Positions 1 through 64,000 of a DNA stretch of 64,000 bases are shown in pieces. The notes under the pieces were generated by a model. The model worked only from the letters and a program-made list of their open reading frames with translations, was not told the DNA's origin and searched no databases. This DNA is from Ischnura elegans. Taxonomy: Eukaryota > Arthropoda > Insecta > Odonata > Coenagrionidae. Positions within the stretch are counted from its first letter, which is position 1. Every line of letters begins with the position of its first letter. The stretch covers positions 134,788,198 to 134,852,197 of the forward strand of contig NC_060246.1 in assembly GCF_921293095.1 (NCBI RefSeq), written 5' to 3'. The position numbers and the translations under genes are program-made.

Positions 1-737
1 TGTCCTGCTGCAGAACAAACCCACAACCAATATTAAGCCTCTTGCCAGATGGAACTGCATTGTTCATCAGTATCCTGTGATATCCTTCCTTCTTTAATGT
101 TCCATTAATTCGCACCAGGTCACCGAATTTATCACCCGCAAAACATCCCCACACCATTACTGACCCTCCACAATGCATCACCGTAGGTTTCGCACATTGA
201 ATCTTGATACGTTCTCCACGAAGTCGACGAACAAACATTCAACGATGGCTCCCAAATACTTCAAACTTCAATTCATCCATGATTAACTCCTTGAACCATT
301 GCTTCACGCTCCAGTTCTTACGTTGTTGTGCCCACTGCATTCCTATCACCTTGTTTTGTGTCCATAATAAAGGTAATTTGGCCGCTATGCATCCCTTTAA
401 ACCTTGTTCACGAAGACGGCGTTGCACTGTTGAGACAGAGATTGGAGCTGCTCGCATTTTATTGACCACCTCGCGAATGTCAGGTGTCGTACGAGTCCTC
501 TGACGTTTACTCTGTACATACATGAACAGATCTTCCCTGTATGATGTTGCACGGGGTCTTCCAGATCGCGAAACACTTGCATTGGCACCGGTTTGCTTGA
601 ACCGCTGCAATGTATACACCACTGTAGATTGGGGCTACGCTAACTTTTGCTGCTATTGTCCCACTAGAATAGCCTTCGTGGTGCAGAGTTAAATTACAGC
701 CCATTTTTTTAGTTCCAATCTCCTGCCTCCGTCCCAT
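1..737 (-). pseudogene. Tc1-like transposase, broken and partial
   Basis: The family's enzyme binds the inverted repeats and carries out cut-and-paste transposition with a DDE/D catalytic triad. The start chosen is the ATG at 735-737, giving MGRRQEIG followed by the helix-turn-helix stretch EGYSSGTIAAKV. A second DNA-binding part contains GRPRATS, then VSTVQRRLREQGLKG. The first catalytic Asp is in LIMDELKF (about 275-277), where the family usually has FTDESKF. The region VMVWGCFAGDK lies near 100-140, and the second Asp is the D of QQD at the very left edge. The third acidic residue lies outside the window. The frame changes near 625-650, and a TGA at 239-241 interrupts the core just after FEVFGSHR. 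This is a decayed DNA transposon gene. The longest intact stretch is 239-622. Confidence 0.92.
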
Positions 738-1082
738 TCGAAGGTAATATGGTATGCACCTGATCAGATACACAAACACACTGCTAGCAGCATATAGTGT
801 ACTGAAAAATAATGAGAACTGCTTGCTAGACCGACAGCTGAAGGAATGAGGCCCATTTGTGTGGACACGTGGTAATGACACGTCAGTGTTGTAGTGGTTT
901 CTCATCAGCGACTCTACATAAGGAGAACCGGTCGAATACACAATAGATTCGTTCCGTCTTTGCATGTTTATGCTTGTTTTATAATCAGAACAGGGCTATG
1001 ATACATTGTTTAAACCTAAATCTCTTTTTTAACCACAAATCCATAGTTGTGATAGGTGATCGAAAACTTTTGACCGGTAGTG
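1..1082 (-). mobile_element. Tc1/mariner-family DNA transposon, right part only, cut by the window edge
   Basis: Reading the minus strand, the element begins with a terminal inverted repeat at 1082, runs through an untranslated leader of about 345 bases and then a Tc1-type transposase (from 737) that continues off the left edge of the window. The terminal sequence reads CACTACCGGTCAAAAG and is flanked by TA at 1083-1084, the target dinucleotide that Tc1/mariner elements duplicate. The other inverted repeat is not in the window. The transposase is broken, so this copy cannot supply its own enzyme. Family assignment rests on both the protein motifs and the inverted repeat, so it is secure; the exact subfamily is not resolved. 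Confidence 0.93.
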
Positions 1083-1084
1083 TA
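1052..1084 (-). repeat. Tc1 terminal inverted repeat with TA target site
   Basis: On the minus strand this reads TA, then CACTACCGGTCAAAAG, then TTTTCGATCACC. The spacing to the transposase start and the flanking TA identify it as the transposase-binding end of the element to its left. Confidence 0.85.
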
Positions 1085-3100
1085 TGCACTTCATATTGAC
1101 ATCCAAGAAAGGGCTTTACCCGTATTGTATACGGTGAAAATATGGACGTAATATTACTTCCAATTTTGAATTAAACATCATAAGCAGCATTTTTTGTAAT
1201 TGGCATTATTTCAAAATCTAATTAACGTTGAAAATCAAAACATTCAATCAAATGAGTAATTTTTCAACGTTTTCTAAACTTTGAGTGATCGGCTGCAAAA
1301 ATGACCGTTCTTATTCGGAGGGAGGCATGAAAAAGTTATTGACGTCGATCGACGCTCATGTTCAATGGAATTAGTCTCTAATTTATAGTAGTCACCTCTT
1401 TCTTTGCTTTCGCATTGGGCTGGACTGGGAAGTCTCATGACGTCACGAATGCTTGAAGTGGGCAAATTTTTTTTTGCAAATAAATCTTTTACAAGGAAAT
1501 AGCTGAACACAGAAATAAATATCCGCCAAAAATCTATGTTATAATTTATATCCCGATTCCTTGTATTTGACCTTGATCCTTTTTCACAATATATGCCTCT
1601 ATTTTCGTTCTTTATGATTTCCAATGTGTCCATTCATCGAGAAAGAGAAAATGGAGCCAATGGTAAAATTTCAGGTGAGCATTATAAGAAAAAAGAAAAC
1701 GGATTTTAGGTCTCGAAGAGGGGATCGCCGAGAACGGAAAGACTAATAAGCTATAAATGACACGAAAAAAATAAAAGAAAAATTTCACGCGAAAAAAATA
1801 TCTCGACCAAAATGTGCAAATAGTAAGGGAATAATGAATTTACTCTACCGGAAATTATAAATGTTGAGCATATGGGGAATTTCCTTAAACAGTCACTTCT
1901 TGAGTGGTCAGTAGTGAAGTGGTGGAAATAAGTCCAAGAATCAGATGAAATATTAGCAACCAATATAGACACTACGTTGACAGCTTAGCAAATTAACTGA
2001 GCTTAACAAGGTTCTTCCACGACAGTTTTATTAAAAGACATTGAGAAAAGTAGGGAAAAAATATCTACATTTAAAATAAATAGGTCTGCAACAAAGTGTT
2101 TGGACTGTTGTGTTTTGCTCAAACTGCCAATAGCGAGTGACTGTCATCGGCAGCGCTGCCACCGGTCGCTAGGATAACTATACAGTGTGTTCCGAGGTTG
2201 TCTCTTTGGAGATACGAGTGTTTATAGTTTGACAAATAACTTTACTTTCACATTAATAAAATATCAACTTTAGAGTCCACTTTACCTTTATTATGCACCG
2301 AAACGAAGATAATAGGATTATTAACTAACGACGATGATATATTTTATGACATCAAATGCCTTTCAAAGAGAAGATCAGCTAGCCGAGGGTAACTGCTATT
2401 GGTCACAATGGTATGATACTAATTTGAAGTTGCTTTTTCGTAAGTACAATGGTATTCATCCAGACGAATAGTCATTGCGCTACAGATAAAATTATACCAT
2501 TATAGCCGTTTTGCCGTATAGGCAGATTACCAGAAGTCGAGCTCATTTACGATAATGCACGACAGGATGCATTTAAGCTATTGAATTCTGAAAAAAGAAG
2601 ACGAACAGAGCACTAGTGCCATTGCAAGCCTTCTCTCAGCAATGATGACGTCAAAGTCGGGAGAAAATGCAATTCTCTCAAAGTTCACTCAGCAAGAAAT
2701 CAAATTGAGGATCGAGTTACTGCTGAATCATCTCCACCAAAGCTACAAGAAAGATCCGAACGCTTGCTCTGACCACCAAACTGGATTTCAAGTTAACCTT
2801 TGAGGGGTAAAATTGGAGTGATACCAAAAATGAGGAACAAATCGTAATTGATAAGTATCTGATAAAAATTTTGGATGGAAAAACCCTGAGACATATCGAT
2901 AAGTATGAATCTCGTCAGGGACTTTTTGAAACAAACTTTCCTGTAGTCAGCTCAAGATAGTAAATCCTCTCGGACTTTCTTTCAGTACTTATGATGATTT
3001 TAGATGCTTTATATTTTGGGTTTAGATGCTATTTCTTGCTGAATGCCCTGCCGCGTTGAAATTCACATTAAGAGCCAAACGAAAAAAAATTCCATTAGAA
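1085..3100. other. Noncoding stretch, nothing recognised
   Basis: The stretch is AT-rich with short chance frames only. A TGACGTCA (CRE-like) palindrome lies near 1438-1445 and a GC-richer patch at about 2090-2220. No coding signature, RNA gene or clear repeat was found. Confidence 0.5.
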
Positions 3101-3104
3101 TTTA

Positions 3105-3200
3105 GGAACCTGGATAACGTAAGACTGCATGATAGCCAACACATTGACCCAGAAAGTCAAAGGTCCGGGGTTCGATAGCCCTGAACAGGGGAATTTTTTC
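3105..3200 (+). repeat. tRNA-headed SINE fragment
   Basis: The sequence resembles a tRNA-derived head. A degenerate A-box region (GATAACGTAAGACTGCATGATAG) is split over 3112-3135 and is followed by GGGGTTCGATAGCCC, close to a polymerase III B box, near 3165-3180. The downstream bases (AATTTTTTCCTGATTGCATTC) match the order seen after a similar head at 24.42-24.50 kb, so the two are probably copies of one SINE family. The copy is degenerate and its 3' end is not defined. Confidence 0.5.
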
Positions 3201-6200
3201 CTGATTGCATTCAGTAAGTATCATATTAATTAAAGAATATTTAATGTTTTTACATAACAATCCAGTATCATTGCTCGTGGTTGCTCGGCCTTGTCATCCA
3301 ATCTCACTCCACAATTTCAACCTATTTTTCGGTGCGATATATTTATAAAATATTATGAATACAGGTAATGTAAAAATCTTAATTTTTAAATAATTACTTT
3401 TTTATTTACCAACCAGTGAATTCGAGGTTTTTGACAGTTTCACCCCTAAATACTTTCATTTGGCACTTCATACAATCCCACGACCTACCATAATCGTATA
3501 AATCACTAGGTTTCAATAAAATCTAGCCATGCATATGTCAAAGGTAATTAAAAATGTTAAAGTGTGTGCGCAACTCAATTTTTCTAACGTGTATCTATCT
3601 TGAAAAACCATTCCGTCAACTTATCTACCTTATTTTGACTATCTCCATAGGATTTACATCGTCCAATATATATTTGTTGCGTAATATAAAACTTATGTTT
3701 TCTATTTATCGGTGAAGCTATCTATCCCTGGATGCTGTCGATCTTCTTCGTTAAATATAAAAAAGGAGGGCAAATGCTTTATATCCATTATATTTTAAGA
3801 GGATAAAGATAGGCTTTCTTATAAGTGCATTATTTTTGCTGCTTCATCTTGCGGGATGGAAGACGTCCTTTGATATCTCGAGAGACGAATGTTTAGTGCA
3901 TTATTAATATGGTAGGTACAAACCAAAGGGTCTATAAAGGGCTCGCGAGCTATGAAAACGCATTCAATCCACATGGGAACCATTATGCCTCAGAAAGGAA
4001 GGGCACTTAGCGATCCTATTGAAGAAGCAAAGTGGTGTATTTGGCAAAGCGGGTGCTTTTAGGACCATTATCCTCCAGAAATATTCCGGGGAATGGCGAG
4101 AGGAAAATCCTGAAAAATGATTGGCAGCAGCTACTTGCACGAAAATTGAAAATCCGAGGAATCTCTACACTACAAAACCCACTCCCGACAACTGACTGAC
4201 TGACTAATACAAAATTGTGGGGTAAACGAAATTGAAGATATTTTTAAGATCCTCCCCGTAAATAGTAAATTTTTAAGAGTAGGTGTTTGTCGATTGATAT
4301 CATTGTGATTCATTAGGGAGAGTTGGAAATTAGGTTATTTGGTTCAAACTTAATTTTTTAGTTGCATGGTATGAATGAACGTTTTTTTCGCGTCAAAAAG
4401 TCATAGAATCGGCCCCTCTAAAATCGCCTGAAACCCTCGGAAAAATTGTCGAAATACTAAATTTCCTATCTATTATAGTGTGGCCAACTTCCTTTTCGTC
4501 TTGACATTTTGGAGGCTTTTGCGGTTCAAAATTTTGGGGATGATGGTAATGATGAATTTGAACATCGCGTAGAAGCTTGTTAATGGCACCAAATAATCGT
4601 GGCAGTCATTAGTCCAGACCTTGTAACAGTCAGAAAGCCTGGAAGCCAAGAACTGTTTGGTATTTTTAGGATTCAATTTATACAGGTTTGATATCACCGA
4701 AAAGAAAAATAACTCGTAAGGAAGAAACGGCAGAAAAAATTGTAAAAACTGGTTGAGTGACCAGAAAAGGCTCCTTATTTGGACTCCTTCTTATTCCCAC
4801 GAGCTGCTGGGTTTGGAGGAAAATTTACATTTGAAGCTCGAACCACTTCACGGATAACTAGAAATGAGGAAAAGTTCCACCTAATCAGGAAATTACATCT
4901 CGGGATACAGAGTTTCCTTGTCACGAGCAGCCGATATAACCACCTAATATTGACATAATATTTGGTTTCCTTATTCCCAAAGTGATTTAACTCAATTAAA
5001 ATTAAATTGAGCTGACTTAACATCTAACTTCTTTTAATAGTTAAATGACTCGCAGTAGGGTTTCAGTCCAATCATCAAATCTTGCAAAGTCCATTTAACT
5101 CACATTCAAAGGCTCAAAGTTAATTTTTTTGAGTGAATTAATTTCAGCTATAATTTCAAGAAATTAACTTTATTTCACTATCAAACGCGGTCCCCCTAAC
5201 CCACCTGACTTGTCAGAAATTTACACGCAAGTAGTATATTAGCGGCATATAACAAGACGATGAACGCAAAAGAACACACATGAAAAAAGTTACAGCAATA
5301 ATAATATTTATTGATCACGAAAAATAAATAATCAAGAAGTCGATCATAAAATGCTAGAACCGATGAATAGTAGAAAAATTATGCATTGAATTAAATATAA
5401 TTCATGCATTTAAACTGTGATGTATGGATAATTCTCAAGTTTGACAATTGAAATACTGAAATGTAGCATCCACTTTTCGCCATTTTTTTTCCGCCGTCTT
5501 GTCGAAAATACAGCATTATCTCATCCACCTCTTTACATCACTCCCATTAAGCTTATTATTACAGAGGATATTCGGGTATTATTAAAATAATTTCCAAAGT
5601 AAATAGATTCTATTCAATAAATTAAATACTTATGTTTTTGAGTGCCTATTTAGGTATGATCGGAAGGTGTGAATACAGTCTTAAAGTCTTTTTAAAACTT
5701 TGTATTCCATCTTGGTTTTCCTATCACTAACAAATAAACGTCCCTAATTATGCCTTCCCACTGACTTGGATCCTGAATACGAATGGTGGCCTGATAGCTG
5801 AGGAAGAAGTTTAAGCCTTCAAAGCTATTCCTGAACACAATTCATTAATTTCTTGTAAGAAGAAGCGCTGTACCTTGGTCACCAACATTACGTTAGAAAA
5901 AATCTGACAATCAGAAAATCGCGCCACCTTTATTTGTACATATACGCAGCGCGTTTGCTAACGTTTAAAGAGTATTTTTTCCTTGGATAACTTCATTTTA
6001 TTGGTAATTTTTTTCTTTTGAATTTTTATTTTAACAGTACTTATTCCAAAAGAAATTTATTATTCGGCTGGCAGTTTCATTGCTTGGAAATATTTATCAG
6101 TGGGTATGTCAAGATAAGATTTAGGGATTGCGAGGAAGATAGACCGAGGAGGTTTCTTTAGATCTAAAATAATATTTCAAATAAAGACAAGACCAGATTT

Positions 6201-6230
6201 ATAGATTTTCAGAATTTCGATGATACAGTG
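3201..6230. other. Noncoding AT-rich stretch
   Basis: There is no frame with a recognisable domain, no tRNA and no clear inverted or tandem repeat. The short open frames at 4473-4697 and 4775-5023 on the minus strand have the composition of chance frames. Confidence 0.5.
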
Positions 6231-6241
6231 GAAGAAATTAT

Positions 6242-6308
6242 GACAGTCAGCCTCGGCAGACAGTCAGCCTGTGTCATTACCAACCTCGACAGACAGTCAG
6301 CCTGTCTC
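6242..6308. repeat. Short minisatellite, about 33-bp unit
   Basis: The motif GACAGTCAGCCT recurs at about 6242, 6259 and 6292. The last two copies are separated by 33 bases and share the following CTGT.TCATT, while the first spacing is 17 bases. This is a small imperfect tandem array with no other function visible. Confidence 0.65.
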
Positions 6309-6639
6309 ATTGCCTGCCCCTGCATGAGAACGATTCCTACTTCTGGCTCCAAAATCGGCACGTAAGTGCAAACTCCACCCTGGAATGTGTTCTGAGAGAC
6401 CTGAAAATGTTGCTTGCTTGTTGCTAAATAAAACCTCGCCATTTTCACAAAAATAAACGGAATTCTGAATAATGCTTGCCTTTTGCGGCATAACCGATGA
6501 GGCGATAAAAATAATATATACGAACTAAAAATATCTATTTTAAAACATATGATCGTAATTTACCTCCCTGAACAGTTAAACAGCAACTTTTTCCTTGATG
6601 ATCAATCGCTGACACTATATTCTGCCTGTGATGGTCTCC

Positions 6640-6820
6640 TTATTTTCTTTTCCATTTTATTGAATTTATCTTTGAAAATTTATTTCCATACCACCGACAA
6701 TACCACCGTTGGCCTCTAACATCGGGGTTCCGAAAGGTCCAACCTACCCAGGTGGGACTCAAACCCACGACCTCATATGTGGCAGGCGAGGACTTCACCC
6801 CGCCGCCACCGACGCCAAAG
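6640..6820 (-). repeat. tRNA-headed SINE, minus orientation
   Basis: On the minus strand the head begins near 6816 and contains GGCGGCGGGGTGAAGTCC, then CTCGCCTGCCA, then the B box GGTTTGAGTCC (complement of 6755-6765), followed by CACCTGGGT. The same head order is found at 61.31-61.39 kb, where the B box is GGTTCGAGTCC. The downstream body runs to an AT-rich tail near 6640-6690. The element is diverged. A long minus-strand open frame passes straight through it, which argues against that frame being a gene. Confidence 0.72.
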
Positions 6821-6959
6821 AACTCCTTTAACAGTAGGAATTTCGTTATAATGCCATGGAGAAATACAGAAATTTTACCACGAGAATGGGCAGATTTTTC
6901 TAGGATATGACGCTCCACGACATCACCGCAGTTTTGGATATCTAGAGCTTTAGGTATGT

Positions 6960-7270
6960 GCCAGAATAAAGCTCCCAGATCCCGATGATAATGTCTGCGT
7001 CGAAAAAGGGACAGACGTGTGAGCGCTTCGCAGAAATCGTCGAATCCAGTTTCCGACCGCGTTTCCCTCGCTGTTATCGCTCCATTTCTCTCGTCCACAG
7101 CACCCCTTCCAGCACCATCCAACAACCCCCTCCCGTTGCATTTCCGACCCGAAAGCGGAACCCTAGAGAGATAGAGAGACAAGGAGGAAGGGGTTGGTGC
7201 TTTTGAGGCCGGCCCCGGTTCGATGAATTCCATCCCTCCCCACATGCCCCCGAATCCATGCCGTCCGCCC
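6960..7270. other. GC-rich patch without a recognised gene
   Basis: This is a local rise in GC content with several overlapping open frames on both strands, a typical effect of GC-rich sequence with few stops. None of the translations shows a domain. Nearly adjacent to the left lies a SINE. It could be an unrecognised exon or promoter-proximal patch, but nothing in it decides this. Confidence 0.4.
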
Positions 7271-7699
7271 ACGCTACCCTATGACGACAGCACCGGCTCG
7301 AAAAGAATATATGAAATGGATGGGGCTGGGAAATTCAATGGGCCTGAGGGATGATAATAGTAGAGAAAATAGATGGAAAAGAAAGATAGCACGACAGGGA
7401 TAAGGCTTTCAGTCTGAAGGGCCGTAACGATGAATGACTTAAGTTACCTCAATTGGATTTCAAATATATTCCATTCATTCCGTGAGTATAGTAATGAACC
7501 AATAATTAATAACCAATTTTTCTATGAAAATATGATGTTATTGACTCAAACAACCCAAAGATGTCATAAAATGGTGGTAATCGAAGTTTGCGTTGCTTCA
7601 ATAGTTCCGAAGGTGGAGTCTCTGCCATTAAGGGTAGCAGAGCGGAACGAATCTAAATCCCAGAAAACAGCATTTATTTAAATATTCTCTCTGTCACAT

Positions 7700-7800
7700 C
7701 CAATTATACTCTGATAAGATGTATTACTATCCGACTAGTAGTCGAAATATCCGGGCTCGAATCCTGACCAAGCAATATTTTAATTGTTTAAATTAATAGT
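7700..7800 (+). repeat. Possible tRNA-like SINE relic
   Basis: GGGCTCGAATCC near 7753-7764 matches a polymerase III B box with one change, and the bases before it could be a decayed tRNA half. No A box is recognisable. A similar isolated B-box match (GAGTTCGAATCCCC) is at 9198-9211. Confidence 0.3.
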
Positions 7801-8410
7801 TTGCTCAGGGCGAATCCTTGGTACATGTAAGGCTTTCAATTTAAAAAAAATCAATGGGTTTTTTTGATGTCTTTGGGACTGATTCCGAATTTTCAATTTG
7901 GATCCTATAGTTGGATTAGGAGATGTAATTAATTCACGGACCAATATATTTTTTCAATTTTAACCTTCTATTAACTTTCACACATTAGAAAAAATCTCCC
8001 CCAATCTTCTCACGTAAACCTCACTTCCAGCAAAAGCTCTAACTTGTTACCTACCACATCATAATTCTTCTGCATCACCTTTCGACTTAAACACGACTAC
8101 TACTCCTATCATGAAGCTTCCCTTTTACTACTTACTTTACTACTTTTCTATATTGCTTATGCTATCTGCCTGGATATAAAAAAACTAAATTATGACACTA
8201 TTAATGTGGCACATTCTTCTTCCTACACGCATTTTGCAGGGGCATGTGCTTGCTTCGGATTACGAAAAAATATGGCTTTTTTGTTCCCGGTATGTTCATC
8301 ATTACGACGAACTTTCATGCTGAAGTTTATTATCAATCTAATTTTGCAAAAAATGTTTGTTTTTCCCCATTAATTAAACACACGTGGAGGACTTGTCCAT
8401 TATTTTTATT

Positions 8411-8700
8411 AGCTAACGGGGCCCTTTAAACGAGTGTATTTTACCACTATTTCTAACAGGAAATTTTCAAATCACTTCGTTTACACGTGCATGGGTTTAA
8501 TGGTTTAGCTTGAGGAAAATAAGTAAAAACGTGATGTAACACTTGTTTATTACCTAATTTAACGCTATATTACCATAAGGGACTGTTTAGACGAGTAACG
8601 TTTACCGCTATTTCTAACAGGAAATTTTCAAATTACTTCCTTCACACGTGCATGGATTTCATAACTAATATCATGAAAAAAATATAGCTGCCACGCATGC
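8411..8700. repeat. Local tandem duplication, period 161 bp
   Basis: The string CTATTTCTAACAGGAAATTT occurs near 8447 and again near 8608, with similar sequence on both sides (TTTA.ACGAGT before, CACGTGCATGG after). The two units are about 85-90% alike by eye. The second unit is not complete at its right end. No gene lies in it. Confidence 0.8.
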
Positions 8701-8981
8701 TGCTGAATTAGGTAAAAAATAATTAGTTTTCACCCTAGGCACATTGGCCTTTAATGAAAATAGCATGACTTGCGTAGGAAGCGGTCAAGGTTAGCGCCAG
8801 CGGTGGTGTCGCCACAGGGATGAACCAGGTCAGAGGTAATCCTCCGGGGCTTCTAGTTAGAAATTGAGGGACTATTCGGGACAAACTAAAGCAAGTACAG
8901 GGCTGAATGGCTGCCGCTATCATTAGAAGCAACGGGAGAGCATGAAAAATTTCTCTCTCCGGTTATCTGGGAATGATGAAG

Positions 8982-9032
8982 ATGATAATAATAATCCGAG
9001 TAATAGTGATAATAACAATAATAATAATAATG
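8982..9032. repeat. Imperfect AAT/GAT microsatellite
   Basis: A run of three-base AT-rich units, (AAT)n with GAT and AAC interruptions, ends at a GCG. Confidence 0.85.
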
Positions 9033-9149
9033 CGTTTTTATTGGGCGAGATTGGGACTAGAAAGTTCCATCTTCCATCTAACCCCTGAATATAACATCTT
9101 ATGAACGACGGTGAACGGAAAACCTACCGTGATATGGATAAAACAAAGA

Positions 9150-9225
9150 ATCATCCCCAGGGAAACCGAATCTGCTGGACCAGTCATCGGGAGGTCCGAG
9201 TTCGAATCCCCGCAAAGTCGAATGA
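9150..9225 (+). repeat. Possible tRNA-like SINE head
   Basis: GCTGGACCAGTCATCGGGAG followed by GAGTTCGAATCCCCGC gives a tRNA 3'-half look with a near-consensus B box. The 5' half is not convincing. The words GCTGGACCA recur in the minus-strand relic near 29.49 kb, suggesting a shared family. Confidence 0.35.
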
Positions 9226-9364
9226 TATTTTCACGGCGAATGTCATCCTCGGTGCTTATAGCTTTGAACCCGTGCGCGTGACTGCGTACAAAGTTACTTG
9301 TTTCAAGCTGTGCTTTGAAAGAATTGATTATTTAGATAATGAAGACAAGAGGAAGAAAATGTAA

Positions 9365-11550
9365 AACGTAAATGCAATGATTAGCTCTTAAATTTAGAGC
9401 ATGCCCGCTTGACTGGTCGTACTTCGTTTATGGATTACTCAAGTTTTACATTAATAATAAATCAAGGAAAGTTTTTAACGTGTATTTAAAACTTGCTTTA
9501 CCATCGGCAATGTTTTCAGAAAAAATAAAGTAAATCTCTATCAGCCACTTCCCCAATTTCAAATATAAAAATTTTACATCTGAGAAAACTTTCAAATTCG
9601 AGGTTCATTTTAATGCTGAAAAGGGTCCCTTTATCTGACTTGAGAATTGCCAGATGACAGCTGGTAAGTTTTAAATAAGTAGTTGGTCATGTAAAAACGG
9701 GAGGGTGGGAGTTATGCGCCATCGTGAGGAATTCGTACCGAGAAATGAAGGAAAATTCATCGTGACATTTTCTACATGAAATGTGAAAATAGATGATAAC
9801 AGTACATCAAAACAATTTCTCCACACTAAATAATCATTTTTATTAGTATCGTGTTCCCATCCGGATTTAAACTTAAAAATCCGATGTGTTTCGGTGTCTT
9901 ATGTTTCTCTGATTCTCTTAAAATCATTCGCTGCCCGCATGGAATCCCGAGAGATTTACCTGTAAAGTTCTTTAATAGCACTGAAATAAAATACAATTTT
10001 GGCTTTCCATGCATTATTGGCTTCAATTTGCATATGAAAAATATCAAAAATTTTAACATAGGCTCTTTTGGCGATTCTTGTCTGATTGTAGAGAAAGTGT
10101 TGATAACGTCTAGAATATGAATGCGGTCACTAAAAAATGATAAAACAATGTTTTTTATGCCATGAAAATCATGGTTATAATTTTTTTCAGTTATGATGGA
10201 GCCTTCCACAGTTTACCATTGTTTCCTTACTATACCCAGAGAACTATAAATTGAAATTTGCGTGAAAACTCAGCCTTCCCGAGAACATAATCAGTATTCA
10301 AGCTAAGATCCTGTTTTAACGAGTGAATCAACCATGAAATCCAAAATGGAGTATTTGGGGTAGGATTTGGGATGCATAGCTTTTATGGGCCTAATTGAGC
10401 TTAGGTAGTTACATTTTTGGGCTGTTGTAGTTGCCCAACACGCACAAGAGTTAATTATTCGAAGAAGTTTACATGCGATGTGAAGCAAGAGTCTATGGCT
10501 TTACCATGCCTTGATGTGGGCTATTCTGCGAGTTAAAAATTGTCGATTGCCGATGTGTTAACGGCTTCATATACCATTTGGCTGGCATATGATATATTAG
10601 TAATCAACCAAATTATTTGAGCATGAGGAGTCGGTACCAAAGTCATGCCGAGTAAATTTGAGTAACATCTGCATCTACGTATCACCCTGTAAGTCACCTA
10701 TGGCGGTGATTCACGGAGGATTAAAATTTACTTCTACGAACATGTACGCTACATATCACACCAAAAGAATGGGGTTAATACAAATCCAACTTACGAAGGC
10801 AATCTGCCTATAAAGCTAGAACATGAAATACCAGGAAAATTTAGAAACATGCACTTAGGAATACATAAGTTAGTAAGCAACACTACCATTGTCATTCTCG
10901 TCTGTATTGGGAAGATAATAAGAGGAAGATGGGATGGAAGTTTCACCATTGAACGACCTACCCTACTATCCGGTGGCGGTTACGTCAAATGCATTGATAT
11001 TGGAATGAGATCGCGTGCAGCGTAGGGCAGCCTGGTTTGCAAAAGATGTAAAGATAAGCCCATCTGTGTTCCGAAGCCATTAGAGGAATGAAGAGTGGAA
11101 TCACTATTACAGCATTGGGTTCAAGAATAGAACTGAAATCTTGGGCGCAAATCTGGGAGGAATGACTTCTCCAATTACGCGAACAGCATTTTCAGTACTC
11201 GGACCCCGGAGGTTACAGGTATTGTACAAAGTGTTTATCGCGTGATTTTTTTGACAACATAGGAGACTAAACAGTCGCGAAGGAGTCCAAGAATAATGTA
11301 TGCGGATACAATAATTTGGCAGAGTTAGAATAATAAGGGTGCGTAAACGATTATATAAATATTGTACTCTCTATCAGGAGAGTTTATTTTAGAATAGGAA
11401 GCATGAAGTACACTTAGCATTAACATTTTAATTTTTTCATAAGATGTATCAATTATGCAACCCGACCTCAAAATTTGGATTTCTGGTGGTCGTTTGTAGT
11501 GAATATCTTTTAGTATATAAAGAATGATCGCAGGCTATCCCGGCGTATAG
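9365..11550. other. Noncoding AT-rich stretch
   Basis: Overlapping short frames occur on both strands at 9826-10209, but they have no domain and look like chance frames. No RNA gene or repeat was recognised. Confidence 0.5.
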
Positions 11551-11604
11551 AATTGTGGAAGGTTACTCGGGATTTCCATCGGGTCAGGTTCTCCAACTCC
11601 ATCT

Positions 11605-11649
11605 CGGCCGACGTTTCGATGAACGAGTTGTCCATCGTCATCAGGGCAT
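11605..11649 (-). ncRNA. Hammerhead ribozyme motif, left arm
   Basis: On the minus strand the order is GCC (stem I), CTGATGA (complement of 11638-11644), stem II CGATGGAC / GTTCATCG with loop AACTC, GAAAC (complement of 11613-11617), GTC (complement of 11610-11612), then GGC closing stem I. Stem II forms eight pairs including one G-U. Both invariant cores are intact. Stem III is reduced to A-U and C-G around no loop; because ACGT is self-complementary, cleavage would be expected from a two-copy (dimeric) fold, as known for minimal hammerheads of Penelope-like elements. Activity is inferred, not shown. Confidence 0.75.
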
Positions 11650-11666
11650 TGTGGTTTTAAAATTTC

Positions 11667-11711
11667 ATGCCCTGATGACAATGGAAAACTCGTTCATCGA
11701 AACGTCGGCCG
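11667..11711 (+). ncRNA. Hammerhead ribozyme motif, right arm
   Basis: This is the plus-strand counterpart of the motif in the left arm: GCC (11669-11671), CTGATGA (11672-11678), stem II region, GAAAC (11699-11703), GTC (11704-11706), GGC (11707-11709). Stem II is weaker here because the 5' side reads CAATGGAA instead of CGATGGAC, so the left copy is the better-preserved ribozyme. The two motifs point in opposite directions, so a single transcript would carry one ribozyme and the complement of the other. Confidence 0.68.
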
Positions 11712-11765
11712 AGATGGAGTTGGAGAACCTGACCCGGTGGAAATCTCGAGTAACCTTACACAATT

Positions 11766-14510
11766 TTAGAATATAATAATGACTATCTAATAGTGACTTG
11801 AATAAGATGCCTCATCTTGGCTCTTTGCACTTGAATCTAATTGTGGCAGCAAAAAAATTAGCTAAACCCCTAATAACAGATATTACTTTGTAAATATATG
11901 CTGACAGAATTTTTGTCTCAAACACTTGAAAAAAAGGAACACAAAAAACTTGCCATATAGCTGTTTCGGTCAGAATGCATTCGGGCATTAGGTATCATAG
12001 GCAATCAGTAACAATGTGGAAATTGTGAATTTTTCTCGTTTTATCCGGTGGTTTCTATTTGCCTGTTTCTTCCTGGTTCCATTTGATTTATTTTCAGATA
12101 GAGAAGCAACAAGCCATTTCGAAACTAAGAAAAAACTGGTTTTACGACCAAATTTCGAATTTTTAATACTTGTAGTTGCTTAATATGTAAATCATCATTG
12201 GTAACTACAAAGCATATCGATTGAATACAACTACTCAACAAAAGACGAAACATTTCACATTACCGTCATGTAAAATTTATACACCGCAGTACGAGGTATT
12301 TTATAATCCTTTTTAAAATCTATTTCGATTTCCTCATTTTTTCTGCAACTACCGCTTGATATTTTATTTTAATATTTGAAAAGTATTATTTGTTTGAAGA
12401 AAATGAAATTTGCACTTTGAATATCTCAGTTTATTACGAATGGCGCAATTCGATATATTAAAGTTTAAATTGAAATTTTATTATTTTTTTGAACTCAAGC
12501 GTGTACGCATGGTTGCACGTAGACGTATCCATTCATATAATTAGGAATTCATTTGAAAGGACAGCTGACCTCCGAGCAATGTCACGATATCCTAAAATCC
12601 CTTCCTTCTCGTGCTCTTTTCTCCGTAATCATCCTCTGAGATTAAGTGGCGTTGTGACACAAATAACATCGCTTCTGTTCGCCAAAATTGCGACATTCCT
12701 ATTCGTCCCTATTTTGATTCCACTGTTTATTGGTTTCCCTTGTGTTTCCCCTAAAAAATTGCGGGCATGTGGTTCGCAACCTTTGACTTTCAGTATTTTT
12801 CGATGAATCAATCAGTGGGAATAAGGGAATTAATCTGAAGAATTTTTCATTGAATATATACCACCTAATCATAAAATAGAACGCCATCCGAAATAACTGA
12901 TTGCTGCAATCTTTGCTGTAGATGGTAAGAGGAGAAGATAAAAAATTAAATGATTACACGATAGCTGACCTAAATTCCTATGTTAAAATATTTAAGCATT
13001 AATAATCAGTTTTTATTCGGTGGATCGAATAGTTTTTGCTATGAATAGAGGGAAACATGAAAAATTTGTGATTCAGGGTTAAGCTTTTGCAGAAGAGACA
13101 TTAGTGCCAAAGATAAATCGCTGATTATCACATGCAAATGAAGAATTGAAAGCCTCCGAGTACGAACAGGAAAGAATAATTTTTCTGTGCTTACGACCAA
13201 GATTGAAATAGAAAATTACCAAATCACGTGGTCCCTCGCCCACGATGACCGTACCCATCCAACCCACCGGTGCCCATTGTAATTCCGTCGACAAAAATGG
13301 TAGATTCTTTTAGATTTAGTTTGACCAGACGCTGTATTTTTGGTTGCGATATCTTTATAAACTCAAGGATTATGATAATAAATAAATAATAATATATAAC
13401 CCCCTGAATATAAGCTCAGTGAAAGTAGCTAAAATTCAAAATGAAATAAACTTCAGTTTCAATTCAAAATGAACGATTTTCAAATTAATGTTACACACAT
13501 GTAGGAACATACCAATCTATGTTGAACCATGGATCGGTTTTTGAAAATAAGAGTTGTGGTTTTTATTGAACAAAATTGGCTACATAATGAATATCCGTTA
13601 GATGTTTGCCCAGTCGTAGGTACCATTTTCACACATAGTAACACCCCAAATGTTTCTAAGGAATCTATAAGAATGGAGTTTTGAACTGTATTCTCCCACC
13701 CACACCACCTTTCCTCCAATAATTATTACTAATTGCTTCTGCATCTTATGACTCAGTAAAAATGGAAGCCCTGTTTGCGTAATGTACATTCTCAATAATT
13801 CCTTCGCTTAGTTACGAAAATAACTAATGGAGCCAGAAGAAGAGAAAATAAAGTAGTTAGCTAAGCGTACTCTTTTTCAGTTTAATTCGACATTCTTTCC
13901 AATCCCTGTTACATTAACCGCGTTTACCTCCGTATCCTCTTTTAGAATAGCAATAATGCGAACACTGAAAGTCACCTCTTCACTTTTATGTAATCCTCAA
14001 TTTAAAACCCATTTCTCATGAGTGCTCAAGGGATTTCTGAATATCCCCTCCGTGAACTTTACTAAATCCTCAGTTCTCTCGTAACAGATTTCAGCTACGC
14101 GCGAGGATTTTCCTTGCATTCTATTAATTTGAGGGTTAAATCCTTTACAAAGTACTAGGTATCCTTTTTGTACACAAATTCGGGTATTTTAAATGTTGAA
14201 GAACCTATAATCCTTTTAATCTTAACTCCAAGCAAGTTGTAAGGGATACAAATATTTATACTGAGAGAGTATTATATCATTTCTATTTTCATTCAAATCC
14301 TACTGTAATTTCCTTTTTGTTAATAGCTTACGAGATTGATAAAATTATGAAAAATCAGCAAACTACATGTTAAGTTTTGCAATGTTTTCCTTCTATTTTT
14401 ATTTTCAGCGGATATATATCATTGTCAAGTTTCTGGGTGTATGCTACCTTTGCGGATAGCACGACTCTCGAAAGTAAATTCAGCGATTAGTCCTTTTTCT
14501 TTTTTCAAAC
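11766..14510. other. Noncoding AT-rich stretch
   Basis: The frames at 12489-12806 (+) and 13480-13795 (-) have no recognisable domain. Composition is uniform and no RNA gene was seen. Confidence 0.5.
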
Positions 14511-14513
14511 ACA

Positions 14514-14695
14514 ATGAAATGTAATTATATTTAATGCATACGTATACAGGATGGAAAATATTGACGTATTTTTATTCATACGCCGCGGAAATGTGAGTGG
14601 ATATAATATAAACGTACGCTCGCATATTCCATATCGTACATACATTCATTTTCATCCTGTATGCGTATTTATTCTGTATTCATTTAAATTTCGTA
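14514..14695. mobile_element. Short foldback (MITE-like) element
   Basis: TACGTATACAGGATGGAAAAT on the left (near 14537-14557) pairs with TTTTCATCCTGTATGCGTA on the right (near 14650-14668), and weaker matches extend outward on both sides. The size (about 180 bases), AT-rich interior and lack of coding capacity fit a non-autonomous DNA element. No target-site duplication is clear, so the family is unknown. Confidence 0.5.
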
Positions 14696-14699
14696 TTAA

Positions 14700-16040
14700 A
14701 TAAGGAACTTATTCCATATTAGAACAAGCAATTATTCATGTAGTGCCACTTTTCCACACCTTGTCAACTTTAAAACATAGATGTTAACTTTTTCGCACCA
14801 ACCGAGTGTATACTACTTAGAGCAAAAGGCATAGTGTTCGAAATTAATACCAGCGATCGGTTCGTATTTCTTTGAAAGAAGCCATTATACAAGGCAATTT
14901 TTATTAAACTCATACGCAGGATAGAATTTACGAACGTATTTCTGTACCCCAACTGATAATACCTCTAAGATAATGGCTTGTACTGATAATGGCTTCTATG
15001 ATAATGTTCGCGGAAAACACACTTCAAAGGGGATTTATGGAGGGGAAGGATAATGACTAACCGTACACAGGGAAACAGCAGATAGTATGCTGAATGATTT
15101 GTAACGCCAATAATTTTGATCGGATTCATACCAAGTTCCAAGCGTTCGTGGGAGTTACAAAACCTTCCAAACACTATCCCGTAGATATTGACGTATTCCG
15201 TCCAAACTGCCAGTTTTCCTCAAAGTTTACCCGCTAGACCTGATAGTCTGCGGTTCACTAATAACCAATCCCTTTGAGATCGTCTGCTCTCGAAACTGAA
15301 GTGAGATGCGATCAATTTAGAAGGGGCCCAAATAATCGAATTGTGGCATGGAGAATGTTTCAGGCATTTAATCAACCTATAAAGTCATTTTAAACATCAG
15401 ATGAGGGAGAAATTATACAAATTTGTTAGTTTTCCATCTACAGATAGCACATTATTCATAATTTTGATTCAGATTAAATACAAGTTAAAATTGAAGTGCA
15501 TTTTGCACGCGACTACTTTCCTGAGTTGGGCAAGTGCCTAAATTATCTTAATCAATCTATCTATATAATCAATCTTTATAATATTTTTCTTCACTAACCA
15601 AGCTATATTTCTCCCTCTCTTGAAGAAACTACATTACTCCCCTCTCTTCAACAAAGAAGTTGAATATTCATTACTTGTTATCCATAACGACCCTCACAGT
15701 CTCCCACCGCCTCTAATTTTCTTTAACGGCTGCATTTAAAACGACTGAAGTTTATTCTTATCCTCTTATCTATTGAGTCCACGCCTCTATTTTTTTGGCA
15801 ATGCATTAATTTCACGACCATGTGTCATTTTCACCACGGTTTTACGAGGCACAAATTAAATACGAATATTCTACGACACTACAAAGCTTACAAATCAAAT
15901 AATTTTCTATACAAATATATAACATTCCAGTGTTTTAGAAATCATGGCTAAGTTATAAAATTATTAAATAAATTATAGCCGTCAGCTAATGACTTATAAA
16001 AGCATTTGATGCGGTAATCAGATTCTTAAATAAAAAAAAT
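14700..16040. other. Noncoding AT-rich stretch
   Basis: No gene, RNA or repeat was recognised. The minus-strand frames at 14770-14952 and 14965-15174 are short and lack any domain. Confidence 0.5.
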
Positions 16041-16043
16041 CCA

Positions 16044-16239
16044 AATACCAACAACATGTTATAAATGAAAGTGAAAAACCTTTGTTAACGTCCACAGCAT
16101 TTATTCAAGTACGACGCGTTTCAGCGATTCATCGCTATCATCAGGTACAAAAACCTCAGGTAAAAAAGTTTTTTCACTTTCATTTATAACTGCAATATGT
16201 TCCACAACATCTCGCCAAACACCGCTGAATACCAACAAC
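16044..16239 (-). mobile_element. Short retroelement insertion with 12-bp target-site duplication and hammerhead-like motif
   Basis: AATACCAACAAC occurs at 16044-16055 and again at 16228-16239 and brackets a 172-base insertion. Inside, GTTATAAATGAAAGTGAAAA (left, from about 16060) is matched by an inverted copy near 16165-16187, so much of the insert folds back. The centre carries a hammerhead-like motif on the minus strand. A direct duplication of this length implies insertion by a retroelement-type or similar staggered cut, and the ribozyme-like core suggests the Penelope group. No coding part is present. Confidence 0.7.
16105..16150 (-). ncRNA. Hammerhead-like ribozyme motif
   Basis: On the minus strand: GTAC (stem I, 16145-16148), CTGATGA (16138-16144), an extra T, stem AGCGAT / ATCGCT with a GA loop, GAAAC (16118-16122), GCGTC, then GTAC closing stem I (16109-16112). 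Both invariant cores are present. The bases ACGCGT between GAAA and the cleavage position are self-complementary, so a stem III could form between two copies. The unpaired T before stem II departs from the canonical fold, which lowers confidence in activity. Confidence 0.55.
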
Positions 16240-19080
16240 GTGGCTCAGAAAAGAACCCAAATATATCTTATAAAATTTTTATTTCTCTGTCTAGTACTTA
16301 TATTATTTAAAACGATATATTCCAATATATTTCTGTATATTTGAAGATTTTATATTGACAGACTCACACACACCTGCATAAAAAATCATCTTTGTGTTAA
16401 AAAAAAATGAAATCGAGAAGCATGTGCGGTAATGAGGAGCGTAATTCATCTTCTCCTACATATCTCCTACAGAGTCTGGTACCATTGTAAAGATTCCCTT
16501 ATGGTAAGGCGAGATCAAAGGAAGAAAATTTACGGTTCTATGGATCAGATTAAATATAAAATCTCTACAAGTTAATTCCATGAGGATACCCTGAGACTCA
16601 AAGCAAAGACAACAAAAAACTTTATACGCCGCGGCTCTTTACGCCAGAAGGGAATCGACAACTTCCGCGTTAATGAGGCTTTTGAAGATGCGACCTATTT
16701 TTTCCGGCACGTCCATCGACATGCGTGCATAACGCTCGGCATGGTTGTGAACCAGTCATGCACCTCCCGGAAGTTAAGATAAAAATGAAAATTTAGGGCT
16801 CATTTAGGTTATGCAAAATTAATCGAACCTTTCTTATGCTAGGATTTACATGTCTGAAATGCAAAGAAATTTTAATAACCGAACCACAAAACACATTCAG
16901 CACTCTTCCAAAATATGAAAATGAGAATCAGAAAAATGAATAAGGATCAGTGTATAGTCCGGATCTCAAGTCAGAGATGTGGTAATGACGGTAGGGCGAA
17001 GTAGGTAACCAATGAGAATTGTTGTCAGGAATTGTGGTCACTTAGACCACATGCTTACAGAAACGTCAATGCAAAAATAAACAATGTTGACGAAAGCATG
17101 ACCATAAAATTTCACGAATATTAGGGCGAGGTATGATTAACAATGGGAATGGTATTGTGAGAAATTAGAGTTATAACAAAGCATAAAAATAATGCAGAAA
17201 ATAATTCATAAAACATTATAACACATAAACAATACAAAAAATAATAATGCACGTGAGGTAAGCATGCCTCCTGCCCAAAAGAGGTAAGGCGGCAGGTACA
17301 TAATTTCAGCGGTAATAGATGTCCAGGCTAATATCTTTACAATAATGGGGTGAAAATGCACAAATTATTGATTTTCTTTACCGAGAAGCCAGTCTGCCCA
17401 GGTTGCATTAGTGGCTACTGCATCGACGTCGATCTTATGCCTAATCTTGTCACGCTAGCGGGTCGTCGATGATAGCGAAAAAAAGAGGACAGGTCAATAC
17501 TGGGACGAATGCATAGTTTTGTGGAATTTTCCACTCCTCATGGGGAAATCCCTTTTGTACATCAAGGAGAGGACATAAAATTGGGTCTTAAAATGTTTTA
17601 AGGAAAAGCAATAAAGAAATGAAACATTAAAATGTTTTTATGAGACAATTATCTCTATTCGATATCTGACAAGCAGTTACAGGTGACGAGTAGTTTTTTC
17701 TATAAAAATAGCGAAACACTGGAATTATTTAGCCTTTTTACATATTCTACAGACGAAACAATACTTCTACCCATGTAAGCTTTGCAATCCTCTACAACAA
17801 TAATTTTCGTCCCAAAAAATCAAAAATGAGGGCATTATGTCTGTTATTGTAGATATTTGTTTGGCAAAATTTGTCCGAAAAATTATTTACCTCATTAGTG
17901 AAGAAATATGAGCAGCAAGATTTACGAAGTTTTAATTATAATGACTACTTCATTTGATGTATCCCGTTTATGTTGGGAGGAAAAACATTCCGAAAAATAA
18001 AGGTAAAACCATAGATATTTCATATTTAATATATGAGCTGAAGATCATCCGATGTATATTTTTCACCAAGGTTCGCATAAATACCGCTGCATTTGCGAGG
18101 AAACAAAAGCTATATTAAAATTTAGAGGAATTATCAAGTTTTAAATGAAATACTTAGAATTGGAATTAATATTATAATTAAAATGATCGTGCCCATCATG
18201 GCTTTCACCGTGTTTCATTAAGACTTCAAAATCTGTTGTTTGAGTCATTAAGTTAGTGTGATCGATAAAAAGGAAATTATTCATCATTTTTCTTCGTAAG
18301 CGCACTTTCAAAGCTTTTTGAGAGAATATTTTTAAAAGGAATACATTTTTATTTGACGTTTACTCATTAAATTCTTTTCTGTCAGTTTTAGTCATTTTTT
18401 TTCGTTTCACTAAGGTAAATTCTGTATTTTTCATTCGATTTTTAGATGTTATTTATCAACGGACACACAATGAAGGAAGGTATGGTATTATCACTAAATG
18501 TACATGCGCCTTATTATATACCTTTCTAATAGTAATGTGATGGTACCACCTGATTTTATATCCCAAAGTTGTGATAACATTCAGAACTTGTAAATTTAAC
18601 TTTAAAGGCTAAAAATTGAAAAAAAAACTAGTAAGTAGATTTGAGTAATGACACATGACATAATCATTAGAGTTAGGAATAAATGAACCTGTTTGATTAC
18701 TCCGGGAAAAATTGTACTTATGGGACTCGCAAGTATTTTTGTGAATTTAAAAGAGATGGCGAATTTTCATTTCATGAAAAAATAAGTCCTATTTTGTATT
18801 CTCTTTCTAACTTCCGTGAATTGTACTCAATGGTGATACCACCAAGTTTCTCCTTATACTAAACTGGCGTCTCAGTAATTATGACAAAGCGATTACGAGG
18901 AAATAAGAAAAAAATGCTTTAAGTCGGGCACGGGCCAGTTGAATTGATAGTTTCGCAATGTGAATCTTGATGGAAGAAAAAAAAAACTGCATGAAACGCT
19001 TCAGAAATTGCACGCAATAACCCACCCCATCATTTAATTTAGTTGATAAATCACTCTCCAGGGGAGACATCATATTCTAC
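16240..19080. other. Noncoding stretch, one GC-richer patch
   Basis: A patch at about 16625-16770 is richer in GC and CpG than its surroundings but has no long frame. The rest is AT-rich with no recognised element. Confidence 0.45.
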
Positions 19081-19224
19081 TCCTCCTCGTATAAATGCCT
19101 CCTCTTTTCAATTCGCGAGCGTAATGGAGGAGAAATACCTTGCCGTACTTCCAGCTGGGAGGAAGAAGGGCTATAGAGAGAAATAGCTCTCGTTCCGAGC
19201 CGGCCTTGTTATTTAGGGCTTAGA

Positions 19225-19267
19225 GTGAGGGTTGGGGGTGATGGGGATGCGAGGGGGTGGGTGGGTG
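19225..19267 (+). other. Candidate G-quadruplex sequence
   Basis: The plus strand contains six runs of three or more G separated by loops of 1 to 6 bases: GGG, GGGGG, GGGG, GGGGG, GGG, GGG. This satisfies the usual pattern for an intramolecular G-quadruplex. It lies in a GC-rich patch (about 19100-19420) with overlapping short frames and no recognised gene. Confidence 0.65.
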
Positions 19268-19557
19268 AGCGAAGGCATTCGTGGCATCGAAAGATAAGCG
19301 CGAGGGAGAAGGAACACAAAGCACTCGCCGTCGAGAACATTGGCTGACAAATGAGGCGGGAGGACGCGCGAGCCATCCTGGAGATTACAAACGCACACAA
19401 GCCATCACGCTCGAGGTCAAGTTGAAAAGTGAAAAAAAAAAGATGAATCGTTGTTTCAAGTCCACGATCGTGGAAAAGATATCAATGAGCGCTCGAGTTA
19501 ATAAATCACTTTTAGGAAGACTTACGGCTGTAAAAGAACAATGTTGCATCGTCTAGC

Positions 19558-19661
19558 TTAAGCATAAAATAATTTTAAAGGAAATTTAGGATAGGTTATC
19601 TTTGCTTGAAGATAATTTTGTGGTTTCATATTCTTTAGCGTAAGCATAAAATAATTTTTAA
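19558..19661 (+). repeat. Pair of about 18-bp direct repeats
   Basis: TAAGCATAAAATAATTTT occurs at about 19559 and again near 19641, 80 bases apart. This might be the target-site duplication of a very short insertion or a local copying event. The interior shows nothing recognisable. Confidence 0.6.
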
Positions 19662-19783
19662 GCCTAAGGGAGCCTCCTTCCCCTAACTTTTTTCTACCGT
19701 ATGACCAAGTTCTTTCCCTCGCCCTCTTCTCTGTTGACCAATCCGTTCAACCTAGTTACCTTCTCCCCTCCCCCTCCTGGCCA

Positions 19784-19856
19784 GGTATAAAAGGATGAGA
19801 TGGACTTCAGTAGAGTTCACCTGATGATGACGTCTAACGTTGAAGCCATGGTCGTA
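19784..19856 (+). promoter_or_regulatory. TATA box followed by degenerate hammerhead-like motif
   Basis: TATAAAAG at 19786-19793 is followed 28 bases on by CTGATGA (19821-19827), a small stem GACGT / ACGTT, then GAAG (19842-19845), the palindrome CCATGG and TC. The layout matches the other hammerhead loci here, except that GAAG replaces GAAA. A TATA box shortly upstream of a self-cleaving motif is what an element terminus with its own promoter would look like. It is probably a diverged Penelope-type end. Confidence 0.4.
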
Positions 19857-20029
19857 AATTTGTGAATATATAGCCATGTGAAATCACAAAGTTCTTTTAA
19901 ATTTAATAATGAATCGCTTTCACAAAGTTACGCCTCAAACATTCAAGGAATTCAGGATGTTAAATTTTTGGCTGCAGGTAATTTTCTAAGGTATTTTACG
20001 AGAGTTGACAATACAATTACCAATTTTAA

Positions 20030-20330
20030 AGCTCAACCGCCGAAGCGTCATATAAGGAGCTGACACGGTATCTGACCGAATATATATCAAGAGCAAAAAG
20101 AGAATGAGGGCTCAAGAGGAGCCCTTCGAGGATACAACACACCGGGGCCGGGATCCGAGTCAGAGACTTATACGCCCGATCACCCAGGGAGGGGGCGGAG
20201 AAGAGGGAAAAAGGAAAGAGGCGCCGCCGCGATGGGAGCCCGACGACGCCTTTGGGGTGGGATAGGTAAGGAAGGGACGGGACGTGGAAAAACACCTTAA
20301 CGCTATAGATGCGAAAAGGGCCCAACTAAA
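20030..20330. other. GC-rich patch without recognised gene
   Basis: There is a sharp GC-rich, purine-biased patch including GGGAGGGGGCGG near 20187-20198. The minus-strand frame of 99 codons has no domain. It could be an unrecognised exon or CpG-rich control region; nothing decides this. Confidence 0.35.
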
Positions 20331-20339
20331 TTATATCAA

Positions 20340-23000
20340 GAGCTGAGTATAGAAAAGAATCACTGAACAAAACATTTTCAGAAAATATACGTCATGGTAC
20401 GCCAAGTTCATGGAAATTTAAAACAAATGTTGGCTTTTTCATCAGCTTGGTGAAAGTGAGTAAGATAGTATTGTTACTGTATGGAACAGGTAAGTTCTCG
20501 GCGTGGATCGGTAATTATTAATACTATTGTTGATATCTTACTTACCATATGTGGCCACAAAGTGCCAGATTCTCTGTAATTTAGTTTTCCTACTTACGTT
20601 AACTTGGCACTAAAGACTTTTTTTTATTTTGCGCACATTATCGAAAGAAACGACCAAATGCTGTTTTATGGAGGATTGAAGAGAAAGTTATCATTAGAAT
20701 TATAAATGAATAAAACAAAATTTTTCGTTCATTCTTACGCTACATACGTGTATAAATTCTATATTTAGTGTCGAGAAACAGACTAGACTCATCTTAGACC
20801 AGTTATGGAAATCAAGGATGATAAATAAAAGAGGAGTATGAATTACCTTTTACTTTTAGGATTACCTCTCAAAGTCCGACGGAAGGCACTGGATCGATCA
20901 CCGTGAGACTTTTCGGAAGAGATAAAAAATTATGAGCTCAAATATCCCGAAAAAGCGAACAAAGATTTTCCCTTCCCTTGCTGAAATGCGGTGGGCTGCC
21001 GCATATCTCAAGTCATCCATTTCAGCGGAAAGAACTTTCTGAGAACGCTCCTCACTCACGGGACGTGAGAACAATAGCTTTTTCAAGAATATCCAATCTC
21101 AATTTCTTCGTCGAAATTTCTTATCAGCCCTTGAAGACGCCGAAATATTGTCTTCCCAACAAGAAGAGTGGGAAACAGCGAGACTGCCAGCTTAGGAGAT
21201 GATCATCGTAATAACAAGAGGCGGAAATTGAATACTTTAACGGCGGACTTACCTACATTCAGAGAATTTCTCGAAAGGGCAGCAGGAAGGAGCGATAAGA
21301 CATGAAATAGGTGAGGAAAATGGGATAAGTGCGTGAGTTAAAAAGGCTTTAGAGATTGATCGCAAGGGTACGATATTAATGTTATTGCGCATAACTTTCC
21401 GCGTACAATTTTGATAGATGACTCAAGTCTCCACCAGCTAATAGCAATATTTCAATTTAATTCCGGGTTCCTGGTTAAAATGATGGTTCTCCATTATCAC
21501 CCGAAAAGGCTTGTATATAATCATCAATAACCTACTTTTCCCTTCTGTTGTAACTACATATTTGGCGTGTGAATCTGTCTATGCACTCTTCTTCATTGAT
21601 ATCCTGATTCTCATTTTCATATTTTGGAGGAGGGTAGATTGGGTAGAGAGAGGGTAGTTGGAGGGTTATTGTCTTTCTTAGAAAAAGACAGTATTTACCT
21701 TCAGCCGATAGCAGTGCAGTAATGCGCGCGCCTAATTAGGCAAGCCAAAATATTATTTTTTTAAATGAATTGCAAAATTACAAGATTTAATGGTACATAT
21801 TGGTCCCGCAATACACGGGGAATAATACATTCTCAATGGGTATTACACGCAATAAAAATTTCAAGCAATCACGTTACAAATGATACTTCAATTTAGTTGT
21901 ATCAACATCAGTTTGTGTGCATCACTTAGGAGAATGTAAGGATCTAAGCATGAACTTTATTTGAGTAAATAATGCCGCAGAAAATGTTCGAGGAGGAAAA
22001 ATATTGGCATAGAGTGTCAAGCAAAGATTTAGCTGAGCTCTGGAAGATATGAAGCTCCTACATGCCACAGTTAATATAAGATAATACATGAGCAATATCA
22101 GCGACATATAGCTAGCAAATTCAGCAAGCAGAAATAGCAACTTATAACTGCTAATAATACAAAATAGCCTACTAGAAGAAATAAACAAATATATCATTAT
22201 CGCTATTCAGCGCAATAATTTTCGTGTTTCAAAATTTTAATAATTCAAAATATCCAGCAATAGGAACTGTTTGGAAGTTAAAAATTAGTTGAGGAATTTT
22301 ATAAGAAATTTTAATTTTTGAATAAAATTAAGACATGTATATGAGAATGATGGCACATTTTCAAAGTTATCATTTGTACATCTGAGAACGAAGAAGATAT
22401 ACTGCTATTATTAGCAAGCAGTTCATGAAATATGAGTTATAAAAGTTAAGACAAAAACGTATGGGAAAATTTTACAATGACTTATTTCTACATTATAGCA
22501 AGTAATGATTCTCGCGCAAACGACAAGAAACGCTTTCACGCTAATCAAAGGGCATCAGGTTGAGTACCTGATGATAAATATTCTCTCCATTTGATGAAAT
22601 ATAGAGTCATGCTTTATCAAAAATTTTGTCTTGGTTCGTCCTCCTAAATCTAAGAATACGTTAAAAATTTTCTGTACTTCATGACAGGTAACATAAAAAT
22701 CTGGTGGGATTCATTTGAGATACCGTGCTAATTATTCAAAGAACTTCACCCACGCGTTTTTCAATTACTCCATGACAACTCTCGTGACATTACCGCGTAT
22801 TTTCAATAGCTGTTCTCCGACAGAAGAAATAGTGACTGGGTGAGTGTATGCAAGAAAAATTTTATCTGGGGAAAGAAGAATGACATAACGTAAGTCGGCC
22901 ATAAAAGGCGTCAAAATAGGTCGACAAGCATTCCTCCTTATTCTTTCGAGAGAATCCACGACAAGAGAAGATTCGCGCGGATTGACCTTCGCGAAGGCGT
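20340..23000. other. Noncoding AT-rich stretch
   Basis: The chance frames at 20898-21202 and 21922-22197 show no domain. No RNA gene or clear repeat was identified. Confidence 0.45.
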
Positions 23001-23012
23001 TCAGTGTGGAAC

Positions 23013-23028
23013 TGAGAGAGAGAGAGAG
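23013..23028. repeat. Short (GA)n microsatellite
   Basis: About eight GA units form a pure run. The flanking GC-rich patch (22900-23340) holds overlapping frames up to 166 codons on the minus strand with no recognisable domain. Confidence 0.9.
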
Positions 23029-23584
23029 TAAATAATAAGTATACGTAGGTGAGCGAAACAATCGTTTGTTTTTGCCATCGATGCGTTTTGAAACATTCGA
23101 AATGAAGCAAAAAAACATTTTGAAAAAAAGTAACCCTCATCCGCGGGATGACCCAGATTTTTCCGTAAAGCTCGCTCAAGGCGCGAGACGAGAAGGAGAG
23201 GAGACGAGAGGAATGGGAAATCGAAACTGCAGAGGAGTGAATCGAAAAATCGGGGAGAATTTTTTTATTTCGCATATTTTCTTTCCTCGGACGCGAATAA
23301 TATTCCACACGGGTTATAACCCGACCGGAGAGTGAAGACACTGACCTTCCCTTCCACAACATATCACAATTCCGTCAATGGGGTCATTCAATCACCTCCC
23401 AAATCGCAAATCATTAAAAGAATAAGGTGAATTTAAGGGATAGATACGTTACAGCTAAAAAAAAATCTTCCTCATTCTGTCATTCTCTTTTGAGTAATAT
23501 TTCGAAGCCTACCGTGTTATCGGTAGTGATATATACGGGGCGCGTGTTTATAAGTATATACCGTTTAGAAATATAGAAAAATCA

Positions 23585-24162
23585 GTCAGCATTTTGTAAC
23601 GACGTTATTTTCAAATGAAAACCCACACTTTAACCCACCTTTCCACATAATTTCCGTTAGCAATAAGGCAGTAGGTAATCATTTCGAATGACAAACTTTT
23701 TTACACCATCGACACGGCTAATTGCCGCCTGAGCTGACAGCCTGAATTCGATGGGCTGCATGTGAACTCGAGTTTTGGGATAAGAAAGGGAATATGCTCT
23801 TCAATTTGAGATCTTAAACAAATTGTCCCCTGAAATTGAGAGCAAAAGACGAGAAATGCTGATTAAAGGGATCGTTTTACTACATGACTAATCCCGGCCA
23901 AGTACAGCCTATCGAAATCTAGATCTCATTGTCTCTTTTCATCTGAAGAAACGTTTAAGAAGTCAGCGCCATGTTGGCGATGAAAGCGTAGTAACAACAG
24001 TTTGCAGGGGCTGTCACCTCAGGCGGCAATTTTCTATGACGACAGTATGCAAAAGCTTGTTGTTCGATACGATAAGTGCCCTAATGTTAACGGAAATTAT
24101 GTGGAAAGTTCGTTTAAAGTGTGCGCTTTTATGTGAAAATAAATTTGTTACAAAAGTTGACC
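23585..24162. mobile_element. Foldback / MITE element with about 135-bp inverted arms
   Basis: The left arm (about 23585-23727) and right arm (about 24010-24162) are inverted copies. Both contain TTTTGTAAC at the outer end, then CACACTTTAA, CTTTCCACATAATTTCCGTT, and TTGCCGCCTGAG.TGACAGCC at the inner end. The interior of about 280 bases has no frame of note. Long arms and no coding capacity mark a non-autonomous DNA element. No target-site duplication is clear, so superfamily is not assigned. Confidence 0.7.
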
Positions 24163-24194
24163 GTTTCAAATTTATTTAAAAATGGTACTACTTA

Positions 24195-24500
24195 AAAAAA
24201 CGAGCCTCGTAGATGAATTGGTATGAGAAAAAATTTTTCCTGGACCGGGATTCGAACCGAATTTTGTCATTAGGTTTGAGGCTATCAGCTGGTTGTGGCA
24301 TCATTGAAGTCCTTTCTCCCTCTCGGTGCCAACCTTAATTGACAGTGAGGAGCTAAATCTAGTACCATGGGCCTCGTTGCAGTTACCATGGGAATTCGTA
24401 AACCTTGATAGCGTAGGTGACTGCGTAGTAGCTCGGGAAGTCCAAAGTCCGCGGTTCGTTTCCCGGTCCTAGGGAATTTTTCTCATAGAATTGCATGTAT
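24195..24500. mobile_element. Element with two inverted tRNA-like SINE heads
   Basis: On the minus strand, a B box GGTTCGAATCC (complement of 24248-24258) is followed by CGGTCCAGGAAAAATT. On the plus strand, GCGGTTCGTTTCCCGGTCCT (24451-24470) is followed by AGGGAATTTTTCTCAT. The two heads face outward, and their outer sequences (ATGAGAAAAA on the left, TTTTTCTCAT on the right) are inverted copies. The plus-strand head also resembles the SINE piece at 3.1 kb. It may be two SINE insertions in opposite orientation, or one composite foldback unit. A GAATTG near both edges may be a short target duplication. Confidence 0.55.
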
Positions 24501-24940
24501 TCTCTCTTGAGCTAAATATAAATATAACGCGAAAGTTGATACCCACTTTTTATCAGTTGGTGACGTAATTAGATTTATGGTGCATTGACCCATTCAGGGA
24601 AAACCGCTCATCGAGCCAAGAAATCCCTTACAAGAGTGTAAACAACAACCATCCGATGCGTGAGGTCGAGGAGTGGCGGAGAAGGGGTGAATTGCTTGGC
24701 AAGAGTGCGTGACGTCATCTTCATATATGCAAAAGGGTTAAGATCGTTGTTTTTCCTCCACGAATAGCTCGAGAAGCCGGCAAGATATCGAGAAACGCAA
24801 TAATATGGGTCTTTTTATTTTTTAAACTCTGTCACAATTGAAATAAAAAATTTGTTACTAAGCCTATTTAAATCATAATTTATCACCGAAAGCGATAAAA
24901 AAAACCTGAAATGAATTGTATTTTAGTGTATATTGATAAA

Positions 24941-24998
24941 GGAATTCTACTGAATAGGCTTTATTCAGTTCAGAATAAAGCCTATTCCTTTTAATTCC
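24941..24998. repeat. Perfect hairpin, 15-bp arms
   Basis: GAATAGGCTTTATTC (24952-24966) is followed by the loop AGTTCA and its exact inverted copy (24973-24987). An outer GGAATT / AATTCC pair extends the structure after a small internal loop. Confidence 0.85.
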
Positions 24999-24999
24999 A

Positions 25000-27600
25000 T
25001 CCATAAATCCCATAAAGCTTTCCTACAACACGGTTTTAGCTACCTCTCTCCACTTAGTACTCGCCCTATCCAAAACCCTTCTATCTACACCGTATCTCCA
25101 CTAAAAATTTTCCTCTCACTCCCCTAGACCTCTGGGATGTAAAGGTTTTGAAAATAAATTGATATTTTTTAATTAAAAATATAGATATTTCCCACGCATA
25201 AATTACAAAAGAAAAGAAGGACTAAAAGTTAGGCGTATGAAAAATAAAAATGTGCAAACTTATTGGGCTCATAAATTCAAGTAACTTCTTCGCATAAAAC
25301 AATAGTCAGAAGGACACGAAGGTAAAGTGTAAATAGCGGTTTAAAATTACGAGGGGCAAAATGCACGTGGAGAATTATGGGACGCAAGGAAGTAATGGCT
25401 AGGAAAGTAGGTGCTGGGAACATTATGTGGATATAAAATGTAGTCAATACTTTTTTAGGACATCTAATATCTCCATTTACGGGCGGCGTATTTCAGCTAT
25501 TGCTTAGAACCGGGTGATACTAGTTTTTCGTAGGAAAAGTCAATTTAATGTCGGAATAAATCAAACATCGAGAAATACTCGTATCGCTTTAGAGCTTCAG
25601 CCAATCAGTGTGATCGCATATATCAACGAAAAGACCTGAGATCGTATTGCACTGAAATCCATTTTTCGTAAAAAATAATGTTCTACGGAAATACGGCCTG
25701 TTATTATGAATATGACACATTTTTCTGTACTTGTTTCATTTAAAATAAGAAAATTTTATTAGCGTGGGCGTAGGGCTACCTTACACATGTAAAAAAATGC
25801 AAGATGAGAACTTCTCTTTCGGTTAAATGTTGAATTTTTTCCTAAATATGCGAGCGCTTATATTTAAATATTTTTACACCAAATGAATACTATATGATAC
25901 AAAAAATATGGTGAACTTTAAGTTGCTCGAATTATTTATAAAACTTCACCTTAAGCTCTACCTAATTTTCGCATTATTTGATATATTTAAGCAATAACAA
26001 ATACAGCAGTTTATACGCAAACAACAGTTATTGTTTTAAAAGGAAAATCACTTCTGATGTGTAGAGGGAATATTGTATTCATTTATCTTGATCAATTTAT
26101 TCTTCTTACCTTCTATAATGGGTGGCTGTAACCTACTAAATGGCGACGAAATTCAATGAAATGATTCGGCAACTAGTCGGTTGATTAGAAAAAGCATTTC
26201 ATTTCAGTTTTATCAGTTGGATAGAATGTTAACCCTGATCTCCATGACGTCTTTTGCCAAATTCAGCCGCACCGTTTCCCTGTAAAATAAATATTGTATC
26301 AGAAATATCATGGAGTGACTTTTCCATCTCAGTTAAGTTAAAAAACTTCTGCAAATGAAAATATTATAATTATTAAATAAATATCTTCATTGTTCTCGTT
26401 CGGAAATTTGCCGTATCTTGGACTGCTCAGTGACTCTCATAAAAATTTAAGTTCAACCTAATCAATATACTTCATCTTGGACAGATCATATTATATTTAA
26501 GTTCCAAATTCCTGTAATGCAATTTGCCTATATTATTAAGTGCAGAGATGCACTTATTCCCAAGGTCAGTGAAAGCACTTGGCTGGAGGAAGAAACGGCT
26601 ACTGTAATAATCATCCTGTTCAGTTAAAATAAACTTAGTATCAAAGAATTATGTTAAATTTGTTTGAATGACTAGATTTTCGATAGCTCAATTAGCTGGA
26701 TAAATATGCACACGGATACACTTCGTGGTGAACCGTAATGTTTTCTCTCCAGTCCTTCAAGGGTGGTTCATACATCGAGGTAGCAAATATAAAGCTACGG
26801 AAGTCATACGAAGGAATGACTATAAAGTCCCTGCCGCTATTCTGAATGAAAATGTAATTTACAATTTTTTTAGTCTAGAGGCTCAATCAATTTCACGTTA
26901 ATTGGAGAAAAATGAATAAATATCCGTCACTTACATACTTTTTTAAATTTATGTATATGGTTTCAATTCATGTCCCTAAAATGTCCTTAAAGAGATATGT
27001 CACTAGTTTTAGCAAGATTGTGCCAGTCATAATCAGAAAATTCATCACACTAGAATTTTCCGGAATGTCATTTCAAATACACTTTGATTTCTACTTAGTT
27101 TCAAAGTCACTATGGCCAATTATGCTATATGTTTCCGTCAAAATACCTTTCTGGAAACTTTTAATGCTGAGAAATAAAATGAAGTAACATATTTTGTCTC
27201 AATTCCTTACTGCACCTCAATTGCTAGCTAATTATCTCTGTGACGTCGTTCTCGTAAATTATGTTTTACGGAGGCAAAGAAAAAGAAATCAGCGTATAGC
27301 AGCATACCTAATACCTATACTACTCCCCAAACACTTTCCGAGAAACTCTAAGAGGCAATTTTATAGTTAAAACGGGTGTTAATATTTGCGCTGACTTCCC
27401 ACGAATTTCCTCCCCTCCCTATTGCAAAGAACTTACCTCTTCCACGCCAGCCGTGGAAACCGCATTTAATCGTAAGCGAGCCTGCCGCGGAGCATAAATC
27501 TTTAAGGGAATAGCGAGCAGGGATCAATATTTAATGCTCTTCCTCGGAATCCCCGAAAATTTCTCCGCATGAATTTCTGGAAGTGGATTCCGAGAAGGTC
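25000..27600. other. Noncoding AT-rich stretch
   Basis: The stretch is very AT-rich. The plus frame at 26912-27187 (91 codons, hydrophobic) is not recognised and has the look of AT-rich chance coding. No RNA gene or repeat was found. Confidence 0.45.
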
Positions 27601-27609
27601 CCGGCGACG

Positions 27610-28340
27610 GCAGACTTTTGATGAGTCGCAAATTAGTGCAGCGGTGGTGGGGGATTAGGGCAGGTGGGGAGAAAGGCGGAAAAGGGAATGGAGGAGGAAA
27701 TTATAAGGAGACAGAGAACGTGGGACTAAGGAAACCGAAAGAAGTTCGGAAGGGCAAGGTTGGATTACATTAATTTGCCTTTGGGAAAGGAGGGGATTGA
27801 TTCTGTCGGAACTGAAAGAGAAAAATCTACCCTTTTTTTCCTTTTATATTCTCTTTCAGGGTCTCCGAAGAAAAATAGTAACAAGGAGACAGAGCATTGA
27901 AAAGAAGAAGAAAGATTAAAAAAAAGGAACAAGGATGAAAGATGAAAAAAATGAAAAGTTTCGAAGGAAGTACGCAAAGAAAGGAAAAAAAAGAGCTCGA
28001 TAGGAAGGAGATACCCCCGCGTGATTTCATTGAAGAATGAAGGAGAAGGCGGGCAGCGTGGGCGGACATTATGGGGGAGAGAAGGTGGAGGAATCTTCCG
28101 TGGGGAATGGAGGGTGGATGAGCGAATAAAAAAGAAAGAAAGAGATTTGGGCACGACCCTCACGGCGGGTGGAGTGGGGTCTTATGGGAGGAAAGGGTTG
28201 CTGATCGCGCGCGGAAGGGAAGTTTCGGGAATGGGTGGGTGGGAAAAATGATGAGGCATTGGGGAACTGGGGTAAAATGGAAAATAATGAGGATGTGGAG
28301 AAGGGATGAGGAGTGATGCGGATGAAAAGTGAAGACCCGA
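27610..28340 (+). other. Purine-rich tract, about 700 bases
   Basis: The plus strand is strongly biased to A and G across about 700 bases, with GGGTGGGTGGG near 28231-28241 and long GAA/AAG stretches at 27890-28000. The minus-strand frames here (up to 132 codons) are Ser/Phe/Pro/His-rich because they read the pyrimidine strand, and are not genes on any other evidence. Confidence 0.7.
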
Positions 28341-28419
28341 TGAGGAGAGTTTAACAACGGATGCGTGGAATTGAATGAGCCGAAGAAATGTATCCAACGA
28401 GTCTCGCGAATCAAAAAAG

Positions 28420-31400
28420 AGATATGACGTTAAGATTACGCATCACTTTGCCTCGATCGAGCTTTTTCCTTGATGCATTACTGGCTAAAAACTTATGCTA
28501 TTATATTAATGTATAAAAGGAAAGGTAACTTTAACTTGGTAAACATTTTTCTGCATCTCCAATTTGAAAATGTTATCTCAAAAATTTTCCAACAAAATTT
28601 TACGCTTAAGATGCAAACGGAGACTTTACTTCTCTCATATTTTGAAAATTTTAACATAGTAATATGTTTAATATAATAATATATAATAAAACCTTAATAT
28701 GTAACTTAAAAACCACGCAAAAAGTCATGTGAGCGAACGTGATGAGTCCTAAGCCTACTTGGTGCTTTAATCAGTCAAAATTTTCGAATATTTTTTACAG
28801 TTTCACAGACACAAAAATGGAGTGATCAAGGAAATATAAAATAACAATCTCCATGCCTATTCTCTTATAATAAATGCGGGTCAAATGATAATGAATGAGG
28901 GAGAAAATGCACCTTTTCTTTTTTCATAAAAGTGACGAATTTTTGAATGTTTATTGACCAATTTTAATTGAAAAAAGCTTCATTTTTATTGATTAATATC
29001 CTAAACAGAAAATATTAGCCGACTATACTTAAACACCAACCAATGATTGCCATCTCTAATGGATTTCACTTGGTAACAATACGAATGGAAAAATATAATT
29101 TAAAATTTCAAATGAACAATAAGAGTCAGACAAATACTGTTTTTGCTAAAATTGTCATTTTGTAGTGGATTAATATCGACTACTATTAACAAATATCACT
29201 TCAGCGTTGGACATTTTCGAGAAATATCATCGAATCGTATCAGATACAATTATTACTAGTAGCCAAATAATAAGCCACTCAGTGATATAACTCTTGGGTT
29301 AACTTGGATGGATAAGGGTAGAGCTTACCCTGAACTGACGTAATGGTGGAGATTTTCACATGTTAAGAATACGGGGACAAATATTATTCCCTGGGCCACC
29401 CAAAACTTCGAGTATTTTATTTTGGAGGACGAAGGCGTCATCCGGGTTAGAATCCAAATTCCTTTGATCGGCAGCCTAATGCTCTACCTGCTGGACCACC
29501 ACGCTCAGACATCAAACGTGAATCGTAAGATCACTGATGAAAGAAGTCAACGCAAACAGCTGAGAACCCTAGTCTATTGAATCATTCATCACCATTCACA
29601 GAAAGAAATTTTCAATGATCGATTGCGAGGACTAAAATAAGAGTTCAAAAGGGGGACGGAATTGAAAGAGCTGTGGAACAGAGATCGTGAACGAGTTGTT
29701 CAATCTCTCAAAGGCTTGAACTTTTGGGACGCCGACATCACTGGATTATGCATCTCGAGCAATGGATTGAGTGTCATTGATCGCGACCTCTCACAATCCA
29801 AGAGGTATTTTGAATCGAGAGGTTTCTTAGCTTTGTCTCAGCCAGAAAATTTGTATATGTCTGAAGCTAGGACCTTTAATTTTACCGACTGGTTTTTGGA
29901 AATTTTATTTTGTATTTATAATTTAATTCTGTGTAGCACCTTCACTCAAATATAATTTCCGATTCAGATGTAGTGAATAAAAATTTCTATTTGTAATTAT
30001 CGAACATATTTATTCATTGGTATCGTATTTGATTTTTGTGATTTGTGGATATAAAGGGGATAGTGTTTAATTATCAATGAATAATGTTCAATTAACGGGA
30101 TTTGATATCCTTTGGCTTACAAACGTACATAAAAAATTAACATTAATTAACATTTTATCGTGAACAGGCAAATATTTCAGCAGTTATATATTTATTCAAA
30201 GGAATTAAATAGGTAAGTATCAGTCAAATATGAGAACTTTTCAGTTCGTTATTATTATATAATCTATTATACAATTTGGGTTTGTTATTTCGGCGATAAG
30301 AGTAATTTCTATTCATCTATCATTAGTGCATTCTATTAATTTCTTATATCTCTAATTATATATTTTTCTCTACAGCTTTATTCACCGCAGTTTCACATAT
30401 TTCAATTTGAAAAGGCTAACAAATTCTAACTGTTAGGAAAATTGCCTCCTCCCATTTGCGAAGTTTCAAGTATGTTTTTAATTTTGAGCAAAAGGACTTT
30501 TTCGCCTGGTAAGAAGGTTATCCTAGTAAAATTAAGATGAGGGCAGAAAAATTATTTATTCTTGTAAATATTTTTCGGACCAGGACAAAATCTCATAAAG
30601 TACAACCTTGGGCTTTCAAGGCTTCAAACTAAACTTTTCCGGATTTGAGAAGACTAAAAAACTTCGACAGACAGAAAAGAGTAGCGATTAATTGTATATA
30701 CATATATTCCTCTATTACACCTTTAAAAATACTTAACTAATAAATTTGATACTCATGGAGGTGAACTTTAACACGAAAACTAAATGAGAATACTTGTTTT
30801 CTGATTTAACGCAATAGTAGGCTTTCAGTTCAAACTTTGGCAGTAGCTTCCTAGTCAAATGTGAAATTTTAATATTTAACAGCTACAATAACAAATCTAC
30901 TCGCAACAACAAGGAGACAAAACGCTCAGGGAGTAACCCAAGCACTTACAAATCTTCCATTATGCACACAAAAAGGCGAACACTTGAAAAAAAAACTGTC
31001 CCCCACGGAAAGCATTTGCATTTTTTGCACTCCTTGATGCGATGCATTTTTTAACGCCTCTCACACAAGAATAAAAATTAGGCGGAATCGCACCATGAAA
31101 ATGGGGGTAAACGAGGTGCGCTACAAGAGGGAGTAGAGCGCCGAATATTCTAAAGCGGTTAAGTATGCATATTAGTTTGGAGTGTCCCGTCTCCATCCTT
31201 AAAGAATTTGCAAGTGCGCTTGCTCCCTCATCTCACCTTGACCCCAATGACGAGCGATTGAGGAAAATGAGGAGCACCCCGGCGAACACAGCAGCTCGCA
31301 GCACTCACGCCTCTGGGCTCATCGGGAGAGAGGAGTTGGAGGAGTTACCAGAAGTTTCGGGGCAGACCTAGACGTCTCATCTAACAAATTATAATTAGAG

Positions 31401-34250
31401 CCCGGTTATGGGAAGTGAAATGAACAGGTTGGGGTGATTGTGGACGAGACCAATACGATGGGGCGTTGGTGAGAAAATGGTTTGGGTGTTCCCAATCCTC
31501 CCGGGCCAAAAAGAGGTTTTTGATCGAGATGTTAATAACTCGAAACCTGATAGAGAGAAACTTCGAAGTTCAATATAGTTCCACGCATAAGTGTTTATAT
31601 GTATTTGTGTATTTTTATGATTGATAAATTATTAGCGTAAACATGCAATATACATTCAGAGGAGGGGAAAGAAATGGGTAGGAAGACATAAAAATGAATG
31701 AACAAAGACAACAGTGCCGTGGTAGATGGAAAAAACAGGAATCAGAGGGTCAAAATGCCATCCCACCAAAGTAGCCATGTTTTGGTCCAAAGTGATCAAA
31801 AGATGGTCACTCTGGTTGGCACATGCAAAGAGGTTTTCTGTTTTATACACTCTCTTATCGAAATCGCGATGTATCTACAATGGATGGAATAGTTTTTGTC
31901 ATCACGGAGATCAATGAAGAATGTTTCAATTACACAATCAGTGACATTTAAATCAATCATATTTCGTATCAATGGTGATTTTAAAATTCTCAAAATAAAT
32001 TTTATGCCCTCCTTGTTATACGTAATGCTCATTATGTAACAAATTACTTTTAAGATTAAGGAATATGTTCTCAATCGAATTAAAAGCATTAAATATTACC
32101 CCTATAAATGGTAACCAGGTTTTGTCCCTTCCCGACAACATTAATATGAGATTATTGTGCAACATATACCCCCAAGAAGTATGTGCTTGCATTACGTTAA
32201 GTGAAATTTTTTAAAAATCCTTTTTAATTCTTTTTCATGCAACCATTCACTATTTTTCATTTAACGCAATATTTTTTATATAAAGTTCAGCCAGAAGCTG
32301 TCCATGACAATTCATACTAAATTTTACAATTGAAATTGTATAATAATTATGGATATCTTGTTATTGGACATATCCACATCCGTGAAATCGAAATATTTGT
32401 CATTGAAATCTCGAAGGCGTAAATGGGTAAGTGGTAGGTGACAAGAGAATCACCCGGACACCCCCACAGGATGCAGGGATGCTGGGATATTGGACCCGTC
32501 CCTGGAAGGGTGCGGCGGCGGCGTCTGACCCGGCCCTGAAATGTATCTGTGCCGCGGAAATAGGGCGAGGGACCGCCATGGCAGGGTTTAGGGAAGGAGT
32601 GGGATAGATCCGGATGTGTTTTTTTCGATCCTGCGTTGTCGTGCTCAGGAATGAGGAAAAAGGATATAGGAGGGGAGATAAAACATGATTCGAATGCAAA
32701 TGAGGATCATATCATAATCCCTAGCGCATTGTTTCATCCAATCGCGACCAGTGGAATGATGCTCTATTAGGTTATCGTGCCCCGCATTGAAGTAGGATGG
32801 AAGGCAAAAAAATATTCATGGCAACGACTGCAGCGTTAATACCATATCTCGTCGTGATATTAAATATTGCATAGTTTGATATATTTACAGGCAAATTCAA
32901 GCATTAGTAAATAGGAGTGGAAACTTATTTATAGAAACGAGGAGCTAAGAAGCTTATCGCTTTGTCAAAAACAGCCAAACAGTAAAAATTTTTATCTTTC
33001 TAGTCATGAATTAGCCGCGATTTGAGTATTTAATTATTATAGAAATTAAGAATATGGGACTGCCAAATTAATCATAAATTACATGATACATTTTAAAAAT
33101 AAATATTTGCGTCCAACAAAATAAATTTGTTCGACCGTTGCAAATATTTAGCGTGGGCAAAGTCACTTCAAAACCATTACAAGGACAGATATATAGCAAA
33201 AAAAACCGTTTACTTCGCGTGTTCCATAATCAATTCTATCTAAGTAAAATTAATTTCTCGAATTATTTATTATCGTATTCTCGATTATAATCGTATATTT
33301 ATCTTTAATGAATTGATGACGCAATAATATATTGGAATTTGACCCAAAGGTAGATCTGGCATAGCCATGTTTTTTACGCGATGATTGGCCACTGATGAAT
33401 AATCCAAATTAAATGACAACATTGCGCCATAATTCATGCAAACTCATTACATTAATGTGAGCAGAGAGGAGAGGACGTAAGACCGCGGTAAAAAAAAATG
33501 CAGCCACTGCACATTTCAGGAGAATTTAATTTCCAAATTGCACCTAGCCACAAAAAATGTGCTTGATTCTGCTTTTCCAACAATGTGCTTTCGCATACGA
33601 TCCCGAAGCGAATTTATATCAGTGAATGCACAGTTTATATTTCATAAAAATATACCTTTGATACACAGGTATATAATATTTATTGCTGATAAAATTGGAC
33701 TCCCACGTATACGGGTCATAATGCATTCCAATGAATTTAGTTAACTGAATGCATTCCAGCTATAATGAAAATTGAATAATTAATGGTAAATATCGGGTAC
33801 AAAATAATTCACAAAAAAGACATCAATCACAAACATTAATAATCTATGGAATGGGAAAATTGCAAGGCAATTTAGAATGTGGCACAGAATTTTCCAGAAA
33901 AACGATGGAGAAAAAAATTGAAGAAAGAGTCTCCAGAAAAAGGCAATTACAAATTAAAAGTACTTGAAAGTACTAAAAGCAAAAGTCCAAGTCAAAATTA
34001 CCCAATTCATTAAAAGATCCAAAGCGTGGCAAAAGAACTGGCGTTATTGGGGAAAATGGAAGGCTGGCGTACAGCAATCCAAGGATTATAATTCTGTATA
34101 TGTATGCATAGAGCTTTGGATCGGAAGACAGGGATTTTAGCCAAGACAGTAGCTGTGAATATGTAGGGTAGACTGGATCACGTTTACGCGGTATTTCGTA
34201 TGCAATTATTTTAATTTTTACTTTTTACCTTAGGAAATTTAGGGCATTGT
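28420..34250. other. Noncoding stretch with one unclassified open frame
   Basis: The sequence is mostly AT-rich. An open frame on the plus strand at 29662-29955 (97 codons) begins in a less AT-rich stretch (29640-29870), with a charged N-terminal part and a hydrophobic, AT-driven C-terminal part. I do not recognise it. GC-richer patches at 31160-31380 and 32440-32660 have short frames without domains. Confidence 0.4.
29425..29515 (-). repeat. Possible tRNA-like SINE relic
   Basis: On the minus strand, GGTGGTCCAGCAGGTAGAGC resembles an A-box region, and GGATTCTAACCCGG further on resembles a B box with a change. Spacing between them (about 45 bases) suits a tRNA. The anticodon arm is not convincing, so this is a relic and not a tRNA gene. 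Confidence 0.42.
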
Positions 34251-34256
34251 GATTTT

Positions 34257-34279
34257 ATAATAATAATAATAATAATAAT
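34257..34279. repeat. (AAT)n microsatellite
   Basis: A pure run of about seven ATA/AAT units. Confidence 0.92.
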
Positions 34280-34280
34280 T

Positions 34281-35990
34281 TCATTTACTCCTACATTCTA
34301 ATTTTACAGCTGAATAACAAATATAACAAGAGAAGGAGCTTTAGGTGGTCTCCAAAGTCATAGGACCAGGATTGAGCCACCATCAAACAACAAAATGCAT
34401 CCCAATAAAAAAATTATAATAAAGTAAGTATTACATAAGTGTTTTAAATAAATAACATCAAAATAAATTTCAAATTATTTCATGTGAGAAAAGCCACACT
34501 TTGTCAAATTTTAACATTTGATTTGAAGCTGTTAAGAAATCAAAATTTGTGTAGTCTGTTGCTGGCCTATTTTTCTTTTCAAGCGTAAAATATAATGTTT
34601 TTAGGCCCAGGTCTGTTGCGCAAACTTGTCGCACTCACAACAGACTTTGGGTGGTTTTTAAATTTTTTAAAATTAATAATTTTAGCATAATGTCTTACAC
34701 TCTATAAAATAAAGAAAATATAGAATAGGCTGGATATCAAATTTAAGCTGAACAGTCGTGAAGACATATGTAATGCTGCAAGCTATAAGAGACGAATATA
34801 CTACTCAATTAAACAATAGATAGTTATTTTCCAAACTAAATAGTCTGAAAACAGTAAGAAGGTTAGAGGCAGTACGAAGTAAAAAATCACTAGGTGCACG
34901 TTTGACTGCGTAAAAGCATTAAAACGTCCCTAAAGCTGCCCCGATGTCATTCTGTACACGTGCTCCTCCGCCACGTTTCGATTTATTTTTAATGTGCTAC
35001 GAAAATTAATAACATTTTCGTTCATACGAATACAGTTCCCGAAAAAGGATAAAATTTTGCTACTGTTCATTTATAGTTTTAATCCTTAGCTAAGTATTAT
35101 TAGTTCATAATGAGTTTCAATGAGTTCAACACAAAATTTACTCACTTTGATAGAAAACATATTATCCTTTCCGCATGCTAGACCGCTCCTCGACTGACGC
35201 TAATATTCTTATGAGAATACTTCCTAGACAGCGGCATTAATATATCTATAAATATCATAATAACTGGTGGCCCGCAAGTTATAACTCTTTTAGAAAAAGC
35301 GCACCGCATAAACGCGTTTCATGCGTAAACGTGCACTCATCACCATCATCACTAATGTCTACTCTTATCAATGAGATATTTTTACTGCACTTAGGATCAA
35401 GTTACTATGTAGAAATTTATAGTTAAGCATGTAATAATTTATTGATTATACCGATTCTCGTATTCCAGCTCAAGTCTGATCGGAACGACGCACAGTGGGC
35501 GGGAATCGAAAAAAGCTTGACAAAACTAATATCTCCGTTATTATTCAACGTAGATCCACGATTTTTTCGATTCTATATTATTTTTACCTCCTTAATCCGA
35601 TTATAATGTTATTTTTGCTCTAGAACAATCAGGGGCCTCTCTAAAATAAAATGGCGGAAACAGTAGAAATTCCCTAATTTTAATATTAAAAGCGCTGCAT
35701 GTTAGATGCTTATTATATTCATACAAGTACTATCACTGACTTAGAAACTTTGATATATAACTCTATACAACTTTACCGTGATGTATCGATACATCACATA
35801 ATTTATAGATGCGTGGTATCTACATAACATTAAGGATATGGATTTTATCAATGCATTCCACGCAAATTAATGCAGGTATTTTTCAATTATTTCCATTACA
35901 AGTTAAAACCGTATTTCTGTATCTGAAATGAATGACTAATGAAATGAAAATAATGCATACCTGAGTAAATACAGTTATAGGTCTTCGTCA
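34281..35990. other. Noncoding AT-rich stretch
   Basis: Nothing recognised apart from a small GTCTGTTG / CAACAGAC hairpin near 34610-34645. Confidence 0.45.
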
Positions 35991-36102
35991 CCTGAATCAA
36001 TCTCGTCTCCATCTGACTCTGCGTTCTCGTCAATCAGAAGGAGGTTCCTAGCTCCCTTACGTACCTTCACATTTCCGTGTTTCGAATCGATTGATGAGGA
36101 TA

Positions 36103-36408
36103 TTATTGCGTCCGAATATAGAAGAAGTCTTCGAAAAATAAATCTTCGAACGACACCATTCTTGAAAATTTTTTGGAGTGCTTTTCTTTGAACCTCCTTA
36201 TATCCTTGTGCCTCGATTCAATGGCCTCCTCCGACAATTGTCCAATGGGTAGCACTGCTGCGTTTACAATAGACGCTCCATGTATTAGAATCTTATGCAC
36301 AGTTGGGGGCATAAAATACCATTCATGGTGCTTCACATAAAGGGCAGCAGTGGAAGAGCAATACTTGCGGAAACGATCTACGCCAGTTGGAAGTCCAAAA
36401 TTTTCCAA
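36103..36408 (-). pseudogene. Fossil of an unclassified multi-copy protein, probably element-derived
   Basis: The frame carries the motif LPIGQLSEEAIESRHKD followed by a basic stretch (IRRFKEKHSKKFSR), preceded by VKHHEWYFMPPTVHKILIHG. The chemistry (HGA, then Gly-Gln-Leu-Ser-Glu-Glu-Ala) is unlike a random translation. From memory, not a search, similar motifs occur in uncharacterised proteins present in many copies in arthropod genomes. I know no function for them. The copy looks incomplete and degraded: the reading frame does not continue cleanly on either side, although protein-like composition extends outside it on the same strand (roughly 36000-36600). It may belong to a mobile element of unknown class. 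Confidence 0.5.
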
Positions 36409-36639
36409 AAAATCCTTTATCTCTGCATTTCCTTCAATGCTAAATTTTTTAATAGAAATTTGAATGCCAATAGTTTTTTTCGACTCTGTCGTCTACACCA
36501 TTACTTGGCACATAGCATCGTGCAGTTCTTTTCAAGTCACTTCCCTCCTCTCCATTTTCTCCGCTGTCGGAGATAAAAACTTCTAAATCTACAAGCCACA
36601 AAAAATGGCTACATTTTCTAACGTTGCCTCATCGGCAGT

Positions 36640-39600
36640 AAATATTTCTACAACTAGTGGTGTTAATCATACCTGTGACCTTTTAATGTATTCCCTCTAT
36701 CGTGTACGACCTCTCTGTATTAGTGTAAGTTCGACAACCGCTAACCAATCGTTGGTTCACCTAGGAGAACTCATCTGTCAGTAGTCACTGCGGCTAAAAA
36801 ACGTCGATGTTTCAACACTCACCAGCTTAGTTAGACTGACCGTATGAGTAAAACTGAGGAAGCAAGACATTATCTAAGCTAATAGTACGTGTGCATTTTT
36901 GGGAAAACCGCCTTGTAAATCGCCAGCTAATTTGTTCTCCAGCGTGTTCCAGAGAAGCGATCTTTTGGAGGGCATTAACCGATGCACGTGCGCTACGGTG
37001 GTTAAACAAATAGCAGCGACTTTAAAAAGAAACAACCTAGCCCCCAACACCAAATTCACGAGCCCCACATTTTGAAGGAACAATATACTGGAGATGTCAA
37101 GAGGTGTTACTTAGTGAGCTACTAGTAGTGGAAGCGGATTACTGCCCCAAGGGAAAATTGAGGTCTGTCGGTCGTATGCACTGACCGCGCCTGCTTCGAT
37201 TCTTTCCCTCTCCTCAAGGTCGGAGGGATTTCTGGTTTTAAGGGACCTAAAGTGCGGGAAATTCCATGTGTATATGCATGTGAGAATAAGTACTAATAAG
37301 GGAACAAAGCACTCTGCCGACGTATGGTCACACGTCCTTATCGGGCTCATGGTTGACCGATAGATCGGCAGGGGCGAATTTTCTACTTTCTATGTGCCAC
37401 AAGAGAGTGCGAAAGATTTTTTTTGGGCAAAACATTGCCTTTACTTTTAGATTTTACATCTTTCCTATCAATTGGGGTAAAAATAATAGTGGTAGAACCA
37501 TTATTTGCTTTAAACTGGATCAAAAACCAAATCAGGATATTCCGCGGCCGGGCCGAGCGGCTGCGTCGACTTTTTATGCATATCCCATCTTTAAAAGCGA
37601 GGTAGCAAGTTGGAGCAAGATTTTTCTCTAGGATCATTTAGTCAATATTCAGGTCTTTCTTTCTATATGAATTTTACGATCGAGTCTCGTCGCCCTCATA
37701 AAGTTTATTTCCACTTTATGTCAAAAATAGTCCAAAAACAATGCACTTTTGAATGTTTAATTATTATATGAAAAATTGATAAAAATAAATAAACTATCCA
37801 GTGTAATTCTTAGGAAAGGTTTATTCTTTTACAAAATATGCGTTGAAATTTATGGAAAACCATATTAACGGCTCACTAGTGAAAGTAAATACTCGATTTT
37901 TGCAGAAATTCAGAATTGGAATTTTTTATAATTTTGTCCCGTCTTTAACGGATTCTAATGATTTAATGGGTGAAGCAAATATTAAAATAGCCATAGTTCC
38001 TTGATCCTTGGACATTGTTCTATCGGATTGTACCATTTTTGTTTACCAAAAAAATAGTGAAAATTTAGGGTTTTGTCACACTTTTTTCGATTTCCGCCCA
38101 CTGTGCGACGTCACAAAAAACTACGTGCACGGGCCATGGGAAAATATTTTCATACGCTTAACTTAACCGTTTTTTATCTTATTATTTTTAGTAAAGCCAA
38201 CTCAGTCAGTCCTTATTAGGCAAATGTTAGAATTGTAATTTTTAAATGTAAATAAAAATGCTAATAAAACCATTTTTGCACTTAGCTTGCAATGGATCCA
38301 GTAAGAACTTGTCAAAATATTGCAGATGATCATTATCAGTTATTTCAATAATATAAAAAATCGGTAATTTTCTATGCATACGATACATCTTGATGTCTTC
38401 CCATAAGCAATGCTCGGCGCTCGATAGAGACGTATCAGAGATAGAAAAGCAAAATAAATAAAAACATTAATGTTAATCCTTTCACTTTACGCTGCTATTT
38501 AGCTTCACATTATAATTTCATGGCATTACCTTGCTTTTATACCTTATTCTACACATTATAAAGCACTTATAAACCACTGGTTATGTTATTACTCCTCGCG
38601 CAGAATCGAAAAATAAGAGGAAAAACATAAAGTATGAGGAAAATCCGCCGATATTTGAGAATATAAGTGAGCAATTTGAATTATTTCTGTGCTTTGTTGA
38701 GTACTTCAGGGTTTTGTTGGTCCTTCCAAAATTCACCGAAAAACCTTACTTTTTTCACGTATTTTCTCGGTGTCGCACAAACCGTAAGTTTTTGGTCGTC
38801 ACCCACGTAACCTAATTTGTGATTTATCTAAAAAAGAGAGCAATTTCTGCCAACCCTTGACGCGCTTTCACATCCACGTCAAAAAAACAGCGTCCCTTCC
38901 AGCGACCTCTAACATTCACCCTATTTCTGGGAACTCCATACGTTACTTGCACCCCAAGGAAGAGGCTTCGGCGCCGAAGGGTCCCGGAATTCCTCTGGGA
39001 CGTGACTCTGGGCTTCACAAGCCAAGGGAGAAGAATCTGGCGATAAGAATGAGAGCAGAATTCTAAAGTGCGACAGAGTTTCATCACAACCCGTGGATAT
39101 CACTCGTTCAATGAAATACAATCATCGGCGCGATTTTGATTCTGTTTTTAAAAATATGTCGACGGCTCTTTGACAATCGGTTTCCCTCGAGCCTCTCTTT
39201 ACATCCCTGGATAACATATTCCTTCTTCGATGCTAGCGAAGAGAGAGAGAAAGCAATACATTGCTTTTACGCAAATTAGGCTGGTAACAGCCAGAGACTC
39301 GGAGGCTGCCTGCTACGCTAATATTGCTTGAGTCATTAAGCATAGATATCTTTCCGAATGATATGTAGGAATAAGTTAGCAAACAAGTTCAGAGATAACT
39401 ATTTCGTAAGAACGTGTTGGCTGAATGTTTGCATGGTAAATATTCATTTCTAACGCAATTGCTGGAAAATGTATAGCCTTCCTAGACCTTAGCCTCCAGG
39501 TTATTTTTTCACAAATTGGAATGAACACATTAGTTATTGTCATGATTTGTCATTACTATCAAACATATATACGATAGCACGGCCTTACATAACGGTAACT

Positions 39601-41700
39601 TACATGGTACTTACATCTTCAAATGTCCTTAGCTCAGAGATCCTTTCAGAAACCCAATAAGAGAGTGATGTCATTCAATTTTCATTTTATCAGTGAAAGT
39701 TTTAAAACATACTTTGTCTGCTTCAATAGAATATTCATTTTTTTTAATATTCGAATCTCTGGAGATGGCTTGTTTGGTAAAGTATTTCTGAATAATTCTC
39801 TTTATGGCATACAAAAAAATATAATCCAGTTCTTGCGAGTTACTTCTTTGAAAATCTATCGAGTATAATTTTAATATTTAAAGAAGTGTGAAATGGTAGC
39901 AAGAACATTGGATCCTTATTCCGGAGGAGTGCCCACCTAAAGAAGTTCTTATGCGCAGTTGGTCTCGAAAAGAAAAAATATACTGAATGGTTGAATGAAG
40001 TTATACACAGTTCCATTGAGGACAAAAACATTAAAATAAATTCCAATTTTTTCCGGCAACAATAAGTATATTTTACAAGGAAACAGAATGAATAAAGATG
40101 CATAATAATGCGCATTGAGTTTAAAGAAGCTTTAAATTTGAAAATATTCCTCGAGTGGAAAATGAATTTCAGCCGAGCAAAGAATAAAGCTTAGCAATTG
40201 TAATTATTGTCTCCCAAGTAAAAGTCTTGAAGTTGTCGAAAGAACAATAGATATAATAGATATCCTTAAGAAATCATTTTTTTAAGAACGCAGGGCTGAA
40301 TTTGTTTAACAACCATAAAGAGTAATGATGAAGTAAAAACACTCAGTAGATGTTTCACCAAAATAGGGAAGAGTTCTTTAGAGCAAATATTCAAACGCCC
40401 ATATTTTTTTAAACTGACGATTTACATTGACTACTAGCTTACTAGCCATAACAACATATAAACGTGAATTCATTAAACTGAGGCTTTAAAGAAGATTTTA
40501 CTCATCCTAGTATAGCAATTATTTAATCAATTGTAGCTTTGCAAAAAATTCATTCAAATTTGCAAAAAAATTCTTAGTAGACTGCAATTGTATCACTTCA
40601 AAGAAATAAATTAAAGATTTTGTAAAATTGATGAGTCATTTTTACGAAAATAATCTTTCTTTCCATATACTCTCATACCATGGTGACCATTTTTCATCAA
40701 ATTGACCCAAGTATACGGAAAATTTTACCCACACATTCGTCATGCATCTTAGGTGAATTATGTGTTACTGCGCACAGAGTAACTGCTTCTCTGCAGTGCT
40801 TTGATATTGCCAAGCAATAAAATAATCCTGTTCTTCCTCACTGCTCAGCATCACTCGCTAATATTCATTTCTGAGTGTTATCCAATACGCTCTGGTTAAC
40901 TGTTTACACTTCAATGTTCCCATTCGGCAACATATTTATAAAAATTCATGAAAATTATATTCCTTGTCTGAGGCTACTTTTATAGCTTTTGTGATGTAAA
41001 TTAGGTATGGAAGTATTATTTTTTAAGTGAGTCGCATGACTTGTGCATACATTTGTTGTTAATTATATTGATCATTTTCATAACCTCTGTAGTGAGTAAG
41101 CGGTTTATTTCATCTTTCCCTGTACTCGCGCTCCAGTAACAAATGTTATAAGGGAGTTATGGCAGTGGTAATAAGATTCACACAGCGTTAGTTCAACAAG
41201 ATATATTCGGATATAAACGGATACAACTCAATGGTACATTAGGCGCGAACACACACAGAGACCACTAGCGTGCACCGGAAGTGCGCGCGCACACAATCGA
41301 CAATCATCCAATACAGTCGATAGTATCGAGCAATCGATACAGGATCATAGCAGACAGACATAAAGAAACTATTGAGCACACCCTTCAACAACAAATTCCC
41401 ATTCATTCAAAAGATCAACATATATAACATTGTTGAATTTAGTTTTTTGGTCAAGTGTTTATTTATTTCTCAAGCGATAGCAAAATTTTGCGGCATGTTC
41501 CCATTTGGGAATATGCTTGAAAACAAATTAAAAATTTTTTTTTCGGGTTTTCTTTCATAATATCTCTTAATTAGTTGTAAAATAAATAGTATATGCAAAT
41601 AAATAATAAAAATAAATTGGCAAGTTAATTCGGTCTTTAAAGGGTTAATTTTTTATTTCATGTAGCAAGTTGACATCATCCCTACATTTTCATCGATAGT
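36640..41700. other. Noncoding stretch
   Basis: Short frames at 36827-37083, 37111-37637 and 38824-39121 overlap on both strands and show no domain. A GC-richer stretch at 41160-41350 contains short palindromes such as CGATAGTATCG but no identifiable element. No RNA gene was found. Confidence 0.4.
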
Positions 41701-41739
41701 ACTAAGGCCCATATCAATAAATTAGCCTTTGAGCGCTGT

Positions 41740-42225
41740 CCTCTTTTCTCTCCAGCTCCAGATTTTCCCATGCACGAATAAGGTAAATAATGAGCAAAGG
41801 GTGGAGATATATTTTTTTAATATCATCACAGCATAGCTACCTTCCTATTTCCTCGTTTCCTCAAAGATGTTCAGTAACGTTGCTTCTTATCGCAGTAGTC
41901 ACACGTAAGTTTTTCTAAACCTTCGGAAATGGCTATTTTTAAGAATATTATTACAAACCGAAAGAAGGCGAATTGTAAAATTTTGACTGCAAATAATGAA
42001 TAGGATGAACTGAGCATTTTCTTAAATGATGTAAAAAGTTTGTTTCCACCCGGGATCGAACCGAGGACCTTGCGCGTGTGAGGCGCACGTGATAACCACT
42101 ACACTATGGAAACACATGTTAAAGAGCTGATGCTGTTGAGGTGGACAATCGGCATTCAAAATTTTGCTGAAATGAAAACGGCTCCGTAGTGATTCCGTTA
42201 CGAAAAGTTACTAGTTGCGTCGTGT
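41740..42225. repeat. Left arm of inverted duplication carrying tRNA-Val
   Basis: Read forward, this arm matches the reverse complement of about 42900-43320. Shared landmarks in order are AATAATGAGCAAAGGGTGGAG, ATCATCACAGCA, CCTCAAAGATGTT, the tRNA-Val gene, and TTTGCTGAAATGAAA. Similarity is patchy, about 70% by eye outside the tRNA, so the duplication is old. The tRNA itself is better conserved than its flanks. Confidence 0.75.
42041..42113 (-). tRNA. tRNA-Val (anticodon CAC)
   Basis: The 73-base cloverleaf is complete. The acceptor stem GTTTCCA / TGGAAAC is fully paired. The anticodon stem TGCGC / GCGCA holds the loop CTCACAC, with CAC at 42080-42078. The T arm CTCGG-TTCGATC-CCGGG has one G-U pair, and the discriminator is A. 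The A box TAGTGTAGTGG and B box GGTTCGATCCC serve as internal promoter for RNA polymerase III. A TTTTT terminator follows at once. There is no intron. It would read GUG valine codons. It sits in the left arm of an inverted duplication, facing away from its partner at 43.0 kb. It looks functional. Confidence 0.95.
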
Positions 42226-42229
42226 ACTG

Positions 42230-42890
42230 GTAAATGGTTCATAATTACTTCAAGATTACAGTTCCTGGGCGTCTGAATAGAAAATCCCAGCTTCAAGGTG
42301 TTCAAGTGCACAAATATTTTTTGTCATTTGTAAAAGCTTAATACTTAATTAATTGACAATGGCGATACTTCGTGGAAATTTCGTGCGTTAAACATGGTAA
42401 ATGAGGCAACTTTATGCATTCCACACATTTTTATTTATAAATTATTAAATCTGTGTGGGAAATAAAAAGTTGTTATATTTACGAATTTTATGCTTCGTGT
42501 TTAATATAAATAACTATGTGCTTGACGTTTCGAAATTAGAGAATAGAATTTTTGGAAAAATTTCCATTCATTAAGTGAGATGATGTCAAATATTGCCATA
42601 TCCTCGACATTGAAATGAAGGATCATTGATTGGCCTCCGATGCCGAAACAAATTGTAAGATTCTTTCCTTATTTCATAGTTCCGCTATATTCCATGCGAT
42701 TATAAAATACCCGCTCTTTATCGACTTAATACAAGCGACAATAAGACCAGCAGAGTTTATAGTGGGTATAATAGTATTTTTAGATTGGTGAAACTTTTGC
42801 CAGCATACTATTATGAAATCATCATCATCATAAGTCGACAATCGTTAAGTTGGTTTTACGCAACTCTCCATTCTTATATCCATAATATAT
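42230..42890. other. Spacer between the inverted tRNA-Val arms
   Basis: About 660 bases of AT-rich sequence separate the two arms. No gene or repeat was recognised. Confidence 0.5.
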
Positions 42891-42899
42891 CCGGAATCA

Positions 42900-43330
42900 C
42901 AATGACATACCGAGGCCGATTTCATTTCAGCAAACCTCTGAACGCCGAATCCGTACGTCACTAGCACCACATATTCATTATGCGTTTCCATAGTGTAGTG
43001 GTTATCACGTGCGCCTCACACGTGCAAGATCCCCAGTTCGATCGCGGGTGGAAAGAGATTTTTAATTTTAACAAATTTTTATCTGTCCTACTTTCTATTC
43101 ACTTTTTGAATGCGCATCTCTTTCAGTTATAACAGGTTTGAACAGGTTTAGCGTCGGTGCAAGAATTTCCTGTGACTTCTAGGAAAAGTAGCAACGCTAC
43201 TTAACATCTTTGAGGAAGGAGGAAGTAGGAAGCTAACTCTGCTGTGATGGTATAAAAAATATCCTCACCCTCCGTCCTTGATGCTCATTGGTGAAAGTTT
43301 CACACAAAAGGGCAATCCCCTGCGGTGATG
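42900..43330. repeat. Right arm of inverted duplication carrying a decayed tRNA-Val
   Basis: This is the inverted partner of 41740-42225. Landmarks from right to left are CCTCACCCTCCGTCC, ATGCTCATTGG, TGCTGTGATGGTAT, AACATCTTTGAGGAAGGAGG, the tRNA-like copy, and TTTCATTTCAGCAAA. Confidence 0.75.
42984..43056 (+). pseudogene. Decaying tRNA-Val (CAC) copy
   Basis: This copy keeps the 73-base length, the A box, the anticodon loop CTCACAC (CAC at 43017-43019) and an anticodon stem with one G-U pair. Its T arm reads CCCAG-TTCGATC-GCGGG, so two of five pairs are lost (A-C and G-G), and the first acceptor pair is G-G. The B box has also changed (TTCGATCG in place of TTCGATCC). A TTTTT run still follows at 43059. 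The damage falls in the T arm and promoter, so this is probably a pseudogene; its inverted partner at 42041-42113 is intact. Confidence 0.85.
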
Positions 43331-43899
43331 TGATTAGTTCACGCTTTTACTTTTTTTCGCCCTTCACCCAAGCCATTTTCATTTTCCTCACGTCCAACTC
43401 ATCCAATCAGCTTCCTTGTACTTGCTAATGGCGAAGCAATTCCTTTCGTTTCCTCGTCGTTTCGGTCTACGAGCTTGAAACCGTAGGACACAAAAAAGAT
43501 AACAACCGTAAACTCTTCAATTGTTTGAGAGCCAGGATTGCTTGTTGCGTGAAATTCTGCGGCGGCTGCAAACCATGTCCTCCAAACCTAGCAATTCCAT
43601 TTACAAATTCAAACTTCCACTGTGAGGGAATAGTTTGTGAAAACCTTGATATCCGCTTCAGCTGTTTTTTTCCAAAGAGCAGAGAATCAATTGGAAAATA
43701 TGGCAAAAGGCCTCTTACCTTAGTTTAATTTTTTCATAACTTGGCAAACTCGTCTCTGTGGGTGAATCGTGTTAGATATTTTCGATTTTTTAGCAAAATC
43801 AAAGAATAAAAGCTTTATAAGTGAAATATCCACTCACTAAATTTTCATCACTATGATCAAGGCAACTTTACACGTTGGCAACTATGATCAAGGCCACTA

Positions 43900-44380
43900 T
43901 AACTGGCCCGACGTTAACTCTATGACCTTTGACCCCCATTGTGACCCTCGAAGGTCAATTAGTGGATAATACGGGTATTTGGACTATACCAATGACTTGG
44001 GCACCCTATAAAACCCATGGATCGACACCTTTATTGGTATGCTATTCTTTTTGCCATCCTTATGACCTTGACGATGACCTTACTGGGTAAACGGTTGAAT
44101 TTTCGTAAATAAAAGTGTTATTTTCGGGTTTTTCGTGTCCGAAAACCTTAGAATTGACATCTTGGTCAATGAAATTCAGACATTTTTCTATCTCGATTTT
44201 TTTAACATTGAAACCCCATATTTGGTTTGGACCCATATTGTGAGTTCAAAAGGTCAAAATTGTAAAATTTTGCTTAAACTCAAAAAAACTTAGGACCTTT
44301 CCCCATAAGTATGCCAATTTTCATTAATATTGCTCGATGAAAAGTTAATAAAATTAAAGGTCAAAAATGACACACGACCC
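43900..44380. other. Dispersed-repeat-like block dense in AGGTCA/TGACCT half-sites
   Basis: Within about 480 bases the nuclear-receptor half-site AGGTCA, or its complement or a close variant, occurs about ten times. Examples are TGACCTTTGACCC near 43921-43933 (a direct repeat with one-base spacing on the other strand), CGAAGGTCA near 43948-43956, TGACCTTGA near 44062-44070 (the complement of the extended monomer site TCAAGGTCA) and AAAGGTCA near 44358-44365. Similar GACCTT-rich sequence is, to my recollection, found in dispersed repeats of arthropods. Regulatory use is not shown. Confidence 0.5.
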
Positions 44381-44403
44381 TCGGGACAGTCTGTATACGC
44401 GAA

Positions 44404-44570
44404 TACAATGTAATCATGAAATCTTCACGGGAAATCAGCCGGGTAATGATGGTCATTGCTGCCAACGTTCCGATGGCAGCAATGACCATCATTACCCGGC
44501 TGATTTCCCGTGAAGATTTCATCAACAGCATTCGCCGGTAAAGCACCAAATCCTTCTACAATGTAATCAT
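44404..44570. mobile_element. Perfect 49-bp-arm palindrome inside a 14-bp target-site duplication
   Basis: Arms at 44416-44464 and 44474-44522 are exact inverted copies of 49 bases with a 9-base loop (ACGTTCCGA). The whole is bracketed by the direct repeat TACAATGTAATCAT at 44404-44417 and 44557-44570. A 34-base single-copy tail (44523-44556) lies between the right arm and the right repeat. The direct repeats indicate a discrete insertion, and the perfect arms indicate it is recent or kept identical. The structure resembles the inverted remnant at 11.6 kb, so a Penelope-type or other retroelement origin is plausible, but no ribozyme core is seen here. Confidence 0.85.
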
Positions 44571-47380
44571 TTTTGCGTCAATCGTAAGAAGGAAATAAAG
44601 GAAATCGACTGACATCTTAGTTTATACCTAAGCAAGTGTTTTTAATAGAAATAAGGAATTATAATAATCTATTTAGCATGAGAGCGGCAAATTTTCATTA
44701 TGGTGCAATGTGAACGCAACCGTATGGACTTACTACATCAAAAACAAAAACAATAAAATGTGTTTACTCAATAAAAAGCTTATTTTTCAGCTTTACTGTA
44801 ACGCTTCAGTGGCTCTTTTAGAGCAAGATGGTGCGCGTGAAAGCAATATGTATCTCCCCCGGTTGAAACTTGGGAACGAATACTAGCATCTGGTAATAAC
44901 ATTTAGTACCTATTCAATTTCAAAAATATTTGAATAAACAAAATACAACATTTATTAGATATTGACAAATAGAACTCATTTCTTTTCACTTGTCCTGAGA
45001 GTAATTGAAAAAAAGCTTCAAAATCCAAGGATATTTATTCTGAAACCCTCTTCCCACATTGTTATGGATTTTATCAATATCGATTTATTTGGATGTCGTA
45101 TTTCGACACTTAACCTGTTTGTTTCATAACGAACAATCTCTTTATAGAAGCGGCAAGGTTTTACCTTTAGTCTATTGCTTTGTCAATTACTGCTCAGAAA
45201 GATCTTCAAAATTTGCATGAACACCATTCCCTAGCCTTTGCTAAGGATAAATGGCGAGTGTTCGTCAGCCACCATTTTCAATACGTAGCGAACCAGTTAC
45301 CCCAGAATATAACTAAATTTGATGGAATGTCTCTCATGCCGAATAATATAAAATTTCCCATCATACATATATTACTAAAATTATATCGTTATCTTATTTT
45401 TCTTACCTCTAATGGATTTACTGTATTACCAGCCAAGCACTCCATTAGTTTGTACTTTACATTACAGGAAGAAAGATATGAAATCTCACAATCAGCAAAA
45501 GTCATGAAGATATAGGAGATAACAACTATGGGTGTAAAACGGCTGAAGTCGAACTTCAGTGATATAGAAATAGGTGGATAACAGTTAAAAACTTATGTTT
45601 TTAATCAACCATTATCAAGGAAAATTAGGATAAATTTCAAAATATTTTTAAATACAATGAGTACACAAAATATACCAATTTTACCTTTATCGGATTTTAG
45701 GAGACTATATTTGACGGATATTATGAGGCTCAAACAAAAGTCTAATTGACGAAACAACATACCTTAAAAATAATACGTAGCCCCACAAATAAAAACTCAA
45801 CCAGAATTCCTTCTTTTCTTCCCTAGCCTTTCTACCATAGGACTCTGACCTATTTTTGCCTCGACATACTTCCAATCACTCATTCCACCCAAGATTCAAA
45901 AACTTCTCGGAAACTTTGTTTCAAATGCGAGGCCCGAATTCCGTCAAGCATTAGTGAAAGATCCCCGGGAAATGAGCCCGCAGGACTCAACTATCATCAA
46001 TTTAATTTCCTCTATTTGGGTCAGAGAAAGCAGTGAAGCCTGGCACCGAAATTCGGGTCCGATTAGTTCAGCGAAGTGCTTGGGGAACATGACAGCGTAT
46101 AAAAAAGGTTAACCCCCATGTGGCATTTAGGAAAAATGCCGCCAAAAATTTACAAAATTTAATGACCTATTACGTGTTGACACAACCTTTCATGAGTCGA
46201 AGAATGAGTAGACCTCCTATTCCACATCTCAATGTAACGATTTAAGTGTCGGCAATACCTCAAGAACTTTTTTTACCCTTTTTTGTTTGCAAAACACTTT
46301 CCTAACGTTATCCTCCTGCCCTGCGATTGATAAATTCATTTAGGTGAACAGAATTGAAAATTTATACGAACAATTTAGGATAAACGGAAATTTCCCATGA
46401 ATTTATCAGTACTCCGTTGATATTTAAGTCCTCTAAATAATTCGTAGATGGCTTCATGAATAAAAATTTGTGCTTGCATCTACTGGTGCTCATGTCTTCG
46501 AGTTGAATAACTTAAAATGCGATATTTTTTGGACTAGCATCGAAGAGAGTCGTATTCATATAAGACATATAATTTCTCCACGGTATTACTAGTCAGAAAT
46601 TACTAGTAACAAAAAACAATAATTTTGAATATATTAATTTATTTTTATTGAGGCGAACCGACAGGTAGAGACCAACATCTAAAGTAAGCAACTAAGGAGT
46701 TTCTTGGTAGGTCCTAAGGTACTCACAGTGAATTGCGAATCATGAATATTTGATAAAAATTTAGAATTATCTATCTACCGAAACGATTACGTAGAAATTT
46801 AAAGATGCATGTGATGCATTTAGACTTTGTTAGACGTGACAACTTTTGTTGAGTTTGATTTACAATATCCAATTTAACTTGAGAATAATATAGAATGCAT
46901 TTTGTAAATATTTTTATAGCTTTTTTAACAGTGAAAAGTGATTTCAGTACTGGCATGCCTAGAGAAAAATACAGTCCTGTGTATTTTTATTGCAGCTTTG
47001 ACACACCGAAGTAAGAGTTATGAAGTTAATTGAATGTTTTTCATTAGAAATTACGTAAAAGCGAACATTTTGTGGCTAAAAAAAGTCAATATATATTTTG
47101 AAATGAGAGAACAACTTTATAAATCGAACTGCTGGCAATACAAGATAAGTATTCGAAAAATAACTATCGGAGTAAGAAGGAAACATGGAATTAAAGAAAA
47201 AGCCTTCATTTTCCACGAAAACAGAAAAAAAAATCACTAGAAATACTTAGAAAACAAATGAGCGGAATCAATAATTAAACCCATTACGTCAATTGAGTCA
47301 GTGCTGTTCGGGTGGATTAGGATTGAGTAATTTGTCCGTTTCCGTGAATGCCTGGATTGCGAGCCCTTAATATATATCGC
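44571..47380. other. Noncoding AT-rich stretch
   Basis: The plus frame at 45180-45515 (111 codons) has no recognisable domain. No RNA gene or repeat was identified. Confidence 0.4.
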
Positions 47381-47384
47381 ATGC

Positions 47385-47720
47385 AAAGTCGGAGTTGAGG
47401 AAGGAGGAGGTGGGGAGGAAGCGGTGGGGGGAGGGTTTTGACGTCATCGGGGCACAGCTGTTTCGCAGGGGAAGTTAGGTCGGATTGGAGAGGTTACGAA
47501 GTAGAAGGAGAAAGAAGGGAGAGGCCGAGAAGAATAAGGGGGCGCTCTAAATACAAGGGGTACACATAAAACAGAGGGCGAAGAGAAGGTGCCGAGAGAC
47601 TACACACGCTTCAGTTGCGAAATTGGCAGTCGGAAAGCTTTCGTATTGAGTGTGAGAGATTTTAGGGGAAGGGTTGGGAAGTCTCAGGGCAGGGATTGGC
47701 GAAGTTACCGCTCCTGTATG
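47385..47720 (+). promoter_or_regulatory. G-rich patch with CRE-like site; possible promoter region
   Basis: The plus strand is G-rich, with GGGGAGGAAGCGGTGGGGGG near 47412-47431, followed by TTTTGACGTCATC, which contains the CREB/ATF palindrome TGACGTCA. Further on, CGCTTCAGTTGC near 47609-47620 contains TCAGTT, the arthropod initiator word. No coding start follows, so promoter function is only a possibility. Confidence 0.25.
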
Positions 47721-47959
47721 TGGGAGGAGGGCCTTCATTTCGGATAGGCCAGAGAAAGAAAGAGCAGATGGCTTTTGAGGGTAAAAATCTGGAAGTGATT
47801 TGACGTCGAGAGAAAAAAGAAAGAATTTTTAACATGCCTGGAAGATTGAAGTCCTGGATGGGAGAAAAAAAGAGTCCAAAACAAACAGAAGGAGGGTAAA
47901 TAATAAGTAAATTCCCCAAGGGGAACAGAAACACAAGACGAGCTAACACAGACAGTAAC

Positions 47960-50900
47960 TTCAGACAGCATTCCTTATACTGTCTCTTAAAAGTAAATTA
48001 CTTCGATCGATAGACGAATGGAAAGGAATGAATTCGAAGATAACACAGGGATATAAACATGAGGAAAAGTATTAGGTATTTTTCAACTAAAAAATTATAT
48101 TAAACTGATATCTTAAACGAAATTCTTTTTTTTTACGCCAACTTTACAAGAAAAAAGCTGTTTAACGGACGTAGGGGTTTTAAACTATCTTGGGGAATCC
48201 AAACATACATACTCTATGCCATGTTATTCTCCAACACTATTCACGAGCAAGTTTTCACCATTAATATTACAGGAAATTTGACAAAAGTTACAGTTTCGGC
48301 AAGATTACGGTTGATTTTGTAAGATAAGTACTGGCCCAATTCCTATAATAAGAAACATTAATTAAAAAAAGGGTCGAGAAATGTTTATCACAATGTAAAT
48401 GAAATCCCATGCTCGAGATTCTGCCCAAGATGGCCAGATTCGCAATCTCTTGGCTTCAATAGGGGAGGAGGTACGATCATTCCAATGGCTAAGAGTGCGG
48501 TGGATTAGACACATTACTCATTTTCCTGCTAAATTGGTTCAATTTTATTCACCATAATTTCCATTGCAATAACAACATCCTTCCATTTCGGACTGGTTAC
48601 TAGATAAAATATGTATTACAGCTGTGGTTCCTGTTTCCGTTTTTGCACGTAGCCTGAGAATAAGAGGCGTAAAAAGCAAGCGAACGCGTCGCACATTAAC
48701 GTGAGAGTAGCGGAGGTAGGGTGTGTAGGAAAGCGCCGGTGAGGCCGGCGGGATTAGTTCCACGAGGAAAAAGGCGAGGGGATTAAATGGAGGTATTAAT
48801 CGATGGACTGAATAAACAAGTTCACCACCACAATGGTCGAACACACTCTCACGAGGCAATTAGTGAATGCTCGTGGACCTTCAGCCGATGTGGCAAAATT
48901 AAAGATAAACTTCCGCTAATTGTAAAAGGAACATATGGTAACAAATCGTGCGGAACTAATTATATATTGACTCAGGTTCGCAACAGCACGTAAAATGTAA
49001 TGAATCCAATAGATAATAGCGGTGATACCTTTTATGGATAGCAGTTTTATGTTGGAGCCGTAAATAAATTAGGAGACAAAGATGGCATAAACTGTCCATT
49101 GAACGCTGGAATGTTTAAGGTCGAAACATGGACTAACGATGTTATTGGCAAGCAGACAATTAGATGGTTATCAAATTAATTTGTAGAGCCACACATGTGC
49201 TCTAGTGACAGGGAAACAATTTTGGGATATTTTTGGTGCCCTCGTGGCGCATAAAAAAATCAATACATATTAAATGCCGATTTTGTAACTAATAAAATGA
49301 CACAAAACGATCGTATTTTCCACAAAATTCCCTTATAAACCGACATAAATTTTGAAAAATTAGTCATTTTTAACATAACTGTTGCACGTTTCCTCGAAAT
49401 ATCGCCATCTACTCTTAAATTATTGTTTTCCTAGAAAATTGCGCAATTGGTTGAAATCTTGGACGATTAGTAATACATTTATGTGGAGCATACAATCGTT
49501 TCCTGTCATTATAATATATTAGATATCAGGATCCACGGTTCCACAAAACATCACTATCTACACTTAGGACCGGTTTTATAATTCATTAACTACCCGTAAC
49601 TACTCTATTTTATTGTCTTAACTTTAAATAAGGACTTTCTTTGCGGAGAAATAATGTGAATATTTACAGGCATGCTCCAGGTTATGCTTCCATGCTGGAA
49701 ACATAGTGCGGTAAAGTTTGGCTGCAACTTGCATATATGCTGTTTATCGAAGCAGGTGCTTAAAAAAGAATGGGTTTTGTCGTGAGAGACTTGGAAGGAC
49801 TTATTTGGAAAATAAGTTCATTTTGAAATACGTTTTCATATTATCTATCTTACAATGATATAATTTACTAAGAAACAACTTCAACTATTTGAGGACTATC
49901 ACAAATGAAGGACAACTGACGGCCGATAAACAGAAAAAATAAAAGGGACATATACATTATATTCTATTAATCTAACAAATCATCTTGAACTAGCGGCTTG
50001 TAAATATTTGGTTTGAGATCTGCATGACATTAGAGTCTATAAAATATTTCCGCATTTCCATCGAACAGCCATCTAATACAAAAGGCAAACATGAGGCAAA
50101 CTATGTTATCTAATATTTTTAGTGAGAAATACACATTGAGTCACAGTGCTTCAATCTAAAGTTAAGTGTCGTTGGTCAAACCTCACCTCTGACTGAACCA
50201 CGGTTGCGTATATATTACAAAAATGGACCAGGGAGGGGAATTCCTTCTTCTGGTCTACCACATTGTGCAAAGGTTTTTGGGCCATTTTGTTCAACAGCTT
50301 TCATCAGCTGTGAATCCATGACCCGTCAATTAGTATCCTAACGGTCTTACCACGAGGCTACCATGCGTAATGTTAAAATGTTATTTTTCAAAATATTTAC
50401 CACCCCCTTTTATCCTTAATTAAGTAGAACTCTTTGAGTGTTTTAGATTAGTAATCCTTTTTGCATTAACTGTAAACAATTAGGTGACATTAATTTGCCA
50501 TGCAACTGCGCATTAATCAATCGCATTGAATCAACGTTCAAAGTCTAGTAATGGAGACCGTACTTGGTTCCTGAGACGGAGTAATCGTTTACTGGATTTA
50601 AAAACAAATTTAAAAAATAGAAATCTAACTATCATTATTATTTACAAAAAAACTTAGTATTGATGAATATTAATAAAAAAGTGCCTTTATTTATCTTATT
50701 TCGAAAAGAAAACTGATTTGAGTATTTTAAAGCGTTTTAGTATTTTAATTCAAATAAATTCCACATGACTTTTAAAAAATCGCACAGTAGCTCCGATTAT
50801 TCTCCTTGTTATTTAATTTAAGTGTTTTGAAAATACTAAAAACATTGAAGGTATAGAAAAATCACGTTTTTAGGAACAATCCTATCTATAATCCTATCTC

Positions 50901-51255
50901 CCTATCCCTATTTTTATAATCCTATCTCTCTGAAAGATAGTAAAAACCTCAATTGGCGCCGGAGTATTGAGTTATATAATGGGCTGCAATTGATGCAACA
51001 CCTAAATATAGACCGTCAAAAAGACTGAGACCGACCTAAATATAGATGTCAAAAAATACTAATACTCAGCTGAAACTAAGTTGAGCATCCTCTGCAATAA
51101 AAACGTGTGTCATTGCTGGAATTGACGTCATTCTTCGCAAACCCAACGAAACATACCACTAATATAGCATTATAAGACAGAAATCATTTCAATAGAGCTA
51201 AATTGTACCTATATTTATCATGATATATTTATCATGTACAATCCTCCTATAATAT
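47960..51255. other. Noncoding AT-rich stretch
   Basis: Nothing firm was recognised. A weak tRNA-like relic may lie on the minus strand at about 50300-50370 (GGTAGCCTCGTGGTAAGACC, then GGATTCACA). Small imperfect repeats of CCTATCTC occur at 50880-50940. Confidence 0.4.
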
Positions 51256-51261
51256 TTTGCT

Positions 51262-51306
51262 GAGACAGTCATTTATTTGGCATCAGGCCAAATACATGAC
51301 AGTCTC
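51262..51306. other. Long hairpin, 20-bp arms
   Basis: GAGACAGTCATTTATTTGGC (51262-51281) and GCCAAATACATGACAGTCTC (51287-51306) pair with two mismatches around a 5-base loop. The size suits a transcribed hairpin, but arm length is short for a microRNA precursor and nothing shows expression. Confidence 0.75.
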
Positions 51307-51309
51307 TGA

Positions 51310-52620
51310 TAAATGATAAACCTCCGTAAATAGATTCATAATTCTAGCTAAGACTCGGCTGCCGTGACTTTGATTTAGAAGCCAAAATTTCGAAGTATTT
51401 AGTATACATGGAGTAAATAGAATAAGGTAATGCTCGGGTCTTACTGGTTAAACACGAAAAAATAAATTCCTGTATTCTAGTGAAAGGAGGCTTTAGGGTG
51501 GATTTATCAAATTATATTGTCTTCTTAAGAGATGACACTTCGTTCTACACTGTCAAACAGCACTCAACTATTTTGACGTCACATTTTGAAACATTGCTCA
51601 AGAGTAAAAAAATGTAAACTGAGTATAACGCTTTTATAAAATTACTGCAATTAAAGTCAAAATTTATTTTTTATATCTGTTAATGCCTGATAAACCAAAT
51701 ACCCTAAGAAAGGTACCCTCCGCAGAAATATTTATAAAATATATTGATGCAAGGGTAGAGTTCCCTACTTAAGCTGTTATAAAACCCTCATATTCCCTAT
51801 TAATGTTTGCATCGTCGTGATAAAATAAATTCCATGCATTCCGCCTATCACCCTGGCTTATGTTCAAACTAAAACTCCGCTATTAGACTTTGGCTGATAA
51901 ATTAAAGGCACTCCGTGGCTCATCATAGGCGAGTCGGGCTGGCCTTTGATGGGTACCAAGGTCAAGCCCCTGAAACCCTTTTCATGTTTCAAACCAAAGG
52001 AAGCAACACTGTTTGGAAACCCCTCCGTCCACAGCTGGGCGCAGAAATCTCTACAGAAAATTGCCCGCCTCTAAAGCACTTGCCAGGCAAAGTAAACGTT
52101 CGAAACGATCCACGAGGATGTGTGCAAATCGCTTCTTGGGCGGAAGGATTTTAAAAATCAAGGCCACCGTTTCTTTCATAACGTTTCCAAGGGCTCGAAT
52201 GACGGTAACTTAAAATTGTTGGGACTATAAATTATCTGAAATTCTCCTCTAAACCCGGGGGAAACGACTTAAATTAATTATAGTATTTTACTCGAATTAA
52301 AATAAAGGGGTGAGCGCTTCATGCGTCAGGAGAAGGATAAAAAAATTTATAATGAAGACTGAATACTCGAAGACACTGAATAAACATGTAACAAAGTGGT
52401 CAAGAGAAGGAAGAACTCAAACTTTTAATCATCATCACTACTGGTCAACAATCCTAAAATTGTTTGTACGCATCCCTCCACCCACTTCTCCTGTCCGCTA
52501 ATCGTAATACCATACTTATTCTCTTATGCATCCTTATTTATCAGCTCCATATATTTCATTTGCGGTCTTACTTTCCCATTCTTGCCATCGACTTGTCCTT
52601 CGACGATCGTTTAAACAAAT
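51310..52620. other. Noncoding stretch
   Basis: A GC-richer patch at about 51915-52160 holds overlapping frames of 66-79 codons without a domain. The rest is AT-rich. Confidence 0.4.
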
Positions 52621-52630
52621 AAAACAACAT

Positions 52631-52700
52631 TCGGCCCCGAGGATGAGCCCCGAGTCGTAGCTTGAAACGTTGACCTATGCGGATAAATAACCCAGTGGGA
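52631..52700 (+). ncRNA. Degenerate hammerhead-like motif
   Basis: GAGGATGA (52639-52646), a stem region GCCCCGAGTCGTAGCTT, then GAAACGTTGACC (52664-52675) follow the order of the hammerhead loci elsewhere in this window. The first core has lost the CT of CTGATGA and the base at the cleavage site is not of the usual type, so it is unlikely to be active. It probably marks the decayed end of a Penelope-type element; the rest of the element is not visible. Confidence 0.35.
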
Positions 52701-53400
52701 ATCCCGAGATGAGTTTACTCATAGTTTTTTTTCCAGTTATGTCTCTAAAAAATACCAGAATGGAATTGAACCTTCACTTAAAACGAGGCCGACTAAAATT
52801 AAGCTAGCCGGCGAAGGATGCAGAGGGTATTGATGAAAAATTATGTTGATGTTGAGGCTCAAGATGTTGCAACTGACAGTGAGAGGGTTAAATCTATGGC
52901 GTACGGGGATATTTATGGCGGTTTGCGGCGAGAAGGGTACGCGTTAACCCCCCTCCCCACCATGCTGACATTATCATTGTCATCGTCAGAATTTCAAAGA
53001 TTGGTTTGTCGCAGTTCACCTCACAGCTAACCTTTTTATACGTGCGAGTTTATTACTCATGCTTATTACTCATATCCTTCACTTAACATTCATATACTTA
53101 ACAGTAGCTTGTCCTATGTAACTCATTCAGGGCCTTCTTTGTCTTTCTAGCCGTCCTCTAATCGTCCTTCGACGTAATAAAGTCCTTCGACGGCAATATT
53201 CATGTGACCACAATTCTTCATATCCTCTCCAAGTAAGTTTTCCCGTCTTCTTTCCAAGGGACTCCCTAATAAGAAGATGGAACGAGTGACAAAAAATTTC
53301 TTCCTACTCGGATTACCAAGCCATTTTAAATTTAAGTGAATTAATTAGCCTAAATTATACTGATAGAAGCTGAATTTTACTTGCCATTTTGATAGGTTTT
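52701..53400. other. Noncoding stretch
   Basis: The plus frame of 70 codons at 52818-53030 shows no domain. No repeats were recognised. Confidence 0.4.
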
Positions 53401-54262
53401 TTATGTTACATTGAACCTGTAACAGTCAATGATCGTGAGCTGATACCAGTTGCCTCCACTGCCCTCTCCTAATTTACATTACTAAGCGGGGGAGCAGATA
53501 TGAATGAGCTCCGTTGACTTTTAAGACGAAGGAAGTATGAGGAAGTGTATTGAAATTTCGGCTGCAAGTTACATATACAACAAATATTTTCAAAATCTTA
53601 ATATAAGAAATTGCAGTCTTCGAAAGGAGAGAAAAATTTAACTCTGAGCTTTGCAAATGTTTATCTTTGTGCGATGATACCACAATTCAGCCGATGACTA
53701 AATGTTACGGAATCACCATAGAATGAATTTTTTACATCATAACATATGAACGCCGCTGTGAGAAACCATTGAATGTCGATGGTTTTCACGACTGATTTCT
53801 AATATCTCATAACGTCTCCGTAGTGTAGTGGTTATCACGTGCGCCTCACACGCGCAAGGGCCCCGGTTCGATCCCGGGCGGAGACAAATTTTTATCTTCG
53901 ATTTACAATTTTTGCCTCGATATTTCTCTTCCATCATTATAAAAAAACCTAATGAGGGAAGATCAAGTCTTGAGGCAGCATTTACTCTATCGGTAGCCTT
54001 TCCTGACGAGATTTAAGTACTTGACTGCACTTACACTCGTGACAATGCTAATTTTTCTCTCTACTTCTGCACAATAGGTACTTCTTGACGAAAGCTATTT
54101 CAGTTTCTCGGCGACTGCATCTATCATAAATACAATCGATGTAAATGACACATGGTCAAATTATACACTTCTAGTGGAAATTGTAATGATTATATTACCC
54201 ACGCATAGGCATATGCACACTCTAGTAACTGTGGCAAACTGATTTTCCTGCTTAATCCGGAT
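53401..54262 (+). repeat. First unit of tandem duplication carrying tRNA-Val
   Basis: The unit contains, in order, GTTGACTTTTAAGACGAAG, AACGCCGCTGTG, AAACCATTGAAT, the tRNA-Val gene, GTCTTGAGGCAGCATTTACT, CACAATAGGTACTTC and AACTGATTTTCCTG. Each landmark recurs in order in the next unit, with the tRNA starts 824 bases apart. Similarity is about 70-75% by eye outside the tRNA. It preserves the uninterrupted form of the site that carries a MITE in the second unit. Confidence 0.85.
53814..53886 (+). tRNA. tRNA-Val (anticodon CAC)
   Basis: Complete 73-base cloverleaf: acceptor GTCTCCG / CGGAGAC, anticodon stem TGCGC / GCGCA with CAC at 53847-53849, T arm CCCGG-TTCGATC-CCGGG fully paired, discriminator A. 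Internal A box TAGTGTAGTGG and B box GGTTCGATCCC are intact, and TTTTT at 53889-53893 would end polymerase III transcription. The base before the T arm is G here and T in the other copies, giving GGGC in the variable loop. No intron. It looks functional. Its acceptor stem differs from the 42-kb pair (GTCTCCG against GTTTCCA), with pairing kept. Confidence 0.96.
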
Positions 54263-54637
54263 GAATCCGTTACAGCCAATGGTTGCGAGTTGATTCCAGT
54301 TACTGCACTTCCCTCTCCCAATTTAAGCCTCTACGTGGGAAAGCAGATAAAAGTGAAATGAGTTCACTTTTAAGACGAAGAGAAATTAAAAATTGAACGA
54401 CAACTTTAGCTTTAAATGATATTTACATCAAGTCTTCTAAATCATAAAATTAAAAATTGCAGACTCCTAAAAATTGAGTGAAAAATTGAAATCCAGCCAT
54501 GCGGATTTTTATTCACGAGGGATGACACAACAACTTCACCGATAACAACATTTATTAACGAAATCATCAAAACATACGAACGCCGCTGCGGGAAACCATT
54601 GAATTACAATCCTTCTCAAGACAACTTCCATCATGCC

Positions 54638-54710
54638 GTCTCCGTAGTGTAGCGGTTATCACGTGCGCCTCACACGCGCAAGGTCCCCGGTTCGATCCCG
54701 GGCGGAGACA
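54638..54710 (+). tRNA. tRNA-Val (anticodon CAC)
   Basis: Complete 73-base cloverleaf, the same as the upstream copy except for GCGG in place of GTGG in the D loop and T in place of G in the variable loop. Acceptor, anticodon (CAC at 54671-54673) and T stems are fully paired, with discriminator A. TTTT at 54713-54716 is a short polymerase III terminator. No intron. It lies in the second unit of the tandem duplication. The tRNA is far better conserved than its flanks, which indicates selection or gene conversion on both copies. Confidence 0.96.
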
Positions 54711-55249
54711 AATTTTAATTTTCACCTCACTTTACAAAGTCTGTCGTTTAGTTTTCAAATTAAGAAAATGATTTCTATATCAGATCATCTTATGCCTTAC
54801 TTGCCACTCTTCAGGCTTCGAATTAAAATATATTTTGCCTTTTAATTTGAACGAATTAAATAGGTAGCCAAATGATAAACGAAAACCAAAAGGTAAATGT
54901 GATATTTCATAGCAAACATTAAAATACGGTATCAATTTGGCTTGATACTTCGCTAACACCATGTATCCATTATTACTTAGAAAACAAAGCTTTTAGAGAC
55001 AAAATCAAGTTTTGAGGCAGTATTTATTCTACCATCCACCTTTGATGACGAGCCATAAGTAAATGCGTGACTGCACTTTCCTTACAATACTGTTTATGTT
55101 TCTCTCTATTTTTGTACAATAGATATTTATTGTCGCTAGCTAATGAAGCTTCACTGCAACTATTTCCATTACTTTAAACGGTTTATCTTACATGGTTAAA
55201 TTTTACAGCTCACGAGAAAAAAGAAATAATTATATCACCTCCGCCTAGG

Positions 55250-55446
55250 TACACGGAGAGAATAGGTTTAGATACTACACCCTGAACATTTTTAGGGGAG
55301 AGATTTTTATTCTCCATCAAGAATGAAACGCCGTCAGAACTATTTGTATGTAAGCCTTATAGGCAAGTACTATCTTTCACCTCAGGTATAGGCGTGACAT
55401 ACAAATTTACGATTCTCGTATCCATGTCTTTTTTTCAGTGAATGTA
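55250..55446. mobile_element. MITE of about 195 bp with TA target duplication, seen against its empty site
   Basis: The insertion lies between TA at 55250-55251 and TA at 55445-55446. The first duplication unit lacks it: there CATAGGCATATGCACACTCTAG is continuous (54202-54223). Inside, ATTTGTATGTAAGCCTTATA (55342-55361) pairs with an inverted copy at 55387-55406, and the outer ends are weakly inverted (AGGTTTAGATAC against GTATCCATGTC). TA duplication and fold-back form suit a Tc1/mariner-type non-autonomous element. It inserted after the duplication. Confidence 0.7.
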
Positions 55447-55869
55447 AGTACTCTAGTTGCGATACCAAACTGGTTTTCCTGGTTATTTCGTCTCGATAGA
55501 GAATGATGTCATCAGACGTAATTAACCTTCATTTTATAAACACTGCCCTGTTATAACTTTTGTCTAATTGAGCATGAACGGTTGGTGATGTAAGTTGATA
55601 AGCGTTAACCAACACGTGGTAATAATACCTTGCTTAATTTTCTTTCTTAATTTCTCTTGTTTATAACATAGAGTGTCAATTCCATCGCTGGTAGTGGAGT
55701 TACATATTAAAGTGTGTAAATTACGATTTGTTGTTTTTACTTTATCATGGATAATTGAAAATATATAATATATTTAGTTTGATAATTATGGATTAACAGA
55801 GAGTGGACCACTTCTACCACTTGGTTAAAATCAAGTTAAAGTTAGTTATTCCGCTGGAAAATAGTCCTA

Positions 55870-57390
55870 ACTCGCGAGAGCGCATATGTTAAAGGATTTA
55901 CAGCAAAACGTATTCAGGCACCGAGTCTCTATAAATGAAAAATATGTACCAATAATACAGCGCCGTGAGAGAGAAAAAAATACAAGTAGACAGTAAGTCT
56001 TGACCTCTATTCCCTGTTCATATATTATCGTGGCATTTTCAAGAAGATATTTTGGGGATTTTTCAAAACTTTAAAATTTCCTCGATAATTTTGATCGTAA
56101 CCTTGGAAGGCCATAATTCGGAGGGTCGTAAGTCAGAGAGTATCTCTAATTACAGAATAGATACGGACTATTCAAATCGGACGAAATTATAAACTCAAAT
56201 TAAGATAGTAGTGCTAAGGGCAATAAGTGCTTTCTCCGTGAACAGATTCAAGCCCAAAGTCATTGAAGATGAATAATGGACTAATAATCATAAATACAGA
56301 CATCGTCGTGGGGGAAAAAACAATATTAGTTGACGAGAAGCCTCCACACGAAGATGGGAAAAAAATAATCTGGGATAACATCGCCAACTATTCGCACTAA
56401 TTGCGAAAAAGCGTGAATGAAATAGGATTCTATGGAGGGGAGGTAGCAGTAACATATTTTTTGCGCTAATTATTTATATTATGTAATAATCATTTTTGGA
56501 TTGGAATAAAGGAATTATGATAGATTATTTTTAAAAGGACACACTTTAAAAATCAAAATAAGTAATTGATACCAATGACGATAGGTACTTCCTTGTGTTA
56601 AATTGGCGATAAGACCCATTCACGTGCGGAATCACTGTAAAAGGAAAAACCATTGAGCCAATGATCATAAATACACTGTCGCGAGGGAGTAAAACCAATA
56701 CCAGTAGACGAGAAGCTAAGGCTTTCATCCCTACGACGAATCTGATCGAAGCATGACTTTCACATGTACTTTCACGAAAAGAAGCCGTAAGAGAGCTAGA
56801 AAGCGTTCTACGAAGAACTAGAGACATGAAAAGCCTGGGAATCGCCAACTATTCGCAATCATTGCGAAAAGGCGGAGAAAAAACAGGATCCTCTGAAAAG
56901 GGAGTGACAGAATATCTTTTTAACCTAAAATGAAGCATATTATGTAATTATGATGAAATGGAAAAGTAGCAGTTTTAAAAGGGACAAAAGTTATAAAACC
57001 CATTTAAGTTAGTAATACCAATGGTATCAGGTCCTTTCTCGCGTGAGCAGATGTTTTAAATTGCTATTAAGACCTTTCATACGCGATATCATTAAAATAG
57101 ATGTACATATAATGCCAATAATTAGGTACAAATACCAGCGCCGAGGAAAACCAATAAACTAAACGAGAAGAAACCTTGACCTCTATACCTGGCATAGCTG
57201 AAGCGGCGCTTGATTTCTTCATGTACTTCTACAAAGAGAAGTCGCGCAAGAGAGTCGGGAAGCGTTTGAGGACGAACCAAAGGAAAAAATAAAAGAAACT
57301 GGGGTTGACAACGACTACTATTCGCAATCATTGCGAGAAGAAGGGGGAAGAAAAACAGGATCTTTAGAAGCGGGGAAGTAGGTGTTTACG
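55870..57390. repeat. Tandem array, period about 465 bp, three to four diverged units
   Basis: The palindrome TTCGCAATCATTGCGAA, or a close form, occurs at 56391-56407, 56852-56868 and 57321-57337, giving periods of 461 and 469. Other shared landmarks are ACCAATA followed by GTAGACGAGAAG, CACATGTACTTTCACGAAAAG / CATGTACTTCTACAAAGAG, AAACAGGATC, and GTAATACCAATG. The leftmost part (55870-56010) matches only the second half of a unit. No unit has a conserved reading frame, so it looks like a short satellite or duplicated noncoding block. Confidence 0.8.
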
Positions 57391-57394
57391 CGGT

Positions 57395-57780
57395 AGAAGG
57401 AGGAAGAGAGGTGTGTGTACAGTCGGTTGTCTCTAAGTGACTATCGATTGGCGGCAGAGAGAATTCGAGTTTGGCGGAGGAGAGGGGGGGAGGGAGGCCG
57501 TGGAGGTGTATTGGAGAGAGGGGAGGGAAGTCGTCGAGGGGTGGGGTTTGCTTCTGATCGCTGCGACCACAGATGGGGCGGGGTGGGTGACGGTCCGTCC
57601 CATGTGACACAGGGGACGGCAGGGCGAAGGTTGGCAAGGTTCGATTGGTGAGGGTTCGTGGAGGGGAAGGGATTGTTGTTTTCCGTTTGATGTCCGACCT
57701 CGCGAGAGAGAGATACCTTGGGCGTGTGAGGAAGGTGGTTGATGACGAGGAAGAGTGGGAGCGGAGCAGCTGGTGCTGAT
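57395..57780 (+). other. G-rich, purine-biased patch with possible G-quadruplex
   Basis: The patch begins directly after the last tandem unit. Runs such as GAGGGGGGGAGGGAGG near 57482-57497 and GGGGTGGGG near 57539-57547 could form G-quadruplexes. The 159-codon minus frame across it is Pro/Ser/His-rich, as expected from the C-rich strand, and is not a supported gene. Confidence 0.6.
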
Positions 57781-57939
57781 CTCGATTGATGAATTCTGGC
57801 TTCTACATCCGAGAGTGGTAACCCCGACGATATGTTGCGAATCGAAAAATGGGAATATGAAACGATTGTAGTCGATTATACTGTAACGTTTTGGTCGTTT
57901 ACGACATAACATCTCTTAATTCCTCCCCTTAATTTAATA

Positions 57940-58560
57940 ATCGATTAAGATGCTTGATGGAGTAGAATTCTAGTCTCGTTGATTCTTTTGTATTATTTTT
58001 GTTGCCAATAAGGTTCTTGATGGGGTAGGTTTTTATTTACATTGATGATGGCAGAGTCTTGATCTGGCTGAAGAAGCCGCTAATGACGTGGAAAAGAGGT
58101 AGCAGCTTAGGGAAATTTGACCTCAATATTTTCCCTTAGGAAATATATTACATTTTAAGGTACAGGAAAATATTAGAAACGGTCAACTCCAATATCCTGA
58201 AAATTTCAATATTTTAGCTAATTATATGGCACGGAAAAAAGGCAAATCACGACGGGTGGCGTAGAAAAAAATCCTTTTAAGGTACAAGAAAATATTGGAA
58301 AGAGACTACTCCTAATATCCTGAAAATTTAAACTAGTTATACGCCTAGAAAAAAGAAAAATTACGACGGGTAGTTCGGCAGTGAAACACCCTATTCATTT
58401 CGCGACCAAATAAGTTACTTGATGGGGTTAATTTCTAATATCGTAGATGCCTTACGGTTATATTCGTTACCACTGAAGACGTTTGAACGAGGTAGATTTT
58501 TATTCAGTTCGATGAGTGGAGTCTTGAGTAAGAAGAAGATGAAGATTGGCGAGAGGTTGG
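57940..58560 (+). repeat. Nested local duplications
   Basis: AATATCCTGAAAATTT occurs near 58190 and 58317, each preceded by TTTTAAGGTAC and followed by ACGACGGGT, giving a period of about 127 bases. CTTGATGGGGT occurs near 58017 and 58418, and a TTTTTATT...GAGTCTTGA block near 58030 and 58498 suggests a wider duplication around the inner one. Confidence 0.65.
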
Positions 58561-58879
58561 AGCAGTTAAGGGAGGTGGCGAGAGAGGTCCAAGTGGGCGA
58601 GAGTAAACACGGGTCGATGAGGGAAGGAACACTTGAAAGGGGTTCGCACCGGAATTAGACGAGATGGAGAGAGGAGAGGCTGCTGCTTCGGGAGTTTCCT
58701 TCCCGCCTCCTCCTCCTCCTTGGGCGGATTCTCAAGGACGAGTCCGGAGGGGAAGGCGAACGAGTTGGAAGGAGTTGACTCTTCCCGCTTCGTATACTAA
58801 ATACACATTCGGGATGAAATCACCATCAAGTTTTCGAGCGAATATTTTACAGCTTTCTAATTAAAGTGATGGAGTCAGG

Positions 58880-59206
58880 CGATAATAAGTGGAGGGGATC
58901 GGGTTGGTGTGGTGGCTAGAGTGTTTGCTTCCCATCCCGTGGGCTCAGGTTCAAATCCCGGCGATGGCAGAGAATTTCCAGAGACTGCACGATCCCTGCT
59001 TGAGTGCAATGTGGAGGACATTTGAAGCACAACACTCGGTCCGTCGGATGGGACGTTAAGCCGTGGTCCCCGTGGCGCCTATCGTAAAGAGCAGGCTAAT
59101 GCCGACGCCGGGATTCTCTCCACCCTTCCTTACCTACTCTTTCCTCATGGCGCAAATGACCTCAGCTGTCGGTCCTCCAGATACCATACCATTCCGATAA
59201 TAAGTG
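58880..59206 (+). mobile_element. tRNA-derived SINE with 11-bp target-site duplication
   Basis: GATAATAAGTG at 58881-58891 and 59196-59206 brackets an insertion of about 304 bases. The head carries the A-box region TGGCTAGAGTG and the B box GGTTCAAATCC (58948-58958), the polymerase III promoter of a tRNA-type SINE. A central stretch CGGATGGGACGTTAAGCCG (59045-59063) is a motif I recall from broadly distributed animal SINE core domains; I cannot say which named superfamily. The tail is a short run of CCATA units (59183-59193). The exact target duplication suggests a fairly recent insertion. SINEs move using enzymes supplied by a partner LINE, which is not in the window. Confidence 0.9.
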
Positions 59207-61200
59207 AAGTTCAGTAGCAATAGCCATGCCAATGAATAACTTTTTATTAAAATTTAAATCTTAACTATTAATCTTTATCACTGAAATCGATTGGGATTGT
59301 GAAATAAATAAGTGTGAAAGTGTACAAAATTATTCATTATTTTATTTATTATATTGTTTATTAGTTGCAACAATCAGGGGATTTGAGTATTAGGGAATAT
59401 TTTGTGAAGAAGCTGATTGTTTAAGAAAGATGACCACTACAAAGGCAAGGATTGCTTCTTTGAAAGAATTTATTGGAATAACGGCTTCCATTGACGAATT
59501 AGAGATTCGTTTAGTTAGATAGGACACAATTTATGCGTGAAGATCCATTCCAGTCCTAAAGTCTCAATTATGGCACTGGATGTACCTCATTGCGAATTCT
59601 TTGCTGGCGTTCATAGAATAAGGGTACATAACGGCTAAGATCACAGAATATATACGCAACAAATAGACAAATTATCAGGTTTTTCCTGAAAATTAATGCC
59701 TCCCTATTAATTCTATTCCTAGTAAGCGATTAGTTCCAAAGTAAGTGCGTGAACGAGTCCAAAGCATAAATTCTTTTTATATTTACTTAATCAAAATTGA
59801 AGTCGCTTCTGATAATATATGTGAAAATTTTATTAGCCCACTGGTAGTGGTAATGAAAGCAGTGGTGCATCACGTTTCGCTAAGAGTTCAAGACCGAAAC
59901 TTAGGGCTAATGCAATGAATTACTGAAATATATAGACGGAGATTTCGTTACCGTCTAATTCCTATATTTTATGTGAGGAATCATTTCCTCACATAAATGT
60001 CACGAATGATCACGAATCACACATTAAATCGTTGATGGAATTGCTAAAAAATAGAATATAAATATAAATTTTTATAAAATTACATAATTTTTATCAAACC
60101 TTGCTCACTCTTATAAAAGGAAAAAGTATGGACAATAAAATAAAAGAAAATTCCATGCTGCTTCTCATGATCAGAGGCTTCGAGTTTCCTGTATTTAATC
60201 AACATGAATTTATTTCATATCGTAAAACAACTCAAAAAACAATTTCATGCGCACAATCATATTTAAAGAAGGATATTGCACTTATTTTGTCCAGCGTTGG
60301 TTTTACTTAACATATCCTCAATAAAGGTTTTCGAAACTTTGACTAAGCCTTGCCTCTTTCATTATTACTTTCCTCTATCTCGCCCCCTCAAATCTTCTAA
60401 TCGACTCTTTTCTGCTGCGGCACTATCTGTATCACATGTCCATAAGTATATGCCCGCCACTTTTATTTCGGTGAGTATTGGAAAACCTGTAATTCCATAT
60501 TTTCCACAACCGTATTTCCATTTCTAATTTCACGGTAGCGAAATCTATGCAGATTTTTTTCTTATCTACATTTTCCGTGTTTACCGATTTGCTCCATTCA
60601 TCCATGCATACGAGCTGAAAAAAGATAAATTACTGGGTGGAAAAGGTCAATAAATGGCATTTTAAAATGTCTTCTCTATTTAAACCCACCAAATTACGGC
60701 TTTGGAAAAGGAAAAAGACCCTTTTTCCCCTCAAAATAAGTGCAATTTACGAGGCATGGGGCATTTACAACTCGGAGTGAACTATCTAAGCATTTATAAA
60801 ACAATATTTTTTTCTGAGAAACTTGCGTTATGTTTCACCAAGACTTTTTACATAAGTAGGCTTTAATTTTCTGCGGACGATTGGTAAAAATAATGCATTG
60901 TGTTTTATTAAATCCTTATCTCCCGACGAGAAATATAAAAAACAATCCTAAATTACCGAAATAAATTTTGATTCGATTCCCCCTCAGTTTCATCTTGAGA
61001 ACATTTATTTTTATTTAACATTTTATATTTTTAAATTAAATTTACTATTTACAATTTCTTACTATTTACTCATATTTTAAAGACTTTTATGATCACCGAT
61101 TCGTGGACAAGGAAAACAGAAAAAAAACCCTTCTTTCATCTGAATATGTGTAAGTAACACGATAAAGATAAGCACGCGGTGAATTATTTCATTACCTATA
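59207..61200. other. Noncoding AT-rich stretch
   Basis: No gene was recognised. It contains the hairpin listed at 59968-59997. Confidence 0.45.
59968..59997. repeat. Perfect hairpin, 13-bp arms
   Basis: TTTATGTGAGGAA, loop TCAT, then the exact inverted copy. Confidence 0.85.
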
Positions 61201-61202
61201 GA

Positions 61203-61398
61203 ACTATTTATTTATTTACATTCATCACCCCGAAAACAGCCCTATTATGCCTTTATATGTACAACAAATGAAAATGCACTATTACTACAAACCCTAGGAC
61301 AGGGAAATGTCACCCAGACGGGACTCGAACCCGCGACCTTTGGTTTGGCAGGCGAGGATTGTACCCCGCCTGCCGCAGAGGCCGGCAACTATAAACTA
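61203..61398 (-). mobile_element. tRNA-headed SINE, minus orientation
   Basis: On the minus strand the head runs from about 61386: GCCGGCCTCTGCGGCAGGCG, then CTCGCCTGCCA, the B box GGTTCGAGTCC (complement of 61321-61331) and CGTCTGGGT. The element ends in a short (TAAA)n tail near 61205-61218. Imperfect direct repeats, CTATAGAACTATTT left and CTATAAACTATTT right, may be the target duplication. It shares its head with the more decayed copy at 6.64-6.82 kb. Confidence 0.78.
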
Positions 61399-61625
61399 TT
61401 TGGTGGAGACACTCGCATTGTGTAACACCATTAGCTTGAACATAACCGAGTCCTAATTATCTGGGATTCATCAGAAAAATAATATATTTTTTATATTGCC
61501 ACTTGAGCCGATGATTAAGTTAATCAATATCGAAAAATTCCTAAACTTATTGAATCTGGAGCCAACTCACCCAATCATTTTCATCATGGCGAGGGCCAAT
61601 CATTTTTAATTACTTCCTCCTGTTC

Positions 61626-62010
61626 TTGAGAGAAAAAAAGTTTCCCAAGCTTCCTCATCAGACATCAGTAGAGACCTCCCCTGGGGTCGCCCCCGATCTG
61701 TATCCGCCACGTACTGAGAGTACCAAAGGGACCGAAAGGATTCTCCGGAGCGTGAAAAGAAGGGAAGTACAACTGCTGCGGCGAAGAGAGATGAAAAAAA
61801 TAACAGAAAAGAGTTCCCGAAGGCAACGCAAGGGGAGGGATGGCGCGACCTTCACGCGCGAGTCACCATGGATGCGATCCGAAGTCGGGGTGGCCACGGG
61901 ATTGCGGGGGGCAGGGGGATGGAAGCGTTGCCACGCGACAACACACCTCTATCCCCTCCCCCGACTCCGCGTCAAACTTCTCCCCCAACCTTTACCCCAA
62001 CACAAAACAC
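61626..62010. other. GC-rich patch without recognised gene
   Basis: Overlapping frames up to 142 codons on the plus strand read as Arg/Thr/Pro-rich sequence with no domain. Few stops are expected from the composition alone. Confidence 0.4.
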
Positions 62011-62059
62011 CCATTCCAGGGATGAGCGGAAAATATCGATACACCAACCGGTAAATTCT

Positions 62060-63240
62060 GCTCATAATTTTAAAATAGATCGATACGTGCATCGCACATT
62101 TTTCAAACGATGTGCTGTAAAATACCAATTCAACCTGATCAATCTGATATAAAGCTAATTCCTTTTATAATGAGGCTCTTAAAAGCGTGTTTCCCGAAAG
62201 CAATACATTTGTGGGCGATTTAAAAAATGTAAAATTTCGATTTTGAAATGTTTCAGTGGATGAATACTGACGCAGGATAAAAAAATCCAGTGTTTAATTA
62301 TGTGAACAATTGATACTGCCCACTTGTGTTTGAACTCTCGACCATATACTGTGGAAATGAACTTAGTCAGCAAAGCTGAAAAACTAAGTCGGTACCACAA
62401 TGCATTTCCACCAAGTTATGATTGAAATTGTTTAGTTCATGGATGTAATGCCGCTTTTGCGTAAAAGTCATACTTAAATTCCACAATTTAACGTAAAGTA
62501 AACCGTGAATGCTGCAAGTAAGGCAATCGAGAGGTCACGCCTTTAAGCATACTTTCCATGGTTTGGATGTAGAATAAAGATGAAAACTATGCAATGAAGC
62601 CAACGGATTTATGTCAACAAGAGCATTTCAAAAATTAAATTGAACTGCTGGACAGCATCTGTCAATAATTTTACAAAGTAATTTCCGGGAATATTTCCTC
62701 GATTAAAAAATCCGAATAGTCTGATGTATTTTAAAGTAAAAATTCATCCTAAATATACATATGCTATAAATGAAATCTCTACCTATTGGTAAATACATAA
62801 ATTATAAAAATATCGGGACAACACTTCGCTATATTATCAACAAAATGACAAGGGAATCCATGAAGCTGCTTACCTCAAGGATGTCCATTGTCCTATCACC
62901 AAAAAACAACTGATTCAACCGAATTTCTTATTAAGTCAGTTGATTAGTAACACAAATTTTTATATTGGCACGAAAGTTTAAAATAAACAATAAAAAGACT
63001 TATTAATACCTAATTAATTAATAAAATAAAGCGTCCAAAGTTCACTTCCAACGATACTAACTATTTTCACCGCAAACCTTACCAAAACAAAAAAAAATTA
63101 ACCGGTTAGGATTTAGCCTTAAGCAGCTGATATGTACTACTATGTATGGAAAATAAACTATGGAAATACCCGCTATTAATCCTAAACATTTTTATCGATA
63201 GTTCAATCTCAAAGTGTTAAACATCGTATACCGATACTTC
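62060..63240. other. Noncoding AT-rich stretch
   Basis: Nothing was recognised. The minus frame at 62179-62400 has no domain. Confidence 0.45.
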
Positions 63241-63244
63241 GCTG

Positions 63245-63700
63245 TGTATCCTGTCATACACGCCTAGCCCGCCCTCCTTTTACCCTCCCACCCCCAAGGG
63301 ACCTATTTTCAAGGGCTGTGGCTGTGAGCTCCACCCCTCGACCCCTTTGGTATTCGCGTTTTTGTGTGGGAGGATGCAGATTGGCGCTAACCGAAGGGAG
63401 AATGGGGTTTGCGGCGGATCGGAAAGGATTCCTTTCGAGCGAAGCATTTCCTTTCATCTTTCCCTCTCTGTGTCTCGCGCTGTGCCCATAGAATCCAGGA
63501 CACGCGTCTCTGTCTGGAGGAAATTAAAACAGATGAATCACACACGCCGCGTCTTTTACTCGAGAGGAGATTGGGGTCGGGGCTAATTCCCTCCGTTCCG
63601 TGCGTCACTCCTGGTCTTTTAGGCAATGTGACGACCGTGAATAGTATAGCAAGGATTCGATTGCCACGGTAAAGTCTATTCAGAGTGTATTCCGTACATT
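63245..63700. other. GC-rich patch near right edge
   Basis: Frames of 67-87 codons overlap on both strands with no domain. Composition changes sharply at both borders, as in the other GC-rich patches. It may be control or untranslated sequence of a neighbouring gene outside the window, but there is no direct sign. Confidence 0.35.
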
Positions 63701-64000
63701 TTGCTTTGAGGGACGGGCACCAACGTTTTCAGGCCCATTCTGAGGACAAAAATCACAAAAACATTCTTCGACTGCTACAAATTGACTTTTGCGACTTAAT
63801 CCTAGCTGTGAGTAAATAACTTTAGGACCAATCGATAGCAATGATGTTTAAATTTTTATGACTACTATTCCAAACGCCTTGATTTTTAAAATTCTTTTTA
63901 TCAATAAAGTTAAAGAAATAATCAACTGAGCGAAAAGCCCCGCCCTTCCAAGATCTTTTTAAAACAACGTTTAATTCTTATACAGACAATTTTCTGGCTT

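Follow-up and report, generated by a model that had tools for sequence, protein, structure and literature searches.

The element and its parts

The window, i.e., the whole stretch of 64,000 nucleotides of Ischnura elegans DNA that was analysed, contains an inverted repeat formed by positions 11548-11649 and 11667-11768, with arms of 102 nt that are 94% complementary and a spacer of 17 nt. The palindrome described in a sequence-only reading of this DNA is therefore real, but the coordinates given there, 11551-11765, are slightly off: the element spans 11520-11763, and its left end includes a 28-nt 'tail' that lies outside what the palindrome shows. The parts are assigned as follows, with the arms read as putative stubs of the mRNA of a Penelope-like element (PLE).

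11508-11519, no strand: left target-site duplication TTTTAGTATATA; 11 of 12 positions match 11764-11775
11520-11649, minus strand: left arm, antisense PLE mRNA 5′ stub, +1 to about +130, tail included
11520-11547, minus strand: 'tail', 28 extra nt at the 3′ end of the left arm only; the right arm is without it
11607-11647, minus strand: left-arm minimal hammerhead motif, predicted cut between 11610 and 11609
11633-11635, minus strand: ATG start codon of the PLE ORF, within stem II, from the sequence
11650-11666, no strand: copy-specific filler of 17 nt at the head-to-head joint; joints are distinct across the family
11667-11763, plus strand: right arm, PLE mRNA 5′ stub, +1 to +97, no tail
11669-11709, plus strand: right-arm minimal hammerhead motif with weakened stem II, predicted cut between 11706 and 11707
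11764-11775, no strand: right target-site duplication TTTTAGAATATA; 11 of 12 match to 11508-11519

The 11/12 match of the target duplication was read by eye from the flanks, the script having given a 6-nt exact core only.

Other repeats are present in the window. A second near-perfect short palindrome at 44416-44522 (52-nt arms, 98%, 3 nt between them) lies outside the three hammerhead pattern matches given below, and a weaker inverted repeat at 23592-24155 (arms of 79 and 65 nt, 84% and 75%) is perhaps an old foldback element. Four tRNA-Val(CAC) genes are predicted at 42040-43056 and 53814-54710, three of which reach the gathering score in Rfam; two of the four form an inverted pair within 149-nt arms.

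Hammerhead motifs in both arms

Each arm carries both hammerhead cores (CTGATGA...GAAAC-GTC) closed by a GCC/GGC stem I, exactly as had been noticed from the sequence; the left-arm motif reads GCC-CTGATGA-stem II-GAAACGTC^GGC. A loose hammerhead regular expression has three matches in the 64-kb window, two of which are these arms, and in 200 mononucleotide shuffles the same expression matched 0.245 times on average and at most twice. The evidence from the family is far stronger than this excess over shuffles. On the sequence, the features of the minimal PLE type are present: CUGANGA, GAAA, an NUH core, and stems I and II, with helix III absent. The motif lies at the junction between pLTR and ORF, and its cut is predicted 26 nt after the A of the ATG start codon.

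Searches with Rfam covariance models found no hammerhead match, even at E-values up to 10. Such an outcome had been proposed in advance as grounds for rejecting the motif, but it is not decisive, as it is expected from the absence of helix III and PLE hammerheads have been described without this helix (PMC7761336, PMC6155905). The hairpin matches to microRNA families that Rfam returned are all well below gathering scores and reflect the palindrome only.

Folded separately, the left-arm (minus-strand) motif does form the eight-pair stem II attributed to it earlier (z −1.67; matched by 9 of 200 shuffles), but the eighth pair would take up the core G, and with seven pairs the GAAA core stays intact. 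One extra C sits between the core and stem II. The right-arm copy, which has two changes in stem II, shows no folding advantage over shuffled sequences (z +0.52; matched by 136 of 200). The transcript of the whole element is predicted to fold into a single hairpin (−187.8 kcal/mol, z −23). With a moderately good separate fold on the left, none better than shuffles on the right, and this long hairpin for the whole transcript, neither ribozyme is likely to act from the window locus.

The two common variants of the family differ at core position 7, which tolerates any base. Across the family copies, the frequency of the minor letter is 0.03-0.05 at core positions versus 0.046 in the rest of the arm; a core that varies about as much as its flanks is as expected of dead insertions. 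A variant with TCG replacing AAA before CGTCGG is found at 20 places and would lose the hammerhead GAAA.

A dispersed family of short insertions

A search of the 1.72-Gb genome for related elements revealed a dispersed family, the longer copies of which run into PLE coding sequence. With the window element as query, at least 80 matches were obtained from the 40 scored of 2204 first-look candidates. Genome-wide, 1230 places match a 28-nt arm pattern when one mismatch is allowed (619 on the plus and 611 on the minus strand; reversed control 0), and 1251 match the 5′ part of the hammerhead when two are allowed. In the alignment, the outer ends are constant and so is, in most copies, the inner end ATGCCC, while the centre is different in each copy.

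Counts were made in defined sets of loci. Set A consists of the 27 top matches (L001-L007, L009-L028) and is biased towards copies that resemble the window. Set B consists of 71 loci, taken in listing order among the first 100 places of the 1230-match search; as all of these places lie on contigs C1-C3 and match the pattern exactly, older copies are under-represented. Set B excludes five contig-end pairs sharing one arm spacing, taken as a subtelomeric repeat, five loci that had already been collected (the window included) and the last two places; two excluded pairs, C2:146679819 and C2:147691237, were judged by position and spacing only. Set K contains 9 loci picked for having one arm that starts at +41.

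One element copy lies in a repeat block near many contig ends and is found, as G000, at 14 places (e.g., C1:2468358, C8:106187 and C19:123237869). About 6 kb of L029 in this subtelomeric block recurs in L030, L031 and L032 with 99.3-99.8% identity; the match to L033 is split into three pieces. On C19, three G000 copies lie about 2.0 Mb apart, perhaps because a large region was duplicated in tandem, or as an artefact of the assembly.

Paired arms with a single tail

Arms at most 400 nt apart form a head-to-head pair at 57 of the 71 set-B loci and, in the query-biased set A, at 27 of 27. A pair of this kind, which had been thought less usual, is instead the common state of the family. For rotifer Penelopes as well, head-to-head is described as the most frequently observed inverted arrangement (PMC3846280). 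The orientations of adjacent arms in set B are −+ in 57 cases, −− in 3, ++ in 1 and +− in 0. The other 14 set-B loci are without a paired arm; some of these may resemble L065 and L066 (outside set B), where the second arm is apparently only 8-12 nt long, as judged by eye.

The pairs are generally bordered by target duplications. Exact flanking repeats of at least 7 nt surround 67 of 84 pairs, versus 3.8% of 1658 mismatched control flanks, the commonest lengths being 13 and 12 nt; these counts, as well as those of fillers and diagnostic sites below, use arms from an end refinement that over-extended some of them to −1.

The 3′ ends of the arms fall mainly at +93 to +104 and at +125 to +130, the point at which the reference ends, with 7 of 179 outside these ranges. 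An arm takes in ~80 or ~115 nt from the beginning of the ORF. Exactly one arm per pair carries the tail in 27/27 pairs of set A and in 51/57 of set B. Among the remaining six set-B pairs, two have no tail (their longest flanking repeat is 3 nt) and four are unscorable (three ?T and one ?n); a pair with two tails was not found among the 57. When set B is restricted to pairs with a target duplication of at least 7 nt, the tail is on exactly one arm in 43/43. A second PLE family likewise has one tail in 11/11 complete distinct pairs, a count that omits L050 and L058/L059, in each of which one arm is truncated.

Joints and the kinship of paired arms

The centre of the element differs in nearly every copy: in sets A and B together, 64 of 65 non-overlapping joints are distinct. 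At 18 of 84 joints the arms overlap without filler, and the other 66 are non-overlapping; 16 of the 84 exceed 30 nt, and these may include a few pairs of arms that were inserted separately. Part of the filler appears to be templated, as 15 of 44 fillers of 8-65 nt match the element over at least 9 nt (shuffles 1.5%).

The two arms of a pair tend to carry the same diagnostic variants. Concordance within pairs is 46/46 at position 10 (25.8 expected), 46/53 at position 27 (27.9), 47/50 at position 28 (28.6), 72/76 at position 77 (51.9) and 72/75 at position 83 (38.2); positions 84 (65/73; 57.2) and 96 (46/54; 43.3) are weak diagnostic sites. The median divergence between arms is 5.5% within pairs and 8.4% between pairs. 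This concordance fits one source locus or one RNA, but also a single subfamily being active at a time.

Shared variants would also be produced by self-priming, in which a cDNA (or antisense transcript) is bent back on itself and serves as its own template, giving a head-to-head repeat. This mechanism has been proposed, with an antisense template, for rotifer head-to-head copies with palindromic joints (PMC3846280), and the 18 overlapping joints without filler speak for it. However, self-priming would copy the tail into both arms, whereas exactly one tail is observed in all set-B pairs with a duplication of at least 7 nt, and the same one-tail pattern recurs in the second PLE family. Moreover, most joints contain filler and no simple fold-back loop. 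Self-priming is therefore considered unlikely, even if it is the strongest of the competing explanations.

The parent element and its predicted mRNA start

Upstream of ATGCCC, the longer copies contain GACTCGAC and a TATA box, preceded by the end of an ORF. Of the 31 rows that include the promoter, 16 have TATATAA starting at −31, most of the others have something close to it there, and 30 show C/A at −1/+1. Because a TATA box lies 31 nt upstream and C/A stands at −1/+1, the fixed 5′ point of the arms is predicted to be the mRNA start. The upstream ORF ends about 47-49 nt before +1 (stop at −49 in L068) in a GIY-YIG-like stretch: L125 and L099 have DIYQIPC/GIYQTPC-TCGLVYVGETGRT before the pLTR, and the Pfam model PF01541 scored E 0.0075 and 17 bits on a 53-aa piece, under the cut-off of 22.6. 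In the second PLE family, GIY-YIG is above the Pfam cut-off and a related hammerhead motif lies downstream. When three mismatches are allowed, GGAGGACGATTTTCAAGAYTCGACATGCCCTGA from the pLTR is found at 211 places, against 0 for the control. The arm itself is an open frame, MDNSFIETSAEMELENLTRWKSRVTFHNSIRREILRSFF in L064, and the predicted cut lies 26 nt after the frame start. Two copies, L071 and L073, break within a few nucleotides of the same place in the PLE ORF end, before ATCTGTTGGGAG, which may be chance.

The suggestion that the hammerheads stem from a Penelope-like element is borne out.

5′ ends of the arms and ribozyme cutting

The 5′ ends were counted as strict ends, without the refinement that over-extends arms. 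Of 114 set-B arms, 34 begin at the start site (−3 to +3), 13 at +40 to +42, 16 further upstream and 51 elsewhere, with starts beyond +41 under-sampled because the set-B anchor begins at +41; in set A, which is biased, 47 of 54 begin at the start site. The start lies at +39 or earlier in 89 of the 114 set-B arms, which thus contain the uncut cleavage site; most templates that reached this region therefore retained an intact hammerhead. This agrees with the in vitro result for the Anolis element PAc (PMC11167929).

There is nevertheless a peak at the cut. Among the sampled arms, 12 start exactly at +41, versus 1.2 per position over +4 to +40. Genome-wide, arms with three unrelated bases before the position number 12 at +41, 4 at +45 and 31 at +37, and of the last, 20 (TCG) and 6 (GTG) look like recurring variants. 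The excess at +41 may come from hammerhead-cut templates, a reading that is suggestive only, as it is confounded by the 8-nt palindrome TCGGCCGA, which spans the predicted cut, and by microhomology. Several of the +41 cases (L082, L084 and L087, by eye) have microhomology joints at TCGGCCGA, and in L116 and L123 the arms overlap there. The second family, which is without TCGGCCGA, has 0 starts at the cut site, a count without power because both neighbouring controls are 0 too. In set K, 6 pairs were found in the 9 loci, with the combinations +41/other (2), +41/pLTR (2), +41/TSS (1) and +41/+41 (1). Of the 12 listed places with a start at +41, 9 have A immediately before GGCC, where A, G and T were the only bases allowed; this A could be a base added at the cDNA end.

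Origin of the opposed ribozymes

With high confidence, the locus is interpreted as a minimal, putatively dual-primed insertion of a PLE, probably of the GIY-YIG kind, consisting of two 5′ stubs of its mRNA placed head-to-head, the parent ORF having been read from end pieces. In the proposed route, the enzyme of the element would nick both DNA strands at the target, and both nicked strands would prime reverse transcription at two adjacent internal sites of the RNA, one of which gives the tail. Both cDNAs would then be extended towards the 5′ end of the RNA, and repair with templated patches would join them head-to-head. For the Anolis PLE, nicking and extension of both strands, two internal start sites and a tail between them have been described (PMC11167929). 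The two opposed ribozymes would thus be inherited from two mRNA 5′ ends, with no evident joint function.

As the arrangement comes from integration, the opposed ribozymes would be a by-product and not a designed ribozyme/antisense pair, and the earlier idea that one arm blocks the other has nothing but base pairing behind it, with centres that are specific to nearly every copy. A regulated pair, selected because of such blocking, has in its favour the folding of the full transcript into one very stable hairpin. However, any inverted repeat folds in this way, the order of the arms is set by integration, the same arrangement exists in another PLE family and the core decays at roughly the same rate as the rest of the arm, all of which makes selection for regulation very improbable.

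Short, palindromic elements with a high copy number and target duplications would also fit a DNA transposon of the foldback or MITE-like type, with hammerhead motifs in it and moved as a unit by a transposase. Given that the centre differs in nearly every copy, that the outer ends are no mirror images (one tail), that repeat lengths vary and that longer copies continue into PLE coding sequence, such a transposon is even less probable than a regulated pair. The same low standing applies to a retrozyme-like element spreading by ribozyme-cut circular RNA, as animal retrozymes with a hammerhead motif in a short repeat are indeed known (PMC7229834), but these are head-to-tail, whereas adjacent set-B arms are head-to-head in 57 cases and direct in 4, with a fixed 5′ end 40 nt upstream of the ribozyme cut.

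Relation to known elements and implications

The present family has its closest counterpart in PAc, a Poseidon/Penelope element from Anolis carolinensis. As described for PAc, the hammerhead stretches across the pLTR/ORF junction with its cut 26 nt past the start codon, C3 and G8 precede the start codon, stems I and II but not stem III are listed among its parts, and two internal start sites for reverse transcription have the 'tail' between them, one of them 111-118 nt into the ORF. PAc is described in tandem arrays (PMC11167929), whereas in the sample examined here short stubs placed head-to-head are common, and many of them begin at one and the same 5′ point. Endonuclease-containing Penelopes of the rotifer Adineta vaga share the head-to-head inverted pLTRs, the palindromes at joints, TSDs (8-10 bp in the cases described) and an optional tail on one inverted pLTR. 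The account of these copies mentions no hammerhead and proposes self-priming, whereas the ~1200 arms available here give counts against it (PMC3846280). The optional tail of GIY-YIG PLEs is 30-40 bp on one side, and is 28 nt in the window.

A hammerhead core lacking helix III is also known from PLEs, in the reviews of minimal type I hammerheads in PLEs and Terminons (PMC7761336, PMC6155905). Most minimal hammerheads are reported as dispersed in non-coding DNA (PMC7761336); here, the motifs that lie dispersed belong to short insertions of a PLE. The retrozymes of Metazoa are likewise short repeats with type I hammerheads, but they are described as tandem head-to-tail repeats with canonical helices and circular RNA (PMC7229834), while the present elements are head-to-head. 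Head-to-head pLTRs, tails and minimal hammerheads are thus already known from these descriptions. The one-tail count and the start-site boundary of the stubs look new: a limited search of the literature, in the sections covered, found no tail count per insertion and no stub ends tied to an mRNA start.

Both the route of PLE integration and the purpose of the hammerhead have been described as open (PMC11167929, PMC7761336), and the one-tail count and start-site boundary bear on how PLEs integrate. As a tentative generalization, given slightly less than an even chance, PLE integration may be an obligatory paired reaction, in which two reverse transcriptions start at staggered internal sites, one for each nicked strand, with the same RNA or RNAs of one locus as the probable template, so that every complete insertion would be head-to-head with one tail. 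The stubs would then be a genome-wide fossil record of the 5′ ends of template RNAs. Many of these ends would be the mRNA start of uncut RNA, which precedes stem I by 2 nt, and some may be the ribozyme cut.

In this family, hundreds of insertions that arose in nature can be read to their ends. They show two 3′ start points, each of which is used once in an insertion, paired arms from the same subfamily, templated joints and mostly uncut templates. The family also suggests a reason for the scattered occurrence of minimal hammerheads that have no host element, as these can be small insertions of a PLE.
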